Shown here one piece after another: positions 1 through 64,000 of a stretch of DNA of 64,000 bases (position 1 is its first letter; every line of letters starts with the position of its first letter). The position numbers and the translations under genes are program-made. This stretch comes from Marinitoga aeolica (lineage in GTDB: Bacteria; Thermotogota; Thermotogae; Petrotogales; Petrotogaceae), in assembly GCF_029910535.1 (NCBI RefSeq), contig NZ_CP069362.1, positions 1,860,001 through 1,924,000 on the forward strand, written 5' to 3'. A model generated the notes under the pieces. The model had not been told where the DNA came from and made no database searches. It saw only the letters and a list, made by a program, of their open reading frames with translations.

Positions 1-467
1 GTAAGTATGTTTGTTAAATATAAAACAATATCTTTTAATAGCTGTCCAGTTAATCCATGTTCTACAAATATACCTTTTCCATCGTGCTTTAATACTCTTT
101 TGACATTTTTCATAGACTCATAAGGATTTTTTACTGAACAAAAGACATCTATAGATAAAATAGTATCAAAAGTGTTATCATCAAAAGATAAATCTTCCAC
201 TGAAGAGTGAACAAATTCAAGATTAAGGTCATTCCTTTTTTTAGATTTTTCTTTAGCTATTTTTAACATTTCTATACTTTTGTCTATTAAAACAACATGA
301 GAATTGGGAGGATAGTATTCTATATTATGACCTGTTCCAACAGCTAAATCCAACGTATATCCCTCAATTTTTGGAACAAAATTTTTTCTAAAATCATTCA
401 TTGTGGATTTTTCTAATGGGTAAAGAAGAGTATCATATATATTTGCTATAAAATCATATCTGGTCAT
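1..467 (-). CDS. SAM-dependent methyltransferase (partial, 3' end outside window)
   Basis: Reading the minus strand from the ATG at 467 gives an open frame to the window edge (about 155 residues). It starts MTRYDFIANIYDTLL and carries the class I methyltransferase motif I LDLAVGTGHN (about residues 43-52), an acidic strand-2 end (VVLIDKS) and a DTILSIDVF motif like the UbiE/Methyltransf_11 group. AGGTGA just upstream is the ribosome site. The family moves a methyl group from S-adenosylmethionine to a small molecule or quinone; the substrate cannot be told. The C-terminus lies outside the window. The gene is divergent from the LysM phosphatase. Confidence 0.8.
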   Translation of the reverse strand, partial: MTRYDFIANIYDTLLYPLEKSTMNDFRKNFVPKIEGYTLDLAVGTGHNIEYYPPNSHVVLIDKSIEMLKIAKEKSKKRNDLNLEFVHSSVEDLSFDDNTFDTILSIDVFCSVKNPYESMKNVKRVLKHDGKGIFVEHGLTGQLLKDIVLYLTNIL

Positions 468-562
468 ATAATCACCTCATATTAATTATATCATATTTGT
501 TTAAAAATATAGATAATTCTCTTTTATTAGTTATTATAGCTTTTTATAATTTAATATAAATG

Positions 563-591
563 TTGCATTTTCATTTTTTTTTTGATATTAT
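563..591 (+). promoter_or_regulatory. Putative sigma-70 type promoter for the LysM phosphatase
   Basis: TTGCAT (563-568) and TATTAT (586-591) are 17 bp apart, about 35 bp before the start codon. The region is very AT-rich, so confidence is moderate. Confidence 0.4.
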
Positions 592-626
592 ATTTAATGC
601 AAAAAAATTTATGAGGAGGGTGAAGT

Positions 627-1565
627 ATGAGAAAAGTTCTTATTGTGTTATTAGCAGTTTTATTTTCTGCTTTGATTTTTGCAAATGCAGAGTATTATGT
701 AGTAAAAAGTGGGGATAGTTTGTCAAAAATTTCTGAAGTTACAGGTGTAAGTATTGATAAATTGATTAAATACAATAACATTCAAAACCCAGATCTTATT
801 GTTGTTGGACAAAAATTAAGATTAATGCCAGAATATACACAAAAAGATTTAAATGAACAAATGGTTTTGGCAATGGACTGGTATCAAACATCTGGTGAAA
901 TGAAAGCTTTGGCTTATCAAGCATTTAATGTTGCAAAAATGGTTTTTGATAATGATTTAGCAAATAATAATGATCCAATGAAAAGAGCAGTTATAGTTGA
1001 TATTGATGAAACTATCTTAAATAACAGCCCATATGATGCAGGGCATATTGATACAAATCATGCATACCCAACAGGTTGGAATGATTGGTGTAATGCAGCA
1101 CTAGCAACAGCATTACCTGGAGCTGTAGAATTTTTAAATTATGTTGTTGAAAAAGGTGCAGATGTATATTATATTTCAAATAGGAAAGTTGCTGTAAAAG
1201 AAGGAACTATGAAGAATTTAAAAGCTTTAGGATTCCCTCAAGTTACAGATGATCATGTCTTATTAAGAACTGATACATCCGATAAAGAACCAAGAAGAAA
1301 AATGGTAGAAAAAGATCATAGAATTGTATTATTAATGGGAGATAATTTAAATGATTTTACATCAGTATTTAGACATAAAGGATTAAAAGAAAGAAATGCT
1401 TTAGTTGATCAATTTAAAAATGAATATGGAGTAAAATTCATCTTATTACCAAATCCAATTTATGGTGACTGGGAAGGTGCAATTTACAATGGAAATTGGG
1501 GTTTAAGCCCAGAAGAAAAGAGCAAAACAAGAAAATCAGTTATAACAAAATGGCCAGAACAATAA
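627..1565 (+). CDS. Secreted LysM-domain HAD acid phosphatase (class B / e(P4)-like)
   Basis: A 312-residue exported protein. Residues 1-21 form a signal peptide ending in ANA. Residues 22-66 are one LysM domain (YYVVKSGDSLSKI...VGQKLRL), which binds peptidoglycan-type glycans. The rest is an HAD-superfamily IIIB acid phosphatase: motif I DIDETIL with nucleophile D125 and acid D127, motif II YISNR near 182-186, motif IV GDNLNDF near 238-244. The e(P4) family removes phosphate from nucleotides outside the cytoplasm, for example in scavenging nucleosides or NAD. The lipoprotein cysteine of classical e(P4) is absent; the LysM domain may replace it as the wall tether. GAGGAGGGTG precedes the ATG. 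The gene is single and followed by a hairpin. Confidence 0.85.
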   Translation: MRKVLIVLLAVLFSALIFANAEYYVVKSGDSLSKISEVTGVSIDKLIKYNNIQNPDLIVVGQKLRLMPEYTQKDLNEQMVLAMDWYQTSGEMKALAYQAFNVAKMVFDNDLANNNDPMKRAVIVDIDETILNNSPYDAGHIDTNHAYPTGWNDWCNAALATALPGAVEFLNYVVEKGADVYYISNRKVAVKEGTMKNLKALGFPQVTDDHVLLRTDTSDKEPRRKMVEKDHRIVLLMGDNLNDFTSVFRHKGLKERNALVDQFKNEYGVKFILLPNPIYGDWEGAIYNGNWGLSPEEKSKTRKSVITKWPEQ

Positions 1566-1579
1566 TTTCTAAAATATTT

Positions 1580-1603
1580 ACAGCCTCCTTTTAAGGAGGC
1601 TGT
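1580..1603 (+). terminator. Hairpin terminator after the LysM phosphatase
   Basis: ACAGCCTCCTT and AAGGAGGCTGT form an 11-bp stem with a very short loop 15 bp after the stop codon. The following T tract is weak, so it may be an imperfect terminator. Confidence 0.6.
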
Positions 1604-1653
1604 TCAGTTTGTTGCCAAACATAGACATATTTTTAATGCAGCGCATTAAAAAT
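1604..1653. other. Structured intergenic element, copy A (two small hairpins)
   Basis: Two perfect stem-loops lie between the terminator and the 63-bp array: GTTTG/CAAAC (1607-1611/1616-1620) with loop TTGC, and an 11-bp stem ATTTTTAATGC/GCATTAAAAAT (1629-1639/1643-1653) with a 3-nt loop. The same order of motifs occurs in the element at 6739-7020, where the second stem reads ATTTTTAATAC/GTATTAAAAAT. The pair that differs is changed on both sides. No open frame is present. The role is unknown. Confidence 0.55.
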
Positions 1654-2271
1654 AAACAAAAAGATTTTTAATAAAAGAATTTAAATTTTGCGAAGCAAAT
1701 GCTATGCATTAAAAATAAACAAAAAGATTTTTAATAAAAGAATTTAAATTTTGCGAAGCAAATGCTATGCATTAAAAATAAACAAAAAGATTTTTAATAA
1801 AAGAATTTAAATTTTGCGAAGCAAATGCTATGCATTAAAAATAAACAAAAAGATTTTTAATAAAAGAATTTAAATTTTGCGAAGCAAATGCTATGCATTA
1901 AAAATAAACAAAAAGATTTTTAATAAAAGAATTTAAATTTTGCGAAGCAAATGCTATGCATTAAAAATAAACAAAAAGATTTTTAATAAAAGAATTTAAA
2001 TTTTGCGAAGCAAATGCTATGCATTAAAAATAAACAAAAAGATTTTTAATAAAAGAATTTAAATTTTGCGAAGCAAATGCTATGCATTAAAAATAAACAA
2101 AAAGATTTTTAATAAAAGAATTTAAATTTTGCGAAGCAAATGCTATGCATTAAAAATAAACAAAAAGATTTTTAATAAAAGAATTTAAATTTTGCGAAGC
2201 AAATGCTATGCATTAAAAATAAACAAAAAGATTTTTAATAAAAGAATTTAAATTTTGCGAAGCAAATGCTT
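1643..2271. repeat. Tandem array: ten perfect head-to-tail copies of a 63-bp unit
   Basis: Units start at 1643, 1706, 1769, 1832, 1895, 1958, 2021, 2084, 2147 and 2210. Each begins GCATTAAAAATAAAC and ends GCGAAGCAAATGCTAT; no differences were seen between full units. Each unit contains an inverted pair ATTAAAAAT/ATTTTTAAT separated by 10 nt and a hairpin TTTGC-GAA-GCAAA. The last copy runs directly into the ribosome site of the kinase gene at 2285. There are no unique spacers, so this is not a CRISPR. Sixty-three bp equals about six helical turns, and the unit is rich in A/T tracts. Confidence 0.95.
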
Positions 2272-2284
2272 TTGGAGTGATAAT

Positions 2285-3004
2285 ATGGAAATAGATGTTT
2301 ATGGTGCAACATTTTATGATATTTATATTTTAGGAGATGCTCCTCACAATTCAAAAATAATAGAAATACCGGGTGGATCTGGTTTTAATATAGCTTATAC
2401 TTTGTATAAATTAGGTTATGAAATAAACTTTAATTCTTTTATTGGCAATGATCATAAGGGGAAATACCTTGAAGATATGATACCATTTAAATTAGAAAAA
2501 GTTGAAGAAAAAACAGCAACATTTATTTCAAGAAATGGAAATCCACTTGCCGTAGAAAGAAAAATAAATGATAGTAATTTTAAAAAAATTGAAAAAAAAT
2601 CAGATGTTGCGATAATAACTACAGAGCTTTCTATTAAGGAATTAATAGAAATAGAAAAGCTAGGATATAAAAAAATCTTCTTTGATATTGGGCCACGTCC
2701 TTTTATTGCAGAAAATATTTTTAATAATGCATTTGTATTAGGCACAGAAAAAGAATGCAAATACAGAAATTGTAATTTAATAAAACTTGGAAATAGAGGT
2801 ATAAAATTTAATAATGAAATATATAATTCAAATGGTAAAATTGCAAAATACAAAACAGGATTAGGAGATATATTTGACGCATTTTTTATTCATTATATTT
2901 TAAATAATTATTCCATTGAAGAAGCTATAAAAATTTCGATAGATAAAGTCGAAAAAGTTTTAGATATACCAGGTGCATATAATAAAATAAATTATTTAAT
3001 TTAA
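2285..3004 (+). CDS. Short PfkB-family carbohydrate kinase-like protein
   Basis: A 239-residue protein with both PfkB/ribokinase signatures: the N-terminal glycine motif IPGGSGFNIAYTLYKLG (GGSG about residue 30) and the C-terminal TGLGDIFDAFF (residues 191-201). D195 is the expected catalytic base, and DTGAGD is degenerated to TGLGD. The family phosphorylates sugars or nucleosides with ATP. Usual length is about 300 residues, so the lid and part of the middle are reduced; the substrate cannot be told. The ATG at 2285 is chosen because GGAGTG (2274-2279) sits 5 bp upstream. A TTG at 2255 in the same frame lies inside the last 63-bp repeat and lacks a ribosome site. Confidence 0.75.
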   Translation: MEIDVYGATFYDIYILGDAPHNSKIIEIPGGSGFNIAYTLYKLGYEINFNSFIGNDHKGKYLEDMIPFKLEKVEEKTATFISRNGNPLAVERKINDSNFKKIEKKSDVAIITTELSIKELIEIEKLGYKKIFFDIGPRPFIAENIFNNAFVLGTEKECKYRNCNLIKLGNRGIKFNNEIYNSNGKIAKYKTGLGDIFDAFFIHYILNNYSIEEAIKISIDKVEKVLDIPGAYNKINYLI

Positions 3005-3032
3005 TTTTTATATAAACGTAATTTTTTTTGAT

Positions 3033-3055
3033 TATAATCATACCAACCGGTCGGT
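3033..3055 (+). promoter_or_regulatory. Promoter -10 with overlapping TetR-type palindromic operator
   Basis: A consensus TATAAT (3033-3038) is followed at once by ACCAACCGGTCGGT (3042-3055), a near-perfect palindrome with one mismatched pair. It is GC-rich in a very AT-rich setting. ACCGACCGGTCGGT-like sites are typical TetR-family operators. The palindrome covers the expected transcription start of the exporter operon, which ends in a TetR gene, so autorepression is the likely logic (inference). Confidence 0.7.
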
Positions 3056-3083
3056 TTTTTAATAATTTTTAAGGGGTGGTTAT

Positions 3084-5618
3084 ATGAAAAAATTAGGAAA
3101 TTTTGTTATTCAATATTCAAAAAGCACATTAATTTTTATTATTGGAATAACAATTATTTCAATAATTCTAATTACTAAATTAGAAATCAAACCAGGATTT
3201 CTTGATTTACTCCCTTCAGATGATCCTTATGTAAAAACATATGAAGAAGCCACTAAAAGCTTTAAAAGTGTTGACAGTATAATAATAGGTATTGAGGGAT
3301 CAAAAGAGAATATCATTAAATATATAGAATATATTTCAAAAAAACTTAAAAATGTTGATTATATTGATGCTATATATTATAAAAATCCAATAGATTTTAT
3401 TTCAAAAAATATTTTTTTACTTTCTTCTGATGAAGAGCAAAAATTTTTAAAGAAGCTATATACTTCATCTAATCTGGTTGATTTTTTTAATGCTTTAAAT
3501 ATGATGTTTGAGGAATCTGATAATAGACATAAGGTAACTGAACAAGATAAAAAACGATTTGAATATATGATTGAATCTTTTAATAAGCTTTTAATAAGCA
3601 TGAAAAACGAAGATATAGGAATGGTTAAAGATGAATTTTTAAATATGTTATTTGGAGAAAAATATATGCTTTCAAAAGATGGGAATTTTGGAATGATCGT
3701 AATTAGACCTACAATAAGTTCTAATGATATAAACAAAGTAGTGAAATTAGTTAATTCTATAGAAAATATTGTGAAAAAAAATGCTGGAACGTATAATGTA
3801 AAAGCTGGTTTAACTGGAACATTGGTTATTGCAAGAGATGAAATGGTTGTTTCCGATAGAGATATGGCCGTTGCTACAACAGTTTCTTTAATATTGATTT
3901 TGATTATATTTATATTAGGATTCAGAAGTTTCAGATACATGATTTTATCTGTAATTCCACTTATTTTAGGTATATTATGGGCTTTGGGATTTACAAAAAT
4001 TACTATTGGGTCATTAAATATTATGACTATTATGATGGGAGCTATTCTTGCAGGATTAGGAATTGATTATTCCATACACATAATTTCTTTATATATTGAA
4101 TTAAGAAACAAGAATTTTTCTAAAATAGATGCATTAAAAGGCGTTTTTGAAAAGAATGTTAGAGGAATTATAGCAGGTGCTCTTACAACAGCTATAGGTA
4201 TGGGAATTTTTGCAATTAGCTCTTTCCCTGGATTTAGAGAATTTGGTATAGCTTTGTCTTCCGGAATAATATTTACGTTATTAGCTGCAATTTTTGGATT
4301 AACTGCATTATTAAAAAAGTTTGGAACTAAATATAAAGATCCTGGTAATGCATTTATTATAGACTATAATATAAAAAAATATAGAAGTATAAGTATAGCA
4401 GTATTGGTTATTTTAATATTATTATCATTTTTCAAAATCAAAAATGTTGAATTTGATAAAAATATGATGAATATTGAAGCAAAAGGATTAGAAAGCATAA
4501 AATTAAATGAAAAAATTTTAGAAGAATTTGAGTTTTCTCCAGATAATACTGTATTTATTAGCAGAAATTTAGATGAGGCAAAAGTTTTATATGATAAATT
4601 AAAAAATTTAAAAATTTTTTCTCAGATAGATAGTATATCTTTATTTTTACCAGAAACAGATTCTCAGATTGCCAGATTAAGAAATGCATATGAAGCAAAA
4701 AATACAAAAATAGTTAATAAAAAATTGGATCAAAAAAAGCTAAAAGCAGAAATTAATAAACTCAATTTTAATCTTACCAAAACTGCATTATCAATAAATT
4801 TAATGGGTTATAAGAATCTTGCTGAAAAACTAAAAGATATAGTAAAAAGTGGTGTTTTAATACAAATAGCAAACAAAAAGACAGAAAATATTTTAAAATT
4901 GCAAAATATTATTATTCCATTAATTAATGATTTAAAAAAAGGTCTTAATTCTACAGAATTAATTTCAATTGAAAAGATTCCGGAAGAAATAAAGTCTAAT
5001 TATTTAGGTAAAGATGGAAAAGTTTTAACAACTGCTTATTCTAATGGAGATATGTGGAATGCTGATTATCAAAAAGAATATTTTAATCAGTTGAACAAAT
5101 TAAATTTGAAAAATGTTAGTGGTACAGCACTTATCTTCTTAAGAGTAATTCAAGTTTCCGCAAGAGAAGGAAAGAAAATTTTATTATTAACGATAATCTT
5201 TATTTTTATAATATTATTATTAGATATGAAGAGCTTAAAATATGCAATTATAGCCTTATTACCGATGATTATATCTATAATTTTAGTATTAGGGGTTATG
5301 GGATGGTTTGATATTAAGTTTAATGTAGTTAATATTATAGCCCTTCCTTTGATAATAGGAATAGGTGTAGATGATGGAATACATCTTATACATAGGTATA
5401 GAAGAGAAAATGATTTAAGAACAGCTTTAAAAAGTACAGGAAAAGCTATAACTATGACTACCTTAACAACTGGTGCAGCTTTTGGATCTTTTATATTAGC
5501 TAAATATAGAGGGTTTGTAGGCTTTGGATTATTATTACTCTTGGGTGTAACTTTTAGTTATTTGATCACAGTATTTATAGTTACATCAATTTTAAGTTAT
5601 ATGGAGGAAGATAAATAA
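3084..5618 (+). CDS. MMPL/RND-type exporter (HAE3 / HpnN-like)
   Basis: An 844-residue membrane protein with the duplicated RND layout: TM1 (about 14-33), a large outside loop (about 35-260), TM2-6 (about 262-410), TM7 (about 433-452), a second outside loop (about 455-690) and TM8-12 (about 693-838). Each half carries the acidic transmembrane motif of proton-driven RND pumps, GLGIDYSIHI near 328 and GIGVDDGIHL near 755. MMPL/HAE3 proteins move lipids, hopanoids or hydrophobic drugs to the envelope. It is the first gene of an operon with a flavodoxin-like gene (overlapping by one base) and a TetR regulator, under an operator-like palindrome. This suggests ligand-induced efflux. Confidence 0.85.
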   Translation: MKKLGNFVIQYSKSTLIFIIGITIISIILITKLEIKPGFLDLLPSDDPYVKTYEEATKSFKSVDSIIIGIEGSKENIIKYIEYISKKLKNVDYIDAIYYKNPIDFISKNIFLLSSDEEQKFLKKLYTSSNLVDFFNALNMMFEESDNRHKVTEQDKKRFEYMIESFNKLLISMKNEDIGMVKDEFLNMLFGEKYMLSKDGNFGMIVIRPTISSNDINKVVKLVNSIENIVKKNAGTYNVKAGLTGTLVIARDEMVVSDRDMAVATTVSLILILIIFILGFRSFRYMILSVIPLILGILWALGFTKITIGSLNIMTIMMGAILAGLGIDYSIHIISLYIELRNKNFSKIDALKGVFEKNVRGIIAGALTTAIGMGIFAISSFPGFREFGIALSSGIIFTLLAAIFGLTALLKKFGTKYKDPGNAFIIDYNIKKYRSISIAVLVILILLSFFKIKNVEFDKNMMNIEAKGLESIKLNEKILEEFEFSPDNTVFISRNLDEAKVLYDKLKNLKIFSQIDSISLFLPETDSQIARLRNAYEAKNTKIVNKKLDQKKLKAEINKLNFNLTKTALSINLMGYKNLAEKLKDIVKSGVLIQIANKKTENILKLQNIIIPLINDLKKGLNSTELISIEKIPEEIKSNYLGKDGKVLTTAYSNGDMWNADYQKEYFNQLNKLNLKNVSGTALIFLRVIQVSAREGKKILLLTIIFIFIILLLDMKSLKYAIIALLPMIISIILVLGVMGWFDIKFNVVNIIALPLIIGIGVDDGIHLIHRYRRENDLRTALKSTGKAITMTTLTTGAAFGSFILAKYRGFVGFGLLLLLGVTFSYLITVFIVTSILSYMEEDK

Positions 5619-6085
5619 TGAAAGTTTGCATAATATATGATACAAAAAGGAATTCAACAAAAGAATTTTCTAATTGGATTAAAAATGAATTAGAAGATAA
5701 AAATATAAAAGTTGATATATATAAAGTAGACGAATTTAATGATAATTTTAATTATGATTTATATATAATTGGAACCCCTATATATTATGAAAAACCTTTA
5801 AAAAGTATTTATAAGTTTATAGAAAATAATAAAGAAAAATTGAATAATAAAAAAGTGGCTTTATTTATAGTATGCATAGCTCAAATGTTTGGACATACAA
5901 CAAAAAAATATATTGAAAAACATTATTTATACCCATTAGAAAAAAATATTGATAATTTGATTATTTCTAGTGCAGTATTTAAAGGTTGGATAAAAAAAAT
6001 CAATATTGAAGAACGGAAAAAAGTAAAAGAATGGATTGATGAATTAATAAACATTTGGAGGAATGATTATGGAGGAAACTTATGA
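5618..6085 (+). CDS. Flavodoxin-domain protein
   Basis: A 155-residue protein starting MKVCIIYDTKRNSTKEF. Strand 1 and the phosphate-binding loop (T-x-R-N-S-T, residues 9-14) match flavodoxin/HemG-type FMN binding, and YDLYIIGTPIYYEKP matches the second FMN loop. The expected role is electron transfer or small-molecule reduction with bound FMN. The start overlaps the exporter stop (TAATG), and the end overlaps the TetR gene by 17 bp, so the three are translated together. Its link to export is unknown; it might modify the exported compound. Confidence 0.7.
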   Translation: MKVCIIYDTKRNSTKEFSNWIKNELEDKNIKVDIYKVDEFNDNFNYDLYIIGTPIYYEKPLKSIYKFIENNKEKLNNKKVALFIVCIAQMFGHTTKKYIEKHYLYPLEKNIDNLIISSAVFKGWIKKINIEERKKVKEWIDELINIWRNDYGGNL

Positions 6086-6644
6086 AAAAATTATAAAAGC
6101 TGCTTATGAAATATTTTCTACAGAAGGATATCAAAAAGCTAGCATAAATAAAATAAAGGATAAAGCTAATGTTTCTAAAGGAGCTATATACCACTATTTT
6201 AAAAGTAAGGAAGAATTGTATTTAAAAGTTTTGGAATATTTTATATTTGAATTTGCTAATACTTTAGAAAATATTGAATTCCCTGATTTGTATAAAATTA
6301 GAGAATTAGGTTTAATATATATTGAAGAATATAAAAAGAATAAACAAATGCAAAAGTTTTTAATAGACTTTTTTCTTCAAGCTATGTTGAACAAAAAAAT
6401 AAAAAAAATAATGAATGTTTTTTTAGAAAATTCAATAGCTCTTATTGAAAATAAAATTAAAGAAATGCAAGAAAAAGGGATCGTAGATAAAAATATAAAT
6501 ACTAATTTATTAGCTCAAAAAATTTTTGTAACGTTAGATTCTCTCGGTATGTATATTTCAATAGATGCGAATGTTATTAAACCAGAAAAATTATGGATAG
6601 ATTTTGTAGATAATTATTTAAAAGATTTTTTTAATGCAAATTAG
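6069..6644 (+). CDS. TetR-family transcriptional repressor of the exporter operon
   Basis: A 191-residue protein. Residues 1-50 form the TetR helix-turn-helix (EKIIKAAYEIFSTEGYQKAS, then VSKGAIYHYFKSKEELY). The remaining helical part is a typical ligand-binding domain of variable sequence. The ATG at 6069 is chosen over 6063 because GGAGG (6057-6061) lies 7 bp before it and only 1 bp before 6063. Being last in the operon headed by the palindrome at 3042-3055, it probably represses the operon until a ligand of the exporter binds. Confidence 0.85.
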   Translation: MEETYEKIIKAAYEIFSTEGYQKASINKIKDKANVSKGAIYHYFKSKEELYLKVLEYFIFEFANTLENIEFPDLYKIRELGLIYIEEYKKNKQMQKFLIDFFLQAMLNKKIKKIMNVFLENSIALIENKIKEMQEKGIVDKNINTNLLAQKIFVTLDSLGMYISIDANVIKPEKLWIDFVDNYLKDFFNAN

Positions 6645-6738
6645 ATGTGAAAAGTGAAATTTATTTGATAATTTGAAATTTTTATTTATTTTATTGAATA
6701 TATTCTTTTTGAAAAATGATATATATATATTTAAAATA

Positions 6739-7020
6739 GTCAGAACATTTATTTTCTGGTTACAGATTGTTGACAAACTCTACATTTAAATACAAAGTAT
6801 TTTCAAAAATAATATTCACGCACATATTTTTAATACGTAGTATTAAAAATAAATACAAGGCTTTACAAAGAATATTTAAAATTTTTTCGAACCAAAATAT
6901 TTATGTTAAAAGTTTTTTATTTTCGCGGAGCGAAAGTTTGGGAATTTTCAAGTATTCGCTCATATTATTTTTTTAGAAAATACTTTGTCATCAGTCTGTA
7001 GTCAGAGCATTTATTCTCTG
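6739..7020. ncRNA. Structured intergenic element, copy B (candidate RNA or small inverted-repeat mobile element)
   Basis: This 384-bp gap between convergent genes (6645-7028) is built of nested inverted repeats. The outer arms CTGGTTACAGATTG (6756-6769) and CAGTCTGTAGTCAG (6991-7004) pair over 14 positions with three G-U pairs. Then ACAAAGTATTTTC (6792-6804) pairs perfectly with GAAAATACTTTGT (6976-6988). Inside are ATTTTTAATAC/GTATTAAAAAT (6826-6836/6840-6850) and TTTCGC/GCGAAA (6921-6926/6930-6935). A 20-bp hairpin motif, GTCAGA..CATTTATT..TCTG, occurs as a direct repeat at 6739-6758 and 7001-7020 with matched stem changes. A 69-codon frame here has no ribosome site or codon signal. It is a relative of 1604-1705. 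Confidence 0.5.
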
Positions 7021-7028
7021 CCTATTAG

Positions 7029-7964
7029 TTAATAGTTATGTTTTTGTAAAAAGTTTAAAATTTTCTTTCCGACCAATCTTTTGAATAAAATACTGCTTTT
7101 ATGACCTGTTGGGATTTTTTGAACTGAAGCATTTGGTAAAAGTGAAATTAAATCATCCGTAGCTTCTTTGGGAATAATCTTATCAAATATTCCTCTAATA
7201 AAAAGTATAGGTTGATTAACAAATTTAGCAAAAGATATTGGATCATATGAATAACATGGAATGGGAGCTTTATCAAAAACATCTTCTATTCTTTGAAATT
7301 TTTTAGATACAAAATTTACAGGGTCTTTTCTAAAATGTTTTATACAAAATTCTTCCGAATTGCATCCATATGCATTTCCTTTTGTTTTATATTCCTCTCT
7401 CACTTTATAAGTATACGGAGAATGAAAATTAATCCATCTCCAATTACCTCCTGTAATCATTAAAACACCCTTTTTAAATCTTTTATCCAATGCTAATGTC
7501 ATTGTTCCTATAATACCCCCAAAAGAAATTCCGAAAAGATATAAATTATTTTCTTTGAAATCTTTAAAATTTTCAATTAAATCTATTGTCCTTCTAACAT
7601 CTTTTACTGCATTATGAAATTCTATTACGCATTTATCAGGATCTGCTGAATAGAAAGGGTCCCCACCATTCATTCCTTTCGGTGTTCGCTTAAGATGATA
7701 TGGTAAAATTACTACAGATGTTCTGTAACCTTGTGTTTTGAAGAATCTCGCATACCATTCTAAGTATGGAATATTATTATTGCCTATACCGTGTAAAAAA
7801 ATTATGTCTCCAAGAATTTTGTTAGATTCAAATAAATGTACGTAAACATTTTTATTTTCTTCATAATGCGTAGCATAATTAACAGGGAATTTAAGAACAA
7901 TATAATCGTTTTCGTTATATTTTTCATAATTTATAGTACTTTTTTTATATTGATATAAGTACAT
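7029..7964 (-). CDS. Alpha/beta-hydrolase family protein
   Basis: A 311-residue cytoplasmic-looking protein. FLHGIG (57-62) is the oxyanion-hole region and GISFGG (145-150) the nucleophile elbow with S147. GIFDKIIP gives D261 and TGHKS gives H288, completing a Ser-Asp-His triad. The family covers esterases, lipases and peptidases; the substrate is not evident. The start at 7964 (MYLYQYKK) is chosen because AGGAGG lies 6 bp upstream; an in-frame ATG at 8015 has no such site. It is convergent with the TetR gene, with the structured element between them. Confidence 0.8.
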   Translation of the reverse strand: MYLYQYKKSTINYEKYNENDYIVLKFPVNYATHYEENKNVYVHLFESNKILGDIIFLHGIGNNNIPYLEWYARFFKTQGYRTSVVILPYHLKRTPKGMNGGDPFYSADPDKCVIEFHNAVKDVRRTIDLIENFKDFKENNLYLFGISFGGIIGTMTLALDKRFKKGVLMITGGNWRWINFHSPYTYKVREEYKTKGNAYGCNSEEFCIKHFRKDPVNFVSKKFQRIEDVFDKAPIPCYSYDPISFAKFVNQPILFIRGIFDKIIPKEATDDLISLLPNASVQKIPTGHKSSILFKRLVGKKILNFLQKHNY

Positions 7965-8204
7965 AGAAAACCTCCTGTTTTTTTGACGGCTTTCATTGAT
8001 AATTTTTAAAGGCATTCTTCGAGTCTTCGTTTCTTTTATACTTTATTGTATAGTTTAAAAATCATAAATTGTCTTACTATATTATAAATATTCTATATTA
8101 TTACTATAAAAAATTTTTATGTAAATATAGTTAATTTAAAAGCAATTAATCAATGATATAATATGAGTGATAAAATTTCAAGTTTATAAAGAGGAGGAGA
8201 TAAA

Positions 8205-8486
8205 ATGCCAATTAACTATGGTGCTGATACCGGAAAAGGATTTTATAAAGAAGAAGATTTATCGATATTTTTAAAAGCTATAGAGAGTTCAATAATAAAA
8301 GCTCCTGTAAAAAATAACAATAGGATTTTATTAAGTGATTTATGGGTGATTTCATCACTACCTAAAGACTTAATTATTGAGGTCTTAAAAAAATATTCAG
8401 AAGATTTAACAGTTCCAGAGGATATTAATGAAATATATGATGATGGAAATAATGAAATAATATGGATAAAAAATAAATCAATATAA
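8205..8486 (+). CDS. Small protein of unknown function
   Basis: A 93-residue soluble acidic protein starting MPINYGADTGKGFY, with a strong GAGGAGGAGA ribosome site and an upstream TATAAT (8157-8162). The middle (LLSDLWVISSLPKDLIIEVLKKYSE) looks like two helices followed by a strand pair (NEIIWIKN), which could be a small winged-helix-like fold, but I do not recognise the family. It sits alone between the hydrolase and the groES promoter. Confidence 0.65.
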   Translation: MPINYGADTGKGFYKEEDLSIFLKAIESSIIKAPVKNNNRILLSDLWVISSLPKDLIIEVLKKYSEDLTVPEDINEIYDDGNNEIIWIKNKSI

Positions 8487-8558
8487 AGAAAAAATAAAAA
8501 ATAACCACTTAATCGAATATAATTTTATTTAAATACATATAATTCAAAATAATCGGAC

Positions 8559-8587
8559 TTGAATAATTTTCCAAGAAAGGGTATCAT
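8559..8587 (+). promoter_or_regulatory. groESL promoter
   Basis: TTGAAT (8559-8564), a 17-bp spacer and TATCAT (8582-8587). The expected start of transcription lies directly before the CIRCE element. Confidence 0.65.
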
Positions 8588-8598
8588 ATCAATGGAAA

Positions 8599-8625
8599 TT
8601 AGCACTCGGATATATTGACTGCTAA
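8599..8625 (+). promoter_or_regulatory. CIRCE element (HrcA operator)
   Basis: TTAGCACTC (8599-8607), nine bases, then GACTGCTAA (8617-8625). This matches the CIRCE consensus TTAGCACTC-N9-GAGTGCTAA with one changed base in the right arm. It lies between the promoter and groES, where HrcA represses the operon in the absence of heat stress. hrcA itself is not in the window. Confidence 0.92.
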
Positions 8626-8657
8626 AAATTAAAAATTAAACAAGGAGGGTGATATGA

Positions 8658-10561
<1,904 letters not shown>

Positions 10562-10576
10562 TTTATGTAAATAATG

Positions 10577-10600
10577 CCGCCTCGCAAGAGGCGGTTTTTT
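10577..10600 (+). terminator. Intrinsic terminator of groESL
   Basis: CCGCCTC-GCAA-GAGGCGG stem-loop (10577-10594) followed by six T residues, 15 bp after the groEL stop. Confidence 0.95.
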
Positions 10601-10745
10601 ATATTATGAAAAATTTTTCATAATGTAAAGTGATTTTTTAATTTATTCAGACATAATCGTTAAAATTTGAGATTTATGGTATAATATAACTGATAATAGG
10701 TAATAGACAATATTTCAATAATAAATATAAAGCGAGGGGAAAGAA

Positions 10746-11129
10746 ATGGCTAAAAAAATAAGAGGATTAGGTGGTAGAAGTTTGAAATCTTCTGGTGGAA
10801 AAAAGAATGATATTATGAAATTAATGCAAGAAGCACAAAAAACTCAAGAATTGATGGAACAAGAAATGAAAGCTTTTGAAAATGAACTTGCTTTAAAAGA
10901 GTTTGAAGCAACGAGTGGTGGTGGAGTTGTAAAAGTTGTTGTTACTGGTGATTTAAGAGTAAAAGATATTATTATTTCTGATGAATTAGCTGATGAAGAA
11001 TTTGAAATAGTAAAAGATATGATAATAGCTGCAACTAACGAAGCAATTGAAAAAGCAAAACAGTTTAAGGAAGAAGAAACAGAAAAAATATCTCAAAAAT
11101 ATTTAGGTGGGCTAAATTTAGGTATGTAA
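10746..11129 (+). CDS. YbaB/EbfC-family nucleoid-associated protein
   Basis: A 127-residue protein. After a basic glycine-rich N-terminal tail (MAKKIRGLGGRSLKSSGGKK) comes a YbaB/EbfC domain: helix LMQEAQKTQELMEQEMKAF, strands EFEATSGGGVVKVVVTGDL and KDIIISDEL, and a C-terminal helix. The family forms DNA-binding dimers of tweezer shape. The extended basic tail, about 20 residues longer than E. coli YbaB, may add DNA contact. It is not beside dnaX/recR, its usual context, but stands alone with its own TATAAT (10680-10685). Confidence 0.85.
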   Translation: MAKKIRGLGGRSLKSSGGKKNDIMKLMQEAQKTQELMEQEMKAFENELALKEFEATSGGGVVKVVVTGDLRVKDIIISDELADEEFEIVKDMIIAATNEAIEKAKQFKEEETEKISQKYLGGLNLGM

Positions 11130-11256
11130 TTAACAATATTTAAATATAATCAACTATAAAACTTTAAAAATGCAAAATATAACCTTTAAATATGAGGTAT
11201 ATAATACAATTAGAGAAAAATATAACAATTTATCATAAATCAGGAGGTGTTATTAA

Positions 11257-12261
<1,005 letters not shown>

Positions 12262-12277
12262 TAATAAAAGATATAAT

Positions 12278-12303
12278 AAGGGGACTTATAAGTCCCCTTT
12301 TTT
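12278..12303 (+). terminator. Terminator between gap and pgk-tpi
   Basis: A palindromic stem AAGGGGACTT/AAGTCCCCTT with a run of six T. Some read-through to pgk-tpi, whose start is only 27 bp further, is possible and would tune their ratio. Confidence 0.85.
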
Positions 12304-12329
12304 GAAAGAAATGATAAGGGGGTATGAAA

Positions 12330-14297
12330 ATGGATAAAATGACTATTAAAGATGTAGAATTAAAAGGTAAAAAGGTTATAATGAGAGTAGATTTTAATGT
12401 TCCAATGAAAGATGGAGTTATTACAAATGATAAAAGAATAAAAGCAGCATTACCTACAATAAAACATGCATTAAAAGAAGGGGCAAAAGTTATATTATTA
12501 TCTCACTTAGGAAGACCTAAAGGAGAACCTAAACCAGAATTCTCATTAAAACCAGTGGCAGAAAGATTAGGGGAACTATTGGGTCAAGAAGTGAAATTTG
12601 TTCCTGAAGTTATTGGAGAAAATGTTAAAAAAGCTGTCGAAGAGTTAAATGAAGGTGAAGTATTATTATTGGAAAATACACGATATGTGAAGGGTGAAAC
12701 AAAAAATGATCCAGAATTAGCAAAGCAATGGGCAGATTTAGCTGATATCCATGTAAATGATGCATTTGGTACTGCACATAGAGCTCACGCTTCAAATGTT
12801 GGAATTGCACAATTTATCCCAAGCGTAGCAGGTTTTTTAATGGAAAAAGAAATTAAATTTTTATCAAAAGCAACAGCAAATCCAGAAAAACCATATGTAG
12901 TAATTTTAGGTGGAGCAAAAGTTTCTGATAAAATAGGTGTTATTAATAATTTATTAGAAAAAGCAGATAAGATTTTAATAGGTGGAGCTATGATGTTTAC
13001 TTTCTTAAAGGCTTTAGGAAAGGAAATAGGCTCTTCAAGATTTGAAGAAGACAAGGTAGAGTTAGCTAAAGAATTACTAGAAAAAGCTAATGAAAAAGGT
13101 GTCGAAATTGTTTTACCAGTTGATGCAATAGTAGCTCAGAAATTAGAAGCTGGTGTTGAGAAAAAAGTAGTAAAAATTGATGATGGTATAGAAGATGGAT
13201 GGATGGGATTAGATATTGGTCCTGAAAGTATTGAATTATTTAAATCAAAATTAAATGGTGCAAAAACTGTAGTATGGAATGGACCTATGGGTGTTTTTGA
13301 AATAGAAGATTTTGCAACAGGAACAAAAGAGGTTGCAATGATGGTTGCAGATATCACAGAAGAAGGCGCAACAACAATAATAGGTGGTGGCGATAGTGCA
13401 GCTGCTATAGAACTTTTTGGACTTGAAAGAAAAGTTTCTCATGTTTCAACAGGAGGAGGAGCTTCCTTAGAATTCTTAGAAGGTAAAGAATTACCTGGTA
13501 TTGCAAGTATTGCATCCAAAAAAAAAATAAATAAAAGGAAATATATTTTAGCTGGCAATTGGAAAATGAATAAAACAAATATAGAAGCTGCTGAATTTAT
13601 TTCAAAATTAACAGCTAATATTGGAAAAGAGAAAAAATTTGAAGTAATTATTGCTCCAACATTTTTAGCTTTGGAGAAGGCTGTAGACTTAACCGCAAGT
13701 ACAAATATAGCCGTTGCTGCACAAAATATGCATTTTGAAGATAAAGGAGCATTTACAGGTGAAGTTTCTGCAGAAATGTTAAAATCAATAGGTGTGGATT
13801 ATGTAATTCTAGGCCATTCTGAAAGAAGAAATATTTTTGGAGAAACTGATGAAGTTATTAATAAGAAAATAAAAAAAGCATTAGAAAAAGATTTAACTCC
13901 TATTTTCTGTATAGGTGAAAAGTTAGAAGAAAGAGAAAAAGATTTAACATTTAATGTTATAGAAAAACAAATAAAAGAAGGTTTTTACGGTTTAAATAAA
14001 GATGAAGCTAAAAAAATAATAATTGCGTATGAACCAGTATGGGCAATAGGTACAGGAAAAGTAGCTACACCAGAACAGGCAGAAGAAGTTCATGCATATA
14101 TAAGAAAATTATTGTCAGAAATTTATGATGAAGATACTGCTGATTCAATTACTATTTTATATGGCGGTAGTGTAAAACCAAATAATTATTTTGGATTATT
14201 TACAAAACCAAATATTGATGGTGGATTAGTTGGTGGAGCATCATTAAAAGAATCCTTTATTGAATTAGCAGATATTATGAGAACAATAATATTATAA
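12330..14297 (+). CDS. pgk-tpiA: Phosphoglycerate kinase - triosephosphate isomerase fusion
   Basis: A 655-residue bifunctional glycolytic enzyme as known from Thermotoga. Residues 1-396 are PGK ([10 protein letters not shown] near 18, SHLGRPKG near 57, ATP site GGGDSAAAI near 350). Residues 404-655 are TIM with K in GNWKMN, H in GHSERR, E in [11 protein letters not shown] and the phosphate loop YGGSVKPNN. The ATG at 12330 is preferred because GGGGG ends 7 bp before it; an ATG at 12324 is only 1 bp away. At codons 397-399 the joint is encoded by a run of ten A, and both other frames stop within a few codons. PGK of normal length could therefore be made by slippage. Confidence 0.96.
13518..13530 (+). 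promoter_or_regulatory. A10 slippage site at the PGK-TIM joint
   Basis: Ten consecutive A (13518-13527) begin exactly on a codon boundary and are followed by TAA. With ten A the frame continues into TIM (Lys-Lys-Lys-Ile). With nine A it reads three Lys and TAA. With eleven A it reads Lys-Lys-Lys-Asn-Lys and TAA. Polymerase or ribosome slippage would therefore release PGK of about 399 residues alone. T. maritima is known to make both PGK and the fusion. Confidence 0.6.
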
Positions 14298-14330
14298 AAT
14301 ATAGCAGGGAGTTAAGATCCCTGCTATATT
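14298..14330. terminator. Bidirectional terminator between pgk-tpi and the chemoreceptor gene
   Basis: A 13-bp stem AATATAGCAGGGA / TCCCTGCTATATT with a 7-nt loop lies between the convergent genes. A T-rich stretch follows on the plus strand; the minus-strand tail is weaker. It overlaps the last codons of the minus-strand gene. Confidence 0.8.
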
Positions 14331-15178
14331 TCTATATTTTTTAAATCTTTCTGCATCATTAAAACATTTTTTATTACATCGTTAAGCATTGAAATTGTAT
14401 TTATTAAATTCATTATATCCTCTTTAGACATGCTTAAATTTCCAATATTTTCTTCCAAAATTAATGTATTTGATTCTAATAAACCTACCAAGTTATCCAA
14501 AAATTTTTCATTTTTTTCAAGAATCATTAAAGAATCTTCAGTTACCCCTGCAACTAATTCAAATAATTCAGATATATAGTTTATTTTTTCCAATACAGTT
14601 TTTATTTCGTCTGAAAGATTCTTTATCTTATCGTTTATTTGTTTTGCACTCTCATTTGTCTCTGTTGATAATTTTTGTATTTCTTCAGCTACAACAGCAA
14701 AACCTCTACCATGTTCTTTTGCTTTTGCTGCTTCAATAGATGCGTTAATAGACAGCATATTTGTTTTTTTAGCTATTTTATTTATATTCTTCGTTATTTC
14801 TTTAACCTCATCAAAACTTTCTAAAGCTTTTGATACTAAATCAATAGATTCTGAAACGTCAGTCTTTACTTGATTTAAATTTCCACCAACATTATGCAAT
14901 TTATTTATGATATTTTTATTAAGTTCAGAAACTTCATTTTTTTCTATTCTACTATTTTTTGACATATCTTCTATAGAATGAGCAATATTTGTGGTATTTT
15001 CAATTGTTTCAATTATTTTATATCCTACTTCATTCGTTATTTTATTAGCTTTTTCAAATCTTTCTCCTAAAACTTCATCCAAGTTTTCTATAAATGAGGT
15101 TAAAATATTTTCATGGTATATACTTTGCGAAATTTTTTCAATTGTATTCTTTAAATTGTTTGTATTTTTATCACTCAT
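14324..15178 (-). CDS. Soluble methyl-accepting chemotaxis-type receptor
   Basis: A 284-residue all-helical protein without membrane segments or a recognisable sensor domain. Residues about 60-270 form an antiparallel MCP signalling coiled coil with the conserved tip [20 protein letters not shown] (about 144-163) that binds CheA and CheW. The first 50 residues are a short helical cap. Soluble receptors of this kind occur in Thermotoga and need a separate sensor protein. It is the last gene of an operon, 11 bp after two flavodiiron-like proteins. The likely job is to carry their oxygen or redox signal to the chemotaxis array (inference). Confidence 0.85.
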
Positions 15179-15189
15179 TTTATCACTTC

Positions 15190-15945
15190 CTAATAAATTT
15201 TATCGATAATATCTACTCCACATTTTAAATCTTTGAACCAATTTAGAAATTTCAAATATTCATTTTTTTTGAATAATAATCCATGTTGGGGAGCCATTAT
15301 TTCAACATCAAATCTTGAAATTCTTTCTACCCACTTTTTGGCAGCAGTATTTGAGGCCATATACCTCTTATGAAATCCCTCCATATGTTGTTTGTATTCA
15401 TCAAAATTTTCTACAAAAATTTTTTCTTCTGAAGGTTGAATAACTCCAACTCCAATATCTCCAGAGAATAAAATTTTTGATATTGGATCATATAATGAAA
15501 AATTACCAAGAGAATGTAAAAAATGTGCAGGTATAGTTTTTAAAGATTCACCATCTGAAAACTTAATTTCTCCCCCTTTATCATCAATTGGTACAAGTAT
15601 AGATGGATCAAATACACCAAAATGAGGTAAAAATCTTTCCCATAGTCCAGAAATATAAATTTTTGCATTTTCTAAGGTTGAGCTCCATAAAGCCACACCT
15701 GAAGAAACATCAGGATCCTGGTGAGTATAAAATATTGCTTTTATATTCTTTGTATCAATGTGTTCTGAAACATTTGCTAGTACTCTTGGAAAAACATGAA
15801 CTCCACCGGGATCTAATAACACTCCTTCATTGTTGTGAATAACTAAAAATTGATTTGTAAAAATCCCCTCTAGATTGTTCTTTTCAACACCAAGATAAAT
15901 AAATTTGTGATTATCATTTTCAAATAAAACTATTGAATTGGACAT
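15190..15945 (-). CDS. Flavodiiron-like metallo-beta-lactamase protein (ODP-type), copy 2
   Basis: A 251-residue protein made only of the beta-lactamase-fold diiron domain of flavodiiron proteins, without the flavodoxin domain. The probable iron ligands are H75-Q-D77-P-D79, H141/H144 in HFLHSLGN, D163 in FSGDIG and H221 in APQHG. Asp replaces the usual Glu of the HxExD motif. Proteins of this shape linked to chemoreceptors have been described as oxygen-binding diiron sensors (ODP) in Treponema and Thermotoga. It is paralogous to the gene just upstream (1 bp gap) and precedes the soluble receptor, so a sensory rather than purely detoxifying role is likely. Confidence 0.82.
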
Positions 15946-15946
15946 A

Positions 15947-16717
15947 CTAACCCTCCCTATTATAATAAATTTTTTCTATAATATCCTCTCCACACTCAAG
16001 TTTTTTAAACCAGTTCAAAAATTCAATAAATTCTTTTTTTCTAAATAGCAATCCATGTTGCGGAGCCATTATTTCGACATCAAAATTTTCAACTTTTGAA
16101 ATCCACATATTAATAATTTTATTAGACACCATATATCTTTTATGAAACCATTCCATCTCTTTTTTATATTCATTAAAATCTTCCACAAATAATTTTTTTA
16201 GAGATGGTTGAATGACACCGACTCCAATATCTCCAGAAAATAATACTTTTGATGTAGGATCATATAGTGTAAAATTCCCTGAAGAATGTAAAAAATGAGC
16301 AGGTATAAACTGTAATTCCGCACCATCTTCAAAATAATATTTTCCACCGTAATCTTCTATTAAAGATACCTTATATTTGCTATATACACCATAATGAGGC
16401 ATAAATCTATCCCATAACTTAGAAAAAAAATATTTAGCGTTTGGTAAATGTATATCCCATAAACTTAAACCTGCAGCAACATCTGGATCTTGGTGGGAGA
16501 AAAAAACACCTTTTATATTTCTCAAATCTATGTATTTTGATACATTTGAAAAAACCCGGGAGAAAACATGGGCTCCTCCTGGGTCTATTAAAAATCCTTC
16601 ATTTTTATGAATTATTAAATATTGATTTGTAAATATTCCTTCAATATTCAATCTTTCTAATCCTAAATGAATAAACTTATGATCATCATTTTTAAACAAA
16701 AGAAAAGAAGAATTCAT
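15947..16717 (-). CDS. Flavodiiron-like metallo-beta-lactamase protein (ODP-type), copy 1
   Basis: A 256-residue paralogue of the next gene, sharing most of its length: SHQDPDVAAGLSLW for the first ligand group, [20 protein letters not shown] and MAPQHGLLF for the rest. No flavodoxin domain is present, so it cannot pass electrons through its own FMN as full flavodiiron proteins do. Two copies side by side may act as a heterodimer or sense different ligands (O2, NO, iron state). It is translated 15 bp after the LVIVD gene. Confidence 0.82.
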   Translation of the reverse strand: MNSSFLLFKNDDHKFIHLGLERLNIEGIFTNQYLIIHKNEGFLIDPGGAHVFSRVFSNVSKYIDLRNIKGVFFSHQDPDVAAGLSLWDIHLPNAKYFFSKLWDRFMPHYGVYSKYKVSLIEDYGGKYYFEDGAELQFIPAHFLHSSGNFTLYDPTSKVLFSGDIGVGVIQPSLKKLFVEDFNEYKKEMEWFHKRYMVSNKIINMWISKVENFDVEIMAPQHGLLFRKKEFIEFLNWFKKLECGEDIIEKIYYNREG

Positions 16718-16732
16718 ATATTCATCCCCCTA

Positions 16733-18694
16733 CTAGTTATTAAACTCCCCAAAAGTCATCCAGAATATTTTTTTTACAAATATTGGATTTTCTGGATTTT
16801 GTATATTAAATATCATCATACCATTTTTCCCATCGGCAACATAAAGATAATCGTCTTTTACATATAAATCTTTTGTATTACCAGGAGTATTTATATGGGA
16901 TAAAATCTTCCCATTTTTTAAATCAATTATAGCAAATCCATTTTCACCTAAAGCAGCAAAACCTAAATTATTGAAAATATGTAATTTCAAAACACCTTCA
17001 TTATTTATTTTTATAATCTTTTCAACAAATGGATTTTCTCTATCTTTTATATTAATAACGTATATACCTGGATTTCCAACAGGAATCGTTTTATTTTTCA
17101 ATACAGTGTATTTCCAATCAACTGAAACATATGCATAATCTCCATTTATCTCAATATCTTTTGCAAATCCATTGATTCTAAACTTAGGAAGTAAATGTTT
17201 TATGTTTGAATTTGTGATTTTGAAAGTTTCAAAACCAACATCATCAGTTACGATGAATACATAATTTCCTTTTTTAGCAATATCCATAGTTCTTCCAGAC
17301 ACTCTATTTATTGACATAATTTTGGGTTTTGATTTATTGGAAATATCCAGAATAACAAGATCTTTGTACCCATCAGCAATATATGCTTTATTACCTTCTA
17401 TTATAAAATTATTAGTATATCCTAAAATAACATTGTTGTTTTCTTTTACATCAACATAATTTGATAAAACTTCTGGATTTTTAATATTCGATATATTAAA
17501 AATCGTAAATCCATTTTGTCTATCAGCAATATATGCAGCATCATCGATAGCATAAACACTAACAGCATCATTTAATGTTTTTTCTAATTTTTTAGGTAAT
17601 AATTTTAAATTTAAAGTTTTTTTGGATGAAACTTCTAACGGATTTTCAGGATTACTAATATCAAAAATTATTAATCCATCTTTTTTATCAGCAGCATATA
17701 AATAATTACCTTTTATATATAATCCCTGTAAATCTGTATGATAATTAAAGATTTTTATTAATTCAGGTTTTTTAGCATTTGAGACATTGAATATTTCCAA
17801 TCCACCCCAATTATCTGTAACAAGCAGATAATTTTTATTTATTAATTTTAAATCAATAGGAGTATTAAGTGTATAATGTTTAAAAATAGGATTAATTTTT
17901 TCCTGTTTATTATCAGCAGGTCTATTTATATCTTTCATGTCAAATACTTCCAATCCGTACCATTTATCGGTTACATATAAATAATTTCCATTTTTTAAAA
18001 TAGCATTAACTCCTCCTCCTGTATCAACAGACTTAACTAAGAAAGGAAGCAATTTAAATGAAATATCAAATATGGATATGCCTTTTGCACCATCCAGAGT
18101 ATATAAATGAGTTCCATCAATATATATTTTTTGTACTTCACCACCTGTTTTTAAATGTCTCATATATTTATATGAACCATTTGATTGAGAATAAATAGCC
18201 AAACCTTTAATTCCATCAGCAACGTATAAGTAATTATCAGCAAATTCAAAATCAAAAGTTTCACCTATAGAATTAATTCTTAATTTTTTGATTACTTTAT
18301 CTCCAGTTATTTCAAAAGGTATGATTTCACTATTATATACAGAAACATAAATAGTATTTCCATATTGCTTTATTTGAGTGGGATAGTTTTTAAGTTCAAA
18401 CACTTGAGATTCTTGATTTTTTAAGTTGATAAAATAAACCTTGTTTGATTTTAAACCAATTACCATGAAAGTGTTATTTGTGTAAAAAGAAGTAACTTTA
18501 GAATCAAAAAACACTGGTACATCTTTTATATCTAATATATTAGGATATGAGGCTATTAACTTTGGAACTACGGGATTTTCAAAATTAACCAGACTAACAC
18601 CCTCTTCATAACTATTGATAAACAAAGATTGGTTTGCTATCATTAATACGGCAAACAATAAAAATGCTACTAAGAAGTATGATTTTATTTTCAT
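16733..18694 (-). CDS. Exported LVIVD-repeat beta-propeller protein
   Basis: A 653-residue protein with an N-terminal hydrophobic signal or anchor (MKIKSYFLVAFLLFAVLMIANQ). It has about a dozen LVIVD-type repeats of roughly 40 residues (YVADG..GLAIYSQS, YAADKKDGLIIFDISNPENP, LVILDISNKSKP), which fold as beta-propellers at the cell surface or periplasm. No catalytic motif is seen. It heads the minus-strand operon of two diiron proteins and a soluble receptor, an unusual partner for cytoplasmic sensing proteins. It resembles the C-terminal half of the protein at 21824-23782. A GAAAGGGGGAAG ribosome site precedes it. Confidence 0.85.
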   Translation of the reverse strand: MKIKSYFLVAFLLFAVLMIANQSLFINSYEEGVSLVNFENPVVPKLIASYPNILDIKDVPVFFDSKVTSFYTNNTFMVIGLKSNKVYFINLKNQESQVFELKNYPTQIKQYGNTIYVSVYNSEIIPFEITGDKVIKKLRINSIGETFDFEFADNYLYVADGIKGLAIYSQSNGSYKYMRHLKTGGEVQKIYIDGTHLYTLDGAKGISIFDISFKLLPFLVKSVDTGGGVNAILKNGNYLYVTDKWYGLEVFDMKDINRPADNKQEKINPIFKHYTLNTPIDLKLINKNYLLVTDNWGGLEIFNVSNAKKPELIKIFNYHTDLQGLYIKGNYLYAADKKDGLIIFDISNPENPLEVSSKKTLNLKLLPKKLEKTLNDAVSVYAIDDAAYIADRQNGFTIFNISNIKNPEVLSNYVDVKENNNVILGYTNNFIIEGNKAYIADGYKDLVILDISNKSKPKIMSINRVSGRTMDIAKKGNYVFIVTDDVGFETFKITNSNIKHLLPKFRINGFAKDIEINGDYAYVSVDWKYTVLKNKTIPVGNPGIYVINIKDRENPFVEKIIKINNEGVLKLHIFNNLGFAALGENGFAIIDLKNGKILSHINTPGNTKDLYVKDDYLYVADGKNGMMIFNIQNPENPIFVKKIFWMTFGEFNN

Positions 18695-18762
18695 ATTTAA
18701 ATACTTCCCCCTTTCAAAATTTTAATTTTCTTATTTATAGTATACCAGAAAAAGACTAAAAT

Positions 18763-18792
18763 TTGACGATGTAAGATTAAAAATGGTAAAAT
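18763..18792 (+). promoter_or_regulatory. Promoter of acyP
   Basis: TTGACG (18763-18768), an 18-bp spacer and TAAAAT (18787-18792), 30 bp before the acylphosphatase start. Confidence 0.6.
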
Positions 18793-18821
18793 AAATATAA
18801 AAATAAATAAGGAGTGAAAGA

Positions 18822-19091
18822 ATGGAGGCAAAAAGATATAGAATATATGGAAGAGTTCAAGGAGTAGGTTTTAGATGGTTTGTAAATAGAATTGCTGAAT
18901 CTCTTGGATTGAATGGTTATGTAATGAATATGCCAGATGGAAGTGTTGAAATATGGGCAGAAGGGAAAGCTGAAAAACATGAAAAACTAAAAGAATATAT
19001 AATTAAAGGAAATGGTTTTTCTTATGTTGAGAATATTGAAGAAGAGATTGTACCACCAGAGGGATATACATATTTCCAAATTAAATATTAA
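18822..19091 (+). CDS. acyP: Acylphosphatase
   Basis: An 89-residue protein with the acylphosphatase signature GRVQGVGFRWFVNRIAESLG (residues 10-29). R18-equivalent and N (NGYVMNMPDGSVEI) are the catalytic Arg and Asn. It hydrolyses carboxyl-phosphate bonds such as those of acetyl phosphate or 1,3-bisphosphoglycerate. Size is standard. It is 37 bp before the phosphodiesterase gene and probably cotranscribed. Confidence 0.95.
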   Translation: MEAKRYRIYGRVQGVGFRWFVNRIAESLGLNGYVMNMPDGSVEIWAEGKAEKHEKLKEYIIKGNGFSYVENIEEEIVPPEGYTYFQIKY

Positions 19092-19128
19092 ACAAAAATA
19101 ATGGTTTAATTGAAAGTGGGTGTAATAT

Positions 19129-20352
19129 ATGTGGAAAGAAATATTTAAAAAAATTTATGAAAATAAAATTGAAGGATTAGGAATTTTACCCCATTATGAA
19201 GAATATTCCATATTAAATATTGCGAATTGGGTTATTGAAAATTTTGAAGGTGTTCCTTTTTATAAGCCATATCCATTGCCGTTTAAAGGAAAAAAACACG
19301 TAGTTTTATTTTTAGTTGATGCTATGAGTTATAATACATTTAAATTAGTATTAAAAGAGAAGAAAAATGAATTTAAATTTTTAGGGAGAAATCAATTTTT
19401 TCCAGCAACTTCAATATTTCCTTCTACCACAGCTAATGCAATTACAACTTTTATGACAGCAAAACCTCCTGCTGAACATGGTATTTTAGGTTATATATTA
19501 TTTTTAAAAGAATTAGGAGCATTGGTGAATATGATAGAATTTTCACCACTATTTGGTGGGAAAGGGATTTTTGAACCTTATTTAGTAAATGATATATTGG
19601 AGGTTGAAACAATAAATGAAATTTTAGGGAAATATGGAGTAAAAACCTTTACACATACACATTCTGACATAGTAAGAAGTGGATTAAGCAAAATTCACAA
19701 TAAAGGAAGTAATATAAAAGGATATAAATCTTTAGTTGAAATGTTTGGTATGGTTTATGATAAACTTGTTGATTTTATAAATAAAGATGAAAAATCTTTT
19801 CAATTTGCATATTATGGTTATGTTGATGGTATAGGGCATAAATACGGCGCTAAAGATTATAAATATAAAGCACAAATATATTGGTTTTTGAAAATGTTAG
19901 AAAATGAATTTTTAGAAAGAATAAATGATAAAATACTTAAAGATACAGTTATAATAATAACTGCGGATCATGGGATGTTGGAATCACCATTAACAAAAGA
20001 AATAAGATTTTCTAATGAAAATGAAATATCAAAACATCTATGGATTCCACCAGGGGGAGAAATGAGAATGATGTATTTTTATACAAAAAATAAAAAGAAT
20101 TTTTATGAATTTTTTAACTCGAATTATAAAGATTATGGAAATCTTATTGATATTGAAGAAGCAGAAAAAATAAACTTATTTGGTGCAAAATTAAATCAAA
20201 AATACAGAGAAAGAGTTGGGGATTATATTATGATTTCGAAAAGTAATTATAGTTTTGTATATAAATATGGTGGATCGTTTGTTCATTTAAAAGGGAAACA
20301 TGGTGGATTATCTTTTCATGAAATGATTGTACCTGTTATATTTTTTGGATAA
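19129..20352 (+). CDS. Alkaline-phosphatase-superfamily phosphodiesterase/nucleotide pyrophosphatase-like protein
   Basis: A 407-residue protein with the metal and nucleophile pattern of the type I phosphodiesterase/AP superfamily: VVLFLVDAM (first metal Asp), ATSIFPSTTA with the nucleophile Thr, YVDGIGHKYG (Asp, His), ITADHGM (Asp-His) and a final KHGGLSFHEM His. The N-terminal 60 residues are extra. No signal peptide is seen, so it is probably cytoplasmic. The substrate (phosphodiester, phosphonate or sulfate) is unknown. Its last 45 bp overlap the 3' end of the opposite-strand transporter. Confidence 0.8.
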   Translation: MWKEIFKKIYENKIEGLGILPHYEEYSILNIANWVIENFEGVPFYKPYPLPFKGKKHVVLFLVDAMSYNTFKLVLKEKKNEFKFLGRNQFFPATSIFPSTTANAITTFMTAKPPAEHGILGYILFLKELGALVNMIEFSPLFGGKGIFEPYLVNDILEVETINEILGKYGVKTFTHTHSDIVRSGLSKIHNKGSNIKGYKSLVEMFGMVYDKLVDFINKDEKSFQFAYYGYVDGIGHKYGAKDYKYKAQIYWFLKMLENEFLERINDKILKDTVIIITADHGMLESPLTKEIRFSNENEISKHLWIPPGGEMRMMYFYTKNKKNFYEFFNSNYKDYGNLIDIEEAEKINLFGAKLNQKYRERVGDYIMISKSNYSFVYKYGGSFVHLKGKHGGLSFHEMIVPVIFFG

Positions 20353-21480
20353 ATTATATGTCAGTATTAAGGATATTAAAGATGTAAATCCAATAAATAT
20401 AAAAATATTAGTAGATAATTTTGTGTTAAGCAAAAAGGAAAATATCGAAGAACAAATACCTCCAAATGAAATCATGAAAAACATTGATTTTATTATTATA
20501 TAACGCTCTTTCGGATCAAAAAAGGTTAAACTATACACTAAAACAGTGTTCCATATTATAATTTGAATGGCTATGTTCAACAATAAAAAATAAGCTATTT
20601 GTATTCCTGAAAAAGCAAAAATACTAATAAAGGAAATAAAGATTAATAATAAGTTCAAAGAAAAAATCAAAAAAAATTTGCTGAATTTATTATATAAATA
20701 TATAGATATGAGATAACCAAATATTATGCTGATTGAGAATAGTATTAAATAAAAATGTACAATAACATAATCTTTAGAAAAGTGAACGAGTATGTTTTTT
20801 ATATTTAAGGTTATGATATAATAATTATTTCCAATAATAAAATATATACCCATAAATAAATACAACAAAGTTTTTTTTTCTTTTGAAAATGACTTTAATT
20901 CTAAATATGAAATATCTTCAATTTCGGGTAAAAAGCTGACCATAATAATAATAAAAATTCCTACTAAGAGAATAAAAAAAGCAAAGTTCCACCCTAAAAA
21001 AGGTACGAGATAATAGGTAGAAAGTGCTGCAAGTAAAACACCAAATGCTTTTCCCCATTCTAAAGATACATTTTTTATATTCAGTTCTGATCTATAATAA
21101 TAGTAATAAGCACTAAGATAACCAAAAAGACAACCGAATCCTATTCCCGAAATAAATCTAATTATAAGGAAGTAAATATACTTTTTTATAAAAAAATAAA
21201 AAAAGTTTATAATAATTGAAAATAAAAGAAAAGAATAAAATAGTTTTTTATTTTTTACTTTGTAATGTGAAATATATACCCCAAAACACATTCCAACAAA
21301 AATTGGAATATTTAATAAAGGCAAAATATTTTGTTTAAGATTAAAAGAATATTGCAGTTCTGTAGAAACAAATCCCTGGATAATTACACCATATGATATA
21401 TAAACGAAAACAAGGAAAATTGCTGGAATTAAAAGATATCCTACTGATTTTATTCTTATTTTATTAGAACGATCATTCAT
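20308..21480 (-). CDS. Major facilitator superfamily transporter
   Basis: A 390-residue protein with about 12 hydrophobic segments and a short N-terminal cytoplasmic tail (MNDRSNKIRIKSVG). RFISGIGFGCLFGYLSAYYY resembles the MFS motif in helix 4 and EWGKAFGVLLAALS helix 5. The substrate is not evident; a sugar or drug exporter are both possible. A GGAGTG ribosome site precedes it. The gene is convergent with the phosphodiesterase and overlaps it by 45 bp with no separate terminator. Confidence 0.75.
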   Translation of the reverse strand: MNDRSNKIRIKSVGYLLIPAIFLVFVYISYGVIIQGFVSTELQYSFNLKQNILPLLNIPIFVGMCFGVYISHYKVKNKKLFYSFLLFSIIINFFYFFIKKYIYFLIIRFISGIGFGCLFGYLSAYYYYYRSELNIKNVSLEWGKAFGVLLAALSTYYLVPFLGWNFAFFILLVGIFIIIMVSFLPEIEDISYLELKSFSKEKKTLLYLFMGIYFIIGNNYYIITLNIKNILVHFSKDYVIVHFYLILFSISIIFGYLISIYLYNKFSKFFLIFSLNLLLIFISFISIFAFSGIQIAYFLLLNIAIQIIIWNTVLVYSLTFFDPKERYIIIKSMFFMISFGGICSSIFSFLLNTKLSTNIFIFIGFTSLISLILTYNLSKKYNRYNHFMKR

Positions 21481-21609
21481 TGTTATTCACTCCAATTTAA
21501 TTAGACAATCTAAGATATATTTTGTTTTTTAGATTTACACTATAACTTATAATATCGACATAATTATATAATGTTAAGAAATAATTGTCAAATTAGATAA
21601 AAAAATCTA

Positions 21610-21638
21610 TTGACTGGTGATATAAAATATGATATAAT
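21610..21638 (+). promoter_or_regulatory. Promoter of tRNA-Pro
   Basis: TTGACT (21610-21615), exactly 17 bp, then TATAAT (21633-21638), 11 bp before the mature tRNA 5' end. Confidence 0.85.
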
Positions 21639-21649
21639 AATGTGCAGTT

Positions 21650-21725
21650 CGGGGCGTGGCGCAGATGGGAGCGCGTTTGCATGGGGCGCAAAAGGTCGCT
21701 GGTTCAAGTCCAGTCGCCCCGACCA
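21650..21725 (+). tRNA. tRNA-Pro (anticodon GGG)
   Basis: A 76-nt cloverleaf: acceptor CGGGGCG/CGCCCCG, D arm GCGC/GCGC, anticodon arm TTTGC-ATGGGGC-GCAAA with GGG at 34-36, T arm GCTGG-TTCAAGT-CCAGT, discriminator A and an encoded CCA. The C1-G72 pair is the usual tRNA-Pro acceptor start. It has its own promoter and terminator. Confidence 0.95.
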
Positions 21726-21753
21726 AAGCCAACCTATTTGGTTGGCTTTTTTT
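21725..21753 (+). terminator. Terminator of tRNA-Pro
   Basis: AAAGCCAACC / GGTTGGCTTT 10-bp stem with a 5-nt loop and a T run, beginning at the tRNA 3' end. Confidence 0.9.
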
Positions 21754-21823
21754 ATATGAATTAGGAAAGGGAATTTTATTTGTAGAATAACAAATTGAAT
21801 AAAATAATATAGAGGTGATGGGT

Positions 21824-23782
21824 TTGAAATTAAAATTTATAATACTTGCAATATCAGCGTTTATAGTTGTAATGACAGGGGTTGTCATTTTCCCTATTAT
21901 ATATAAAAACGAACCGCCTTCAATACCAGATTTATATACTCCTAAAAATGGAGCTGTTGATATTCCTGTAAATACAGTTTTTACATGGGGAGCAACAGAT
22001 CCGGATGGGGATAAATTAACTTATGATTTATATTTATCAACAGACAGATATAATCTCACACCTATTGCTTCAAATATAACAGAAACTTCTTTTACCAAAG
22101 TTTTAAAATATAATAAAACCTATTATTGGAAAGTAGTGGCAAAGGATAAAAAACACAAAACAGATAGTGATATATGGCTTTTTAGTACAGAAAATGCAAT
22201 CCCTTTAAAACCGCATTCACCCAAACCTTCAGATGGTGAAATTAATGTTCCATTAATAACAACATTAAATTGGCAATGTGAAGACCTTGATGGGGATAAA
22301 ATATTTTATGATGTTTATTTAGGTCGTTCTATAGACACTATGAAACCTATAGTAACAGGAACAGAAGCAACATCTATTGAGGTTAATTTAAAAGAGGATG
22401 CAAGATATTACTGGAAGGTAGTAGCAAAAGATGGACATGGTGGTATTAGATATGGTGAAATATGGGCTTTTCAAACAAAATCAGTAAAAGAACTTGGGAA
22501 ACCATTTAATCCAATACCAACAAACGGAGCAACAAATTTGGAAACAAAAATTACTTTAGAATGGAAATATGAAGGTAAAGAAGCGTTATTTGATGTTTAT
22601 CTTGGACTTGATCCGAAAGATATGACATTAATAGCTCAAAATTTGGGATATCAATTTTATGATATTTCTGTTGATTATGGAAAAGATTATTATTGGAAAG
22701 TGGTAGCAAAATCTGGTAATGAAGTAAAAGAAAGTTCTATATGGAATTTTTCTACTAAAAAGTTATTAATAAAAGAAGAAATTTCTGAACCATCAACAGA
22801 ATTAACAGTTGAAAGTAGTGTTATATCTATAGAATCTACTATAACAAAAGAGATTACACCGACAATTTATATGGAGAAAACTAAAAAAATGAATAAAAAA
22901 TATGTTTATACTACAGGTAGTGGAATTGGTATGTATATTATAGATGTTACAGATCCTAAAAAACCTAAAATTGTAAATCATGTATATACAGAAGGTTGGG
23001 CTGTTGGACTATATGTAAGAGATAAACACGCCTATATAGCTGATTGGATAAACGGAGTGGTTGTTGCTGATGTTAGTGATGTAAAAAAACCTAAAAAAGT
23101 AGCAAAACTTAAGACATTTGGTAAAGTATATTCTATTTTCGTAAAAAATGATATAGCCTATATTCTTGAAGGAAATTCGGGTATGGAAGTTGTAAAAATT
23201 GGCAAAGATTATTCGTTAAATACTATGAGTTACCTTGAGTTAAAGGGTTCATCTGGGAGAATATTTGTTGAAGATAATTATGCATATGTGCCAATGGGAT
23301 ATGATGGTTTTGTAATAGTTGATGTTTCGGATCCTAAAATACCAAAATTGTTAAGTTATTATGATGCAGAAGGATTTGCATATAATGTATTTGTAAAAGA
23401 TGATATAGCTTATATTGCAGATGGTGGAAAAGGATTGAAAGTAGTAAATGTAAAAGATAAAAAACATCCTAAATTAATTTCTAAATTGAACATAAATTCT
23501 AAGTGGGGAAGAGTTTATTTGGATAATAATATAGTTTTTTATTCAAAAGGAGAAAATGGATTTTCTTTAATTGATGTATCTGACAAATCAAATCCTATAT
23601 TGTTATCAACTGTTGATACAAAAGGTTTTTGCTATGGTGGATATATTAGAGATAATTATTTATATGTTGCAGATGGAGAAAATGGACTTCTTATATACGA
23701 TATTTCAGATCCACAAAATCCTGTATTATTATCTAATTTAAAAAATTTATATTTACAAAACATAATTTTAGAGGTTAAATAA
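21824..23782 (+). CDS. Membrane-anchored FN3-like / LVIVD-propeller surface protein
   Basis: A 652-residue protein. Residues 1-27 form a signal anchor (MKLKFIILAISAFIVVMTGV). Three FN3-like beta-sandwich repeats follow (about 33-125, 130-220 and 222-310), each with the pattern P.DG..DVPL.T.L.W....YDVYLG...YYWKVVAKD. A Ser/Thr-rich linker comes next, then from about residue 360 an LVIVD beta-propeller (YIIDVTDPKKPKI, FVIVDVSDPKIPKL). TTG 21824 is chosen because GAGGTG (21812-21817) lies 6 bp before it; GTG 21815 and ATG 21818 are too close. The FN3 repeats match those of the lipoproteins at 47-54 kb, suggesting a shared surface architecture. Binding partner unknown. Confidence 0.82.
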   Translation: MKLKFIILAISAFIVVMTGVVIFPIIYKNEPPSIPDLYTPKNGAVDIPVNTVFTWGATDPDGDKLTYDLYLSTDRYNLTPIASNITETSFTKVLKYNKTYYWKVVAKDKKHKTDSDIWLFSTENAIPLKPHSPKPSDGEINVPLITTLNWQCEDLDGDKIFYDVYLGRSIDTMKPIVTGTEATSIEVNLKEDARYYWKVVAKDGHGGIRYGEIWAFQTKSVKELGKPFNPIPTNGATNLETKITLEWKYEGKEALFDVYLGLDPKDMTLIAQNLGYQFYDISVDYGKDYYWKVVAKSGNEVKESSIWNFSTKKLLIKEEISEPSTELTVESSVISIESTITKEITPTIYMEKTKKMNKKYVYTTGSGIGMYIIDVTDPKKPKIVNHVYTEGWAVGLYVRDKHAYIADWINGVVVADVSDVKKPKKVAKLKTFGKVYSIFVKNDIAYILEGNSGMEVVKIGKDYSLNTMSYLELKGSSGRIFVEDNYAYVPMGYDGFVIVDVSDPKIPKLLSYYDAEGFAYNVFVKDDIAYIADGGKGLKVVNVKDKKHPKLISKLNINSKWGRVYLDNNIVFYSKGENGFSLIDVSDKSNPILLSTVDTKGFCYGGYIRDNYLYVADGENGLLIYDISDPQNPVLLSNLKNLYLQNIILEVK

Positions 23783-23826
23783 AATTGAACAAAATATAAT
23801 AATTATAGTCTAAAGTAATGTAGCAG

Positions 23827-23864
23827 CCTCTTTTGTGGTATAATAAAAAAAAACCACAAAGAGG
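23827..23864 (+). promoter_or_regulatory. Inverted repeat covering the -10 and ribosome site of the sigma-factor gene
   Basis: CCTCTTTTGTGGT (23827-23839) and ACCACAAAGAGG (23853-23864) are inverted with one extra T. TATAAT (23839-23844) lies in the loop, and the right arm contains the GAGG of the ribosome site. It could be an operator, a hairpin that hides the ribosome site in read-through RNA, or a terminator of the preceding gene. Confidence 0.55.
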
Positions 23865-23873
23865 TGATTTTTC

Positions 23874-24434
23874 TTGAATGAAAAAAGATTAGTTGAAAAA
23901 TTAAAAAGGAAGGACAAAGAGGCATTTGAGGAATTATACAATCAATATGCACCTAAAATATATGTAACATTGAAAAAATATGTTGATTTGAGTGAAATAG
24001 AAGATGCGTTGCAAGAGGTTTTTTTTAAGATTTTTAAAGGTATACATACATTTAGAGGTGATTCAAAATTATCTACATGGATATATCAAATTACTATTAA
24101 TGTTGGGAAAGATTATATTCGTAAAAAAAAGAAAAATGTTGTTGAAAATATAGATCTAACAGAAAATTATACAGAAGGGATAGGAATACAACCTGAAGCA
24201 GATGTTAATGTTTCAAATGAGGTATTAGATGAAATGGAAATGGATAAAATAACCAAAATTATGGAAAAGCTATCTGAAGAAGATAGAATTTTAATAAAAT
24301 TAAGGGATATAGATGGCTTAAGTTATGATGAAATTGCAGAAAAATTGAATAAGCCATTAGGAAGTGTAAAAAGTCGTTTGCATTATGCAAGAAAAAAGTT
24401 CCAAAAGTTATTAAAGGAGGAGAACCTCGCATGA
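23874..24434 (+). CDS. ECF-type RNA polymerase sigma factor
   Basis: A 186-residue sigma-70 family protein. Region 2 (about 18-85) includes FEELYNQYAPKIY, DALQEVFFKIFKG and STWIYQITINVGKDYIRKKKK. Region 4 (about 128-180) has a helix-turn-helix SYDEIAEKLNKPLGSVKSRL. No region 3, as in RpoE/SigW-type factors that respond to envelope or redox stress. TTG 23874 follows GAGGTGATTT. It is translationally coupled (ATGA) to a 69-residue protein and then a RseC-like membrane protein, so the trio resembles a sigma/regulator operon. Confidence 0.93.
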   Translation: MNEKRLVEKLKRKDKEAFEELYNQYAPKIYVTLKKYVDLSEIEDALQEVFFKIFKGIHTFRGDSKLSTWIYQITINVGKDYIRKKKKNVVENIDLTENYTEGIGIQPEADVNVSNEVLDEMEMDKITKIMEKLSEEDRILIKLRDIDGLSYDEIAEKLNKPLGSVKSRLHYARKKFQKLLKEENLA

Positions 24435-24640
24435 TTGATGAAAAAAAATATGATTTATTAAATAAAGTTTTAGATGGCGAGTATATGGAACAGATAGATA
24501 AATCATTAGAAGAAGAAGTTGAAAAATATAAAACATATATAAAAGCATATTTTCTTTCTCAAGAAAGTTATGCTATTATTAATAAGTGTAAAAAGACAAT
24601 AATTTCGAAAATCATTATTGATATAGATATGGAGGAATAG
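24431..24640 (+). CDS. Small acidic protein after the sigma factor (possible anti-sigma)
   Basis: A 69-residue protein (MIDEKKYDLLNKVLDGEYME...) with a good AAAGGAGGAG ribosome site and a 4-bp overlap with the sigma gene. The start LLNKVLDGE resembles the N-terminus of many anti-sigma factors (LLSAYLDGE). However, the zinc-binding HxxxCxxC motif and a membrane segment are missing. The position suggests a partner of the sigma factor; the sequence alone does not prove it. Confidence 0.55.
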   Translation: MIDEKKYDLLNKVLDGEYMEQIDKSLEEEVEKYKTYIKAYFLSQESYAIINKCKKTIISKIIIDIDMEE

Positions 24641-24641
24641 C

Positions 24642-25100
24642 ATGAGAGAAGTTTTTGTAGTTAATACTATAGATGAGAAAAGGGTTAATTTAATAAGTAC
24701 GAGAAGTTCAAGTTGTGAAAGTTGCGCTTTAAGTGGTGCATGTAATCTAACCGGAAGTAATAGTGAGAGAATAATGGGAATAGAGAAAGAGCAATTTAAA
24801 AAAATTCCCGAGATTGGAGATTATGTAATAGTTGAAATTCCAGATTTTTCTGTGTCTAAAATTTCTTTTATAATTTATGGGTTTCCTCTATTATCCTTTT
24901 TAATTACCTTATTAATTGCATATTCCATTACAGGCAAAGACATGATTTCATTTTTATATGGACTTCTTGGATTAGGGATTTCCTATGGAGTCATAGCTTA
25001 TTTAGATAGGACAGTATTTAAAAAGAAATACAAACCATCAGTTGTAGAAGTTTTACCTAAACAAAATAATTTGAACTTAAAATTAGGAATACAAAATTAA
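24642..25100 (+). CDS. RseC/MucC-like membrane protein
   Basis: A 152-residue protein of the SoxR-reducing system RseC family. It has an N-terminal cysteine motif SSSCESCALSGACNL (C-x2-C-x5-C, about 23-32), two membrane helices (about 76-97 and 100-121) and a basic C-terminal tail. In proteobacteria RseC tunes SigmaE or keeps the SoxR iron-sulfur cluster reduced with the Rnf-like complex. Its place behind an ECF sigma gene matches that link to sigma regulation. It begins 1 bp after the preceding stop. Confidence 0.85.
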   Translation: MREVFVVNTIDEKRVNLISTRSSSCESCALSGACNLTGSNSERIMGIEKEQFKKIPEIGDYVIVEIPDFSVSKISFIIYGFPLLSFLITLLIAYSITGKDMISFLYGLLGLGISYGVIAYLDRTVFKKKYKPSVVEVLPKQNNLNLKLGIQN

Positions 25101-25103
25101 AAT

Positions 25104-25123
25104 GGGCGGATTAATATCCGCTC
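25104..25123. terminator. Hairpin between the RseC-like and peroxiredoxin genes
   Basis: GGGCGGAT/ATCCGCTC stem (one G-U) with a 4-nt loop between convergent genes; A/T-rich flanks suit bidirectional termination. Confidence 0.7.
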
Positions 25124-25127
25124 ATTA

Positions 25128-25586
25128 TTATATCAATTTTTCTATTTCTTCATATGGTGGTTCTTTTCCAGGATCTTCTGAAATCCAGGTATATATAACG
25201 GTACCTTTTTCGTCAATTATATATACAGATCTTTTTGAAACAGTGTAATTTTCTATACCTACAAAATTTTTATGAACTCCTCCATAATTTTTTGATACTT
25301 CACCACAAAAATCAGATAAAAGATCAAATTTTAGTCTATTCTTTTCTGAAAATTCTTTATTAGAAAATGGAGTATCTACACTAATGCCTAATACTTTAAC
25401 ATTTAAATTATTAAATTTAGTAATCATATCTCTAAATGTGCATAATTCTTTTTGACAAACACTTGTAAATGCTCCCGGATAAAAAACTAAAACTACTTTT
25501 TTCCCCAAAAAATCCTCTAGTTTTACTTTTTCAAGTTTTGTATTTACGAGTTCGAAATTTATACTTTTATCTCCCGTTTTTAACAT
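25128..25586 (-). CDS. Peroxiredoxin (AhpC/TSA, Bcp-like)
   Basis: A 152-residue thioredoxin-fold peroxidase. FYPGAFTSVCQKELC (about 35-49) holds the PxxxTxxC active site with the peroxidatic Cys and a second Cys five residues on. It reduces H2O2 and organic peroxides at the expense of a thiol donor. The start MLKTGDKSINFEL follows AGAGGTGGT. Single gene in a region with sigma/RseC and rubrerythrin/SOR genes, which together form an oxidative-defence neighbourhood. Confidence 0.93.
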   Translation of the reverse strand: MLKTGDKSINFELVNTKLEKVKLEDFLGKKVVLVFYPGAFTSVCQKELCTFRDMITKFNNLNVKVLGISVDTPFSNKEFSEKNRLKFDLLSDFCGEVSKNYGGVHKNFVGIENYTVSKRSVYIIDEKGTVIYTWISEDPGKEPPYEEIEKLI

Positions 25587-25649
25587 AATACCACCTCTTA
25601 TAATTTTAAAATCATTATAATTATATCATAATTTTAATAAATTATCAAA

Positions 25650-26882
25650 TTATTTTTTAATTATAACAAAATTAATTAGCATGAGTAATGAAGAAATAAT
25701 AATTAAAGAAATTCCTATATCGAATTTATCAGCCATTAAACCCATTAAAGGAACTAATATTGCACCTAAAATAGTTTTTAATTGTGATTCAACAGATAAT
25801 ACAGAAGCTAATATATTGCTGTTTATATTATCAGAAATATAAGCAACACCAATAGGTCGTCTGAGATTTTCTATTAAATAAATACCAATGTATAATATTA
25901 TTGAAAATAAATATAAATTATATTCATATAATATTCCACTGAGAATTCCAAATATAAATCCTAAATTCATAGTTATTATTAAAGGTGAAAATAGATTATT
26001 GAATCGTTCTGAAAAATAACCAGATTTTCTTGAAAAAAATGAAGTTGCTAAATATATTAGAAAATATGTTATCCCAATAACAATAGAGGATCTTTTTGTA
26101 TTATCTAAATAAATAAAAATAGGAAGAGCTAATGCAAAATTTTTCAAAACCGGTTGTAAAAAATCTTTTATTGCAGAATAATAACCACTATATGTTGCGG
26201 TTAAAAATATGCTTTTTAAAAGGTTGATTTTTTTAAATGAAATTGCAAATTCTCTTAAAACATTAGAAAAAGATTTTTTTAAATTTTCTATATTAAATTC
26301 TTTTATTTCCCCATCTAATTCTTTTGGATAGGTTAGCATTAAAATAAGATCAAGAACGTATGGAATAATAGATGCCAGAAATATAGATTGATAACTTCCT
26401 GAATAGAATACAATGCTTGCAGCTATCAAAGAAGATATTGCCGAGCCTAATTGAGAACATGATCTGGTATTTCCATAATAATAAACTTTCATATCTTTCC
26501 AACCTTTGATTTTTAAATATTCAAGGATCATAGCTTTATGTGTACCACTTCTAAAAGCTTCACCAAAAGCATAAATAATCATTGAAAGAGAAAAAATCAA
26601 AAAATTTTTTGAAATATAAAAGATAGAAAAGGAAATAATGTAACTCGAGAAAGAAAAAACCATAGCCCTTCTTCGCCCTATAGAATCTGCAATAATACCA
26701 GTAGGTATTTCTAAAATATTAGTTGAAATTTTCATTATTGAATATAGGATACCTATTTGAAAGTAAGACAATCCTTTTTCAAGAAAAAACAAAATTAAAA
26801 ATGGTTCAAAAAATCTTAAATTTTTTAAAAATCCATATGCACAAAATTTATAAAATTGAATATCTTTGTATTTTCTGTCCAT
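25650..26882 (-). CDS. Major facilitator superfamily transporter
   Basis: A 410-residue protein with about 12 membrane helices. The MFS motif between helices 2 and 3 is clear (GIIADSIGRRRAMV, near 63-76), and EIPTG precedes it. The substrate is unknown; the pattern resembles small-molecule or drug exporters of the DHA type. The ATG at 26882 (MDRKYKD) is chosen because GGAGGG lies 5 bp upstream; an earlier in-frame ATG at 26915 lacks one. Single gene, not related closely to the transporter at 20308. Confidence 0.82.
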   Translation of the reverse strand: MDRKYKDIQFYKFCAYGFLKNLRFFEPFLILFFLEKGLSYFQIGILYSIMKISTNILEIPTGIIADSIGRRRAMVFSFSSYIISFSIFYISKNFLIFSLSMIIYAFGEAFRSGTHKAMILEYLKIKGWKDMKVYYYGNTRSCSQLGSAISSLIAASIVFYSGSYQSIFLASIIPYVLDLILMLTYPKELDGEIKEFNIENLKKSFSNVLREFAISFKKINLLKSIFLTATYSGYYSAIKDFLQPVLKNFALALPIFIYLDNTKRSSIVIGITYFLIYLATSFFSRKSGYFSERFNNLFSPLIITMNLGFIFGILSGILYEYNLYLFSIILYIGIYLIENLRRPIGVAYISDNINSNILASVLSVESQLKTILGAILVPLMGLMADKFDIGISLIIISSLLMLINFVIIKK

Positions 26883-27113
26883 TTTTACCCTCCGCATATT
26901 TAATTTGTCATACAAATTATTATATCATAAAATATTCTCTTAAAGTATTAGAATTAAATGTTAAAATTATTTTGAAGTTATATTTTTATATTTCATATAT
27001 CCTTGGATTTATTTTGTAATAATAAAGCAATGAAAATTTAACTTATCTTGTATAGAATATTATTGAAATAATTTTAATTTTGTATCTATTAAATTAAGAA
27101 AGGGGGATATATT

Positions 27114-27623
27114 ATGGTTAAAAAAGAAATGACAAGAAAATTTTTAGAAGATGCATTTTGTGGAGAATCTAAGGCTCATATGAAATACTCTATTTATGCA
27201 GAGGATGCAGAAGCACAGGGGAAAAAGAATTTAGCAAAATTATGGAGAGCAATAGCTTATGCCGAGTTTGTCCATGCAAGAAATCATTTTAAGGCATTGG
27301 GATATTTAGGTGCTGTGGATACTAATTTAGAAGATTCAGCTGCAGGAGAACACTTTGAAATTGAAGAGATGTATCCTGTTTATAAGAATGCTTCAGAATT
27401 TCAAGAAGAAAAAGAAGCCGTTAGAAGCGCTCATTTTGCATTAGAAGCAGAAAAAATTCATGAAAAAATGTATAATGATGCCAGAGAATATTTAAAATCA
27501 AATGAAGATTTAGAAGATAAAAAAATATTTATCTGTGAAGTATGTGGTTATACAACATTCGATGCTGCTCCAGAAAAATGTCCAGTTTGTGGAGCACCTA
27601 AAGAAAAATTCAAAGAATTTTGA
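27114..27623 (+). CDS. rbr: Rubrerythrin
   Basis: A 169-residue peroxide-reducing protein of anaerobes. An N-terminal four-helix diiron domain (about 1-130) has the ligand motifs GESKAHMKY, YAEFVHARNHF and LEAEKIHEK. A C-terminal rubredoxin domain (about 138-169) has FICEVCGY and KCPVCGAP, the Cys4 iron site. Electrons pass from rubredoxin-type donors to the diiron site to reduce H2O2 to water. AAGGGGGAT ribosome site. It is 12 bp before superoxide reductase, whose product (H2O2) it removes. Confidence 0.95.
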   Translation: MVKKEMTRKFLEDAFCGESKAHMKYSIYAEDAEAQGKKNLAKLWRAIAYAEFVHARNHFKALGYLGAVDTNLEDSAAGEHFEIEEMYPVYKNASEFQEEKEAVRSAHFALEAEKIHEKMYNDAREYLKSNEDLEDKKIFICEVCGYTTFDAAPEKCPVCGAPKEKFKEF

Positions 27624-27634
27624 GGAGGGATAAT

Positions 27635-27991
27635 ATGAAATTAGGAGATGTAATTAAAAGTGCCGATTTTAAAAATGAAAAGCACGTTCCAGTAATAGAC
27701 GCACCAGAAAAAGTAAAAGCTGGTGAATTATTTAAAGTAGAAGTACAAGTTGGAAAGGATATTCCACATCCAAATACTGTAGAACACCATATTTCATGGA
27801 TTGATTTATATATTCATTATGAAGGTAATCCAAATACAGTTCATTTAGGAAGATTTGAATTTGGCCCTTCTGTAACAGAGCCGCATGTAATTACACATAT
27901 AAAACTTGATAAAAAAGGTACTTTAATAGCACACTCTTATTGTAATTTACACGGTTTATGGGAATCAGAAAAAGAAATAGATGTTGAATAA
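27635..27991 (+). CDS. sor: Superoxide reductase (neelaredoxin, class II)
   Basis: A 118-residue one-iron protein without the N-terminal desulforedoxin domain. The ligands of the His4Cys site are recognisable: EKHVPVI, VEHHISW and the C-terminal YCNLHGLW. It reduces superoxide to H2O2 without making oxygen, which suits an anaerobe. The ATG at 27635 lies behind GAGGAGGG; a TTG at 27620 overlapping the rubrerythrin stop is not preferred. It forms a two-gene operon with rubrerythrin and ends in a strong terminator. Confidence 0.95.
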   Translation: MKLGDVIKSADFKNEKHVPVIDAPEKVKAGELFKVEVQVGKDIPHPNTVEHHISWIDLYIHYEGNPNTVHLGRFEFGPSVTEPHVITHIKLDKKGTLIAHSYCNLHGLWESEKEIDVE

Positions 27992-28020
27992 AATAAGCGA
28001 GCTTTTGGCTCGCTTATTTT
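27991..28020 (+). terminator. Terminator of the rubrerythrin/SOR operon
   Basis: AAATAAGCGAGC / GCTCGCTTATTT 12-bp stem with a T-rich loop and tail, directly at the stop codon. Confidence 0.9.
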
Positions 28021-28062
28021 ATTAGATTTATTATTTTATTATTTCTTAACATTTTTGTAAAA

Positions 28063-28097
28063 TGTGAATGTTATAATAATCACAAATAAATGTGAAT
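28063..28097 (+). promoter_or_regulatory. Promoter and operator-like palindrome of the hydrogenase maturation operon
   Basis: TATAAT (28072-28077) is flanked by three TGTGA half-sites: TGTGA (28063-28067), TCACA (28080-28084) and TGTGA (28091-28095). TCACA-N6-TGTGA is a symmetric palindrome placed at the expected transcription start. The -35 is weak (TTAACA with a 20-bp spacer). This layout fits a repressor of redox or iron type, but the regulator cannot be named. Confidence 0.5.
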
Positions 28098-28101
28098 AAT
28101 T

Positions 28102-28206
28102 TCTCCTGAGATGAAGGGTGAAAACCTAACATCAAGGGAGGGGAAAGAAAAGGAATATAATATTCCCCTTCCTTGATGTATAAAAAAGGAAGGGGGTTTT
28201 TATTTT
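28102..28206 (+). ncRNA. Attenuator-like leader RNA of the hyd operon (candidate riboswitch)
   Basis: Three competing folds are visible. (1) A compact 5' fold: TCTCCT (28102-28107) with AGGGGA (28139-28144), GATG (28110-28113) with CATC (28130-28133), and AGG/CCT closing a GAAA loop. (2) A 17-bp helix, 28129-28145 with 28163-28179, with one G-U pair. (3) An intrinsic terminator CCCCTTCC (28165-28172) with GGAAGGGG (28188-28195), then TTTTTATTTT. Helix 2 excludes both 1 and 3, so folding of 1 would allow termination. The terminator 3' arm is also the ribosome site of the next gene. It matches no known riboswitch I can recall. Confidence 0.7.
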
Positions 28207-28453
28207 GGAGAAAAAGATTAGTACCATTTCTATAATTGTATATAACAGAGAATTAGCCTATCAAAAAGTAAGCGATATTTTACACAATTACGGTGAAAAG
28301 GTTCTTTTAAGAGTAGGATATCCGATGAAAGAGAAAGACATAGCTATAATATTTTTAATTGTTGAAATGACGACTGATGAATTAGGAGCTTTATCAGGCA
28401 AATTAGGTCAGGTTGAATCTGTCAAAGTGAAGACAAATACTTTAAGAATATGA
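28205..28453 (+). CDS. TM1266-family putative iron-only hydrogenase system regulator
   Basis: An 82-residue ACT/NikR-C-like ferredoxin-fold protein (ISIIVYNRELAYQKVSDILH, LLRVGYPMKEKDIAIIFLIV, GALSGKLGQVESVKVKT). It matches the small protein TM1266 of Thermotoga, found at the head of hyd maturation clusters and called a hydrogenase system regulator. It has no DNA-binding domain of its own. The TTG start at 28205 follows GGAAGGGGG, the 3' arm of the leader terminator, so its translation depends on leader folding. It is 9 bp before hydG. Confidence 0.88.
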   Translation: MEKKISTISIIVYNRELAYQKVSDILHNYGEKVLLRVGYPMKEKDIAIIFLIVEMTTDELGALSGKLGQVESVKVKTNTLRI

Positions 28454-28462
28454 GGTGAGATT

Positions 28463-29881
28463 ATGATGTATTTTATTAAAGATAATGAGAATTTAAAATC
28501 TTTTATTCCACAACAGACTATTTTAGATTTATTAGAAAAAACAAAGAATCCTGATCGTGCTAAGGTTAGAGAGATTATTCAAAAATCACTCGATAAAAAT
28601 AGATTGGATCCTGAAGAAATGGCTACATTATTAAATGTAGAAGATGAAGAGTTACTTGAAGAAGTATTTGAGGGAGCAAGAGAGTTAAAAAGAAGAATAT
28701 ATGGTAATAGAATTGTATTGTTTGCACCGTTGTATATTGGTAATGAATGTATTAATAATTGTCAATATTGTGGTTTTAGAATTACAAATAAAACAATTGA
28801 AAGAAGAAGTTTATCGTTAGATGAAGTTGTTGAAGAAGTAAAAGCTTTAGAAAATAAAGGTCATAAAAGATTGATAGTAGTTTTTGGAGAACATCCAAAA
28901 TATGATGCAAAATTTATGACAGAGACAATTAAGACTATATATAATACAAAGTTTGGTAAGGGTGAAATAAGAAGAGTTAATGTTAATGCTGCGCCTCAAA
29001 CTGTAGAAGATTATAAGCTGTTTAAAGAAGTAGGAATAGGAACATTTCAAATTTTCCAAGAAACTTATCATTATGAAACGTATAAAAAATATCATTTAAG
29101 TGGTCCGAAATCCAATTATTATTGGAGGTTATATGGATTAGATAGAGCATTCAAAGCAGGATTAGATGATGTTGGAATAGGAGCATTGTTTGGATTGTAT
29201 GATTGGAAATTTGAAGCAATGGGATTATTATACCACACAATACATTTTGAAGAAAGATTTAATGTAGGGCCCCATACAATATCGTTCCCAAGGATGGAAC
29301 CTGCATTAGATACTCCACTTGCAGAGAGGCCTCCTTATGCAGTTTCTGATAACGATTTTAAAAAATTAGTAGCAATTTTAAGACTTGCTGTTCCATATAC
29401 TGGATTAATATTAACTGCAAGAGAACCAGTAGAAATAAGGAATGAAGTAATGAAGTTTGGTGTTTCGCAGATAGATGGTGGTTCTTCAATTGGTGTTGGA
29501 AGTTATCATGAAACAGATGAAGAAAAATTAAAAAGAAGTCAGTTTTTATTGGGAGATAATAGAACATTAGATCAGATAATAGAAGAATTAGCTGAGGAAG
29601 GATATTTGCCATCATTTTGTACAGGATGTTATAGATTAGGAAGGACAGGAGAACATTTCATGGAATTTGCAATTCCTGGTTTTGTTAAAAGATTTTGTAC
29701 TCCTAATGCTATATTAACATTTTTAGAATATATTGAAGATTATGCCCCTGAGAAAACAAAAATAATTGGTATAAAAAGAATAGAAGAAGAATTAAAAAAT
29801 ATGAATAATAATCCTTTAAAGGAACAATTACTTGAAAAAATCAAAAAAGTAAAAGAAGGAGAGAGAGATCTTTATTTTTAG
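28463..29881 (+). CDS. hydG: [FeFe]-hydrogenase maturase HydG (radical SAM tyrosine lyase)
   Basis: A 472-residue enzyme that cleaves tyrosine to p-cresol, CO and cyanide and builds the Fe(CO)2CN precursor of the H-cluster. The radical SAM motif CINNCQYC (C96-x3-C100-x2-C103) and the C-terminal cluster motif (CTGC, then a Cys 22 residues later in VKRFC) that binds the auxiliary cluster with the dangler iron are both present. The N-terminal helical part resembles ThiH. Two ATGs (28463, 28466) are possible behind GAGGTG. Second gene of the operon. Confidence 0.96.
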   Translation: MMYFIKDNENLKSFIPQQTILDLLEKTKNPDRAKVREIIQKSLDKNRLDPEEMATLLNVEDEELLEEVFEGARELKRRIYGNRIVLFAPLYIGNECINNCQYCGFRITNKTIERRSLSLDEVVEEVKALENKGHKRLIVVFGEHPKYDAKFMTETIKTIYNTKFGKGEIRRVNVNAAPQTVEDYKLFKEVGIGTFQIFQETYHYETYKKYHLSGPKSNYYWRLYGLDRAFKAGLDDVGIGALFGLYDWKFEAMGLLYHTIHFEERFNVGPHTISFPRMEPALDTPLAERPPYAVSDNDFKKLVAILRLAVPYTGLILTAREPVEIRNEVMKFGVSQIDGGSSIGVGSYHETDEEKLKRSQFLLGDNRTLDQIIEELAEEGYLPSFCTGCYRLGRTGEHFMEFAIPGFVKRFCTPNAILTFLEYIEDYAPEKTKIIGIKRIEEELKNMNNNPLKEQLLEKIKKVKEGERDLYF

Positions 29882-29887
29882 GCGGTG

Positions 29888-31012
29888 ATGAATATTTCAA
29901 AGAGATTAGAGAGATTGAAAATAAAATTAATAGAATTGAAAAAAGAAATGCCGTTGGAGATAAATGAAGTAATTGACTATTTTTTAAAACATATGACTTT
30001 AAATTATGAAAAAGTGTTATGGATACTTTCTTTAAATGAAGAAAATTTAAAAGAGAAAATATATAAAGTAGCAGATATAGTAAATAAAACGCTAAATACT
30101 GATATTGTAACCTTAAAAGGTGTAATTGAATTTAGCAATTATTGTAAGAAGAGTTGCTATTATTGTGGTATAAGAGTTCAGAATGATATAATAAAAAGGT
30201 ATAGAATACCTATAGATGAAATTTTTGAAATAGCTAAAAATGGTGTAGAGAGTGGGTTAACAACCATAATATTGCAATCAGGAGAAGATGATTTTTATAG
30301 TGATGATGATCTGGAAAAATTAATATTTAGAATTCATCATGAACTTAAAACAGCGGTATCTATTTCTATTGGTGAGAGGAGTAAAGAAGCTTATAAAAGG
30401 TTTAGAAATGCTGGTGCTTCAAAGGTGTTGTTGAAACACGAGGCGATTAATAGAAAGATATTTGAAGATGTGCATCCTGATAAGGATTATGATTTGAGAA
30501 TAGAATTGCTTGATTATTTAGTAGAATTGGGGTATATAACAGGTTCAGGTAATATTATAGGATTACCAGGTCAAACATTAGAAGATATAGCGAAAGATAT
30601 AATCTTTATGAAAGAACATAATATTAAAATGATAGGAATGGGGCCGTTTATTTCTACACATAATACACCATTGGAAAATTTGGAAAATGGTTCAGCAGAG
30701 TTAACATTAAATGCATATGCAGCAACAAGATTAACAATACCATTTGCTCAAATGCCAGCTACAACAGCGCTGGGTACTATAGACAGGAATTATCAATTTA
30801 AGGCTTTAAACTGTGGATGTAATGTAATTATGGTTAATTTAACTCCTGACGAATATCGAGAAAATTATAATATATATGATGAAAAAATAAAAGTTGATTT
30901 ATTGGGAACAGCTCAAAGAATATTGGATATGGGATTAAAAATTCCGCCATATACATTGAGAAATTTATTTATTAAGGAGGCACAGTATGGCTTCTCCAAT
31001 GAAAGGTTATAG
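29888..31012 (+). CDS. hydE: [FeFe]-hydrogenase maturase HydE (radical SAM)
   Basis: About 374 residues. The radical SAM motif YCKKSCYYC (CX3CX2C, about 86-93) lies after a helical N-terminus. The barrel includes TIILQSGEDDFYSDDD and GSGNIIGLPGQTLEDI, typical of HydE/BioB relatives. HydE converts the HydG product into the dinuclear iron precursor of the H-cluster. The start is uncertain: ATG 29888 lies just after GGCGGTG with tight spacing, 6 bp after the hydG stop. The end overlaps hydF by 26 bp. Confidence 0.95.
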   Translation: MNISKRLERLKIKLIELKKEMPLEINEVIDYFLKHMTLNYEKVLWILSLNEENLKEKIYKVADIVNKTLNTDIVTLKGVIEFSNYCKKSCYYCGIRVQNDIIKRYRIPIDEIFEIAKNGVESGLTTIILQSGEDDFYSDDDLEKLIFRIHHELKTAVSISIGERSKEAYKRFRNAGASKVLLKHEAINRKIFEDVHPDKDYDLRIELLDYLVELGYITGSGNIIGLPGQTLEDIAKDIIFMKEHNIKMIGMGPFISTHNTPLENLENGSAELTLNAYAATRLTIPFAQMPATTALGTIDRNYQFKALNCGCNVIMVNLTPDEYRENYNIYDEKIKVDLLGTAQRILDMGLKIPPYTLRNLFIKEAQYGFSNERL

Positions 31013-32195
31013 AAAATACATAGCAATAACAGGAAAAAGAAATGTTGGGAAATCGACTTTAATAAATGCTATTTTGAATCAGGATATTGCTATTGTCAGT
31101 GATTTTCCTGGAACTACAACAGATCCTGTATATAGAACAATGGAATTAGTTCCTTTAGGGCCTGTAACCATTGTGGATACACCTGGAATAGATGATGAAG
31201 GGTTAGTTGGAGAAAAAAGAATAAAAAAGGCTACAAAAGCATTATATAAGGCTGATATAGCATTATTAGTTGTAACAGATGTAATATCTAATTATGAGAA
31301 AGAATTAATTGATAATTTTAAAAAATTAAATATTCCATTTTTAATAATAATAAATAAAATAGATGAAATAGAAAATATAGAGAAAATAAAGAAAACATAT
31401 CTAGAATATACAAGTAAGATAATAGAGATTTCAGCAAAAGAAAAAAAGAATATTGAAAAATTAAAAGAAGAAATTGCAAAATTATTGCCAAATGAAGAAG
31501 AAGTACCTTTAATAGCGGATTTAGTAGAACCGGGACAGCTGATTATATTAGTTGTTCCAATAGATCTTGGAGCACCAAAAGGAAGGTTAATAATGCCACA
31601 AGTTACTGCAATTAGAGAAATATTAGATAGAGAAGCGATCGCAGTAGTTACAAAGGAAAGAGAGCTAAGGCATACATTAGAAAAATTAAATCAAAAGCCG
31701 GATTTGGTAATTACAGATTCTCAAAGTGTAATGAAAGTTGTTTCTGATATTGATTTTGATATACCACTTACTACATTTTCTATATTAGAAGCACGACATA
31801 AAGGAGATTTGAAAATATTATCTGAAGGAATAAAAGCGATAGAAAATTTAAATGAAAATGATAAAGTAATAATAATGGAAGGTTGTTCTCATAGACCGTT
31901 GACTGAAGATATAGGTCGAGTAAAAATACCAAGATGGCTTACAAATCATTTAGGAATTAATTTAAATATAGAGTTTTTTGCTGGAACGGAATTTCCTGAT
32001 TATGATATAGTAAAAGATGCAAAATTGATTATTCATTGTGGTGGATGTACTTTAACTAGAAAGAGTATGATAAGAAGAATAAATATTGCTAATATGTATA
32101 ATATACCAATTGTTAATTATGGAGTTATAATATCTTATTTACATGGTGTCTTAGATAGAGCATTAGAGGTATTTCCAGAATTAAAGAGGGTGTAA
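30987..32195 (+). CDS. hydF: [FeFe]-hydrogenase maturase HydF (GTPase scaffold)
   Basis: A 402-residue protein. The N-terminal GTPase domain has G1 GKRNVGKSTL (16-25), G3 DTPG, and G4 NKID. A dimerisation part follows, then a C-terminal iron-sulfur domain with GCSHRPL and HCGGCTL, which together give the CxHx(about 50)HCxxC ligand pattern. It assembles and delivers the two-iron part of the H-cluster to the hydrogenase. The start ATG 30987, behind AAGGAGG, lies inside the end of hydE, showing coupled translation. Confidence 0.96.
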   Translation: MASPMKGYRKYIAITGKRNVGKSTLINAILNQDIAIVSDFPGTTTDPVYRTMELVPLGPVTIVDTPGIDDEGLVGEKRIKKATKALYKADIALLVVTDVISNYEKELIDNFKKLNIPFLIIINKIDEIENIEKIKKTYLEYTSKIIEISAKEKKNIEKLKEEIAKLLPNEEEVPLIADLVEPGQLIILVVPIDLGAPKGRLIMPQVTAIREILDREAIAVVTKERELRHTLEKLNQKPDLVITDSQSVMKVVSDIDFDIPLTTFSILEARHKGDLKILSEGIKAIENLNENDKVIIMEGCSHRPLTEDIGRVKIPRWLTNHLGINLNIEFFAGTEFPDYDIVKDAKLIIHCGGCTLTRKSMIRRINIANMYNIPIVNYGVIISYLHGVLDRALEVFPELKRV

Positions 32196-32197
32196 AA

Positions 32198-33568
32198 ATG
32201 AGAGTCGAAAAAGATTTTATAGGTGAAGTTGAAATTCCAGATGATGTTTATTATGGAATCCATACCTATAGAGCTTTAAATAATTTCCCGAATACAGGTG
32301 AGAAATTAAATAATAGCTTTATTTGGGCGTTTTTTATGATAAAAAAAGCAGCTGCTATTTTAAATTTTGAATTAGGATATTTGAATGAAAACGAAAAAAA
32401 TGCTATTGTTCAAGCATGTGATGAATGGGAGTCTTTAAAAAATCATATAGTAGTTGATCCATTGAGTGGTGGAGCTGGTACATCGATAAATATGAATATA
32501 AACGAAGTAATAGCTAATAGAGCTACGGAAATACTTGGAGGAAAGAAATCTGAATATATCATTGATCCCTTAGATCAAGTAAATATGCATCAATCAACTA
32601 ATGATGTTTTTCCTACAGCTGGAAAAGTAGCAATTATAAAAGAGTTAAGAGAGTTAGTAGAAAATGTGATAAAATTACAGGATTCAATACAAGTTAAAGA
32701 AAAAGAATATATTAAAATAAGAAAAATAGGAAGAACACAATTAATGGATGCTGTTCCTATTTTATTAGGTCAAGAATTTGGTGCTTGGGCAGACACTCTA
32801 AGCCGGGATAGATGGAGATTATATAAAGTTGAAGAGAGAATAAGAAGTGTAAATATTGGAGGTACAGCAATAGGAACAGGAATAGCTGCACCAAAAGAAT
32901 ATATTTTGAAAATAGTAAATAAGGTTAGAGAAATAACAAAAATTGGCATAGCAAAAGCAGAAAATTTAATAGATGCAACACAAAATTTAGATGTATTTTC
33001 TGAAGTTAGCGGATTATTAAAATCTTTAGCAGTAAATTTAGTAAAAATATCTAATGATATAAGGGTTTTAGGTTCAAATGCAGTAAATGAAATTAAATTA
33101 CCAAAAATACAAGCAGGGAGTTCTATAATGCCTGGTAAAGTAAATCCAGTTATACCAGAATATGTTATACAATTATCAACTAGTGTGATATCTTTTGATA
33201 ATTTAATTACATATGCGTCAAGTATGGGAAATTTAGAGTTGAATCATTTAACACCTATGATTATTCATTATACGTTAAAATCAATAGATTTTCTAAAAAA
33301 AGCAACATATTCCCTAAAAAATTATATAGAATTAATTCAACCAAACGAAGAAAAATGCCATGAAAACTTAGTTAAATCATTTACTTTGGTAACCCCATTA
33401 ATAGAAATATTTGGATATAATGAAGTATCAGAGAGCTTAAAAGAAAATAATTTCGACATAGAAAAGACAGTAAAAGATTTATCAAAAAAGAGGAATTTTG
33501 ATTTTAAAGAGATAATGAATAAAATAAATTCAAATAGATCTGCAGGATTAGGATATCGCCTAAAGTGA
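32198..33568 (+). CDS. aspA: Aspartate ammonia-lyase (fumarase/aspartase superfamily)
   Basis: A 456-residue enzyme of the aspartase type. DPLSGGAGTSINMNINEV near 88-105, DQVNMHQSTNDVFPT near 128-142 and the superfamily signature GSSIMPGKVNPV near 308-319 are all present. It releases ammonium from aspartate to give fumarate. It begins 2 bp after hydF, so it belongs to the maturation operon. The bridging ligand of the H-cluster contains an amine nitrogen, so a local ammonium source is a plausible reason (inference). It ends in a hairpin and overlaps the convergent mscS by 9 bp. Confidence 0.9.
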   Translation: MRVEKDFIGEVEIPDDVYYGIHTYRALNNFPNTGEKLNNSFIWAFFMIKKAAAILNFELGYLNENEKNAIVQACDEWESLKNHIVVDPLSGGAGTSINMNINEVIANRATEILGGKKSEYIIDPLDQVNMHQSTNDVFPTAGKVAIIKELRELVENVIKLQDSIQVKEKEYIKIRKIGRTQLMDAVPILLGQEFGAWADTLSRDRWRLYKVEERIRSVNIGGTAIGTGIAAPKEYILKIVNKVREITKIGIAKAENLIDATQNLDVFSEVSGLLKSLAVNLVKISNDIRVLGSNAVNEIKLPKIQAGSSIMPGKVNPVIPEYVIQLSTSVISFDNLITYASSMGNLELNHLTPMIIHYTLKSIDFLKKATYSLKNYIELIQPNEEKCHENLVKSFTLVTPLIEIFGYNEVSESLKENNFDIEKTVKDLSKKRNFDFKEIMNKINSNRSAGLGYRLK

Positions 33569-33579
33569 ATCTTTAGGCG
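33557..33579. terminator. Hairpin at the convergent ends of aspA and the mscS-like gene
   Basis: CGCCTAAAG-TGAAT-CTTTAGGCG, a 9-bp perfect stem, built into the last codons of both genes. No long T run follows on the plus strand. Confidence 0.7.
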
Positions 33580-34444
33580 TATCTAAATATATAGTTTGAC
33601 TTGGAAAAGCAAAATCTATATCATTGTGTTTGGAAAATTCATCTAAAATGTTTTCCCATATTTCATGGGCAGTTCCTCTTCTTTTACGCGGATGACATAA
33701 ATATCTGATTGTTAATAAAATACCGCTGTCCTCAACGCTTGTATAAACTATCGGTGTTAGTTTTTTATAATATATCATATATTTTGCAGCAGCTTTTTTT
33801 AATTTTTCTTCAGCTTCTTTACTTAAATGTTCGGAATGTTCAGTTGCTATGTTTAATAATATTTCTTTTGCTTTTTTCCAATTGCTATTAAATGTAACAA
33901 GAACAGGAATTTCATTCCATATATATCTAAAATCTTTTGTATAATTTGCCAGATTTTGATTGAAGATTATTCCATTAGGAATATGAACGATTCTCCCTGT
34001 ACTTTGATCTGCATTAACCCAATTCCCTATTTCAAGAATAGTAAAATTTAATATACTTATATCTATAACATCACCTGAAAAATTCCCAATTTCTATTCTA
34101 TCGCCGATTTCAAACGGTTTTTTTGAAATTATATAAATCCATCCAGCAAAATTTGTAATAAGCTCTTTCAAAGCTATAGCTAAACCAGCAGAAAATAACC
34201 CTAAAAATGTTGATAAAGATTGAAATCCCACAAACCATATTCTACCAACTGCTAAAAAAACTATAATAACTAATAAATAATTAGTTGTCTTATTCCAATA
34301 ATATTTATATTTTGGTTCTTTTATTTTTTCTATAATGAGTTTTTCATTTATTTTTTTCAATAAATATATAATAAATATTACTATAAATGAATATAGTATT
34401 TTCTCTCCGTAGTTACTATTTATAAAACTATTCAAAAAATCCAT
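33560..34444 (-). CDS. MscS-family mechanosensitive channel
   Basis: A 294-residue protein with three N-terminal membrane helices (about 15-30, 54-72 and 75-110). The pore-lining TM3 pattern is LGLFSAGLAIALKELITNFAGWI. A beta domain follows (PFEIGDRIEIGNFSGDVIDI) and then an alpha/beta cytoplasmic domain (GIIFNQNLANYTKDF). The channel opens under membrane tension to release solutes in osmotic downshock. Size is close to that of E. coli MscS. It forms a minus-strand pair with the response regulator upstream (13 bp). Confidence 0.9.
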   Translation of the reverse strand: MDFLNSFINSNYGEKILYSFIVIFIIYLLKKINEKLIIEKIKEPKYKYYWNKTTNYLLVIIVFLAVGRIWFVGFQSLSTFLGLFSAGLAIALKELITNFAGWIYIISKKPFEIGDRIEIGNFSGDVIDISILNFTILEIGNWVNADQSTGRIVHIPNGIIFNQNLANYTKDFRYIWNEIPVLVTFNSNWKKAKEILLNIATEHSEHLSKEAEEKLKKAAAKYMIYYKKLTPIVYTSVEDSGILLTIRYLCHPRKRRGTAHEIWENILDEFSKHNDIDFAFPSQTIYLDTPKDSL

Positions 34445-34457
34445 AATTCACCCCATT

Positions 34458-35504
34458 TTAATCTAAAATTTTTTTAATTAATATATCTAAAGTAAATGGT
34501 TTTAAAATATAATTATCTATATTATACTTTGATAGTTTTCTTAAAGTTTCAGGTGATTTATCAGAACCTAAAATATTTATTTTCATGTCTTTAAAAAAGA
34601 TGTTATTTTCTAATTTGTACAAAAAATTTGTTAAATCATCAAAGTCATTATAATCAACGAAAATACTATATACATTTTTACAATTATTAAATAAATATCT
34701 ATATCCTTCCAAAAAATCTTTTGCTTCAATAACATTATAATTTAATTTTTCTCCTACAGCTTTAATTATTTTTCTAATTGTAGTGGATTCACTAATTACT
34801 AAAATTTCTTTTTTAAAAATAGTTTTTAGTAGTAGATTAACTAAAATATTTAATAATACTTTTTCTGATAAATCATATATGATTCTGATATTTCCTATTA
34901 GTTTTTCAATATTTGTATTTTTATCCTTTATATAAATCAATGAAGGAAGATTTTTTAATAATTCTATATTTTCTAAATAAATATCAATGTCTGTAAAAAT
35001 AATATTTTTCCCTTTAATATTTTTAATATCGTTTAATATTGTAATTGGATAATTAATCTTTTTTGAAATTTTATCAAGCACATTAATTAATTCTTTATCT
35101 TGGCTAAAGATATTTAATTTAACATCTATGCTTTTGAGTATATAAGGTAATAATCTGGATAATATATTGTTTTTTGAAAATGGCTTAACTATAAAATCAT
35201 TTATTCCCTTTTTTACTGCTAATAACACACTCTCCTTTTTGTATTTTTCTCCGGTAATCATAATAATTGGTATATTTTTTGTTTTTTCATTATGTTTTAA
35301 TACATCTAAAAATTCAATACCGCTTTCTCCAGGTAAATTCCAATCTAAAAATATTAAAGAAATATCTTCTTTTTCTAATATTACATTAGCTTTTAATGTG
35401 TTCTCAGCAAATAATATTTCTATATATTCAGAAAATTCATAAAAACAATATTTTATATATTCTCTTGAAGTATTTGAGTCATCAATAACCAGAAATTTTC
35501 CCAT
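34458..35504 (-). CDS. Multi-receiver response regulator
   Basis: A 348-residue protein of receiver domains without an output domain. Receiver 1 (1-123) is complete: acidic pair D8-D9, phospho-acceptor D54 (LIFLDWNLPG), T84 and K107. The middle part (about 130-225) looks like a decayed receiver lacking these residues. The third (about 230-348) keeps an acceptor-like Asp (IFVDYNDF) and a Lys-Pro (ILKPFT), but the acidic pair is replaced (VISES). The start ATG 35504 follows GGGGG by 6 bp; an in-frame start further upstream is unlikely. A chemotaxis or phosphorelay role is possible; the partner kinase is not in the window. Confidence 0.8.
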   Translation of the reverse strand: MGKFLVIDDSNTSREYIKYCFYEFSEYIEILFAENTLKANVILEKEDISLIFLDWNLPGESGIEFLDVLKHNEKTKNIPIIMITGEKYKKESVLLAVKKGINDFIVKPFSKNNILSRLLPYILKSIDVKLNIFSQDKELINVLDKISKKINYPITILNDIKNIKGKNIIFTDIDIYLENIELLKNLPSLIYIKDKNTNIEKLIGNIRIIYDLSEKVLLNILVNLLLKTIFKKEILVISESTTIRKIIKAVGEKLNYNVIEAKDFLEGYRYLFNNCKNVYSIFVDYNDFDDLTNFLYKLENNIFFKDMKINILGSDKSPETLRKLSKYNIDNYILKPFTLDILIKKILD

Positions 35505-35634
35505 ATTATTCCCCCGCATTTTAATAAAATCATCATAAATATTATATCATAAATAAAAAAATTATATTATAGAAATACTGAGTTAAAAATTTATATATAT
35601 AATTCTTAGAGAAAATATAAAGGAGGTTTTTTTA

Positions 35635-36063
35635 ATGCAAGTATCTTTAGATCAATTGATAAATGTTATAATGGCAAAATTAGAAGGTTTAGAAATGTCT
35701 CTCGAAGATTTAAAATTCAGAACTAATATAGCTTTAAGGGTTTTATACAAAAATGAATTATTGACAGAAGATAATTTAGTAGAGGCTATAAAAGATGAAT
35801 TTAAAGCAAATACCGAATTAGAAGGAAAGGCTATTGAATTACCTGATGAAAAAGCAAAAGAAATGTCTAAAGATATTTTAAATTGGATTAAAATTGATTT
35901 AGAAGAAATGAAGAAAAAAATGAAAGAGTATGAAGAACAATTAAAGCAATTGATGCAGCAAGCAGAAGCACCAGATATTAGCGTTGCTCCGCCTGATTTA
36001 TTGAATCAATTAGATCAGATGAAAAAAACAAATAATAAAGGTAATAGTGGATTGATATTTTAA
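35635..36063 (+). CDS. Small coiled-coil protein of unknown function
   Basis: A 142-residue acidic protein not recognised. Residues 1-70 are helical (LDQLINVIMAKLEGLEMSLEDL, then LRVLYKNELLTEDNLVEAI). Residues 82-108 form a charged coiled coil (LEEMKKKMKEYEEQLKQL). The tail is Pro/Ala/Asn-rich and ends GNSGLIF. No signal peptide. A strong AAAGGAGG site and a good terminator show that it is a true single gene. Confidence 0.7.
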   Translation: MQVSLDQLINVIMAKLEGLEMSLEDLKFRTNIALRVLYKNELLTEDNLVEAIKDEFKANTELEGKAIELPDEKAKEMSKDILNWIKIDLEEMKKKMKEYEEQLKQLMQQAEAPDISVAPPDLLNQLDQMKKTNNKGNSGLIF

Positions 36064-36064
36064 A

Positions 36065-36086
36065 AAGCTCGCATTTTTGCGAGCTT
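36065..36086. terminator. Bidirectional terminator
   Basis: AAGCTCGC-ATTTTT-GCGAGCTT between convergent genes; T-rich sequence follows on the plus strand. Confidence 0.85.
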
Positions 36087-36088
36087 CT

Positions 36089-37885
36089 TTATTTAATATT
36101 AGGATTTCCGGTATGTTGTATATTAAATTTATATTGATTAATTGGATTATCATTGACATCGATAATCGCTATTACACCATTTGAAGATGCACAATATAAA
36201 AATCCATTTTTATCCATAGATAAATTATGTGAATATCCAAGATTAAAAATCTTTTCTATTTTTCCATTATTTCTATTAATAAATAAAATTTCATGAGTTA
36301 AATTATTAATAATAACATATTTATCGGTCAAAACCCCAGTGCCAGAAAAATATCCAACTTTAGATTTCCAGAGTATTTTTCCATCTTTTAAAGCATAAAG
36401 ATATAAATCTTTTGAAGTAACATAAATAGTATGCGTTTTATTATCAATTAAAGGAAATGAATATGGAATATTTTCCATTTTATAAGAAAATAACATCTTT
36501 CCATTTTTATCGAGTACTGTAAAAGTTTTATCAGGACCGTTAATATATATATTATTATCAATATCTATATTATAGAAGTCAGTTTTACCATTTAAAGATA
36601 ATTCAAATATTATATTAAAATTTTTATCTATTTTTTTTAGATTACCATTAATATCTAGATCTATAATGTTTCCTTCATAATCTATTAGAGGACTTCTTTT
36701 AGAAGTCGTTGTATTAATTGATGAAATGATATTTTCTTTTTCTATAAGATAAAGGTATTTACTCCATAAATGAATTAAATATCTATTTTCGTTTAAAATA
36801 GTAACGCCAGAATAAGGATCTGAAATATCGACTTCTTTAATTTTTTTCGATTTTAAATCTACTATAGTTAAATTTTTTCGAAAATTTGAAATATAAATAT
36901 TATCATTATAGATTACAGGAAAATCAAACGAATATGAGCTAATGTTGTATTTATTTAAAATTTTTCCAGAATATGATAGTTCATATAAATTTTTAGAATA
37001 ACCAGATACATATAATTTTTCGTTGTATGTAGAAATTCCACTGTAAAAAACATCAGGTAAAATAAATAAATTTATTATAGAATTTGAAATGAATTTAATA
37101 TTTGGATTTTTAATAATTTCATTTTCTAAAATAATTTTGTTATCTTTGATTTCATAATTATCTAAGAAATAATTTTTATCATTAACATTAAGCCTAAATA
37201 ATTTTTTAGATTTGATTTTTAAAGGCGAAAAAGAATGGTCTTTTAAAAATAAAATATTACTTTTTTGGATTTGAATAGAAAAATTATATATATAGAAATT
37301 AAATAATGAATTTTTTATAGATATAGAATCATAAAAGAAATAATCGCCATTAGTTAAATACAGAATATTTTTATTTTCACTTGAAATATTTGGTCTAAAA
37401 GATGATTGTATAGACTCTGAAGGTAAGATTAAAATACCATAATCGGTATTTACTTTCCAGAATTTATCAGAAATAATTTCAAGTGGTGAGAAGTGAAATC
37501 TCCCAAAATTGGTAGCTAAAATTTTTGATTCTACTCTTTTTTTTGATATTATGATTTTTAAATCTTTTTTTGAAATTCTATATGTTTTTTCTGAATTTTT
37601 AAAAACAAAGTAATCATTTTCTATTTTTTTCAATATGCCTTTAAAGGTATAATTATTTACTAGTGAAAAAAACATATTTGACTTTTCTTCTGGACTAAAT
37701 TCAACATTTTTTATTTCTTGTATGGGTAATTTTGAAACTTTTCCGTTAACTTTAAAAAAAAGTTGTGTATTAGTCATTGAAAGAAATTCTCCATTTAAAA
37801 TTTCACCTGAAAAAGAAACGATTTTTATTCCAAACAAAATCGTTATGTTCACTAAAATTAAAATAAATATTAATATTTTTTTCAT
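36089..37885 (-). CDS. Exported PQQ-like beta-propeller protein
   Basis: A 598-residue protein with a signal peptide (MKKILIFILILVNITILFG). Residues about 20-130 are beta-rich repeats (LNGEFLSMTNTQLFFKVNG, VNNYTFKGILKKIENDYF). The C-terminal part from about 250 is a PQQ-like propeller (TVLDKNGKMLFSYKM, YLYALKDGKILWKSKVG, GVIAIIDVNDNPINQYKF). It ends QHTGNPNIK, a common ending of this group. No catalytic residues are evident; such proteins often help envelope assembly or act as binding platforms. AGGAGGAAC ribosome site. Single gene. Confidence 0.78.
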   Translation of the reverse strand: MKKILIFILILVNITILFGIKIVSFSGEILNGEFLSMTNTQLFFKVNGKVSKLPIQEIKNVEFSPEEKSNMFFSLVNNYTFKGILKKIENDYFVFKNSEKTYRISKKDLKIIISKKRVESKILATNFGRFHFSPLEIISDKFWKVNTDYGILILPSESIQSSFRPNISSENKNILYLTNGDYFFYDSISIKNSLFNFYIYNFSIQIQKSNILFLKDHSFSPLKIKSKKLFRLNVNDKNYFLDNYEIKDNKIILENEIIKNPNIKFISNSIINLFILPDVFYSGISTYNEKLYVSGYSKNLYELSYSGKILNKYNISSYSFDFPVIYNDNIYISNFRKNLTIVDLKSKKIKEVDISDPYSGVTILNENRYLIHLWSKYLYLIEKENIISSINTTTSKRSPLIDYEGNIIDLDINGNLKKIDKNFNIIFELSLNGKTDFYNIDIDNNIYINGPDKTFTVLDKNGKMLFSYKMENIPYSFPLIDNKTHTIYVTSKDLYLYALKDGKILWKSKVGYFSGTGVLTDKYVIINNLTHEILFINRNNGKIEKIFNLGYSHNLSMDKNGFLYCASSNGVIAIIDVNDNPINQYKFNIQHTGNPNIK

Positions 37886-37950
37886 ATCGTTCCTCCTTTT
37901 ATTAATATATCACCTGATTAATTAATATTATATCATGATAATATGTAAAA

Positions 37951-38092
37951 GTGGAGCATAGAATTGAAGATTTTATATATGAAATGAATAAAAAAATAAA
38001 AGATAAGGTAAATTTTAGTTTAAAATTCAATTACATTATTATTAATAGGTATAAGTGAAGGTAGTAGTGGGATTGAAGAGTTAAAAATTTAA
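37951..38092 (+). pseudogene. Possible decayed open frame
   Basis: GTG 37951 opens 35 codons (VEHRIEDFIYEMNKKIKDKV...) that stop at a TGA. A second frame, shifted by one base, continues as ITLLLIGISEGSSGIEELKI and stops at 38092. Joined by one frameshift they would give a small protein of about 47 residues. No match is recognised, and AT-rich chance frames are common, so this is weak. Confidence 0.2.
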
Positions 38093-38110
38093 CAATAAAA
38101 ATAAAAAAAC

Positions 38111-38139
38111 TTGACAAAAAAAATAAAATATATTAAAAT
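38111..38139 (+). promoter_or_regulatory. Consensus promoter pointing into the tRNA-Met gene (antisense)
   Basis: TTGACA (38111-38116), 17 bp, TAAAAT (38134-38139). A transcript would run antisense through tRNA-Met and could reach the small gene at 38334, which has no clear promoter of its own. Confidence 0.4.
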
Positions 38140-38152
38140 ATTAAGAGAGAAT

Positions 38153-38178
38153 AAAAAAAACGGGGCAATAAACCCCGT
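38153..38178 (-). terminator. Terminator of tRNA-Met (minus strand)
   Basis: ACGGGG / CCCCGT stem with a 7-nt loop, followed on the minus strand by eight T. It is directly downstream of the tRNA. Confidence 0.9.
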
Positions 38179-38180
38179 AT

Positions 38181-38257
38181 TGGTGGGCTCGGGTGGATTC
38201 GAACCACCGACCTCCCGGTTATGAGCCGGAAGCTCTCACCAACTGAGCTACGAGCCC
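38181..38257 (-). tRNA. tRNA with CAT anticodon (elongator Met, or Ile2)
   Basis: A 77-nt cloverleaf on the minus strand: acceptor GGGCTCG/CGAGCCC, D arm GCTC/GAGC, anticodon arm TCCGG-CTCATAA-CCGGG, T arm GGTGG-TTCGAAT-CCACC, A73 and an encoded CCA. A paired G1-C72 excludes the initiator tRNA. Elongator Met is more likely than the lysidine-modified Ile2, but the two cannot be separated by eye. Confidence 0.95.
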
Positions 38258-38276
38258 AAATAACTTAAGCGATTAG

Positions 38277-38305
38277 ATTATAACATCTAATTTTATTTTT
38301 GTCAA
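38277..38305 (-). promoter_or_regulatory. Promoter of tRNA-Met
   Basis: On the minus strand TTGACA (38305-38300), exactly 17 bp, TATAAT (38282-38277): full consensus. The -10 lies in a small palindrome TTAGAT..ATCTAA. Confidence 0.9.
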
Positions 38306-38333
38306 GTGTTTTTTTGAAGGGAGTGATAAAAAA

Positions 38334-38543
38334 ATGAAAACATTAGATGTTAAAAGTAAAGAAAATTTTAATAATACAGATCCAATTAAAATAACATTAA
38401 ACAAATATCCGAGAGTTCTTGTATTAAAAGCTGCATTTGAAACGTTAAAAGAGGGAAATAAAGTAACATTGGTAGAGTTAGAAAGAAAAATAGTATTGTT
38501 TTTGAACTATTCATATAATATTAACAAAAAAAGATCCCATTAA
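38334..38543 (+). CDS. Small basic protein of unknown function
   Basis: A 69-residue protein (MKTLDVKSKENFNNTDPIKI...), predicted strand-helix-strand in the middle (RVLVLKAAFETLKEGNKVTLVEL) and a basic tail ending KKRSH. A GGGAGTGAT site precedes the ATG. The 3' end and stop codon lie inside the following terminator, which supports a real gene. The family is not recognised; a small nucleic-acid-binding fold is possible but unproved. Confidence 0.6.
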   Translation: MKTLDVKSKENFNNTDPIKITLNKYPRVLVLKAAFETLKEGNKVTLVELERKIVLFLNYSYNINKKRSH

Positions 38544-38564
38544 ATATTGCTTGGGATCTTTTTT
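38527..38564 (+). terminator. Terminator overlapping the end of the 69-residue gene
   Basis: AAAAAAGATCCCA / TGGGATCTTTTTT 13-bp stem with a 12-nt loop, containing the stop codon in the loop region. Confidence 0.85.
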
Positions 38565-38598
38565 ATTTTATTGTGTTTTTGGTATTTAAGAAAGGTTA

Positions 38599-38626
38599 TT
38601 GTTTTTTAAAAAAAATATGGTAAAAT
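38599..38626 (+). promoter_or_regulatory. Promoter of apt
   Basis: TTGTTT (38599-38604), a 16-bp spacer, TAAAAT (38621-38626), 33 bp before the apt start. Confidence 0.5.
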
Positions 38627-38659
38627 AATCCTGTCAATAAAATCGAAGGAGGAAAAAAA

Positions 38660-39172
38660 ATGAACTTTGAAAAGTATATTAGAGATATTCCTGATTTTCC
38701 GAAACCAGGTATTATATTTAAAGATATCACACCCTTATTGGCAACACCAGAGGCTTTTAGAGAAGTAATAGATGCTATGGCTGAAAGGGTAAAAGATTTA
38801 GATTTTGATACGATATTAGTTCCAGAAGCTAGAGGATTTTTATTTGGCTCAGCATTAGCTTATAAATTAGGGAAAAAATTAGTTCCTGTAAGAAAGCCTG
38901 GTAAGCTTCCTTACGATGTTGTAGAAGTATCTTATTCTTTGGAATATGGTGAAGCTAAGATACAAATGCATAAAGATGCTTTATCAAAAAGTGAAAAAGT
39001 TTTAATTGTGGATGATGTATTAGCTACAGGAGGCACTATAAAAGCAATAGAAACTTTAGTAAAAAAGTTAGAAGCAGAAGTTTCAGGTGTTTTATGTTTA
39101 ATTGAACTGAGTTTTTTGAATCCAAGGGAAAAATTGTCTGAGGTTAAGGTAGAAAGTATATTGGTATATTAA
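38660..39172 (+). CDS. apt: Adenine phosphoribosyltransferase
   Basis: A 170-residue purine-salvage enzyme converting adenine and PRPP to AMP. IRDIPDFPKPGIIFKDITPL (residues 7-26) is the typical N-terminus. EARGFLFGSALAYKLG follows, and VLIVDDVLATGGTIKA (about 115-130) is the PRPP-binding motif. Size is standard. GAAGGAGG site. It precedes pgi by 34 bp and may be cotranscribed with it. Confidence 0.97.
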   Translation: MNFEKYIRDIPDFPKPGIIFKDITPLLATPEAFREVIDAMAERVKDLDFDTILVPEARGFLFGSALAYKLGKKLVPVRKPGKLPYDVVEVSYSLEYGEAKIQMHKDALSKSEKVLIVDDVLATGGTIKAIETLVKKLEAEVSGVLCLIELSFLNPREKLSEVKVESILVY

Positions 39173-39206
39173 TTTTCACTTTATTATGGTGAATGGGAGG
39201 GGTAAT

Positions 39207-40574
39207 ATGAAAGGTATAAAATTTGATTTCACAAATATGTTTTATCCCAATATTGAAAAAGGAATAAAATATGAAGAGATAAATGAATATAAAGATAAAA
39301 TAGAAAAAATAGTTTCTGAAATATTAGAAGAAGAACCAGGTTTTTTGAAACTTCCTAAAAATACAAAGTATTTGGATAAAATATTGGATATTCAGGAATG
39401 GGTTCAATCGTTCGAAAGTTTTGTAGTATTGGGTATTGGAGGTTCAGCATTAGGAAATATAGCGTTGCAAACAACACTAAATCCTTTAAATTATAACTAT
39501 AGAAATGATAGAAAAACACCAAAAATATTTATTGTTGATAATGTGGATCCTGATTTTGTTGCTTCTGTTTTAGATCAAATAGATCCACACACTACATTGT
39601 TCAATGTTATTTCAAAATCAGGGACAACAGCAGAAGCTATGTCAAACTATCTTATTGCAAGAGGTATTCTAGAAAGTTATGGATTAGATCCTAAAAAACA
39701 TATAGTATTTACAACTGATCCTGAAAATGGCATTTTAAGAAAAATTGCTCAAGAAGAAGGAATTGAAACTCTGGAAATTCCACCTGAAGTAGGTGGAAGA
39801 TTTAGTGTTTTAACTCCAGTAGGATTATTATCCGCATTGGCGGGCGGTATAGATATAATCGATTTGTTAAATGGTGCGAAAACCATGCTTGAAAAAGTTT
39901 CAAATAAGAATATTTATGAAAATCCAGCTGCATTGAATGCGCTACTTCATTTCCTCTATTATAAAAAAGGTTATAATATATCAGTAATGATGCCATATTC
40001 TAACAAATTGTTGTTATTGGCTGATTGGTACAGACAATTATGGGCAGAAAGTTTAGGAAAGAAATATGATATAAATGGTGAAGTTGTAAATGTTGGTCAA
40101 ACACCGGTAAAAGCATTAGGAGCAACTGATCAACATTCTCAAGTTCAATTGTATAATGAAGGACCAGATGATAAAATTATTACATTTATTAAATTAGAAA
40201 AATTCGAAAGGGATATAAAAATTCCGAAAATACATGAAGAATACTCTGCATTATCTTATCTTGGTGGAAAGACATTATCAGAGTTGCTGAATACAGAATT
40301 ATTTGGAACGGAATATGCTTTAACAGAACATGGAAAACCGAACATGAAAGTAATTTTTCCAGAAATTAATGCTTTTAATGTTGGACAATTTTTCTTTGCA
40401 TATGAATTTCAAACAGCAATTATGGGGAAATTATTGGAGATAGATGCATATGATCAGCCAGGAGTGGAATTAGGTAAAAAAGTTACATATGCTCTTATGG
40501 GAAGAGAAGGATATGAAGAATTTTCTAAAGAAGTGAAACAAAAAGTAGAGAAAAAGGAAAAGTTCATACTATGA
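39207..40574 (+). CDS. pgi: Glucose-6-phosphate isomerase
   Basis: A 455-residue glycolytic enzyme converting glucose 6-phosphate to fructose 6-phosphate. GIGGSALGNIAL near 78, the sugar-phosphate motif SKSGTTAEA near 142, the signature GGRFSVLTPVGLLSALAGG near 196 and the C-terminal GVELGKK near 422 mark the family; the length fits the bacterial type. ATG 39207 lies behind GGGAGGGG; an upstream ATG at 39186 lacks a site. Overlaps coaE by 4 bp (ATGA). Confidence 0.97.
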   Translation: MKGIKFDFTNMFYPNIEKGIKYEEINEYKDKIEKIVSEILEEEPGFLKLPKNTKYLDKILDIQEWVQSFESFVVLGIGGSALGNIALQTTLNPLNYNYRNDRKTPKIFIVDNVDPDFVASVLDQIDPHTTLFNVISKSGTTAEAMSNYLIARGILESYGLDPKKHIVFTTDPENGILRKIAQEEGIETLEIPPEVGGRFSVLTPVGLLSALAGGIDIIDLLNGAKTMLEKVSNKNIYENPAALNALLHFLYYKKGYNISVMMPYSNKLLLLADWYRQLWAESLGKKYDINGEVVNVGQTPVKALGATDQHSQVQLYNEGPDDKIITFIKLEKFERDIKIPKIHEEYSALSYLGGKTLSELLNTELFGTEYALTEHGKPNMKVIFPEINAFNVGQFFFAYEFQTAIMGKLLEIDAYDQPGVELGKKVTYALMGREGYEEFSKEVKQKVEKKEKFIL

Positions 40575-41134
40575 AAATAATAGGTATAACAGGATACGCT
40601 GGTAGCGGAAAAAGCACAATAGCCAGGATTCTTAGGAATCTTGGCTATGTTGTTATAGATTTAGACGTTGAAGGACATGAAATTCTTAAAGAAGACGAAA
40701 CTAAAAAGAAATTAGAAAAATTTTTTGGTAAAAAAATATTTGAAAATAATGAAATTAGAAGAGATAAATTGGCGAAGATTGTATTTGAAAATAAGAATAA
40801 ATTAGAATTATTGAATTCAATATTACATCCAATAATAAAGGAAAGAGTGAAAAATAAAATAAAAAAAAGTGACGAAGAAATAATATTTATTGATGGAGCT
40901 TTAATTGAAAAGATAGGTTTGGATGAAATCTGTGATTATATTATTTTTATAGAATCTTCAGAAGAAAAAAGATTAAAGCGTCTTGTAGAATTACGAAAAA
41001 TACCTGTAAGAAAAGCAAAAAATATTATAGATTCTCAAAGAAATATAAAATATAAATATGACTTTAAAATAGTTAATAATAATGGATTAGATGTAATTAA
41101 AAAAGAATTATTAAAAATACTAAAAAAAATTTAA
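40571..41134 (+). CDS. coaE: Dephospho-CoA kinase
   Basis: A 187-residue P-loop kinase making the last step of coenzyme A synthesis. GYAGSGKST (8-16) is Walker A, DLDVEGHEIL near 32-41 is the CoA-site aspartate region, and HPIIKERV near 86 and FIDGALIEKIGLD follow the family. Translationally coupled to pgi. It ends just before a new promoter for the solute-binding protein. Confidence 0.95.
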   Translation: MKIIGITGYAGSGKSTIARILRNLGYVVIDLDVEGHEILKEDETKKKLEKFFGKKIFENNEIRRDKLAKIVFENKNKLELLNSILHPIIKERVKNKIKKSDEEIIFIDGALIEKIGLDEICDYIIFIESSEEKRLKRLVELRKIPVRKAKNIIDSQRNIKYKYDFKIVNNNGLDVIKKELLKILKKI

Positions 41135-41135
41135 T

Positions 41136-41165
41136 TTGATTTTACATTATTTTATGTAGTATAAT
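41136..41165 (+). promoter_or_regulatory. Promoter of the solute-binding protein
   Basis: TTGATT (41136-41141), 18 bp, TATAAT (41160-41165), directly after the coaE stop. Confidence 0.6.
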
Positions 41166-41201
41166 ATTATGTTAAACAAATCTATTCAGGAGGTGTTATT
41201 T

Positions 41202-42497
41202 GTGAAGAAACTACTTTTAGTAACATTATTGTTGTTTGTTATGGTTTTTTCTTTTGGTGAAAAAATTAAAGTAGAATTTTGGCATGCCATGGGTGGGGGA
41301 CATGGAAAAGCATTGGAAGAGTTAGTGGCAGCATTCAATAGAGAAAATCCTTATGTTGAAGTTGTTCCAGTTTATGTAGGTAATTATGGTGCATTGTCAA
41401 GAAAATTATTGAGTACTGTTGTTGCATATAATGAAGGTACAAGAGATAATTTGCCAGTTATAGCACAAGCATACTCAAACTGGACATCAAAATATCTTCA
41501 AAGTGAAGGTATAGTAGAGCCATTAAACAAATTTATTTATGGAGATTCTGAATTTAAAGAAGTATGGGAAAATCAAATATACAAAGTATTTAAAGATATG
41601 TGTACATGGGGAGATACAATTTATTCCATTCCATTTAATAAAAGTGTATATACCAATTATTATAACGTAGATTTATTTGATTTATATGGTGTGGAACCTC
41701 CAAAGACATTGGATGAATTATATGATGTTGCAAAACAATTGACGGAAGATATTGATGGAGATGGGCAAATTGATCAGTATGGTTTAGGTTTTAGAACAAC
41801 AGTTGATGATTTCCAGACATTTTTATATGCAATGAATGGAAGAGTATTAGACTATGCAGGAAATGGAAAATGGAAAATAGTTTTAAATAAAGAAACTACA
41901 ATAAAAGCATTAAATTTTATGCATAAATTAAAAGCAGATGAAGTAGCTTTTGTTCAAGGTGGATACTTAAATGATCCATTTGGTAATGGGCAAATTGCGA
42001 TGTATATGGGGACAATTGCAGGAAAACCATATGTAGAAAAATCAATAAAAGGTAAATATGAATGGACATGGGCACCATTACCATCAGTAGATGGAGTACC
42101 ACATTCTCCAATAGCCGGAACAGATTTAATAATGTTTGCATGGGCAGATAAAGCACAAAAGCAAGCAGCATGGATGTTCATGAAATTCTTATTAGATAAA
42201 GTAAATCAAGCATATTGGGCAGTAAATACAGGCTATGTTCCAGTTAGAAAAGATGTAGTAGAAACTTCACAATGGAAATCATATATTGCAAATGATGAAA
42301 AACCAACAATAGCATTGAATTCATTAAAAACAGCAGTTCCAGATCCAAAACCAGCAGCATGGTATGATATTAGAAACGCTTTGGGGACAATTACAAGTGA
42401 TTTCTTATATGACAAAATTACTGCTGAAGATGCATATAACAGAATGATTGAAGAAATAAAGAATTTATTAGTTGAAAACGAGGAATTAGCTGAATAA
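41202..42497 (+). CDS. ABC-transporter sugar-binding protein (UgpB-like)
   Basis: A 431-residue exported solute-binding protein of the family 1 carbohydrate/glycerol-3-phosphate group. The signal peptide is MKKLLLVTLLLFVMVFSFG. The mature part starts EKIKVEFWHAMGGGHGKALE, a typical UgpB-like opening, and SPIAGTDLIMF lies near 310. The GTG at 41202 is chosen: AGGAGGTG lies 5 bp upstream and the signal peptide begins there; the earlier ATG at 41169 would add 11 residues ahead of it. No lipoprotein Cys. No permease or ATPase genes are adjacent, so its partner proteins must lie elsewhere. Confidence 0.9.
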   Translation: MKKLLLVTLLLFVMVFSFGEKIKVEFWHAMGGGHGKALEELVAAFNRENPYVEVVPVYVGNYGALSRKLLSTVVAYNEGTRDNLPVIAQAYSNWTSKYLQSEGIVEPLNKFIYGDSEFKEVWENQIYKVFKDMCTWGDTIYSIPFNKSVYTNYYNVDLFDLYGVEPPKTLDELYDVAKQLTEDIDGDGQIDQYGLGFRTTVDDFQTFLYAMNGRVLDYAGNGKWKIVLNKETTIKALNFMHKLKADEVAFVQGGYLNDPFGNGQIAMYMGTIAGKPYVEKSIKGKYEWTWAPLPSVDGVPHSPIAGTDLIMFAWADKAQKQAAWMFMKFLLDKVNQAYWAVNTGYVPVRKDVVETSQWKSYIANDEKPTIALNSLKTAVPDPKPAAWYDIRNALGTITSDFLYDKITAEDAYNRMIEEIKNLLVENEELAE

Positions 42498-42510
42498 TTT
42501 CTATAAATTG

Positions 42511-42534
42511 GGGCGCAATGCGCCCTATTTTTTT
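42511..42534 (+). terminator. Terminator of the solute-binding protein gene
   Basis: GGGCGC-AAT-GCGCCC followed by TATTTTTTT, 13 bp after the stop. Confidence 0.92.
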
Positions 42535-42584
42535 GCATCGTCATATTGTTACAAAAAATTAACTTATTAAATATATCAGGTGAT

Positions 42585-42613
42585 TTGACAATGATATAAA
42601 ATGATGATATAAT
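42585..42613 (+). promoter_or_regulatory. Consensus promoter of the second TetR gene
   Basis: TTGACA (42585-42590), 17 bp, TATAAT (42608-42613): full match. A direct repeat ATGATATAA occurs in the spacer and -10 (42591 and 42605) and could bind a regulator. Confidence 0.9.
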
Positions 42614-42648
42614 TTGTTTATAAAATGATAAAAAGGAGGTTAATTTTT

Positions 42649-43224
42649 ATGGCAAGAAGGCCAAATCCAACATTAAGAGCAAAAAGAAAAGAAAATTTAA
42701 TGGATTCTATAATAAAAATTATAACTGAAGAGTCAATAGCAGAAGCAACTACAAGACATATCTCAGAAATGTCAAATTTAACAATAGCATCGTTACATTA
42801 TTATTTTGGTTCAAAAGATGGGGCTCTTGTAGCAACAGGAGAAAGTATTTTGGAAGATTGGATAAATGAAATTTTTAAAAAACGAACATTAACTGCAGAA
42901 GAAAAAATAAGGAGAATTTATACTCCTCCAAAATATATGATCGCTTTTTCTCAAATATTAACATACCCTTATAGGCAAAAGGAAGTTTCCAGAAAAGCCA
43001 GGCTTTTAGATATGAATTTTACTAATACTATAAAAGAATTTTTGAAAATGCATGAAATTGGGTTGGACAGAATAGAAGATAATTCTGAATTAATAAAAAC
43101 TTTTTTGATTGGATTGAGTTTTAAAATAATTGTTAATCCAGATGTATTAGATGCGGAGCTCACAAATCTTAAAAACTTTTTTAATAAAAAAGAAGAACTA
43201 CCAGATATTAAAGGATTTAAATGA
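42649..43224 (+). CDS. TetR-family transcriptional regulator
   Basis: A 191-residue regulator. A basic tail MARRPNPTLRAKRKE precedes the TetR helix-turn-helix (DSIIKIITEESIAEATTRHI, then LTIASLHYYFGSKDGALVA). The C-terminal helical domain is unmatched. ATG 42649 follows AAAGGAGG by 10 bp; an upstream ATG at 42625 has none. Single gene with its own consensus promoter and terminator; the target is unknown, with the solute-binding gene and PiT genes as neighbours. Confidence 0.88.
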   Translation: MARRPNPTLRAKRKENLMDSIIKIITEESIAEATTRHISEMSNLTIASLHYYFGSKDGALVATGESILEDWINEIFKKRTLTAEEKIRRIYTPPKYMIAFSQILTYPYRQKEVSRKARLLDMNFTNTIKEFLKMHEIGLDRIEDNSELIKTFLIGLSFKIIVNPDVLDAELTNLKNFFNKKEELPDIKGFK

Positions 43225-43250
43225 GGAATTTTTATTCCTCGTTTTTTTTT
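43223..43250 (+). terminator. Terminator of the TetR gene
   Basis: GAGGAAT / ATTCCTC stem with a short T loop and a run of nine T after one G; it starts inside the stop codon. Confidence 0.93.
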
Positions 43251-43395
43251 AAAAAAAGGGAGTATTACGAAGATATTTAGATTTATCTTATTGTAATCAT
43301 TCTTTATAAATAGTGATAGAATTTTGTTGAATAATACTTTTGTTATAGAATATATTCTTGTAATGCACTTTAGATTATGCAAAGAAGGTGAAAAG

Positions 43396-44334
43396 ATGTT
43401 TTTCTATTTATTACCAGCGATATTTTTTGGCTGGTCTTTGGGAGCTAATGATGCAGCTAATATATTTGGAACAGCGGTATCTAATAGAGTAGTAAAGTAT
43501 AGAATTGCTACTATAATATCTGCAATTTTTATTTTAATTGGAGCGATTTTAGGTGGAGCTAAAGGTATAGAAACAATTAGTAATGTAACATCCCAAAGTT
43601 TATTATCAGGTTCTATATCTGTATTATCCGCTGCAATTACAGTAACGGTAATGACTTATTTTGGTGTTCCGGTGTCTTCATCCCAAGCAATAGTTGGTTC
43701 TATAATGGCTGTTGGTTTAATAGAAGGTGGGGTTAATTGGGGAATTATAACTAAGCTTGTATTAGCATGGGTAGGAACCCCGATAGGCGGAGCTATTTTT
43801 GGTTATCTTTCATATATAATTTTGTCTATTCCATTTAATAAGATAAAATCTATTTATGTGAAAGAAAGAGTAGTTCAAATTGCTACTTTAGTTATTGGAG
43901 CATATGGAGCGTATTCATTAGGGGCAAATAATGTTGCGAATATTACAGGTGTATTTGCGAGTAGTATAGGAGTAAGTATGGCTGCATTAATAGGTGGTTT
44001 AGCAATATCTTTTGGAGTTTTAACCTATAGTTATAAAGTTATGATGACAGTTGGAAAACAAATAATAGAACTTGATTATTTTTCTGCTCTTATTGCTGTA
44101 TTGGGTGAGTCAATAACAGTATGGATATATGCGTTATTGGGTATTCCAGTTTCAACTTCCCAGGCAATAGTAGGAGCTGTAATAGGTGCAGGATATGCAA
44201 GAGGGTCAAGATTGGCAAATAAAAAAGTATTATTAAAGATAGTAGTTGCATGGGTGAATACTCCAGTATCAGCAGGTTTAATTACGTCTTTAATATATTT
44301 TCTATTTAAAGTTGTTTTTAAAATAAATATTTAG
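43396..44334 (+). CDS. pit: PiT-family inorganic phosphate transporter
   Basis: A 312-residue membrane protein with the internal duplication of PiT carriers: WSLGANDAANIFGTAV near 12 and YSLGANNVANITGVF near 175, and the paired PVSSSQAIVGSIMAVG and PVSTSQAIVGAVIGAG. About ten helices. It imports phosphate (metal phosphate) with protons or sodium. ATG 43396 follows GAAGGTG; an ATG at 43324 has no site. It is 17 bp before its DUF47 partner. Confidence 0.93.
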   Translation: MFFYLLPAIFFGWSLGANDAANIFGTAVSNRVVKYRIATIISAIFILIGAILGGAKGIETISNVTSQSLLSGSISVLSAAITVTVMTYFGVPVSSSQAIVGSIMAVGLIEGGVNWGIITKLVLAWVGTPIGGAIFGYLSYIILSIPFNKIKSIYVKERVVQIATLVIGAYGAYSLGANNVANITGVFASSIGVSMAALIGGLAISFGVLTYSYKVMMTVGKQIIELDYFSALIAVLGESITVWIYALLGIPVSTSQAIVGAVIGAGYARGSRLANKKVLLKIVVAWVNTPVSAGLITSLIYFLFKVVFKINI

Positions 44335-44351
44335 TAGGAGGTGTTTAACCT

Positions 44352-44996
44352 ATGGGATTATTTTTTGGTAAGAAAGAAAAAAATATAATAGAATTGTTCA
44401 ATAAACATCTTGACGCTGTTGATAATACAATTGAAGAGCTTGTTGAACTTATAAGAAATTTAGATAAAGATTTTCAAAAAGTTAAAGAATTAGCTGAACA
44501 AGTTAGAAATGCTGAAACAGAAGCAGATCATATAAGAAGACAAGCGGAATCAGAAATGTATTCAGGAGCATTTTTGCCAAACTTTAGAGGAGATTTACTT
44601 GGAACTATAGAAGCTATGGATAGAATTGCAAATAAAGCAGAAACAGTTGCAGATGAAATAGAATTGCAATCTATGGAAGTTCCTGAGGAAATATTAGAAG
44701 ATTTAGAAGAGTTAATTCTAAAGTCACAGGTGACTTATAAAGCTGTTAAAGAAGCAGCTAAAGAAATGTTTGAAGATTTTGAAAAAGCAAATGAAATGAT
44801 ATTAAAAACAGAAAATTATGAACATGAAACAGATATTATTGAGAGAAGTACAATAAGGAAAATATTTTCATTAGACATATCTTTAGCCGAAAAGATTCAA
44901 TTAAAAAAATTGGTTCATAGAATAGCCGATATCTCAGATACATCAGAAGATGTTTCTGATAGAATTCAAATTATTATATATAAAAGAAAAGTTTAA
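44352..44996 (+). CDS. DUF47 / PhoU-like PiT accessory protein
   Basis: A 214-residue all-helical protein of the TIGR00153/DUF47 group. It starts MGLFFGKKEKNIIELFNKH and has PhoU-like bundles (LAEQVRNAETEADHIRRQAE, ILKTENYEHETDIIERS). These proteins are usually coded after pit genes and control the transporter, as PhoU does for Pst. AGGAGGTG site. Confidence 0.92.
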   Translation: MGLFFGKKEKNIIELFNKHLDAVDNTIEELVELIRNLDKDFQKVKELAEQVRNAETEADHIRRQAESEMYSGAFLPNFRGDLLGTIEAMDRIANKAETVADEIELQSMEVPEEILEDLEELILKSQVTYKAVKEAAKEMFEDFEKANEMILKTENYEHETDIIERSTIRKIFSLDISLAEKIQLKKLVHRIADISDTSEDVSDRIQIIIYKRKV

Positions 44997-45020
44997 AATA
45001 GCCCCCGAAGGGGCTATTTT
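44995..45020. terminator. Bidirectional terminator
   Basis: AAAATAGCCCC-CGAA-GGGGCTATTTT perfect 11-bp stem with A/T tails on both sides, between convergent operons. Confidence 0.95.
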
Positions 45021-47667
45021 ATTGAACATTTATTACCACATGATATTCAAATGATGTGTTGTCAGACCAATTATAAATAACCAGCTCTATTATATAAAAT
45101 CCAGAAGTATCAAAAATATAAGAAGGTATGGAATAACTAAGATCTGTCATGCTGAAATAAGGAGTACTGCTATCATAATCATCTGCTACTCTTATTCTAT
45201 TTTCCCAATCAAAATCTCCAGTAAAATCATCATATTTAAATACATTAATTTCTGCACCCTCATAATAAGGTAATGTATTATTTGGTATATTCCATGTGAA
45301 TTGAATGTTATCTCCTAAATTAAAAGTATCATTATTTAGAGGATTGGTTACTTCAAAAGTGTCAACAGGATACAATATTCCTAAATATAATGTGGCAGAA
45401 TCAACAAGTGTATTAGAGTAATCATAAACTTCCAGTGTATAATCACTATTTTCAAGATAAGAAGTATCTGTTATATCATAATATTCTTCATTATAGAAAT
45501 AATCTTCATCAATCCAGTATAAATCTGTTATATAATCATTATCTTTATATATTTCTGCATAACTAACGTTTTCAGGACTTGAAATGTGAGAATCAAATCT
45601 TAAAGCAATCTCTGGATATACATAACCATATTCATCTGGTATGGGTATTCTTGTAATTCCCTCCATTTTGAAATCAATTATATGAACGTTTGTAGAAGGT
45701 AATTCAGGAGGTTGAAAAATATTAGGATTCTCTATTATTATAGGGTTCTGAATTCCGCTGACTAAATCTCCAAAATGGGGATCTGGAAAATCAATTGTTA
45801 TTTTGCTGATTTTAGGTATTTCGCTATTAAGAGTCCCTTCCAGGGTTATATCTGGCAAATAACTTCCTAAATCATGAAAATCTTCAGTATTTTCAAAAAA
45901 TACAGCAGGATATAACATTATAGGTCCTCCGATATTAACAGGTGCATTAATATCTGTCATGAATAATTTTGTAATTTTACTATCCGATAATGTCCATAAA
46001 TCCATTAAATCCCTAGGACCAGATGTAGGATCGTGTGGGATAGATAAATAATCAGTTATAGAGTCATCTATAGCATATTTTATTGGAATATCTCTTGTTA
46101 TAAATGAATGTTGTATAGAAGAAACACGTGTTTCAAAATCACTTTCGGCTGTTAACATATTTCCAAAAATATTATCAATTAACTCCTGTTGAGAGATGAT
46201 ATTGTCATCTTTTGCCATATTTAATAATAATTCTGTGATAGAGGCATCAAAAGAATGATTTTCAAGTATATTTATAACTGTTGCTGTAGGTGTGAGATTA
46301 TATAAGAAAGGTATATTTCCATATCCATATATATTCTTTAAAATGAAATCTATCATGGAAACGAACCCTTCATCAATTAATAAATAATCATTTTCGTCAA
46401 ATACAGGTGTATATCCAGCCGTTACTGCACCATTATTACTTAATTGTTCTACTAAATCCCAATCGAGGATAGCATCACCAGGGGTATTAGAGTCAATCCC
46501 GATGAATTCAATATTTTCTATGTTAGACATATCGCCTAATATCAAATCTGAGTATATTCCTAAACTTTCCTTTTGTACAGTATTATCCATATAAGTTACA
46601 GTGGCTTCTATATGCAGTTCGGCATTATTTGTTATTACTCCATCATTATTCCAATCAAAATCGTTTATCATCCATTTAATATCTTCATATAGATAATCGT
46701 TCAGTTGCAGTTTTTCAGCATAAGTACCTAATTTTTCTAAAAGAGTTAATATGTCATTTTTAAAATCCGGAGGCATATTTATCAAATTTAATAATAATCC
46801 ATTAGGATCTTCATTGTTTAATGCCTCTAAAATAGAAGAAATATAATCTTCATGAGTTGAGATAGTATTTGATAAATTATGTATAAAGTTAGGTATATCT
46901 GTTAAGAAATAAGCTATATTACTATATGTTGGTGTAGAAATTGAATCTGGTATAGTAGAAGAATTTATAGTTATAGTTCCAAGAGGGGTTTCGGAATTTA
47001 TATTTTGACCATAATTAGCTGTAAAGATTGAGAAGTCTATAATATTAACATTCCAATCTTCTAATTTATAATCATAAATATCAGACCATATTCCTTTTTG
47101 AGAAATATTTAATGCCGGGCCAATATCAAATCTTGAAAACTCTTCAGGAACATTATCTCTCCACGGTTCCATACCGTAATAATATACAAAAGAAGCAAAA
47201 TCCGTTAGACCAACTTCTCCATCCAAATTAAAATCTCCTAAAAGTCCTCCCCATTTCCAATTATATGGATCAATATCATAATATTCTTTTGTGACAGAAT
47301 TTCGTGAATAATAATCTATATTTTCTACATTAAAAGAGTTAGAGTGGATTTTTAATAAAACTTCACCAGGTTTTACATTATCAGCAGTAGAAATTGCTAT
47401 TAATAGTTTACCTTCTTTGTTTTTTGTTATATTCATAAATTTATTTGGAATTTCAATGTTTTCTGCGTCAACCCCACTCAAAAGAAATTCAAAAGAATCA
47501 CCTTCAACCTTAGAAAGTATTAAAGAGTTATTGTTTTCATAAATTATATCAATAATATTTTTAATTTCTGTGTTTGCTTGCGTTTTATGTGTTTTTGTTT
47601 GTAGACAGCCAACTAATATAATTGATATTATCAATATACTTAAAATAAATTTTATATATTTTCTCAT
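45019..47667 (-). CDS. Dockerin-containing surface lipoprotein (third gene of cohesin/dockerin operon)
   Basis: An 882-residue lipoprotein with signal and lipobox IILVGC (Cys21). Residues 45-120 are a beta domain. Residues 140-220 are dockerin-like: the first EF-hand loop DFNLDGEVGLTDF (144-156) has all calcium-ligand positions, and the second (DYKLEDWNVNIIDF) is degenerate with one extra residue. A large domain (about 230-650) resembles that of the next lipoprotein (IPHDPTSG, FFENTEDFHDLGSYLPDI). Two beta-sandwich domains end the protein; there is no cohesin. In the operon series it could be the terminal member that docks on the cohesin of the 1542-residue protein (inference). Confidence 0.8.
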   Translation of the reverse strand: MRKYIKFILSILIISIILVGCLQTKTHKTQANTEIKNIIDIIYENNNSLILSKVEGDSFEFLLSGVDAENIEIPNKFMNITKNKEGKLLIAISTADNVKPGEVLLKIHSNSFNVENIDYYSRNSVTKEYYDIDPYNWKWGGLLGDFNLDGEVGLTDFASFVYYYGMEPWRDNVPEEFSRFDIGPALNISQKGIWSDIYDYKLEDWNVNIIDFSIFTANYGQNINSETPLGTITINSSTIPDSISTPTYSNIAYFLTDIPNFIHNLSNTISTHEDYISSILEALNNEDPNGLLLNLINMPPDFKNDILTLLEKLGTYAEKLQLNDYLYEDIKWMINDFDWNNDGVITNNAELHIEATVTYMDNTVQKESLGIYSDLILGDMSNIENIEFIGIDSNTPGDAILDWDLVEQLSNNGAVTAGYTPVFDENDYLLIDEGFVSMIDFILKNIYGYGNIPFLYNLTPTATVINILENHSFDASITELLLNMAKDDNIISQQELIDNIFGNMLTAESDFETRVSSIQHSFITRDIPIKYAIDDSITDYLSIPHDPTSGPRDLMDLWTLSDSKITKLFMTDINAPVNIGGPIMLYPAVFFENTEDFHDLGSYLPDITLEGTLNSEIPKISKITIDFPDPHFGDLVSGIQNPIIIENPNIFQPPELPSTNVHIIDFKMEGITRIPIPDEYGYVYPEIALRFDSHISSPENVSYAEIYKDNDYITDLYWIDEDYFYNEEYYDITDTSYLENSDYTLEVYDYSNTLVDSATLYLGILYPVDTFEVTNPLNNDTFNLGDNIQFTWNIPNNTLPYYEGAEINVFKYDDFTGDFDWENRIRVADDYDSSTPYFSMTDLSYSIPSYIFDTSGFYIIELVIYNWSDNTSFEYHVVINVQ

Positions 47668-47680
47668 ATCCTCACCCCCC

Positions 47681-50600
47681 TCACTCTGAAGTTACATTGA
47701 GAATATTTCCTACCTCAAGTTTTACAGGTGCAATATTCTCTTCGAAGGTTACATAAGCGTCAATGATGTTTATGTTAGTAAATATATTAGTGTATGTAGA
47801 ACTTATTGTGAACTTGGCTATATCTGTATTTGATAGATCTAAATTGTTATTTGAATATAGTGAGATAATTACTTCTAAATAATCTTCATTATTCCAATCA
47901 TCATGTCTCATAAAAGATTTGATAAAACTATTTTCAGAGTTAAGTATTATTGAACTGGAATCAATGCTTATAATTTCAGGATCTATTCTTAAATGTATTT
48001 CTAAACCATTAACATTACTAATATCAGGACCTTGAGTTCGTATAGTAAAAGTTGAATCTTGAGATAAATTGATTTGTTCTTTGTCAAAAGAAACAAAATT
48101 TCCATATAATGTGTCATCATAATAGAATGATTGAACAGGAGATATTATCATATTTTCACCATCATTAGCAATTATTGCATAATAATAAAGATCACCAAAC
48201 TGTTTATTATTAAATAACTCCCACATTCCTAATTCTACGGGAGAACCTGAAGGATGAATTAGATCATTTTCAAATGAATTTGGAATCACATATATTTCTC
48301 CCCATGAATTCATTATTAATATATAATATGTTATTTCTGAATTGCTTAAACTTGTAGCAACAAAAGAAATAGTATCAAGTGGAGTAGCTCTTTCTTTATT
48401 TGTTGGCCCTATAACATCTAACTCAATATTTTGATTGTTTAATATGTTAAAACTTCTTATAGGGGATTGATATTCTACATCATTTAAATAGTCATAAGTA
48501 CGTATATTCCATAAATATATTCCGTTTTTTAATTCAAGCGAATAAAAGTTATTTGGAGTATAATCTATTTCATCAATATGCCCTCGTACCGAATCTAAAA
48601 ACATATTTGCTGGAATAAAGTTAAATGAATAACCATCAATATTTTCAACATTACTCCATGAAAAATCAATATTTGTATAAGTAGCATTTGACAAAATAAT
48701 TTCACCATTTAAAGGAGTATATAAACCTATTTCATTTTCTTCTGGTGGATTCCACCAATCTTTTATTTCAAAATTAAATGTATCACTTATAATATTTCCA
48801 CTGTTATCTTTTACTCTCCAGAAATAGACTCCTGGATTGTTAAATGTAACTGTTGTCCAGTCATCACTGTTTTTATAATCTTCTGTGTATACAATATTAT
48901 TTTCATCATCTATAACTTCAAAGGTTAAATCTGTAATATTTGTGTCATTTAAATAATACCAATTTTTATGCCAGCCAAATGAAATTGTATAATAATCAAA
49001 TACAGCCATAGGTTCTGGATAATCTAATAATATATCAAATGGAGTTTCATTCACAAATAACCATCTGTGCTCTGTTTCTTCATAATTATCGGTATTTTCT
49101 TGTGGAATGGCAACCCACCATTTATAAATACCATCAGGCAAAGTTAATGTATAATTAAATGTCATTTCTCCTGTAATAGGGTCTGTATCTGTAGAGTAAT
49201 CAGTTGGAGTAATTAATGTATCATATGTCTCTTCCCAGGTATTAGTAGGTCGTACATGTAATTCAAAATTACCCGTGTAATCTGGATCATATCCCCATGT
49301 GAATTTTACATTATTTGTAGTAGCTTCACCATCCATAGGATGAATGGAATGTAGATTTAATAACCATATTTCTTCTTCTATTGAAAAATACCATATAGGA
49401 CTTTCAATATAGTCTGAATCATTAATATATGCACGTATTTTCCATTCATAAGATTTATTAGGAACAAATCCTGAAATAAAGGCTTCAGCTTCATAATTAC
49501 CGTAATCATCATGCCAATAAATATTTGTATTGGTTGTTGATTGCCATGTATCTGATTCTTCATCCTTATAGTATAATTCGAAAATATTAGAAATTCTTTC
49601 AGTTTGAAGATTATTAGTTCCCCATGCGAAATAGATTTCTATTGATGTAGTTCCAGGAGAAACAGGAATAAAGTCATAAGGCTCTATAGGATAAAAATAT
49701 GCATTTTCAACGACATTTCCTGCTTTAAAAGTATAATAATTACTATGTATTTCAATTGTTTCGAATGTTTCTGGATCTGTATAATAACCATCAACCCACC
49801 ATCCATATTTTCCATCTTCGATTATTTCGATGGTTGTGGAATTAATAGTTTCTTCACTTTCAATATATATACCTGTTCCATCAAGTTTTTCAAGGTGGAA
49901 TATATAATAATCAACATCAATAGGATTATCTTCACCATTTTCTGAATTAAATGCCTGCCAGCTAAATGTGATGTCTGTAGGTGTTTCGGAGAAATCAGTT
50001 TCATCTAAAGGATTTATAAGGTCTATATAATAATATATATTCTTTAAAAATACACTGAACCAGTATGGATTTTCTGGATATATTTTTTCAATCTTTCCAT
50101 TACCAAAATCAGCATATCCTATAACTGCCCAGAAGTAATCGCCTTCATCCAATTGTAGAGTTATTTGAGTGTTGGAAGTTTTAGCAAATATAAGCAAATC
50201 CTGAGAAGGTATATTACCTTCAATATAATTCCATACATTATCTTCATTTCTGTCAACTATTATTTCATAGGTTATAGTTGCGTTTAAATCTGGTGAAGGA
50301 TACCATTTAAATGTGACTGAAGTTCCTATAACAGTAATGTCTTCTTGATGAATGAAATATTCTTTTTTCCCAAATTCTTCAAGATTTATAGTAAGGGTTG
50401 CAGGTAACCCTTCAATCAAACCTTTAAATGTTGGATCAGGTAATTCTATCAAAAGATTGGTAGAGTCGAATGTTGAAATAATAGAAATATCAGGGAGAAA
50501 AATATTTAGATCTGAAAAATCTTCAGGGTTATTGAAAAATACTCCTGGATGCAATGTAAAGTATTCATTATATCCAAGTGGAATATCAACTCCCTCAGCG

Positions 50601-52309
50601 GGATTATTTATTAAATTGGCCATTTTTTCTGTTTCGTGCAATAAATTCATGGACATTTCAAAATCATTTTTGAGAATAGGAGGTTTTTCTCCAGAGGTAG
50701 GATCATGTGGTTGAACGATGTAATCCATAACTTTATCTTCAAATAGCATTTTAATTAAATCATGAAAAGAGGAGAGATCATTTTTTATGTGATTAATTAA
50801 CTCAATAGATTTTGTAAAATCTTTAAATTTTAGCATATTTCCAAAGATTGATGCTTGTAATTCGCTGCCTAATATTTTTTGAGAATCAGAAGGTGGTGGA
50901 TTTTGCAATAAAGTCAATAAAAGTTCAGGTATATATTGTGTTAAATCTTCATTGTTATTAATAGCATTTTTTATATTAATTGAAGGATCACTTAAATCAT
51001 ATATAAATAATGCTTTTCCAATAATTCCTAATATTTTACTGAAAACACTCATTCCAGCGGCGGTACCTTCGTCTACTAATAGATAATCATTATCGTTAAA
51101 TTCAGGAATATAATTTTCATCAATATTCCCCAAGAACATATCATAATCAAATATAGCATCACCTCCAGTTTGATCAATCTCAATTGACTTAGGAGGACCA
51201 TCTAAAGTAAAAATATCATAGAAAGGAATTGATATATCTGAACCATCATGAGTTATTACTTTAAATTTTAAAGGAGAAGTATTTTCAATGTTACCATCTA
51301 AATCCCAATCAAAATTATTAATTTCATACTTAATATCTTCATATAAATATCCATCTTTTACAACACCAACAAGATTTGAAAAATCATTTATATCTTCTAT
51401 AATGTTTAAAACTGCTGTTTCTGTGGCATCAGAAATATTGACAACATATTTCAATAATGATGTTGGTGAAGGATTTTCCGTTGCTAAAAGATTTATTAAA
51501 TCACCATTCTGAGAAATAAAATTCAATATTTCCGAATAAATATTATAAATTTTTATAAGTCCTGTGACAACATTCATTTCCGTTTCATCGGCTATAGTTG
51601 ATGGGTCAGTATTACTGTTTACAACAATAGTTGATTGTGGAGAGAAAATATCAATATCATAATTTGCTGCAAAAATAGAAAAATCAGCTAAGCTAATTCT
51701 CCCATCAGGTTTTGCTAAATCAAATACATTATTCCATATGCCTTTATGAGCAAAATTTTCTGCGGGACCAATATCTGCTAAATCAAAGTCTTTCATATTG
51801 CCATAAAAATCTTTTCTTTCCTGACCGTAAAAAGTAGTGAAACTTGAAAAATCACTAATACTAACTTTACCATCGAAATTAAAATCACCAAGCAACCCAA
51901 AAGAAATGCCTTTATCATACATCGTGTCTTCGTCGAAGTTTTTAGAAACCACATATCTGTTATATATTTCAACATGTTTAATATCCGGTTTTTTACTCTT
52001 TATTTTCATTAAGACAGTGCCAGGGTTTATCAATTTTGGAGAAGAAATGGCGATTTTCAATCCATCATTATTTTTTATTATTTTTAAAAAATCTGGTGGT
52101 ATATATATATTTTCTTTATCAATATTTTTTATTGTAAATTCAAAAGAATCTGCTTTTGTATTTGATTTTATAATATATTCATCATTAATTTTTTCTATAG
52201 TTATAGAGCCTCTATTATTTTCAATAGCATCTATTTTTTTGAAATTAAAACATGAAGATAGAGTTAATACAATAATAATTAATATTAAAAAAATTTTTTT
52301 ATTCTTCAT
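47681..52309 (-). CDS. Giant lipoprotein with dockerin, FN3-like repeats and C-terminal cohesin
   Basis: A 1542-residue lipoprotein (lipobox LTLSSC, Cys20). Residues 30-120 are a beta domain and 138-220 dockerin-like (DFNFDGKVSISDF at 142-154; second loop DLAKPDGRISLADF degenerate). Residues about 230-650 are a domain shared with the 882-residue protein (PHDPTSG, FFNNPEDFSDLNIFLPDI). Roughly seven FN3-like repeats follow (about 660-1400; F.W...., YFWRVKD, YEWKIRAY). The C-terminal module (about 1405-1542) is cohesin-like: VNGLEIHLRIDPEIISIDSS and a final GNILNVTSE. Having both modules, it can act as an adaptor. Gaps to both neighbours are 12-13 bp, each with GGGGGTGA ribosome sites. Confidence 0.8.
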   Translation of the reverse strand: MKNKKIFLILIIIVLTLSSCFNFKKIDAIENNRGSITIEKINDEYIIKSNTKADSFEFTIKNIDKENIYIPPDFLKIIKNNDGLKIAISSPKLINPGTVLMKIKSKKPDIKHVEIYNRYVVSKNFDEDTMYDKGISFGLLGDFNFDGKVSISDFSSFTTFYGQERKDFYGNMKDFDLADIGPAENFAHKGIWNNVFDLAKPDGRISLADFSIFAANYDIDIFSPQSTIVVNSNTDPSTIADETEMNVVTGLIKIYNIYSEILNFISQNGDLINLLATENPSPTSLLKYVVNISDATETAVLNIIEDINDFSNLVGVVKDGYLYEDIKYEINNFDWDLDGNIENTSPLKFKVITHDGSDISIPFYDIFTLDGPPKSIEIDQTGGDAIFDYDMFLGNIDENYIPEFNDNDYLLVDEGTAAGMSVFSKILGIIGKALFIYDLSDPSINIKNAINNNEDLTQYIPELLLTLLQNPPPSDSQKILGSELQASIFGNMLKFKDFTKSIELINHIKNDLSSFHDLIKMLFEDKVMDYIVQPHDPTSGEKPPILKNDFEMSMNLLHETEKMANLINNPAEGVDIPLGYNEYFTLHPGVFFNNPEDFSDLNIFLPDISIISTFDSTNLLIELPDPTFKGLIEGLPATLTINLEEFGKKEYFIHQEDITVIGTSVTFKWYPSPDLNATITYEIIVDRNEDNVWNYIEGNIPSQDLLIFAKTSNTQITLQLDEGDYFWAVIGYADFGNGKIEKIYPENPYWFSVFLKNIYYYIDLINPLDETDFSETPTDITFSWQAFNSENGEDNPIDVDYYIFHLEKLDGTGIYIESEETINSTTIEIIEDGKYGWWVDGYYTDPETFETIEIHSNYYTFKAGNVVENAYFYPIEPYDFIPVSPGTTSIEIYFAWGTNNLQTERISNIFELYYKDEESDTWQSTTNTNIYWHDDYGNYEAEAFISGFVPNKSYEWKIRAYINDSDYIESPIWYFSIEEEIWLLNLHSIHPMDGEATTNNVKFTWGYDPDYTGNFELHVRPTNTWEETYDTLITPTDYSTDTDPITGEMTFNYTLTLPDGIYKWWVAIPQENTDNYEETEHRWLFVNETPFDILLDYPEPMAVFDYYTISFGWHKNWYYLNDTNITDLTFEVIDDENNIVYTEDYKNSDDWTTVTFNNPGVYFWRVKDNSGNIISDTFNFEIKDWWNPPEENEIGLYTPLNGEIILSNATYTNIDFSWSNVENIDGYSFNFIPANMFLDSVRGHIDEIDYTPNNFYSLELKNGIYLWNIRTYDYLNDVEYQSPIRSFNILNNQNIELDVIGPTNKERATPLDTISFVATSLSNSEITYYILIMNSWGEIYVIPNSFENDLIHPSGSPVELGMWELFNNKQFGDLYYYAIIANDGENMIISPVQSFYYDDTLYGNFVSFDKEQINLSQDSTFTIRTQGPDISNVNGLEIHLRIDPEIISIDSSSIILNSENSFIKSFMRHDDWNNEDYLEVIISLYSNNNLDLSNTDIAKFTISSTYTNIFTNINIIDAYVTFEENIAPVKLEVGNILNVTSE

Positions 52310-52321
52310 AATCTCACCCCC

Positions 52322-54322
52322 TTACTCTGATACGGTGACTGTTATTGGGCCACCGATTGTGAATATTATTTCTGGTTCATTAGGACCGTATATATATGTT
52401 GATTTTTCAAATTTTATAATTGTTTCTCCGTTATTTATTGGTGTAAAGTTGATTGTAATAATATTTTCAGGTAATTCGAAATTACCATTTAAAGAAATTA
52501 TAGTGAAAATGAACTCATTATGATCAGGATATTCAATTATCTTCTTAATAGGAAGGAATTTATTATTATCATTAAAAATATTATTTATTACACAATCTTG
52601 TGTGTCTATATTTATAAATTCAGGATTATATCCGAATCTTATATCAAATCCATAAATATTGTCAGTAAATGATGTTTTTAATGTAAAAGAAGATTGTGTA
52701 TTGATTGATGTATGTATTTCTATAGGGTTAAAGTAAAGGTCTGGTAATTCCCCTTCTTCTTTTTTTACAAATTCAAAACTCCATACTGGTCCTGGAATTA
52801 CATACATATCATCTTTTGCAACTATTCTCCAGTAATATGTGGATGAATAATCTAGTTCAATGTTTTCCAGATATTTGTTCTTTAAATTATATTTGGTATA
52901 TTTATTTTTAATAAGATTCTCCACATCTGATTTAACATCTGAAATATAGAAATCGAAGTTTAAAGGAGTTCCTTCAGGATCATATGCGTTCCATTCAAAA
53001 GATACAGTAGTTCCAACAACAGTAGGAATATCTGGTTTATGAAAATCACTTATGACAGGTGGTTTGTTTTGAGAAGAAATAGAGAATTTTCGAATCTCAC
53101 TTTTTACTGGAGGATTTATTTTATCTGAAACGTGAACTTGCCAGTAAAATTCTCCTGACTCTGAAAGTTTATAAGAATATTTTATTTCTTTATTTTGCAT
53201 ATTATCCATAGATAAAACTTCACTCATATTTGTTATAGTTTTTCCAATTAATAATTTATAATTGAGTGTAGAATTATCGGTATCTGTTGCTATCCATCTA
53301 AATTCAATGTCATTTGTATCAAAAGTTGCATTATCTAAAGGCGAAATTAATGAAATTACTGGAGGAGAATTTGGTGGCGGATTATATGTAAATGAACTAA
53401 TATTAGATTCTGTTGTTTCTTTACCATCTGAAACTAGAACTTGCCAGTAATATAAGCCTGTTGATTCAAGTGAATAGGAATATGTATTTTTATTATAATT
53501 AGATACTATATTTGTAAAACTATTATGAGACTTTCCAAGGAATAAATCAAAAGTAAGGGGATCTTTATCGGTATCAGATGCTTCCCAGGTAAATATTACT
53601 TCAGAGTTTTCTAAAGTTACTCCATTAATAGGTTCTTTTAGTACGATAGTTGGCTTATGGTTTATTGTAGAATCTGAAGTTGGTTCATAATCAAATGTTG
53701 GAGCTTCTAATACCATTATTTTATGTTCGATATTTGGTTCATCCCAGAGTTCGATTTTCCATTGATATTGTCCTTTTATTGGAGGTTCATATGTATATGT
53801 ATTATCTGTTAGTGGAACATCGTTTAATTTAATAAAACTGTTACCTACATACTTGAGATAAATATTATAATAGATAGTATCATTTTCAACATCATTTGCA
53901 TTCCATTCGAAGTCAACTTTTTGTGTTTTAACGATCTGATTATCAATAGGTGATATATATCCTATAAAGGTAGGAGGATTATTTTCGGTTGGTTCTAATA
54001 ACACCTCTACTGTTCTACTTTCATTAGGATATACTTTGACATTACCGTTTGTGGGAAAATAATTTAATTTTGTGACTTCATAATTATATTCTCCTTCTGC
54101 TAAAGTGAAATTATATTCTCCGTTTTCATCTGTAAAAGCTGAAACTTTTAAAGCACCATTTTGAGTTATTTTGATTTGAGCTCCAGAAATAGGTTCTTCT
54201 GAAATTTTATCTTTTACTATAAATTTTAGGGTTCCTTCCTTAACAGGTTGTAGCCTTTCGCATGAAAATAGAAAAAATGAAGAAATTAGAATTAAAATCA
54301 AAATAAATAACTTTTTTCCCAT
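52322..54322 (-). CDS. Cohesin-containing surface lipoprotein (first gene of the operon)
   Basis: A 666-residue lipoprotein (lipobox FLFSC, Cys21). Residues about 30-112 are a carboxypeptidase-regulatory-like beta domain (GTLKFIVKDKISEEPISGAQ, FTDENGEYNFTLAEGEYNYE). Four to five FN3-like repeats follow (about 113-535; PPVISLISPLDNATFDTNDI, FYWQVHVSD). The C-terminal module (about 545-666) is cohesin-like: IYGFDIRFGYNPEFINIDTQ and a final GGPITVTVSE. It has no dockerin. Type of cohesin cannot be assigned. Likely membrane-anchored receptor for the dockerin of the next protein. Confidence 0.78.
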   Translation of the reverse strand: MGKKLFILILILISSFFLFSCERLQPVKEGTLKFIVKDKISEEPISGAQIKITQNGALKVSAFTDENGEYNFTLAEGEYNYEVTKLNYFPTNGNVKVYPNESRTVEVLLEPTENNPPTFIGYISPIDNQIVKTQKVDFEWNANDVENDTIYYNIYLKYVGNSFIKLNDVPLTDNTYTYEPPIKGQYQWKIELWDEPNIEHKIMVLEAPTFDYEPTSDSTINHKPTIVLKEPINGVTLENSEVIFTWEASDTDKDPLTFDLFLGKSHNSFTNIVSNYNKNTYSYSLESTGLYYWQVLVSDGKETTESNISSFTYNPPPNSPPVISLISPLDNATFDTNDIEFRWIATDTDNSTLNYKLLIGKTITNMSEVLSMDNMQNKEIKYSYKLSESGEFYWQVHVSDKINPPVKSEIRKFSISSQNKPPVISDFHKPDIPTVVGTTVSFEWNAYDPEGTPLNFDFYISDVKSDVENLIKNKYTKYNLKNKYLENIELDYSSTYYWRIVAKDDMYVIPGPVWSFEFVKKEEGELPDLYFNPIEIHTSINTQSSFTLKTSFTDNIYGFDIRFGYNPEFINIDTQDCVINNIFNDNNKFLPIKKIIEYPDHNEFIFTIISLNGNFELPENIITINFTPINNGETIIKFEKSTYIYGPNEPEIIFTIGGPITVTVSE

Positions 54323-54389
54323 GTTTTCACCCCCTATATTAATTTATTTTTAAAACAATATTAACCTTATAAGTATTTAGACAGCTTTT

Positions 54390-54419
54390 ATTATAGAAAG
54401 TTCGTTAATAAAAAGTAAA
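54390..54419 (-). promoter_or_regulatory. Putative promoter of the cohesin/dockerin operon
   Basis: On the minus strand TTTACT (54419-54414), 18 bp, TATAAT (54395-54390), about 65 bp before the first gene. Confidence 0.45.
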
Positions 54420-54487
54420 AATTGAACTTTTTTATATTGATTTAGTCTAAAACAAGTGAGGATATTATATAAAGGGAGGGAGCCCTG

Positions 54488-55300
54488 ATGAGAATTGGTA
54501 ATAATTATTTGAATCAAACGAACAGATTATCAAATTTATCAAATTTATTGCTACAGAGATCTCAACAGCTTGCAAGTGGAAATAGATTGGTTAATGCAGC
54601 AGTGGATCCTGCGGGATTTACTATAGCCCAAAGGTTAAATACACAGTTTAGATCGGCATATCAGGCTGTAAGAGATATTTATGATGGAATTGGAGCATTG
54701 AATGTAGCAGATCAAGGTGTTTCATCAATTCAAGATACATTAAACAGGATGAAAGAGTTGGCTACAAGAGCAGCAAATGATACTTTGCCAGAAGAAGCAA
54801 GGAGTGCAATTCAAGAAGAATTTAATCAATTAAAACAGGGAATTACTGACACTGTAAGAGAAACACAATATAATAATCAGCAGTTGTTAAATGGGGAGTT
54901 TAATGCAGAGCTTCCATTGGATACAACGGGGAAAAACAATTTAAATGTTGAAATTCAAGACATGAGACCAGATGCACTTAATTTGGAAAATATAAATTTA
55001 ACTACTCAAGAAGGAGCGGAAAATGCGTTAAATACATTGGAGAATGCTTTAGACCAGGTAAATGGTACAAGAACTCAGATTGGTTCATATGTGAATAGAT
55101 TGGGAAAAGCGGCAGAAAATCTTTTAAATACAGCTGAAAATGCTGGAACAGGTGAAGAAAGAATAGCAGGAGCAGATATGGCAAGGACAATGGCAGAATA
55201 CATGCGAAATCAGAATTTACGACAAATGACATCTATGTTATTAGGTCAAACTGGCCAGTTAAATGCAGCATCTGTTTTAAATATCTTACAATCCCCATAA
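54488..55300 (+). CDS. Flagellin (minimal, D0-D1 only)
   Basis: A 270-residue flagellin starting MRIGNNYLNQTNRLSNLSNL. It has the conserved N-terminal region (about 1-140: LASGNRLVNAAVDPAGFTIA, LNVADQGVSSIQDTL, MKELATRAANDTL) and the C-terminal coiled-coil region (about 175-270) ending ASVLNILQSP. Only about 35 residues join them, so the outer D2-D3 domains are absent. It polymerises into the flagellar filament after type III export. GGGAGGGAG site and a good terminator; no flagellar genes beside it. A sigma-28 promoter was looked for and not found. Confidence 0.95.
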   Translation: MRIGNNYLNQTNRLSNLSNLLLQRSQQLASGNRLVNAAVDPAGFTIAQRLNTQFRSAYQAVRDIYDGIGALNVADQGVSSIQDTLNRMKELATRAANDTLPEEARSAIQEEFNQLKQGITDTVRETQYNNQQLLNGEFNAELPLDTTGKNNLNVEIQDMRPDALNLENINLTTQEGAENALNTLENALDQVNGTRTQIGSYVNRLGKAAENLLNTAENAGTGEERIAGADMARTMAEYMRNQNLRQMTSMLLGQTGQLNAASVLNILQSP

Positions 55301-55309
55301 TTAATTAAC

Positions 55310-55333
55310 TAACGGGGCCAAAAGGCCCCGGTT
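55310..55333 (+). terminator. Terminator of the flagellin gene
   Basis: TAACGGGGCC-AAAA-GGCCCCGGTTA stem-loop 10 bp after the stop; no long T run. Confidence 0.8.
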
Positions 55334-55425
55334 AATCAATGATTTTTGTTTATTATTGATAATAAAAAAATTTAATTTTATATGTGTATGTAATCAATAA
55401 GGGCAGGAGCATTTAATTCTTGCCT

Positions 55426-57192
55426 TTATTGATTATCAATTAAGTATAATAAAGCTCTGGCAGCATAACCTGGACCGGAATCTTCAAACCCATTAATTCC
55501 AAGTTGTGTTTTTACTTCTCCAACTTTTACGCCTGTTTTAATCATTTGTTCTAGAAATTTTTGAGCAATTTTTTCATGTTTTTCCTTTCTTTGAATAGCT
55601 CCAAATGGATTTGCAAAATAACTATAGGTTAATCCTACTTCTGCTGTTGTACCCTTTGCCATTCTTGCGCCTTTTGAAAAAATTTCATAAGCTTTTTTCC
55701 AATCATCGTAAAAAATAATATAGTCATCTTTTTCAACTTTAGAATAATTATTGGCATAAAAGAAATAGTCAATTTTAGTTGGTTTTATAATTTCTTTATA
55801 ATTTGAGTAAGGTACAATAACTCTTGCATTTGTCTCATTAGGGTTCATAAATATACTTCTATCTATTGCTGAATAAGCGTATCCGGGTTGCAAATCATCC
55901 AGTCTTACAAAAGCACCAGTTTCTGTTCCAAAAGCAACTATATTTCCGTTAGCATCGATTTCTAAAGATCCCATATCATCAATTAAAATATTAACTTCTG
56001 AAACTTCTTTTGATAATCTGTTTAACGCATCCAATGTTTCAGATTTTCCTGCACCACTATCTCCCATTAACATAATATTTGCTTTTTTACCATTTTTTAA
56101 TACTATTTCAGCTAAAGCGCCATGTATTGGCAGATTACCTTCATCAATAACTTTCAAATTATGTATGGTTAAAATCATTTTTTTCATATATCCAAAATAA
56201 TCGACAGAATCATCTCTTCCTAAAAGCCCAACATATGTTCCATCATCTTCTTTATATATAACCCCATTTTTATATTCAGGTTTTTCAAAATAGCTGTCTT
56301 CCATACCATAAAAATAAATACCATCAGGTTTTTTTCTTTGAACAATACCAAATCCTGCTAGTTCAAATAAATTTGTTAATCCTGCAGCCATAGCTAAAAA
56401 TTCTTTGTATACATAAACTAAAATATATTTTTTCCCTACATGTATTGGAAATGCAAACCAATCATGTGGATTTTCAATATTTATTTTATTTAAAATAGGT
56501 GAATCGATGACCTTGAATAAACCTTTTCTTTTATTTGATTTTGTATAGAATATTACAGGAGGTTCAAAAACAACACCCCATACAAATGGAACCTTATATA
56601 AATTTTCATCTCCGTTTAAAACTTTATCTTTAAAATTTGGGGTATCAATGGAGAAAGCAACTTGAGCTCCACTTGGTAATTGCCTTAAAACTTTTAATCT
56701 ATCATCGGAAACATTAATTAATATTTGTCTATAAAAATTAGTAATCAGACTTTTGAAATCTGTATTATTTTTTACCAACATCATTTCCTTATATATTTTT
56801 TGAATACCATTAGAAACAAATTTATTTTTTTGTATCATAAATCTATGTTTGTTTCTCCAGAGATTATAGATACGTTCAACGAATTTTACTATTTGTTCTT
56901 TTTTATCACTTAATTTTGGAAAGCTATAAAAAGGTGATGCATCTATTTCATCAATCTTCTCAGCTGATAATGCAAATAACATTTTTACTATTTGATCTAG
57001 ATCATAACGTTCCTCTATTTCCACCGCATCTTCGTTTTTAAGAAATAACGTAAAAAATGTTAATAAACTTTCATTTCTTTCTTCTAAATCTTTTAAAAAT
57101 TCTATAACTAAATCTTTTAAAATTTTACTATGAATAATTTGTGCGTTTGATGAATAAGATACACTACCATCAATTAAAACAGTTCTCGACAT
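55426..57192 (-). CDS. HprK/PEPCK-superfamily P-loop kinase-like protein
   Basis: A 588-residue protein. The N-terminal 330 residues are unrecognised (helical start; QVAFSIDTPNFKDKVLNGDE in the middle). From about 355 it resembles HPr kinase and PEP carboxykinase: PIHGALAEI, the P-loop GDSGAGKSE (about 381-389), and ILIDDMGSLEID like the LIADDxVEI of HPr kinase. The C-terminus (GYAARALLYLIDNQ) is conserved-looking. It may phosphorylate a protein or small molecule; no HPr or PTS gene is in the window. Single gene, divergent from panD. Confidence 0.6.
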   Translation of the reverse strand: MSRTVLIDGSVSYSSNAQIIHSKILKDLVIEFLKDLEERNESLLTFFTLFLKNEDAVEIEERYDLDQIVKMLFALSAEKIDEIDASPFYSFPKLSDKKEQIVKFVERIYNLWRNKHRFMIQKNKFVSNGIQKIYKEMMLVKNNTDFKSLITNFYRQILINVSDDRLKVLRQLPSGAQVAFSIDTPNFKDKVLNGDENLYKVPFVWGVVFEPPVIFYTKSNKRKGLFKVIDSPILNKINIENPHDWFAFPIHVGKKYILVYVYKEFLAMAAGLTNLFELAGFGIVQRKKPDGIYFYGMEDSYFEKPEYKNGVIYKEDDGTYVGLLGRDDSVDYFGYMKKMILTIHNLKVIDEGNLPIHGALAEIVLKNGKKANIMLMGDSGAGKSETLDALNRLSKEVSEVNILIDDMGSLEIDANGNIVAFGTETGAFVRLDDLQPGYAYSAIDRSIFMNPNETNARVIVPYSNYKEIIKPTKIDYFFYANNYSKVEKDDYIIFYDDWKKAYEIFSKGARMAKGTTAEVGLTYSYFANPFGAIQRKEKHEKIAQKFLEQMIKTGVKVGEVKTQLGINGFEDSGPGYAARALLYLIDNQ

Positions 57193-57372
57193 AAAATCAC
57201 CCCTTATCTTGTATTTTCAATACAATTATACCACAAAATATCTTTCTTGACATTTTTTAGAATAAAAAATATAAAATTCCATATTTTTAAATCAAAAATA
57301 CAACTTTTAATGATAAAATATAAATAGAAATATTGTATAGAAAATACAAAAAAGATGTAGGAGGTAATTACT

Positions 57373-57750
57373 ATGTTCAGAATATTATTGAAGGGAAAAA
57401 TTCATAGGGCAACCGTTACCGAAAAAAATATTCACTATGAAGGAAGTATTACTGTAGATGAAGAATTAATGGAACTTGCAGATATTGAAGAGAATGAATT
57501 GGTTCAAATAGTAGATGTAAATAATGGAGCGAGATTTGAAACATATGTTATAAAAGGCGAAAGAGGGTCAAGAATAATAGGTTTGAATGGGGCAGCAGCA
57601 AGAATGGTTGAGTTAGGAGATAAGGTAATTATTATGGCATATGGACTATATTCAAAAGAAGAAAAAAGTAACCCAAAGATAGTTGTAGTAGATGACAAAA
57701 ATAATCCAAAAATATTGAAAAATCATGAAGAACCGAGAACGGAGTGTTGA
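57373..57750 (+). CDS. panD: Aspartate 1-decarboxylase
   Basis: A 125-residue pyruvoyl enzyme making beta-alanine for pantothenate and Co[20 protein letters not shown] contains the Gly-Ser self-cleavage site (Y-E-G-S, Ser near 25); [20 protein letters not shown] follows. Size is standard. GTAGGAGG site. It overlaps the region just before tmcAL; the coaE gene of the same pathway is also in the window. Confidence 0.96.
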
Positions 57751-57752
57751 AT

Positions 57753-59060
57753 TTGAAAGTATTGGGGGTAGTAGTAGAATATAACCCTTTTCATAATGGG
57801 CATTTATATCATTTAAAAAAAGCTAAGGAACTTATAAATCCAGATTTTACTGTAGCAGTTATGAGCGGTAATTTTGTTCAACGCGGGGAACCAGCTATTA
57901 TTGATAAATTTTCTAGGGCAGAAATAGCACTAGAAATGGGAATAGATATAGTTTTTGAACTCCCGTTTTTATACTCAATTCAAGATGCTAATGGTTTTGC
58001 CTTTGGTTCGATAGGGTTATTAGATAGAACAAATGTAGTAACAGATGTAGTATTTGGTAGTGAATCTGCTGATATAAAAACGTTAAACATAATAGCCGAA
58101 ACTTTGTATAAACAACCAGAAGATTACCAAATATTACTAAAAAAATATTTAAAAAAGGGTTATTCTTTCCCAAATGCCAGAAAATATGCTTTAATAGACT
58201 ATTTTGAAACTAAAAAGTTATTAGATAAAGATGAAATATTAATTATTGAAAAATCAAATGATATTCTTGGTTTAGAATATCTTATAGCATTAAAAAAATT
58301 AAATTCTAAAATTATTCCTCATACAATAAGGCGAAAGGGATCAAATTATAATGATGAAAATTTTAGCGGTAATTTTTCTAGTGCTACAGCAATTAGAAAA
58401 TTATGGAAGGAAAAAAAATATGATTTAATAAAAGCTTCGGTACCATCAAAAACATTTGAAATAATAAAAAGAGAAGAACAACTAGGCAAAGCACCCATAT
58501 TTATTGAAGATTTTGAAATTTCATTTTTATCTTATTTAAGAACGCTAAGTAGAGATAATTTAAAAAAATATTATGGTGTAAATGAAGGTCTTGATCAAAG
58601 AATAATAGAAGCTGCAAAGCATACCAATACAATTAAAGAGTTATATCATAATATTAAATCTAAAAGATTTACATATACGAGAATTAAAAGGACATTATTA
58701 AATATATATTTTGGCATAACAAATGAATTAATTGAAAATATAAATAATACAGGCCCTCAATATTTAAGAGTCTTGGGCTTTACGGAAAAAGGTAGAGAAT
58801 TATTATCAGTAATGAGAAATAGGGTTGAATATCCTATAATAACAACACCCTCTAATTATATTTCAATAATAAAGAATATTGAAAGAGATTTAAAGAATAA
58901 AAGAAAAATGTGGAGCATTGATAAAAAGACATATTTTAAAATGATAGAATATGATTTTAAAGCTACCAATGTATATTCACTTTATTATAAAAATAAAGAA
59001 TATTCTAAATATGAGTTAGACAAAAAAATGAAAATAATATATAGAAAGGGGAAAGTATGA
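57753..59060 (+). CDS. tmcAL: tRNA(Met) cytidine acetate ligase TmcAL
   Basis: A 435-residue protein of the YlbM/TmcAL family, which uses acetate and ATP to acetylate the wobble cytidine of elongator tRNA-Met. The nucleotidyltransferase motif EYNPFHNGH is at 9-17; MSGNFVQRGEPAIIDKFSRA and VFELPF follow, and SATAIRKLWKEKK closes the catalytic part. TTG 57753 is chosen since GGAGTG (57741-57746) lies 6 bp upstream. Overlaps the amylase start by 4 bp. Its probable substrate tRNA is at 38181. Confidence 0.93.
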   Translation: MKVLGVVVEYNPFHNGHLYHLKKAKELINPDFTVAVMSGNFVQRGEPAIIDKFSRAEIALEMGIDIVFELPFLYSIQDANGFAFGSIGLLDRTNVVTDVVFGSESADIKTLNIIAETLYKQPEDYQILLKKYLKKGYSFPNARKYALIDYFETKKLLDKDEILIIEKSNDILGLEYLIALKKLNSKIIPHTIRRKGSNYNDENFSGNFSSATAIRKLWKEKKYDLIKASVPSKTFEIIKREEQLGKAPIFIEDFEISFLSYLRTLSRDNLKKYYGVNEGLDQRIIEAAKHTNTIKELYHNIKSKRFTYTRIKRTLLNIYFGITNELIENINNTGPQYLRVLGFTEKGRELLSVMRNRVEYPIITTPSNYISIIKNIERDLKNKRKMWSIDKKTYFKMIEYDFKATNVYSLYYKNKEYSKYELDKKMKIIYRKGKV

Positions 59061-61051
59061 AAAAACATATTTTAATAATTGTAATTATTGTCTTATCAAT
59101 AATGCTGTTTTCAAGAAATGTAACTATTTATTATACACAAGCTGCATCATCTGTGTATATACTAGGGGATTTTACCGATTTTAAACCTGTTAGTATGGAT
59201 AAATCAAATACTGGTATATGGAAAAAAGTTTTTAATTTAAATGAAGGAAAATATAAATATTTATTTTTAGTTGATAATGAAAAGATTTTGGATTATAAAA
59301 ATCCAAATACAATATATTATAATGGAGAATTATATTCAGTATTAACAGTAGAAAGTGAAGAAACATATATTCCGTCTATAAATGATGGAATAATTGGAGT
59401 AGTAAAGCATAATGTTGAAAGAAAATTTATAAATCCAGTTAAACCAGGAGAAATATATCTTTCCTTGGAAGTTCAAAAAAATGATGTTCAAGATGTTATA
59501 TTTATAGGTAATGGAAAAATGTTAAAAAAAGAAAAATTAATATATGACAATTCAGAAATGTATAGATTTCATATTTTTACACCTTCAAATATTTTAAAAT
59601 ATAAATTTTTGATAAAAGATGGAAAAATTTCTTTAGAATATCCTGAAAATTATTATTTTGAATTTGACTTTGATAAACCAATTATCAAATATTTAAATGT
59701 TCCCGAATGGTCTAAAGGAAGAATATATTATCAAATATTTCCAGAAAGATTTAGAAATGGCGATAAAAATAATGATCCAAAATATACAAATAATTGGTAT
59801 GGACCTTACACATCTTCATCTTTAGGATCAAATGGTTTTTATGGTGGTGATCTTGAAGGTGTGATAAAATCCATAGATTATTTGAAAGATTTAGGAATAG
59901 AGGCAATTTATTTCAATCCTATTTTTGAATCTGTATCCAGCCATAAATATGATACAAAGGATTATTTAAAAATAGATCCACATTTTGGAGATGAAAAAAC
60001 ATTTGAAAAATTAATAAATGAATTAAAAGAAAATAATATTAAAATAGTCTTAGATGGTGTTTTTAATCATTCTGGGGATGAATTTTTTGCCATGCAGGAT
60101 ATATTTAGAAATCAAAAAAATTCAAAATATTTGAATTGGTATTTTATAAAAAAATTCCCTGTAACAAAATCAGCTGATAGTTATCTTTCGTGGTGGGGGT
60201 ATGCTGATTTACCTAAATTAAATGTGGATTATTATGGTGTTAAAGCATACATCTCTTCTGTAATTGGTAAATGGATGGAATACGGGATTGATGGATGGCG
60301 TTTAGATGCTGCAGATCAAGTTAAAGAATCATTTTGGGAAAAGTTCTTTTATCCTTTGGTGAAAGGAATTAATAATAAAGCAATAATTAGTGGTGAATAT
60401 TGGAAAGACTCTACAAGATTTTTTGAATATCCAGCATTTGATACTGTAATGAATTATCTTTTTAGAGATGCAACTCTTGGTTATGCAAAGGGTGGAAGTG
60501 CTTCTAATTTTGTAAGAAATACCAATTCATATTTAGAAAAATATCCACCTCAAGTTTTAAATTCTCTGTGGAATATGTTGGATAGTCATGATACTTCTAG
60601 AGTATTGACAGAATTAAATGGTGATATTAATAAATTAAAAATAGCTGTAGGAATTCAAATGACATTTGTAGGAGCTCCAGTAATATATTATGGTGATGAA
60701 ATTGGATTAGATGGTGGAAAAGATCCATGGTGTAGAAAACCATTTCCATGGGATAAAGAATTTTGGAATATGGATATATATAATTATTATAAAAAAATGA
60801 TTAAATTAAGAAAAGAACATGAAGCATTGAGATATGGAGAGTATGAAGTTTTAAAAACAAAATTAGGAGCGTTAGTATATAAGAGATATACAGATACTGA
60901 TGAAGTTATAGTAATAACAAATTCAAGAAAAATACCAGTAAAATTAAATATGAAATTAAATGGAAAATATATAGATTTTTTCACAGGTAATGAGGTTAAT
61001 TCAATAGACAAAATATCAGGATTAAGTATCCAGATTTTAATAAGGCAGTGA
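59057..61051 (+). CDS. Exported GH13 alpha-amylase/neopullulanase-type enzyme
   Basis: A 664-residue protein. Residues 1-20 form a signal peptide (MKKHILIIVIIVLSIMLFS). Residues 22-95 are a carbohydrate-binding CBM20/48-like module (VYILGDFTDFKPVSM). Residues about 220-580 are a GH13 barrel: RIYYQIFPERFRNGD, LDGVFNHSG, GWRLDAAD with the nucleophile Asp, SGEYW with the acid Glu, and LDSHDT with the third Asp. A C-terminal beta domain ends it. It hydrolyses alpha-glucans outside the cytoplasm. It is coupled to tmcAL (ATGA) and precedes priA, an unusual mix for one operon. Confidence 0.93.
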   Translation: MKKHILIIVIIVLSIMLFSRNVTIYYTQAASSVYILGDFTDFKPVSMDKSNTGIWKKVFNLNEGKYKYLFLVDNEKILDYKNPNTIYYNGELYSVLTVESEETYIPSINDGIIGVVKHNVERKFINPVKPGEIYLSLEVQKNDVQDVIFIGNGKMLKKEKLIYDNSEMYRFHIFTPSNILKYKFLIKDGKISLEYPENYYFEFDFDKPIIKYLNVPEWSKGRIYYQIFPERFRNGDKNNDPKYTNNWYGPYTSSSLGSNGFYGGDLEGVIKSIDYLKDLGIEAIYFNPIFESVSSHKYDTKDYLKIDPHFGDEKTFEKLINELKENNIKIVLDGVFNHSGDEFFAMQDIFRNQKNSKYLNWYFIKKFPVTKSADSYLSWWGYADLPKLNVDYYGVKAYISSVIGKWMEYGIDGWRLDAADQVKESFWEKFFYPLVKGINNKAIISGEYWKDSTRFFEYPAFDTVMNYLFRDATLGYAKGGSASNFVRNTNSYLEKYPPQVLNSLWNMLDSHDTSRVLTELNGDINKLKIAVGIQMTFVGAPVIYYGDEIGLDGGKDPWCRKPFPWDKEFWNMDIYNYYKKMIKLRKEHEALRYGEYEVLKTKLGALVYKRYTDTDEVIVITNSRKIPVKLNMKLNGKYIDFFTGNEVNSIDKISGLSIQILIRQ

Positions 61052-61056
61052 TTTAT

Positions 61057-63339
61057 ATGTATTATTATGAAGTAGCGGTGTTTGGTACATATACATATAA
61101 TACATTTACATATTCATATGAAGAAAAATTAGCACCCGGTCAAAGGGTGCTAATTGAATTTAGAAATCAACAAAAGTTAGGAGTAATTCTTTCGGAAACC
61201 AATAAAAAAGATTACAAAATAAAGGAAATAGAATTAGTAATTGATAATATTCCATTGATAAATAATTCTCATATAAAATTGATTTATTCTGCATCTAAGA
61301 AATTTTTCATGCCTATAAGTGAAATAGCAAGATTGTTATTTCCTCCATTATCTTCAGATAAACTTAAAATTAAAATATTACCAAAATCATCACTATCAGG
61401 TATTGAAAAACCAATATTTTTAAATGAATATTATAAAAAATTTAAAAATAGAAAAGAAGCTAATAAACATATAAAAGAATTAATAAAAAATGATTTAATC
61501 AGTTTATCGGTTCATATTAAAAAAACTATTGAAAAAAAGAACAATATTATAATACTGAAGAAAAATATAGATGAAATACTAAATGAAAAAATATCAAAAT
61601 CTGCGATGAGAGTAATAAATTATTTAATAGAAAAAGAAAAAGTATTAGAAGAAGAATTATATAATAATAAAATTATTTATAGGGGGTCAACGGTACTAAA
61701 TACGCTTGTTAAAAAGGGTATTATTGAAATTATAAGTTCAAAAGAAGAAAATAATGAAGAATTTAAAGTAGAACTAACAGAGAAACAAAATGAAATATTG
61801 GAAGATTTATTAAAAGAAAAAGAATCAATAGATCTTTTATATGGAGTAACAGGAAGTGGTAAAACGGAAATATTTTTTGAAGTAATGGAAAAATATATTG
61901 AAGAAGGGAAGAAAATTTTAATTATAATTCCTGAGATTTCATTAACTCCACAATTTTTATACAGAATAAAAAGAAGATTTCCAGAAAATAAAATAGGAAT
62001 TTATCATTCTAATATAAATTCCACCGAAAGAATAAAAACTTGGTACAAAGCAGTAAATGGTGAAATAGATATTATAGTTGGTACAAGAAGTGCTGTATGG
62101 ATACCAATAAAAGATTTAGGAATGATAATAATAGATGAAGAACATGATCATTCATTATATCAATTTGATCAAATTTCTTATGATGCTGTAGAAATAGGTT
62201 ATATGAGGGCAAAAATAGAAAATATTAAATTAATATTATCATCTGCCACACCTACTCTAAAAGAAATGAAAAGGGCATTTGAAAATAAAATTAATTTATA
62301 TGAATTAAAAGAAAGAGTCTATACAGAAATGCCAGATATTGAAATTATTGATATGAAAAAAGAAGAAAAGTTAAGCTGGATATTTACAAAAAAAGTATTA
62401 GAAGAAATAAAAGAAACTTTAAAGAAAGAAGAAAAGGTTTTAATATTTTCACCGACAAAAGGGTATGCAAATTATTTAATTTGTACAAATTGTGGTAATG
62501 TGTTAAAATGTGAAAATTGTGATGTTTCATATACTTATCATAGATACGAAAATAAATTAAAGTGTCATTATTGTGGAAGTGAAAAAAAAGTTCCGTCAGC
62601 CTGTCCTGCCTGTGGGAATCCAGAGTTACAATTAAGGGGTTATGGTACAGAAAGAGTTGTAAATGAATTATTGAAATTTTTTCCAAATAAGAAAATTATC
62701 AGAATGGATAGAGAAATAATAAAAACAAATGATGATTTATATAAAGCATTTGAGGAAATAAAAAAAGAAGGGCCAGCTATAGTAGTTGGGACTAAAATGA
62801 TTACTAAAGGGTTAGATATAGCAGATATTAAGTTAGTAGTAATTTTAGATAGCGATAGATATTTAAATTTTCCAGAATATACATCACAAGAACATACAGC
62901 TTCTTTATTAATTCAGGTTGCTGGACGTTCGGGAAGAAGAGAAAAAGGGAAAGTATTAATACAAACATTTAAATCGGGAAGCCCATTTTTCGAATATATT
63001 AAAGAACATGATTTTGATAATGTGATTGAATTGGAATTAAATAACAGAAAAAAATATAAATATCCACCTTACTCAGATCTGCTATTGCTGATATTTTCTC
63101 ATCCTAATCAAGAGCAAGCATTAAAAGAAGCAGAAGAGTTTTATAAATTATTAGAAAAAAAGTTTACTGAGATAGAAATAATGGAACCAACAGAACCATT
63201 AATATCAAAATTAAGAGGACAATATCGATATCAAATTGTGATTAAGGGAAATATTGATCATGATAAATTTTATGAAATAATAAAAAAATATAATAAAAAA
63301 ATGTATGTTTATTTAAACCCACCGACAACATTATTATAA
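61057..63339 (+). CDS. priA: Primosomal protein N' (replication restart helicase PriA)
   Basis: About 760 residues. It has an N-terminal DNA-binding domain (YYYEVAVFGTYTYNTFTYSY), Walker A GVTGSGKTE near 264, the DEAH-type box IDEEHD near 356, a zinc domain with four CxxC pairs (CTNC, CENC, CHYC, CPAC, about 475-525), and helicase motifs V-VI (GTKMITKGLDI, QVAGRSGRR). It restarts stalled forks. ATG 61057 is used; a GTG at 61048 overlapping the amylase stop is also possible, with only a weak AAGG site ahead. Confidence 0.95.
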   Translation: MYYYEVAVFGTYTYNTFTYSYEEKLAPGQRVLIEFRNQQKLGVILSETNKKDYKIKEIELVIDNIPLINNSHIKLIYSASKKFFMPISEIARLLFPPLSSDKLKIKILPKSSLSGIEKPIFLNEYYKKFKNRKEANKHIKELIKNDLISLSVHIKKTIEKKNNIIILKKNIDEILNEKISKSAMRVINYLIEKEKVLEEELYNNKIIYRGSTVLNTLVKKGIIEIISSKEENNEEFKVELTEKQNEILEDLLKEKESIDLLYGVTGSGKTEIFFEVMEKYIEEGKKILIIIPEISLTPQFLYRIKRRFPENKIGIYHSNINSTERIKTWYKAVNGEIDIIVGTRSAVWIPIKDLGMIIIDEEHDHSLYQFDQISYDAVEIGYMRAKIENIKLILSSATPTLKEMKRAFENKINLYELKERVYTEMPDIEIIDMKKEEKLSWIFTKKVLEEIKETLKKEEKVLIFSPTKGYANYLICTNCGNVLKCENCDVSYTYHRYENKLKCHYCGSEKKVPSACPACGNPELQLRGYGTERVVNELLKFFPNKKIIRMDREIIKTNDDLYKAFEEIKKEGPAIVVGTKMITKGLDIADIKLVVILDSDRYLNFPEYTSQEHTASLLIQVAGRSGRREKGKVLIQTFKSGSPFFEYIKEHDFDNVIELELNNRKKYKYPPYSDLLLLIFSHPNQEQALKEAEEFYKLLEKKFTEIEIMEPTEPLISKLRGQYRYQIVIKGNIDHDKFYEIIKKYNKKMYVYLNPPTTLL

Positions 63340-63444
63340 ACCCAAATTTGACTCTTATCAATATTTTATATTTTCTATCATAGTATTATACCAAAATTTT
63401 ATTTATGTAAATCAATTTTAGGTAAATTTTTAGGAGGTATTATT

Positions 63445-64000
63445 ATGAAGAAGTTATTTTTAGGGGTATTTTTATTGCTTGTTTTTATTTCTTTTGCAGC
63501 TTTTAGTGGTACAAAATTTTCAGTATTGGGTATTTATACAATGAATTTAGATGATCCTGATAATTATGTTGATGTTTTTCCAATAACTTATTTTGATATT
63601 GGAATTACATCAAATGTAATGTTAAGGTTCAATGATTATGTAACACTACCTTCATCCACACTTTCATATGATTTAAATGATAAGACGTTAAAATTTAAAC
63701 TTCCAAGATATTATTATTTACAATATAAAATAGGATATGATGTTTTGCTTATGTTTGGTAAATTTAAATTTAGAGATTATCCATACGATATAAGATCAGA
63801 TTATTCATTTAGAGTAGGTGGTTTTAGAGATGATTTAGGAGATAAAAATTACACTTTGAATCCTATGAATATGGCAGTAGGTGGATACATAAAACCATTT
63901 GGTGAGATAAAATTTGGTGGTGCATATGATTTAGAAAATAAATCAATTTATGCTTATGCTGGTTTAGATGATAGATATACAAAATATATGTTCTATTTGT
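63445..64000 (+). CDS. Putative outer-membrane beta-barrel protein (partial)
   Basis: The open frame runs from ATG 63445 to the window edge (185 codons). It has a signal peptide MKKLFLGVFLLLVFISFAAF and then alternating polar/hydrophobic strands rich in Tyr, Phe and Gly (YYYLQYKIGYDVLLMFGKFK, MAVGGYIKPFGEIKFGGAYD). This pattern is typical of barrel porins or toga proteins. TAGGAGGT site. The C-terminus is outside the window and no family is assigned. Confidence 0.6.
   Translation, partial: MKKLFLGVFLLLVFISFAAFSGTKFSVLGIYTMNLDDPDNYVDVFPITYFDIGITSNVMLRFNDYVTLPSSTLSYDLNDKTLKFKLPRYYYLQYKIGYDVLLMFGKFKFRDYPYDIRSDYSFRVGGFRDDLGDKNYTLNPMNMAVGGYIKPFGEIKFGGAYDLENKSIYAYAGLDDRYTKYMFYL

Follow-up and report, generated by a model that had tools for sequence, protein, structure and literature searches.

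Upstream of the Marinitoga aeolica operon TM1266-hydG-hydE-hydF-aspA, which includes the [FeFe]-hydrogenase maturation genes, lies a leader in which several hairpins compete for the same strands. This raises the questions of whether the leader is an attenuator, how widely it is conserved and what might act on it. To our knowledge, the control of H-cluster assembly is largely open and, although annotations have long listed TM1266 as a putative regulator of the hydrogenase system, its target is not known. The window analysed here is a stretch of 64,000 nt, and all positions refer to it unless another locus is named.

Structure of the leader and its operon

The features of the leader and the genes that follow it, with the type of evidence for each, are as follows.

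28069–28077, + strand: extended -10 element TGTTATAAT, TGtTATAAT (sequence)
28100–28143, + strand: twin-loop sensor hairpin (folding, covariation, match to covariance model R2 with E 2.7e-12)
28100–28107/28136–28143, + strand: hairpin P1 (folding)
28108–28109/28134–28135, + strand: hairpin loop 1, GA/AA (folding)
28110–28113/28130–28133, + strand: hairpin P2, GAUG/CAUC (folding)
28114–28115/28128–28129, + strand: hairpin loop 2, AA/AA (folding)
28116–28119/28124–28127, + strand: hairpin P3 (folding)
28120–28123, + strand: hairpin tetraloop (folding)
28129–28145, + strand: 5′ strand of the antiterminator helix, overlapping the 3′ half of the hairpin (folding; also seen in roughly half of the family members)
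28163–28179, + strand: 3′ strand of the antiterminator helix, overlapping the 5′ arm of the terminator (folding, family comparison)
28164–28206, + strand: intrinsic terminator, an 11-bp stem (28164–28174/28186–28196) and a U-tract (28197–28206) (folding)
28188–28196, + strand: ribosome-binding site of TM1266, GGAAGGGGG, inside the terminator stem (sequence)
28205–28453, + strand: TM1266 family gene, 82 aa, TTG start, candidate effector (TIGR03959, E 4.8e-26; PF21699)
28463–29881, + strand: hydG (TIGR03955, E 1e-152)
29885–31012, + strand: hydE (TIGR03956, E 4e-89)
30987–32195, + strand: hydF (TIGR03918, E 3e-161)
32198–33568, + strand: aspA, aspartate ammonia-lyase, the last gene of the operon (NF008909, E 5e-170, over the cut-off)

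The order of the five genes given in the original prediction was confirmed by NCBIfam models, with the curated cut-offs passed for TIGR03959, TIGR03955, TIGR03956 and TIGR03918, and aspA recognised by a subfamily model. The desulfoferrodoxin-type gene upstream of the leader has its own terminator (27987–28023) and the extended -10 element places the predicted start of transcription at approximately 28084–28086, about 15 nt before the hairpin, so the region from 28063 to 28206 is a genuine leader. The -10 element was missed by a generic promoter scan because it is not preceded by a good -35.

When bases 28095–28150 were folded alone, the compact 5′ fold that had been proposed was recovered, with a minimum free energy of -19.0 kcal/mol (z = -4.2) equalled by none of the shuffles. 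The 17-bp helix, also proposed, is present with one G.U pair and an energy of -28.0 kcal/mol (z = -5.6), and folding bore out that it takes strands from both the 5′ fold and the terminator. An intrinsic terminator is indeed found, with TTTTTATTTT following the stem and an energy of -18.1 kcal/mol, but its 11-bp stem is slightly longer than the pairing of 28165–28172 with 28188–28195 originally drawn. The idea that the termination fold buries the ribosome site was likewise upheld, as GGAAGGGGG makes up the 3′ arm of the terminator and the TTG start codon of TM1266 is 8 nt further on.

Conservation and distribution of the twin-loop hairpin

The upstream regions of TM1266 in relatives carry the same core, and its anatomy was compared over 88 distinct cores from Thermotogota, Bacillota, Bacteroidota and single genomes of other groups. 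The consensus is CUGA-N4-RAGG-loop-CUGA-N4′-RAGG, in which both strands read CUGA-N4-RAGG and pair in antiparallel orientation. Two identical G.A loops (G.A + A.R and R.A + A.G) flank the 4-bp P2, giving the core a pseudo-twofold symmetry around P2. The first pair of P1 is C-G in all 88 cores and the second is U.G in 85, while the next, which was not selected by the search patterns, is paired in 88 of 88 (CG 46, UA 41, UG 1). P3 consists of a G.U pair in 81 of the 88, a G-C pair in every one, and a third pair in 81 (AU 36, GC 32, UA 7, CG 2). An alternative register for P3 explained fewer pairs (71 % versus 86 %) and was rejected. In P2 both sides vary at each position (GC/UA/CG/AU, GC/AU/UA, UA/AU/CG and GC/CG/AU/UA for pairs 1 to 4, respectively), and the versions seen include GGUG/CACC, CUUA/UAAG, AACC/GGUU and UAAA/UUUA. 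The P2 pair counts lean towards pairing because members found without regard to the P2 sequence had to have at least three of the four P2 pairs; this bias does not affect the outer P1 pairs or the third pair of P3.

The conservation and covariation of the helices in related species that had been put forward as a check was found. For 52 diverse sequences the covariation score was 0.508, compared with 0.221 ± 0.014 for shuffled sequences, which do not model kinship, and no more than 0.197 when the partner strand was slid; all P2 pairs covary and the compensatory changes span phyla. The first set, which was mostly Thermotogota, had scored 0.329 against 0.199 (shuffled) and 0.207 (slid). The loop and U.G positions, on the other hand, are near-invariant across phyla in the 88 sequences. 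It is almost certain that the core is a conserved structured RNA that acts in cis.

A search with the core pattern found matches in 45 of 103 Thermotogota genomes, whereas a reversed control pattern found none in the same 103 genomes. With a first covariance model (R1), the core was detected in 64 of the 103, in one or two copies each. The cultivated thermophile genera that carry it include Thermotoga, Fervidobacterium, Thermosipho and Marinitoga. A scan of GTDB representatives revealed the core before TM1266 in Ignavibacteriales, Neomarinimicrobiota and Coprothermobacter genomes, and three genomes from the same phylum as the Ignavibacteriales one (Bacteroidota in GTDB) also carry it before TM1266. 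The single-genome occurrences outside the main phyla could reflect gene transfer or binning errors. GTDB pattern matches in high-G+C or coding DNA, and all viral matches, were judged to be due to chance. Within the window, R2 gave a weak hit (E 0.004), with a long loop, at 31738–31810 inside the hydF coding region; this too is probably due to chance.

The apparent absence of the core from Bacillota when R1 was used proved to be an artefact. R1 missed these members because it had a fixed P2 sequence, and the weak matches had a different, fully compensated P2; they were recovered by a scan that left P2 free and by a second covariance model (R2) built from diverse members. The free-P2 scan and a pattern search over the same genomes revealed the consensus given above. 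Among the 398 genomes of the Bacillota scan, 16 of 25 matches with a complementary P2 adjoin TM1266, compared with 4 of 101 non-complementary ones (p = 1e-10). R2 detected the core at 11 of 30 Bacillota TM1266 loci, five of which share members with its training set, and every match was in a TM1266 or hydG leader. A further 60 Bacillota TM1266 leaders gave 25 matches up to E 0.5, all 25 on the sense strand (sign test, 6e-8), and many Bacillota TM1266 leaders had no convincing match to the model. In some Bacillota, two twin-loop hairpins occur in tandem before TM1266 (L205, bases 1311–1400; L288, 159–254; L335, 145–230).

The reach of the motif is wider than the operon in the window, as it is also found before hydF, before hydG alone and before a hydrogenase gene. 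In 83 of the 88 cases, the core lies upstream of TM1266, hydG, hydF or hydE, and the first recognised gene downstream is TM1266 in 56, hydG in 16, hydF in 10 and hydE in one. Two copies of the Fervidobacterium type precede an [FeFe]-hydrogenase gene, and the one that was checked is group A6-like. In Bacillota, a second copy is often located between TM1266 and hydG. At one locus (L102), the motif is followed, from base 1884, by an open reading frame with an HNH-like motif, HHIVQRSKGGTDTP, as seen in transposon-encoded nucleases, and this is possibly a mobile element that inserted behind the leader.

Expression platforms and comparison with known leaders

An intrinsic terminator follows the core in 72 of the 88 cases, and in 51 of the 88 a helix of at least 8 bp joins the 3′ half of the core to the 5′ arm of the terminator. 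An alternative helix of 10 bp or longer is present in 54 leaders. With the 3′ arm of the terminator still to be transcribed, the antiterminator state in these 54 outweighs the core by a median of 7.2 kcal/mol, and in 43 of them by more than 2 kcal/mol. The complete leader in the window prefers the core together with the terminator (-37.8 kcal/mol). As the antiterminator wins early and the complete leader prefers core plus terminator, holding the core would lead to termination and leaving it free to read-through. These findings support the attenuator with OFF logic that had been predicted, and we consider an OFF polarity, read from the anatomy of the leader, to be very probable.

In the proposed mechanism, RNA polymerase would make the twin-loop hairpin first. 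With nothing bound to the hairpin, the antiterminator helix, being more stable, would invade it, the terminator would not form and the hyd operon would be transcribed. If instead the hairpin is held by a factor, its 3′ half would be blocked and the terminator could form just before TM1266, silencing transcription and the TM1266 ribosome site together. In some lineages the hairpin would cover the ribosome site directly. The leaders of Mesoaciditogaceae (L006, L040, L184, L185) are of this kind, the 3′ side of P1 itself being the ribosome site of TM1266 or hydF, and this is a predicted translational platform with the same polarity reached by another route.

A simpler possibility is that the leader senses nothing and is a constitutive attenuator, an mRNA-stability hairpin or a DNA element. 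The terminator by itself could set a basal level of expression, and a TGTGA…TCACA palindrome at the promoter suggests additional control at the level of DNA. Such a reading is very improbable given the near-invariance of the loop nucleotides across phyla, the way in which the mutually exclusive pairing follows the core as it changes, and the existence of both transcriptional and translational platforms.

The promoter region was compared across the family. Of 65 Thermotogota leaders, 29 have TATAAT at 8–52 nt before the core, compared with 8.2 in shuffles, and 40 have TGTGA or TCACA upstream of it, compared with 5.5. In many Thermotogota leaders, the -10 box is embedded in a palindrome resembling TTGTGA-TATAAT-TCAC (L050, L053, L015, L048, L102 and L184, and 28063–28084 in the window), which is similar to the site of a Rex-type redox repressor. 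This palindrome suggests a second, putative layer of control at the DNA level.

When Rfam 15 was searched at its gathering thresholds, the window, six loci from Thermotogota and other groups and seven loci from Bacillota and Bacteroidota matched only tRNA, and a permissive scan of the window leader returned only sub-threshold matches. The statement that no described class has this core thus held for Rfam 15, with no family matching the window or the 13 other loci. The matches to mir-2985 and the L10 leader reflect only the long helix and the terminator, and a resemblance to the TPP box (CUGAGA…CCUGA) was dropped because there was no Rfam match to TPP. Tandem copies of the Wco/Moco riboswitch have been reported upstream of genes that include those for hydrogenases (PMC9481103), but none of the motif loci scanned matched the Moco/Wco family in Rfam. 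In the literature searched in full text, a leader RNA of hydG, TM1266 or hydrogenase genes was not described, although an earlier description is possible, and hydrogenase genes are not mentioned in two systematic ncRNA-discovery papers (PMC8632094, PMC11109978). As judged from sequence, the twin-loop leader is a widespread, putative cis-regulatory RNA OFF switch for [FeFe]-hydrogenase maturation that matches no Rfam family.

Two kinds of known leader are most similar. Like OFF-type metabolite riboswitches that terminate transcription, the twin-loop leader has a conserved 5′ domain, mutually exclusive antiterminator and terminator and biosynthesis genes downstream, with ribosome-site platforms in other lineages. 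It differs from them in having two small symmetric loops rather than an aptamer with a junction or pseudoknot, and in being strictly accompanied by a small sensor protein. With the leaders controlled by PyrR, by L10 and by TRAP-type attenuation it shares a design in which a factor would stabilise one of two exclusive folds, and a candidate regulator that is often encoded first in the operon. The best scores of the twin-loop leader against the L10 leader and PyrR models were well below the cut-offs (23.5 versus 44 and 17.4 versus 54, respectively), and the protein encoded beside it differs in being a NikR-like sensor domain.

TM1266 and other candidate effectors

The distribution of the motif was compared with that of TM1266 in the 70 Thermotogota genomes that encode HydG. 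Both were present in 64, TM1266 only was present in one (G042, which also retains hydG), neither was present in five, and none had the motif without TM1266. The absences of the motif were confirmed using R2, the more general model. The association is significant (Fisher p 5e-7) when kinship is ignored, but the five genomes belong to one genus and, because TM1266 and the motif had been adjacent, a single deletion could explain their joint loss. In the two of these five genomes that were examined (L175 and L176, from G017 and G008), hydG is located behind a tmRNA-like gene, the same place as in the relative that keeps TM1266 and the motif. TM1266 goes with the hyd genes, and part of the co-occurrence therefore reflects the pathway. 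G042 and the many unmatched Bacillota TM1266 leaders also indicate that TM1266 does not always need the motif RNA.

Where TM1266 is encoded away from hydG (L177–L180, L036–L039), the motif remains at hydG. Pure autoregulation of TM1266 was rejected for this reason, and any effector would have to act in trans.

The predicted structure of TM1266 (pLDDT 96.5) agrees with the crystal structure of the protein, 2NZC, and the top non-self matches in the PDB are to the C-terminal domain of NikR (E about 1e-5, TM about 0.8). The 82-aa protein is a single ferredoxin-like domain that has the fold of the ACT-like metal-sensor domain of this nickel repressor, and is without the ribbon-helix-helix domain through which NikR binds DNA. 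We know of no RNA-binding motif in TM1266. Taken together, the co-occurrence, the NikR sensor fold and the fact that the RNA is small and symmetric make TM1266 the best single candidate, and its mention among the possible signals in the original prediction gains support from the 64 of 64 motif-positive Thermotogota genomes that encode it. On this comparative evidence, there is an even chance that TM1266 is the factor that holds the hairpin. Acting in trans, it would probably contact the two symmetric loops of the RNA as a dimer and, by hypothesis only, would report the status of a metal or H-cluster precursor. The fuller proposal, that TM1266 is a NikR-type sensor, its DNA-binding part lost or never present, that reads the twin-loop RNA as a symmetric dimer, dependent on a metal or H-cluster precursor, and thereby switches off [FeFe]-hydrogenase maturation in several phyla, falls a little short of even. 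For TM1266 itself, the twin-loop RNA offers a concrete 44-nt candidate binding partner or sensor, and the question can be addressed with purified parts because the motif occurs in cultivated thermophiles and many Bacillota.

The leader may instead be a true riboswitch. Its hairpin would then bind a metal or small molecule linked to H-cluster synthesis (Fe2+, the HydG product, SAM, tyrosine or another) and turn expression off by feedback, with TM1266 merely a protein of the pathway. The expression platforms and OFF polarity match those of riboswitches that repress biosynthesis, the loop and U.G positions of the core are near-invariant, and tandem copies occur (L205, L288 and L335, above). The motif also marks the whole pathway (TM1266, hydG, hydF, hydE and hydrogenase) rather than a single gene, and one copy (L181) precedes an SsuA-like ABC transporter, as could be expected of a metabolite switch. 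A short stacked hairpin with two 2×2 loops and neither junction nor pseudoknot would, however, be unusual as a metabolite aptamer, its twofold pseudo-symmetry fits a dimeric protein or two ions, and the strict tie to TM1266 (64 of 64 with the motif, 0 of 5 without TM1266) is not predicted by this explanation. We consider a small-molecule riboswitch plausible, at clearly less than even chance and nearly as likely as TM1266 as effector. Of the riboswitch logic originally claimed, attenuation and the OFF polarity stood, and a small-molecule aptamer in the strict sense is plausible. The short, nearly fully helical, pseudo-symmetric hairpin and strict TM1266 co-occurrence make a protein-binding site at least as likely as an aptamer. 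If the ligand does turn out to be a metabolite, this would be a hydrogenase-maturation riboswitch, for which we found no description.

Another RNA-binding protein could bind the hairpin and leave the attenuation mechanism unchanged, since a symmetric double-stranded element with invariant loops resembles a protein site. We regard this as rather improbable: no further candidate protein was co-encoded with the motif among the loci examined, and the 3-nt bulge of a kink-turn is missing, both loops being symmetric 2×2 in 88 of 88 sequences.

At L181, the core (base 1136) is located between an [FeFe]-hydrogenase gene and genes for the SsuA-like substrate-binding protein, a permease and an ATPase (genes at 1305–3660). 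No other non-hyd target was seen, and what the transporter carries could give a clue to the ligand. Most Thermotogota genomes also encode, away from the hyd genes, a second TM1266/PF21699 paralogue that matches weakly (for example, G000:C1:744924–745154).
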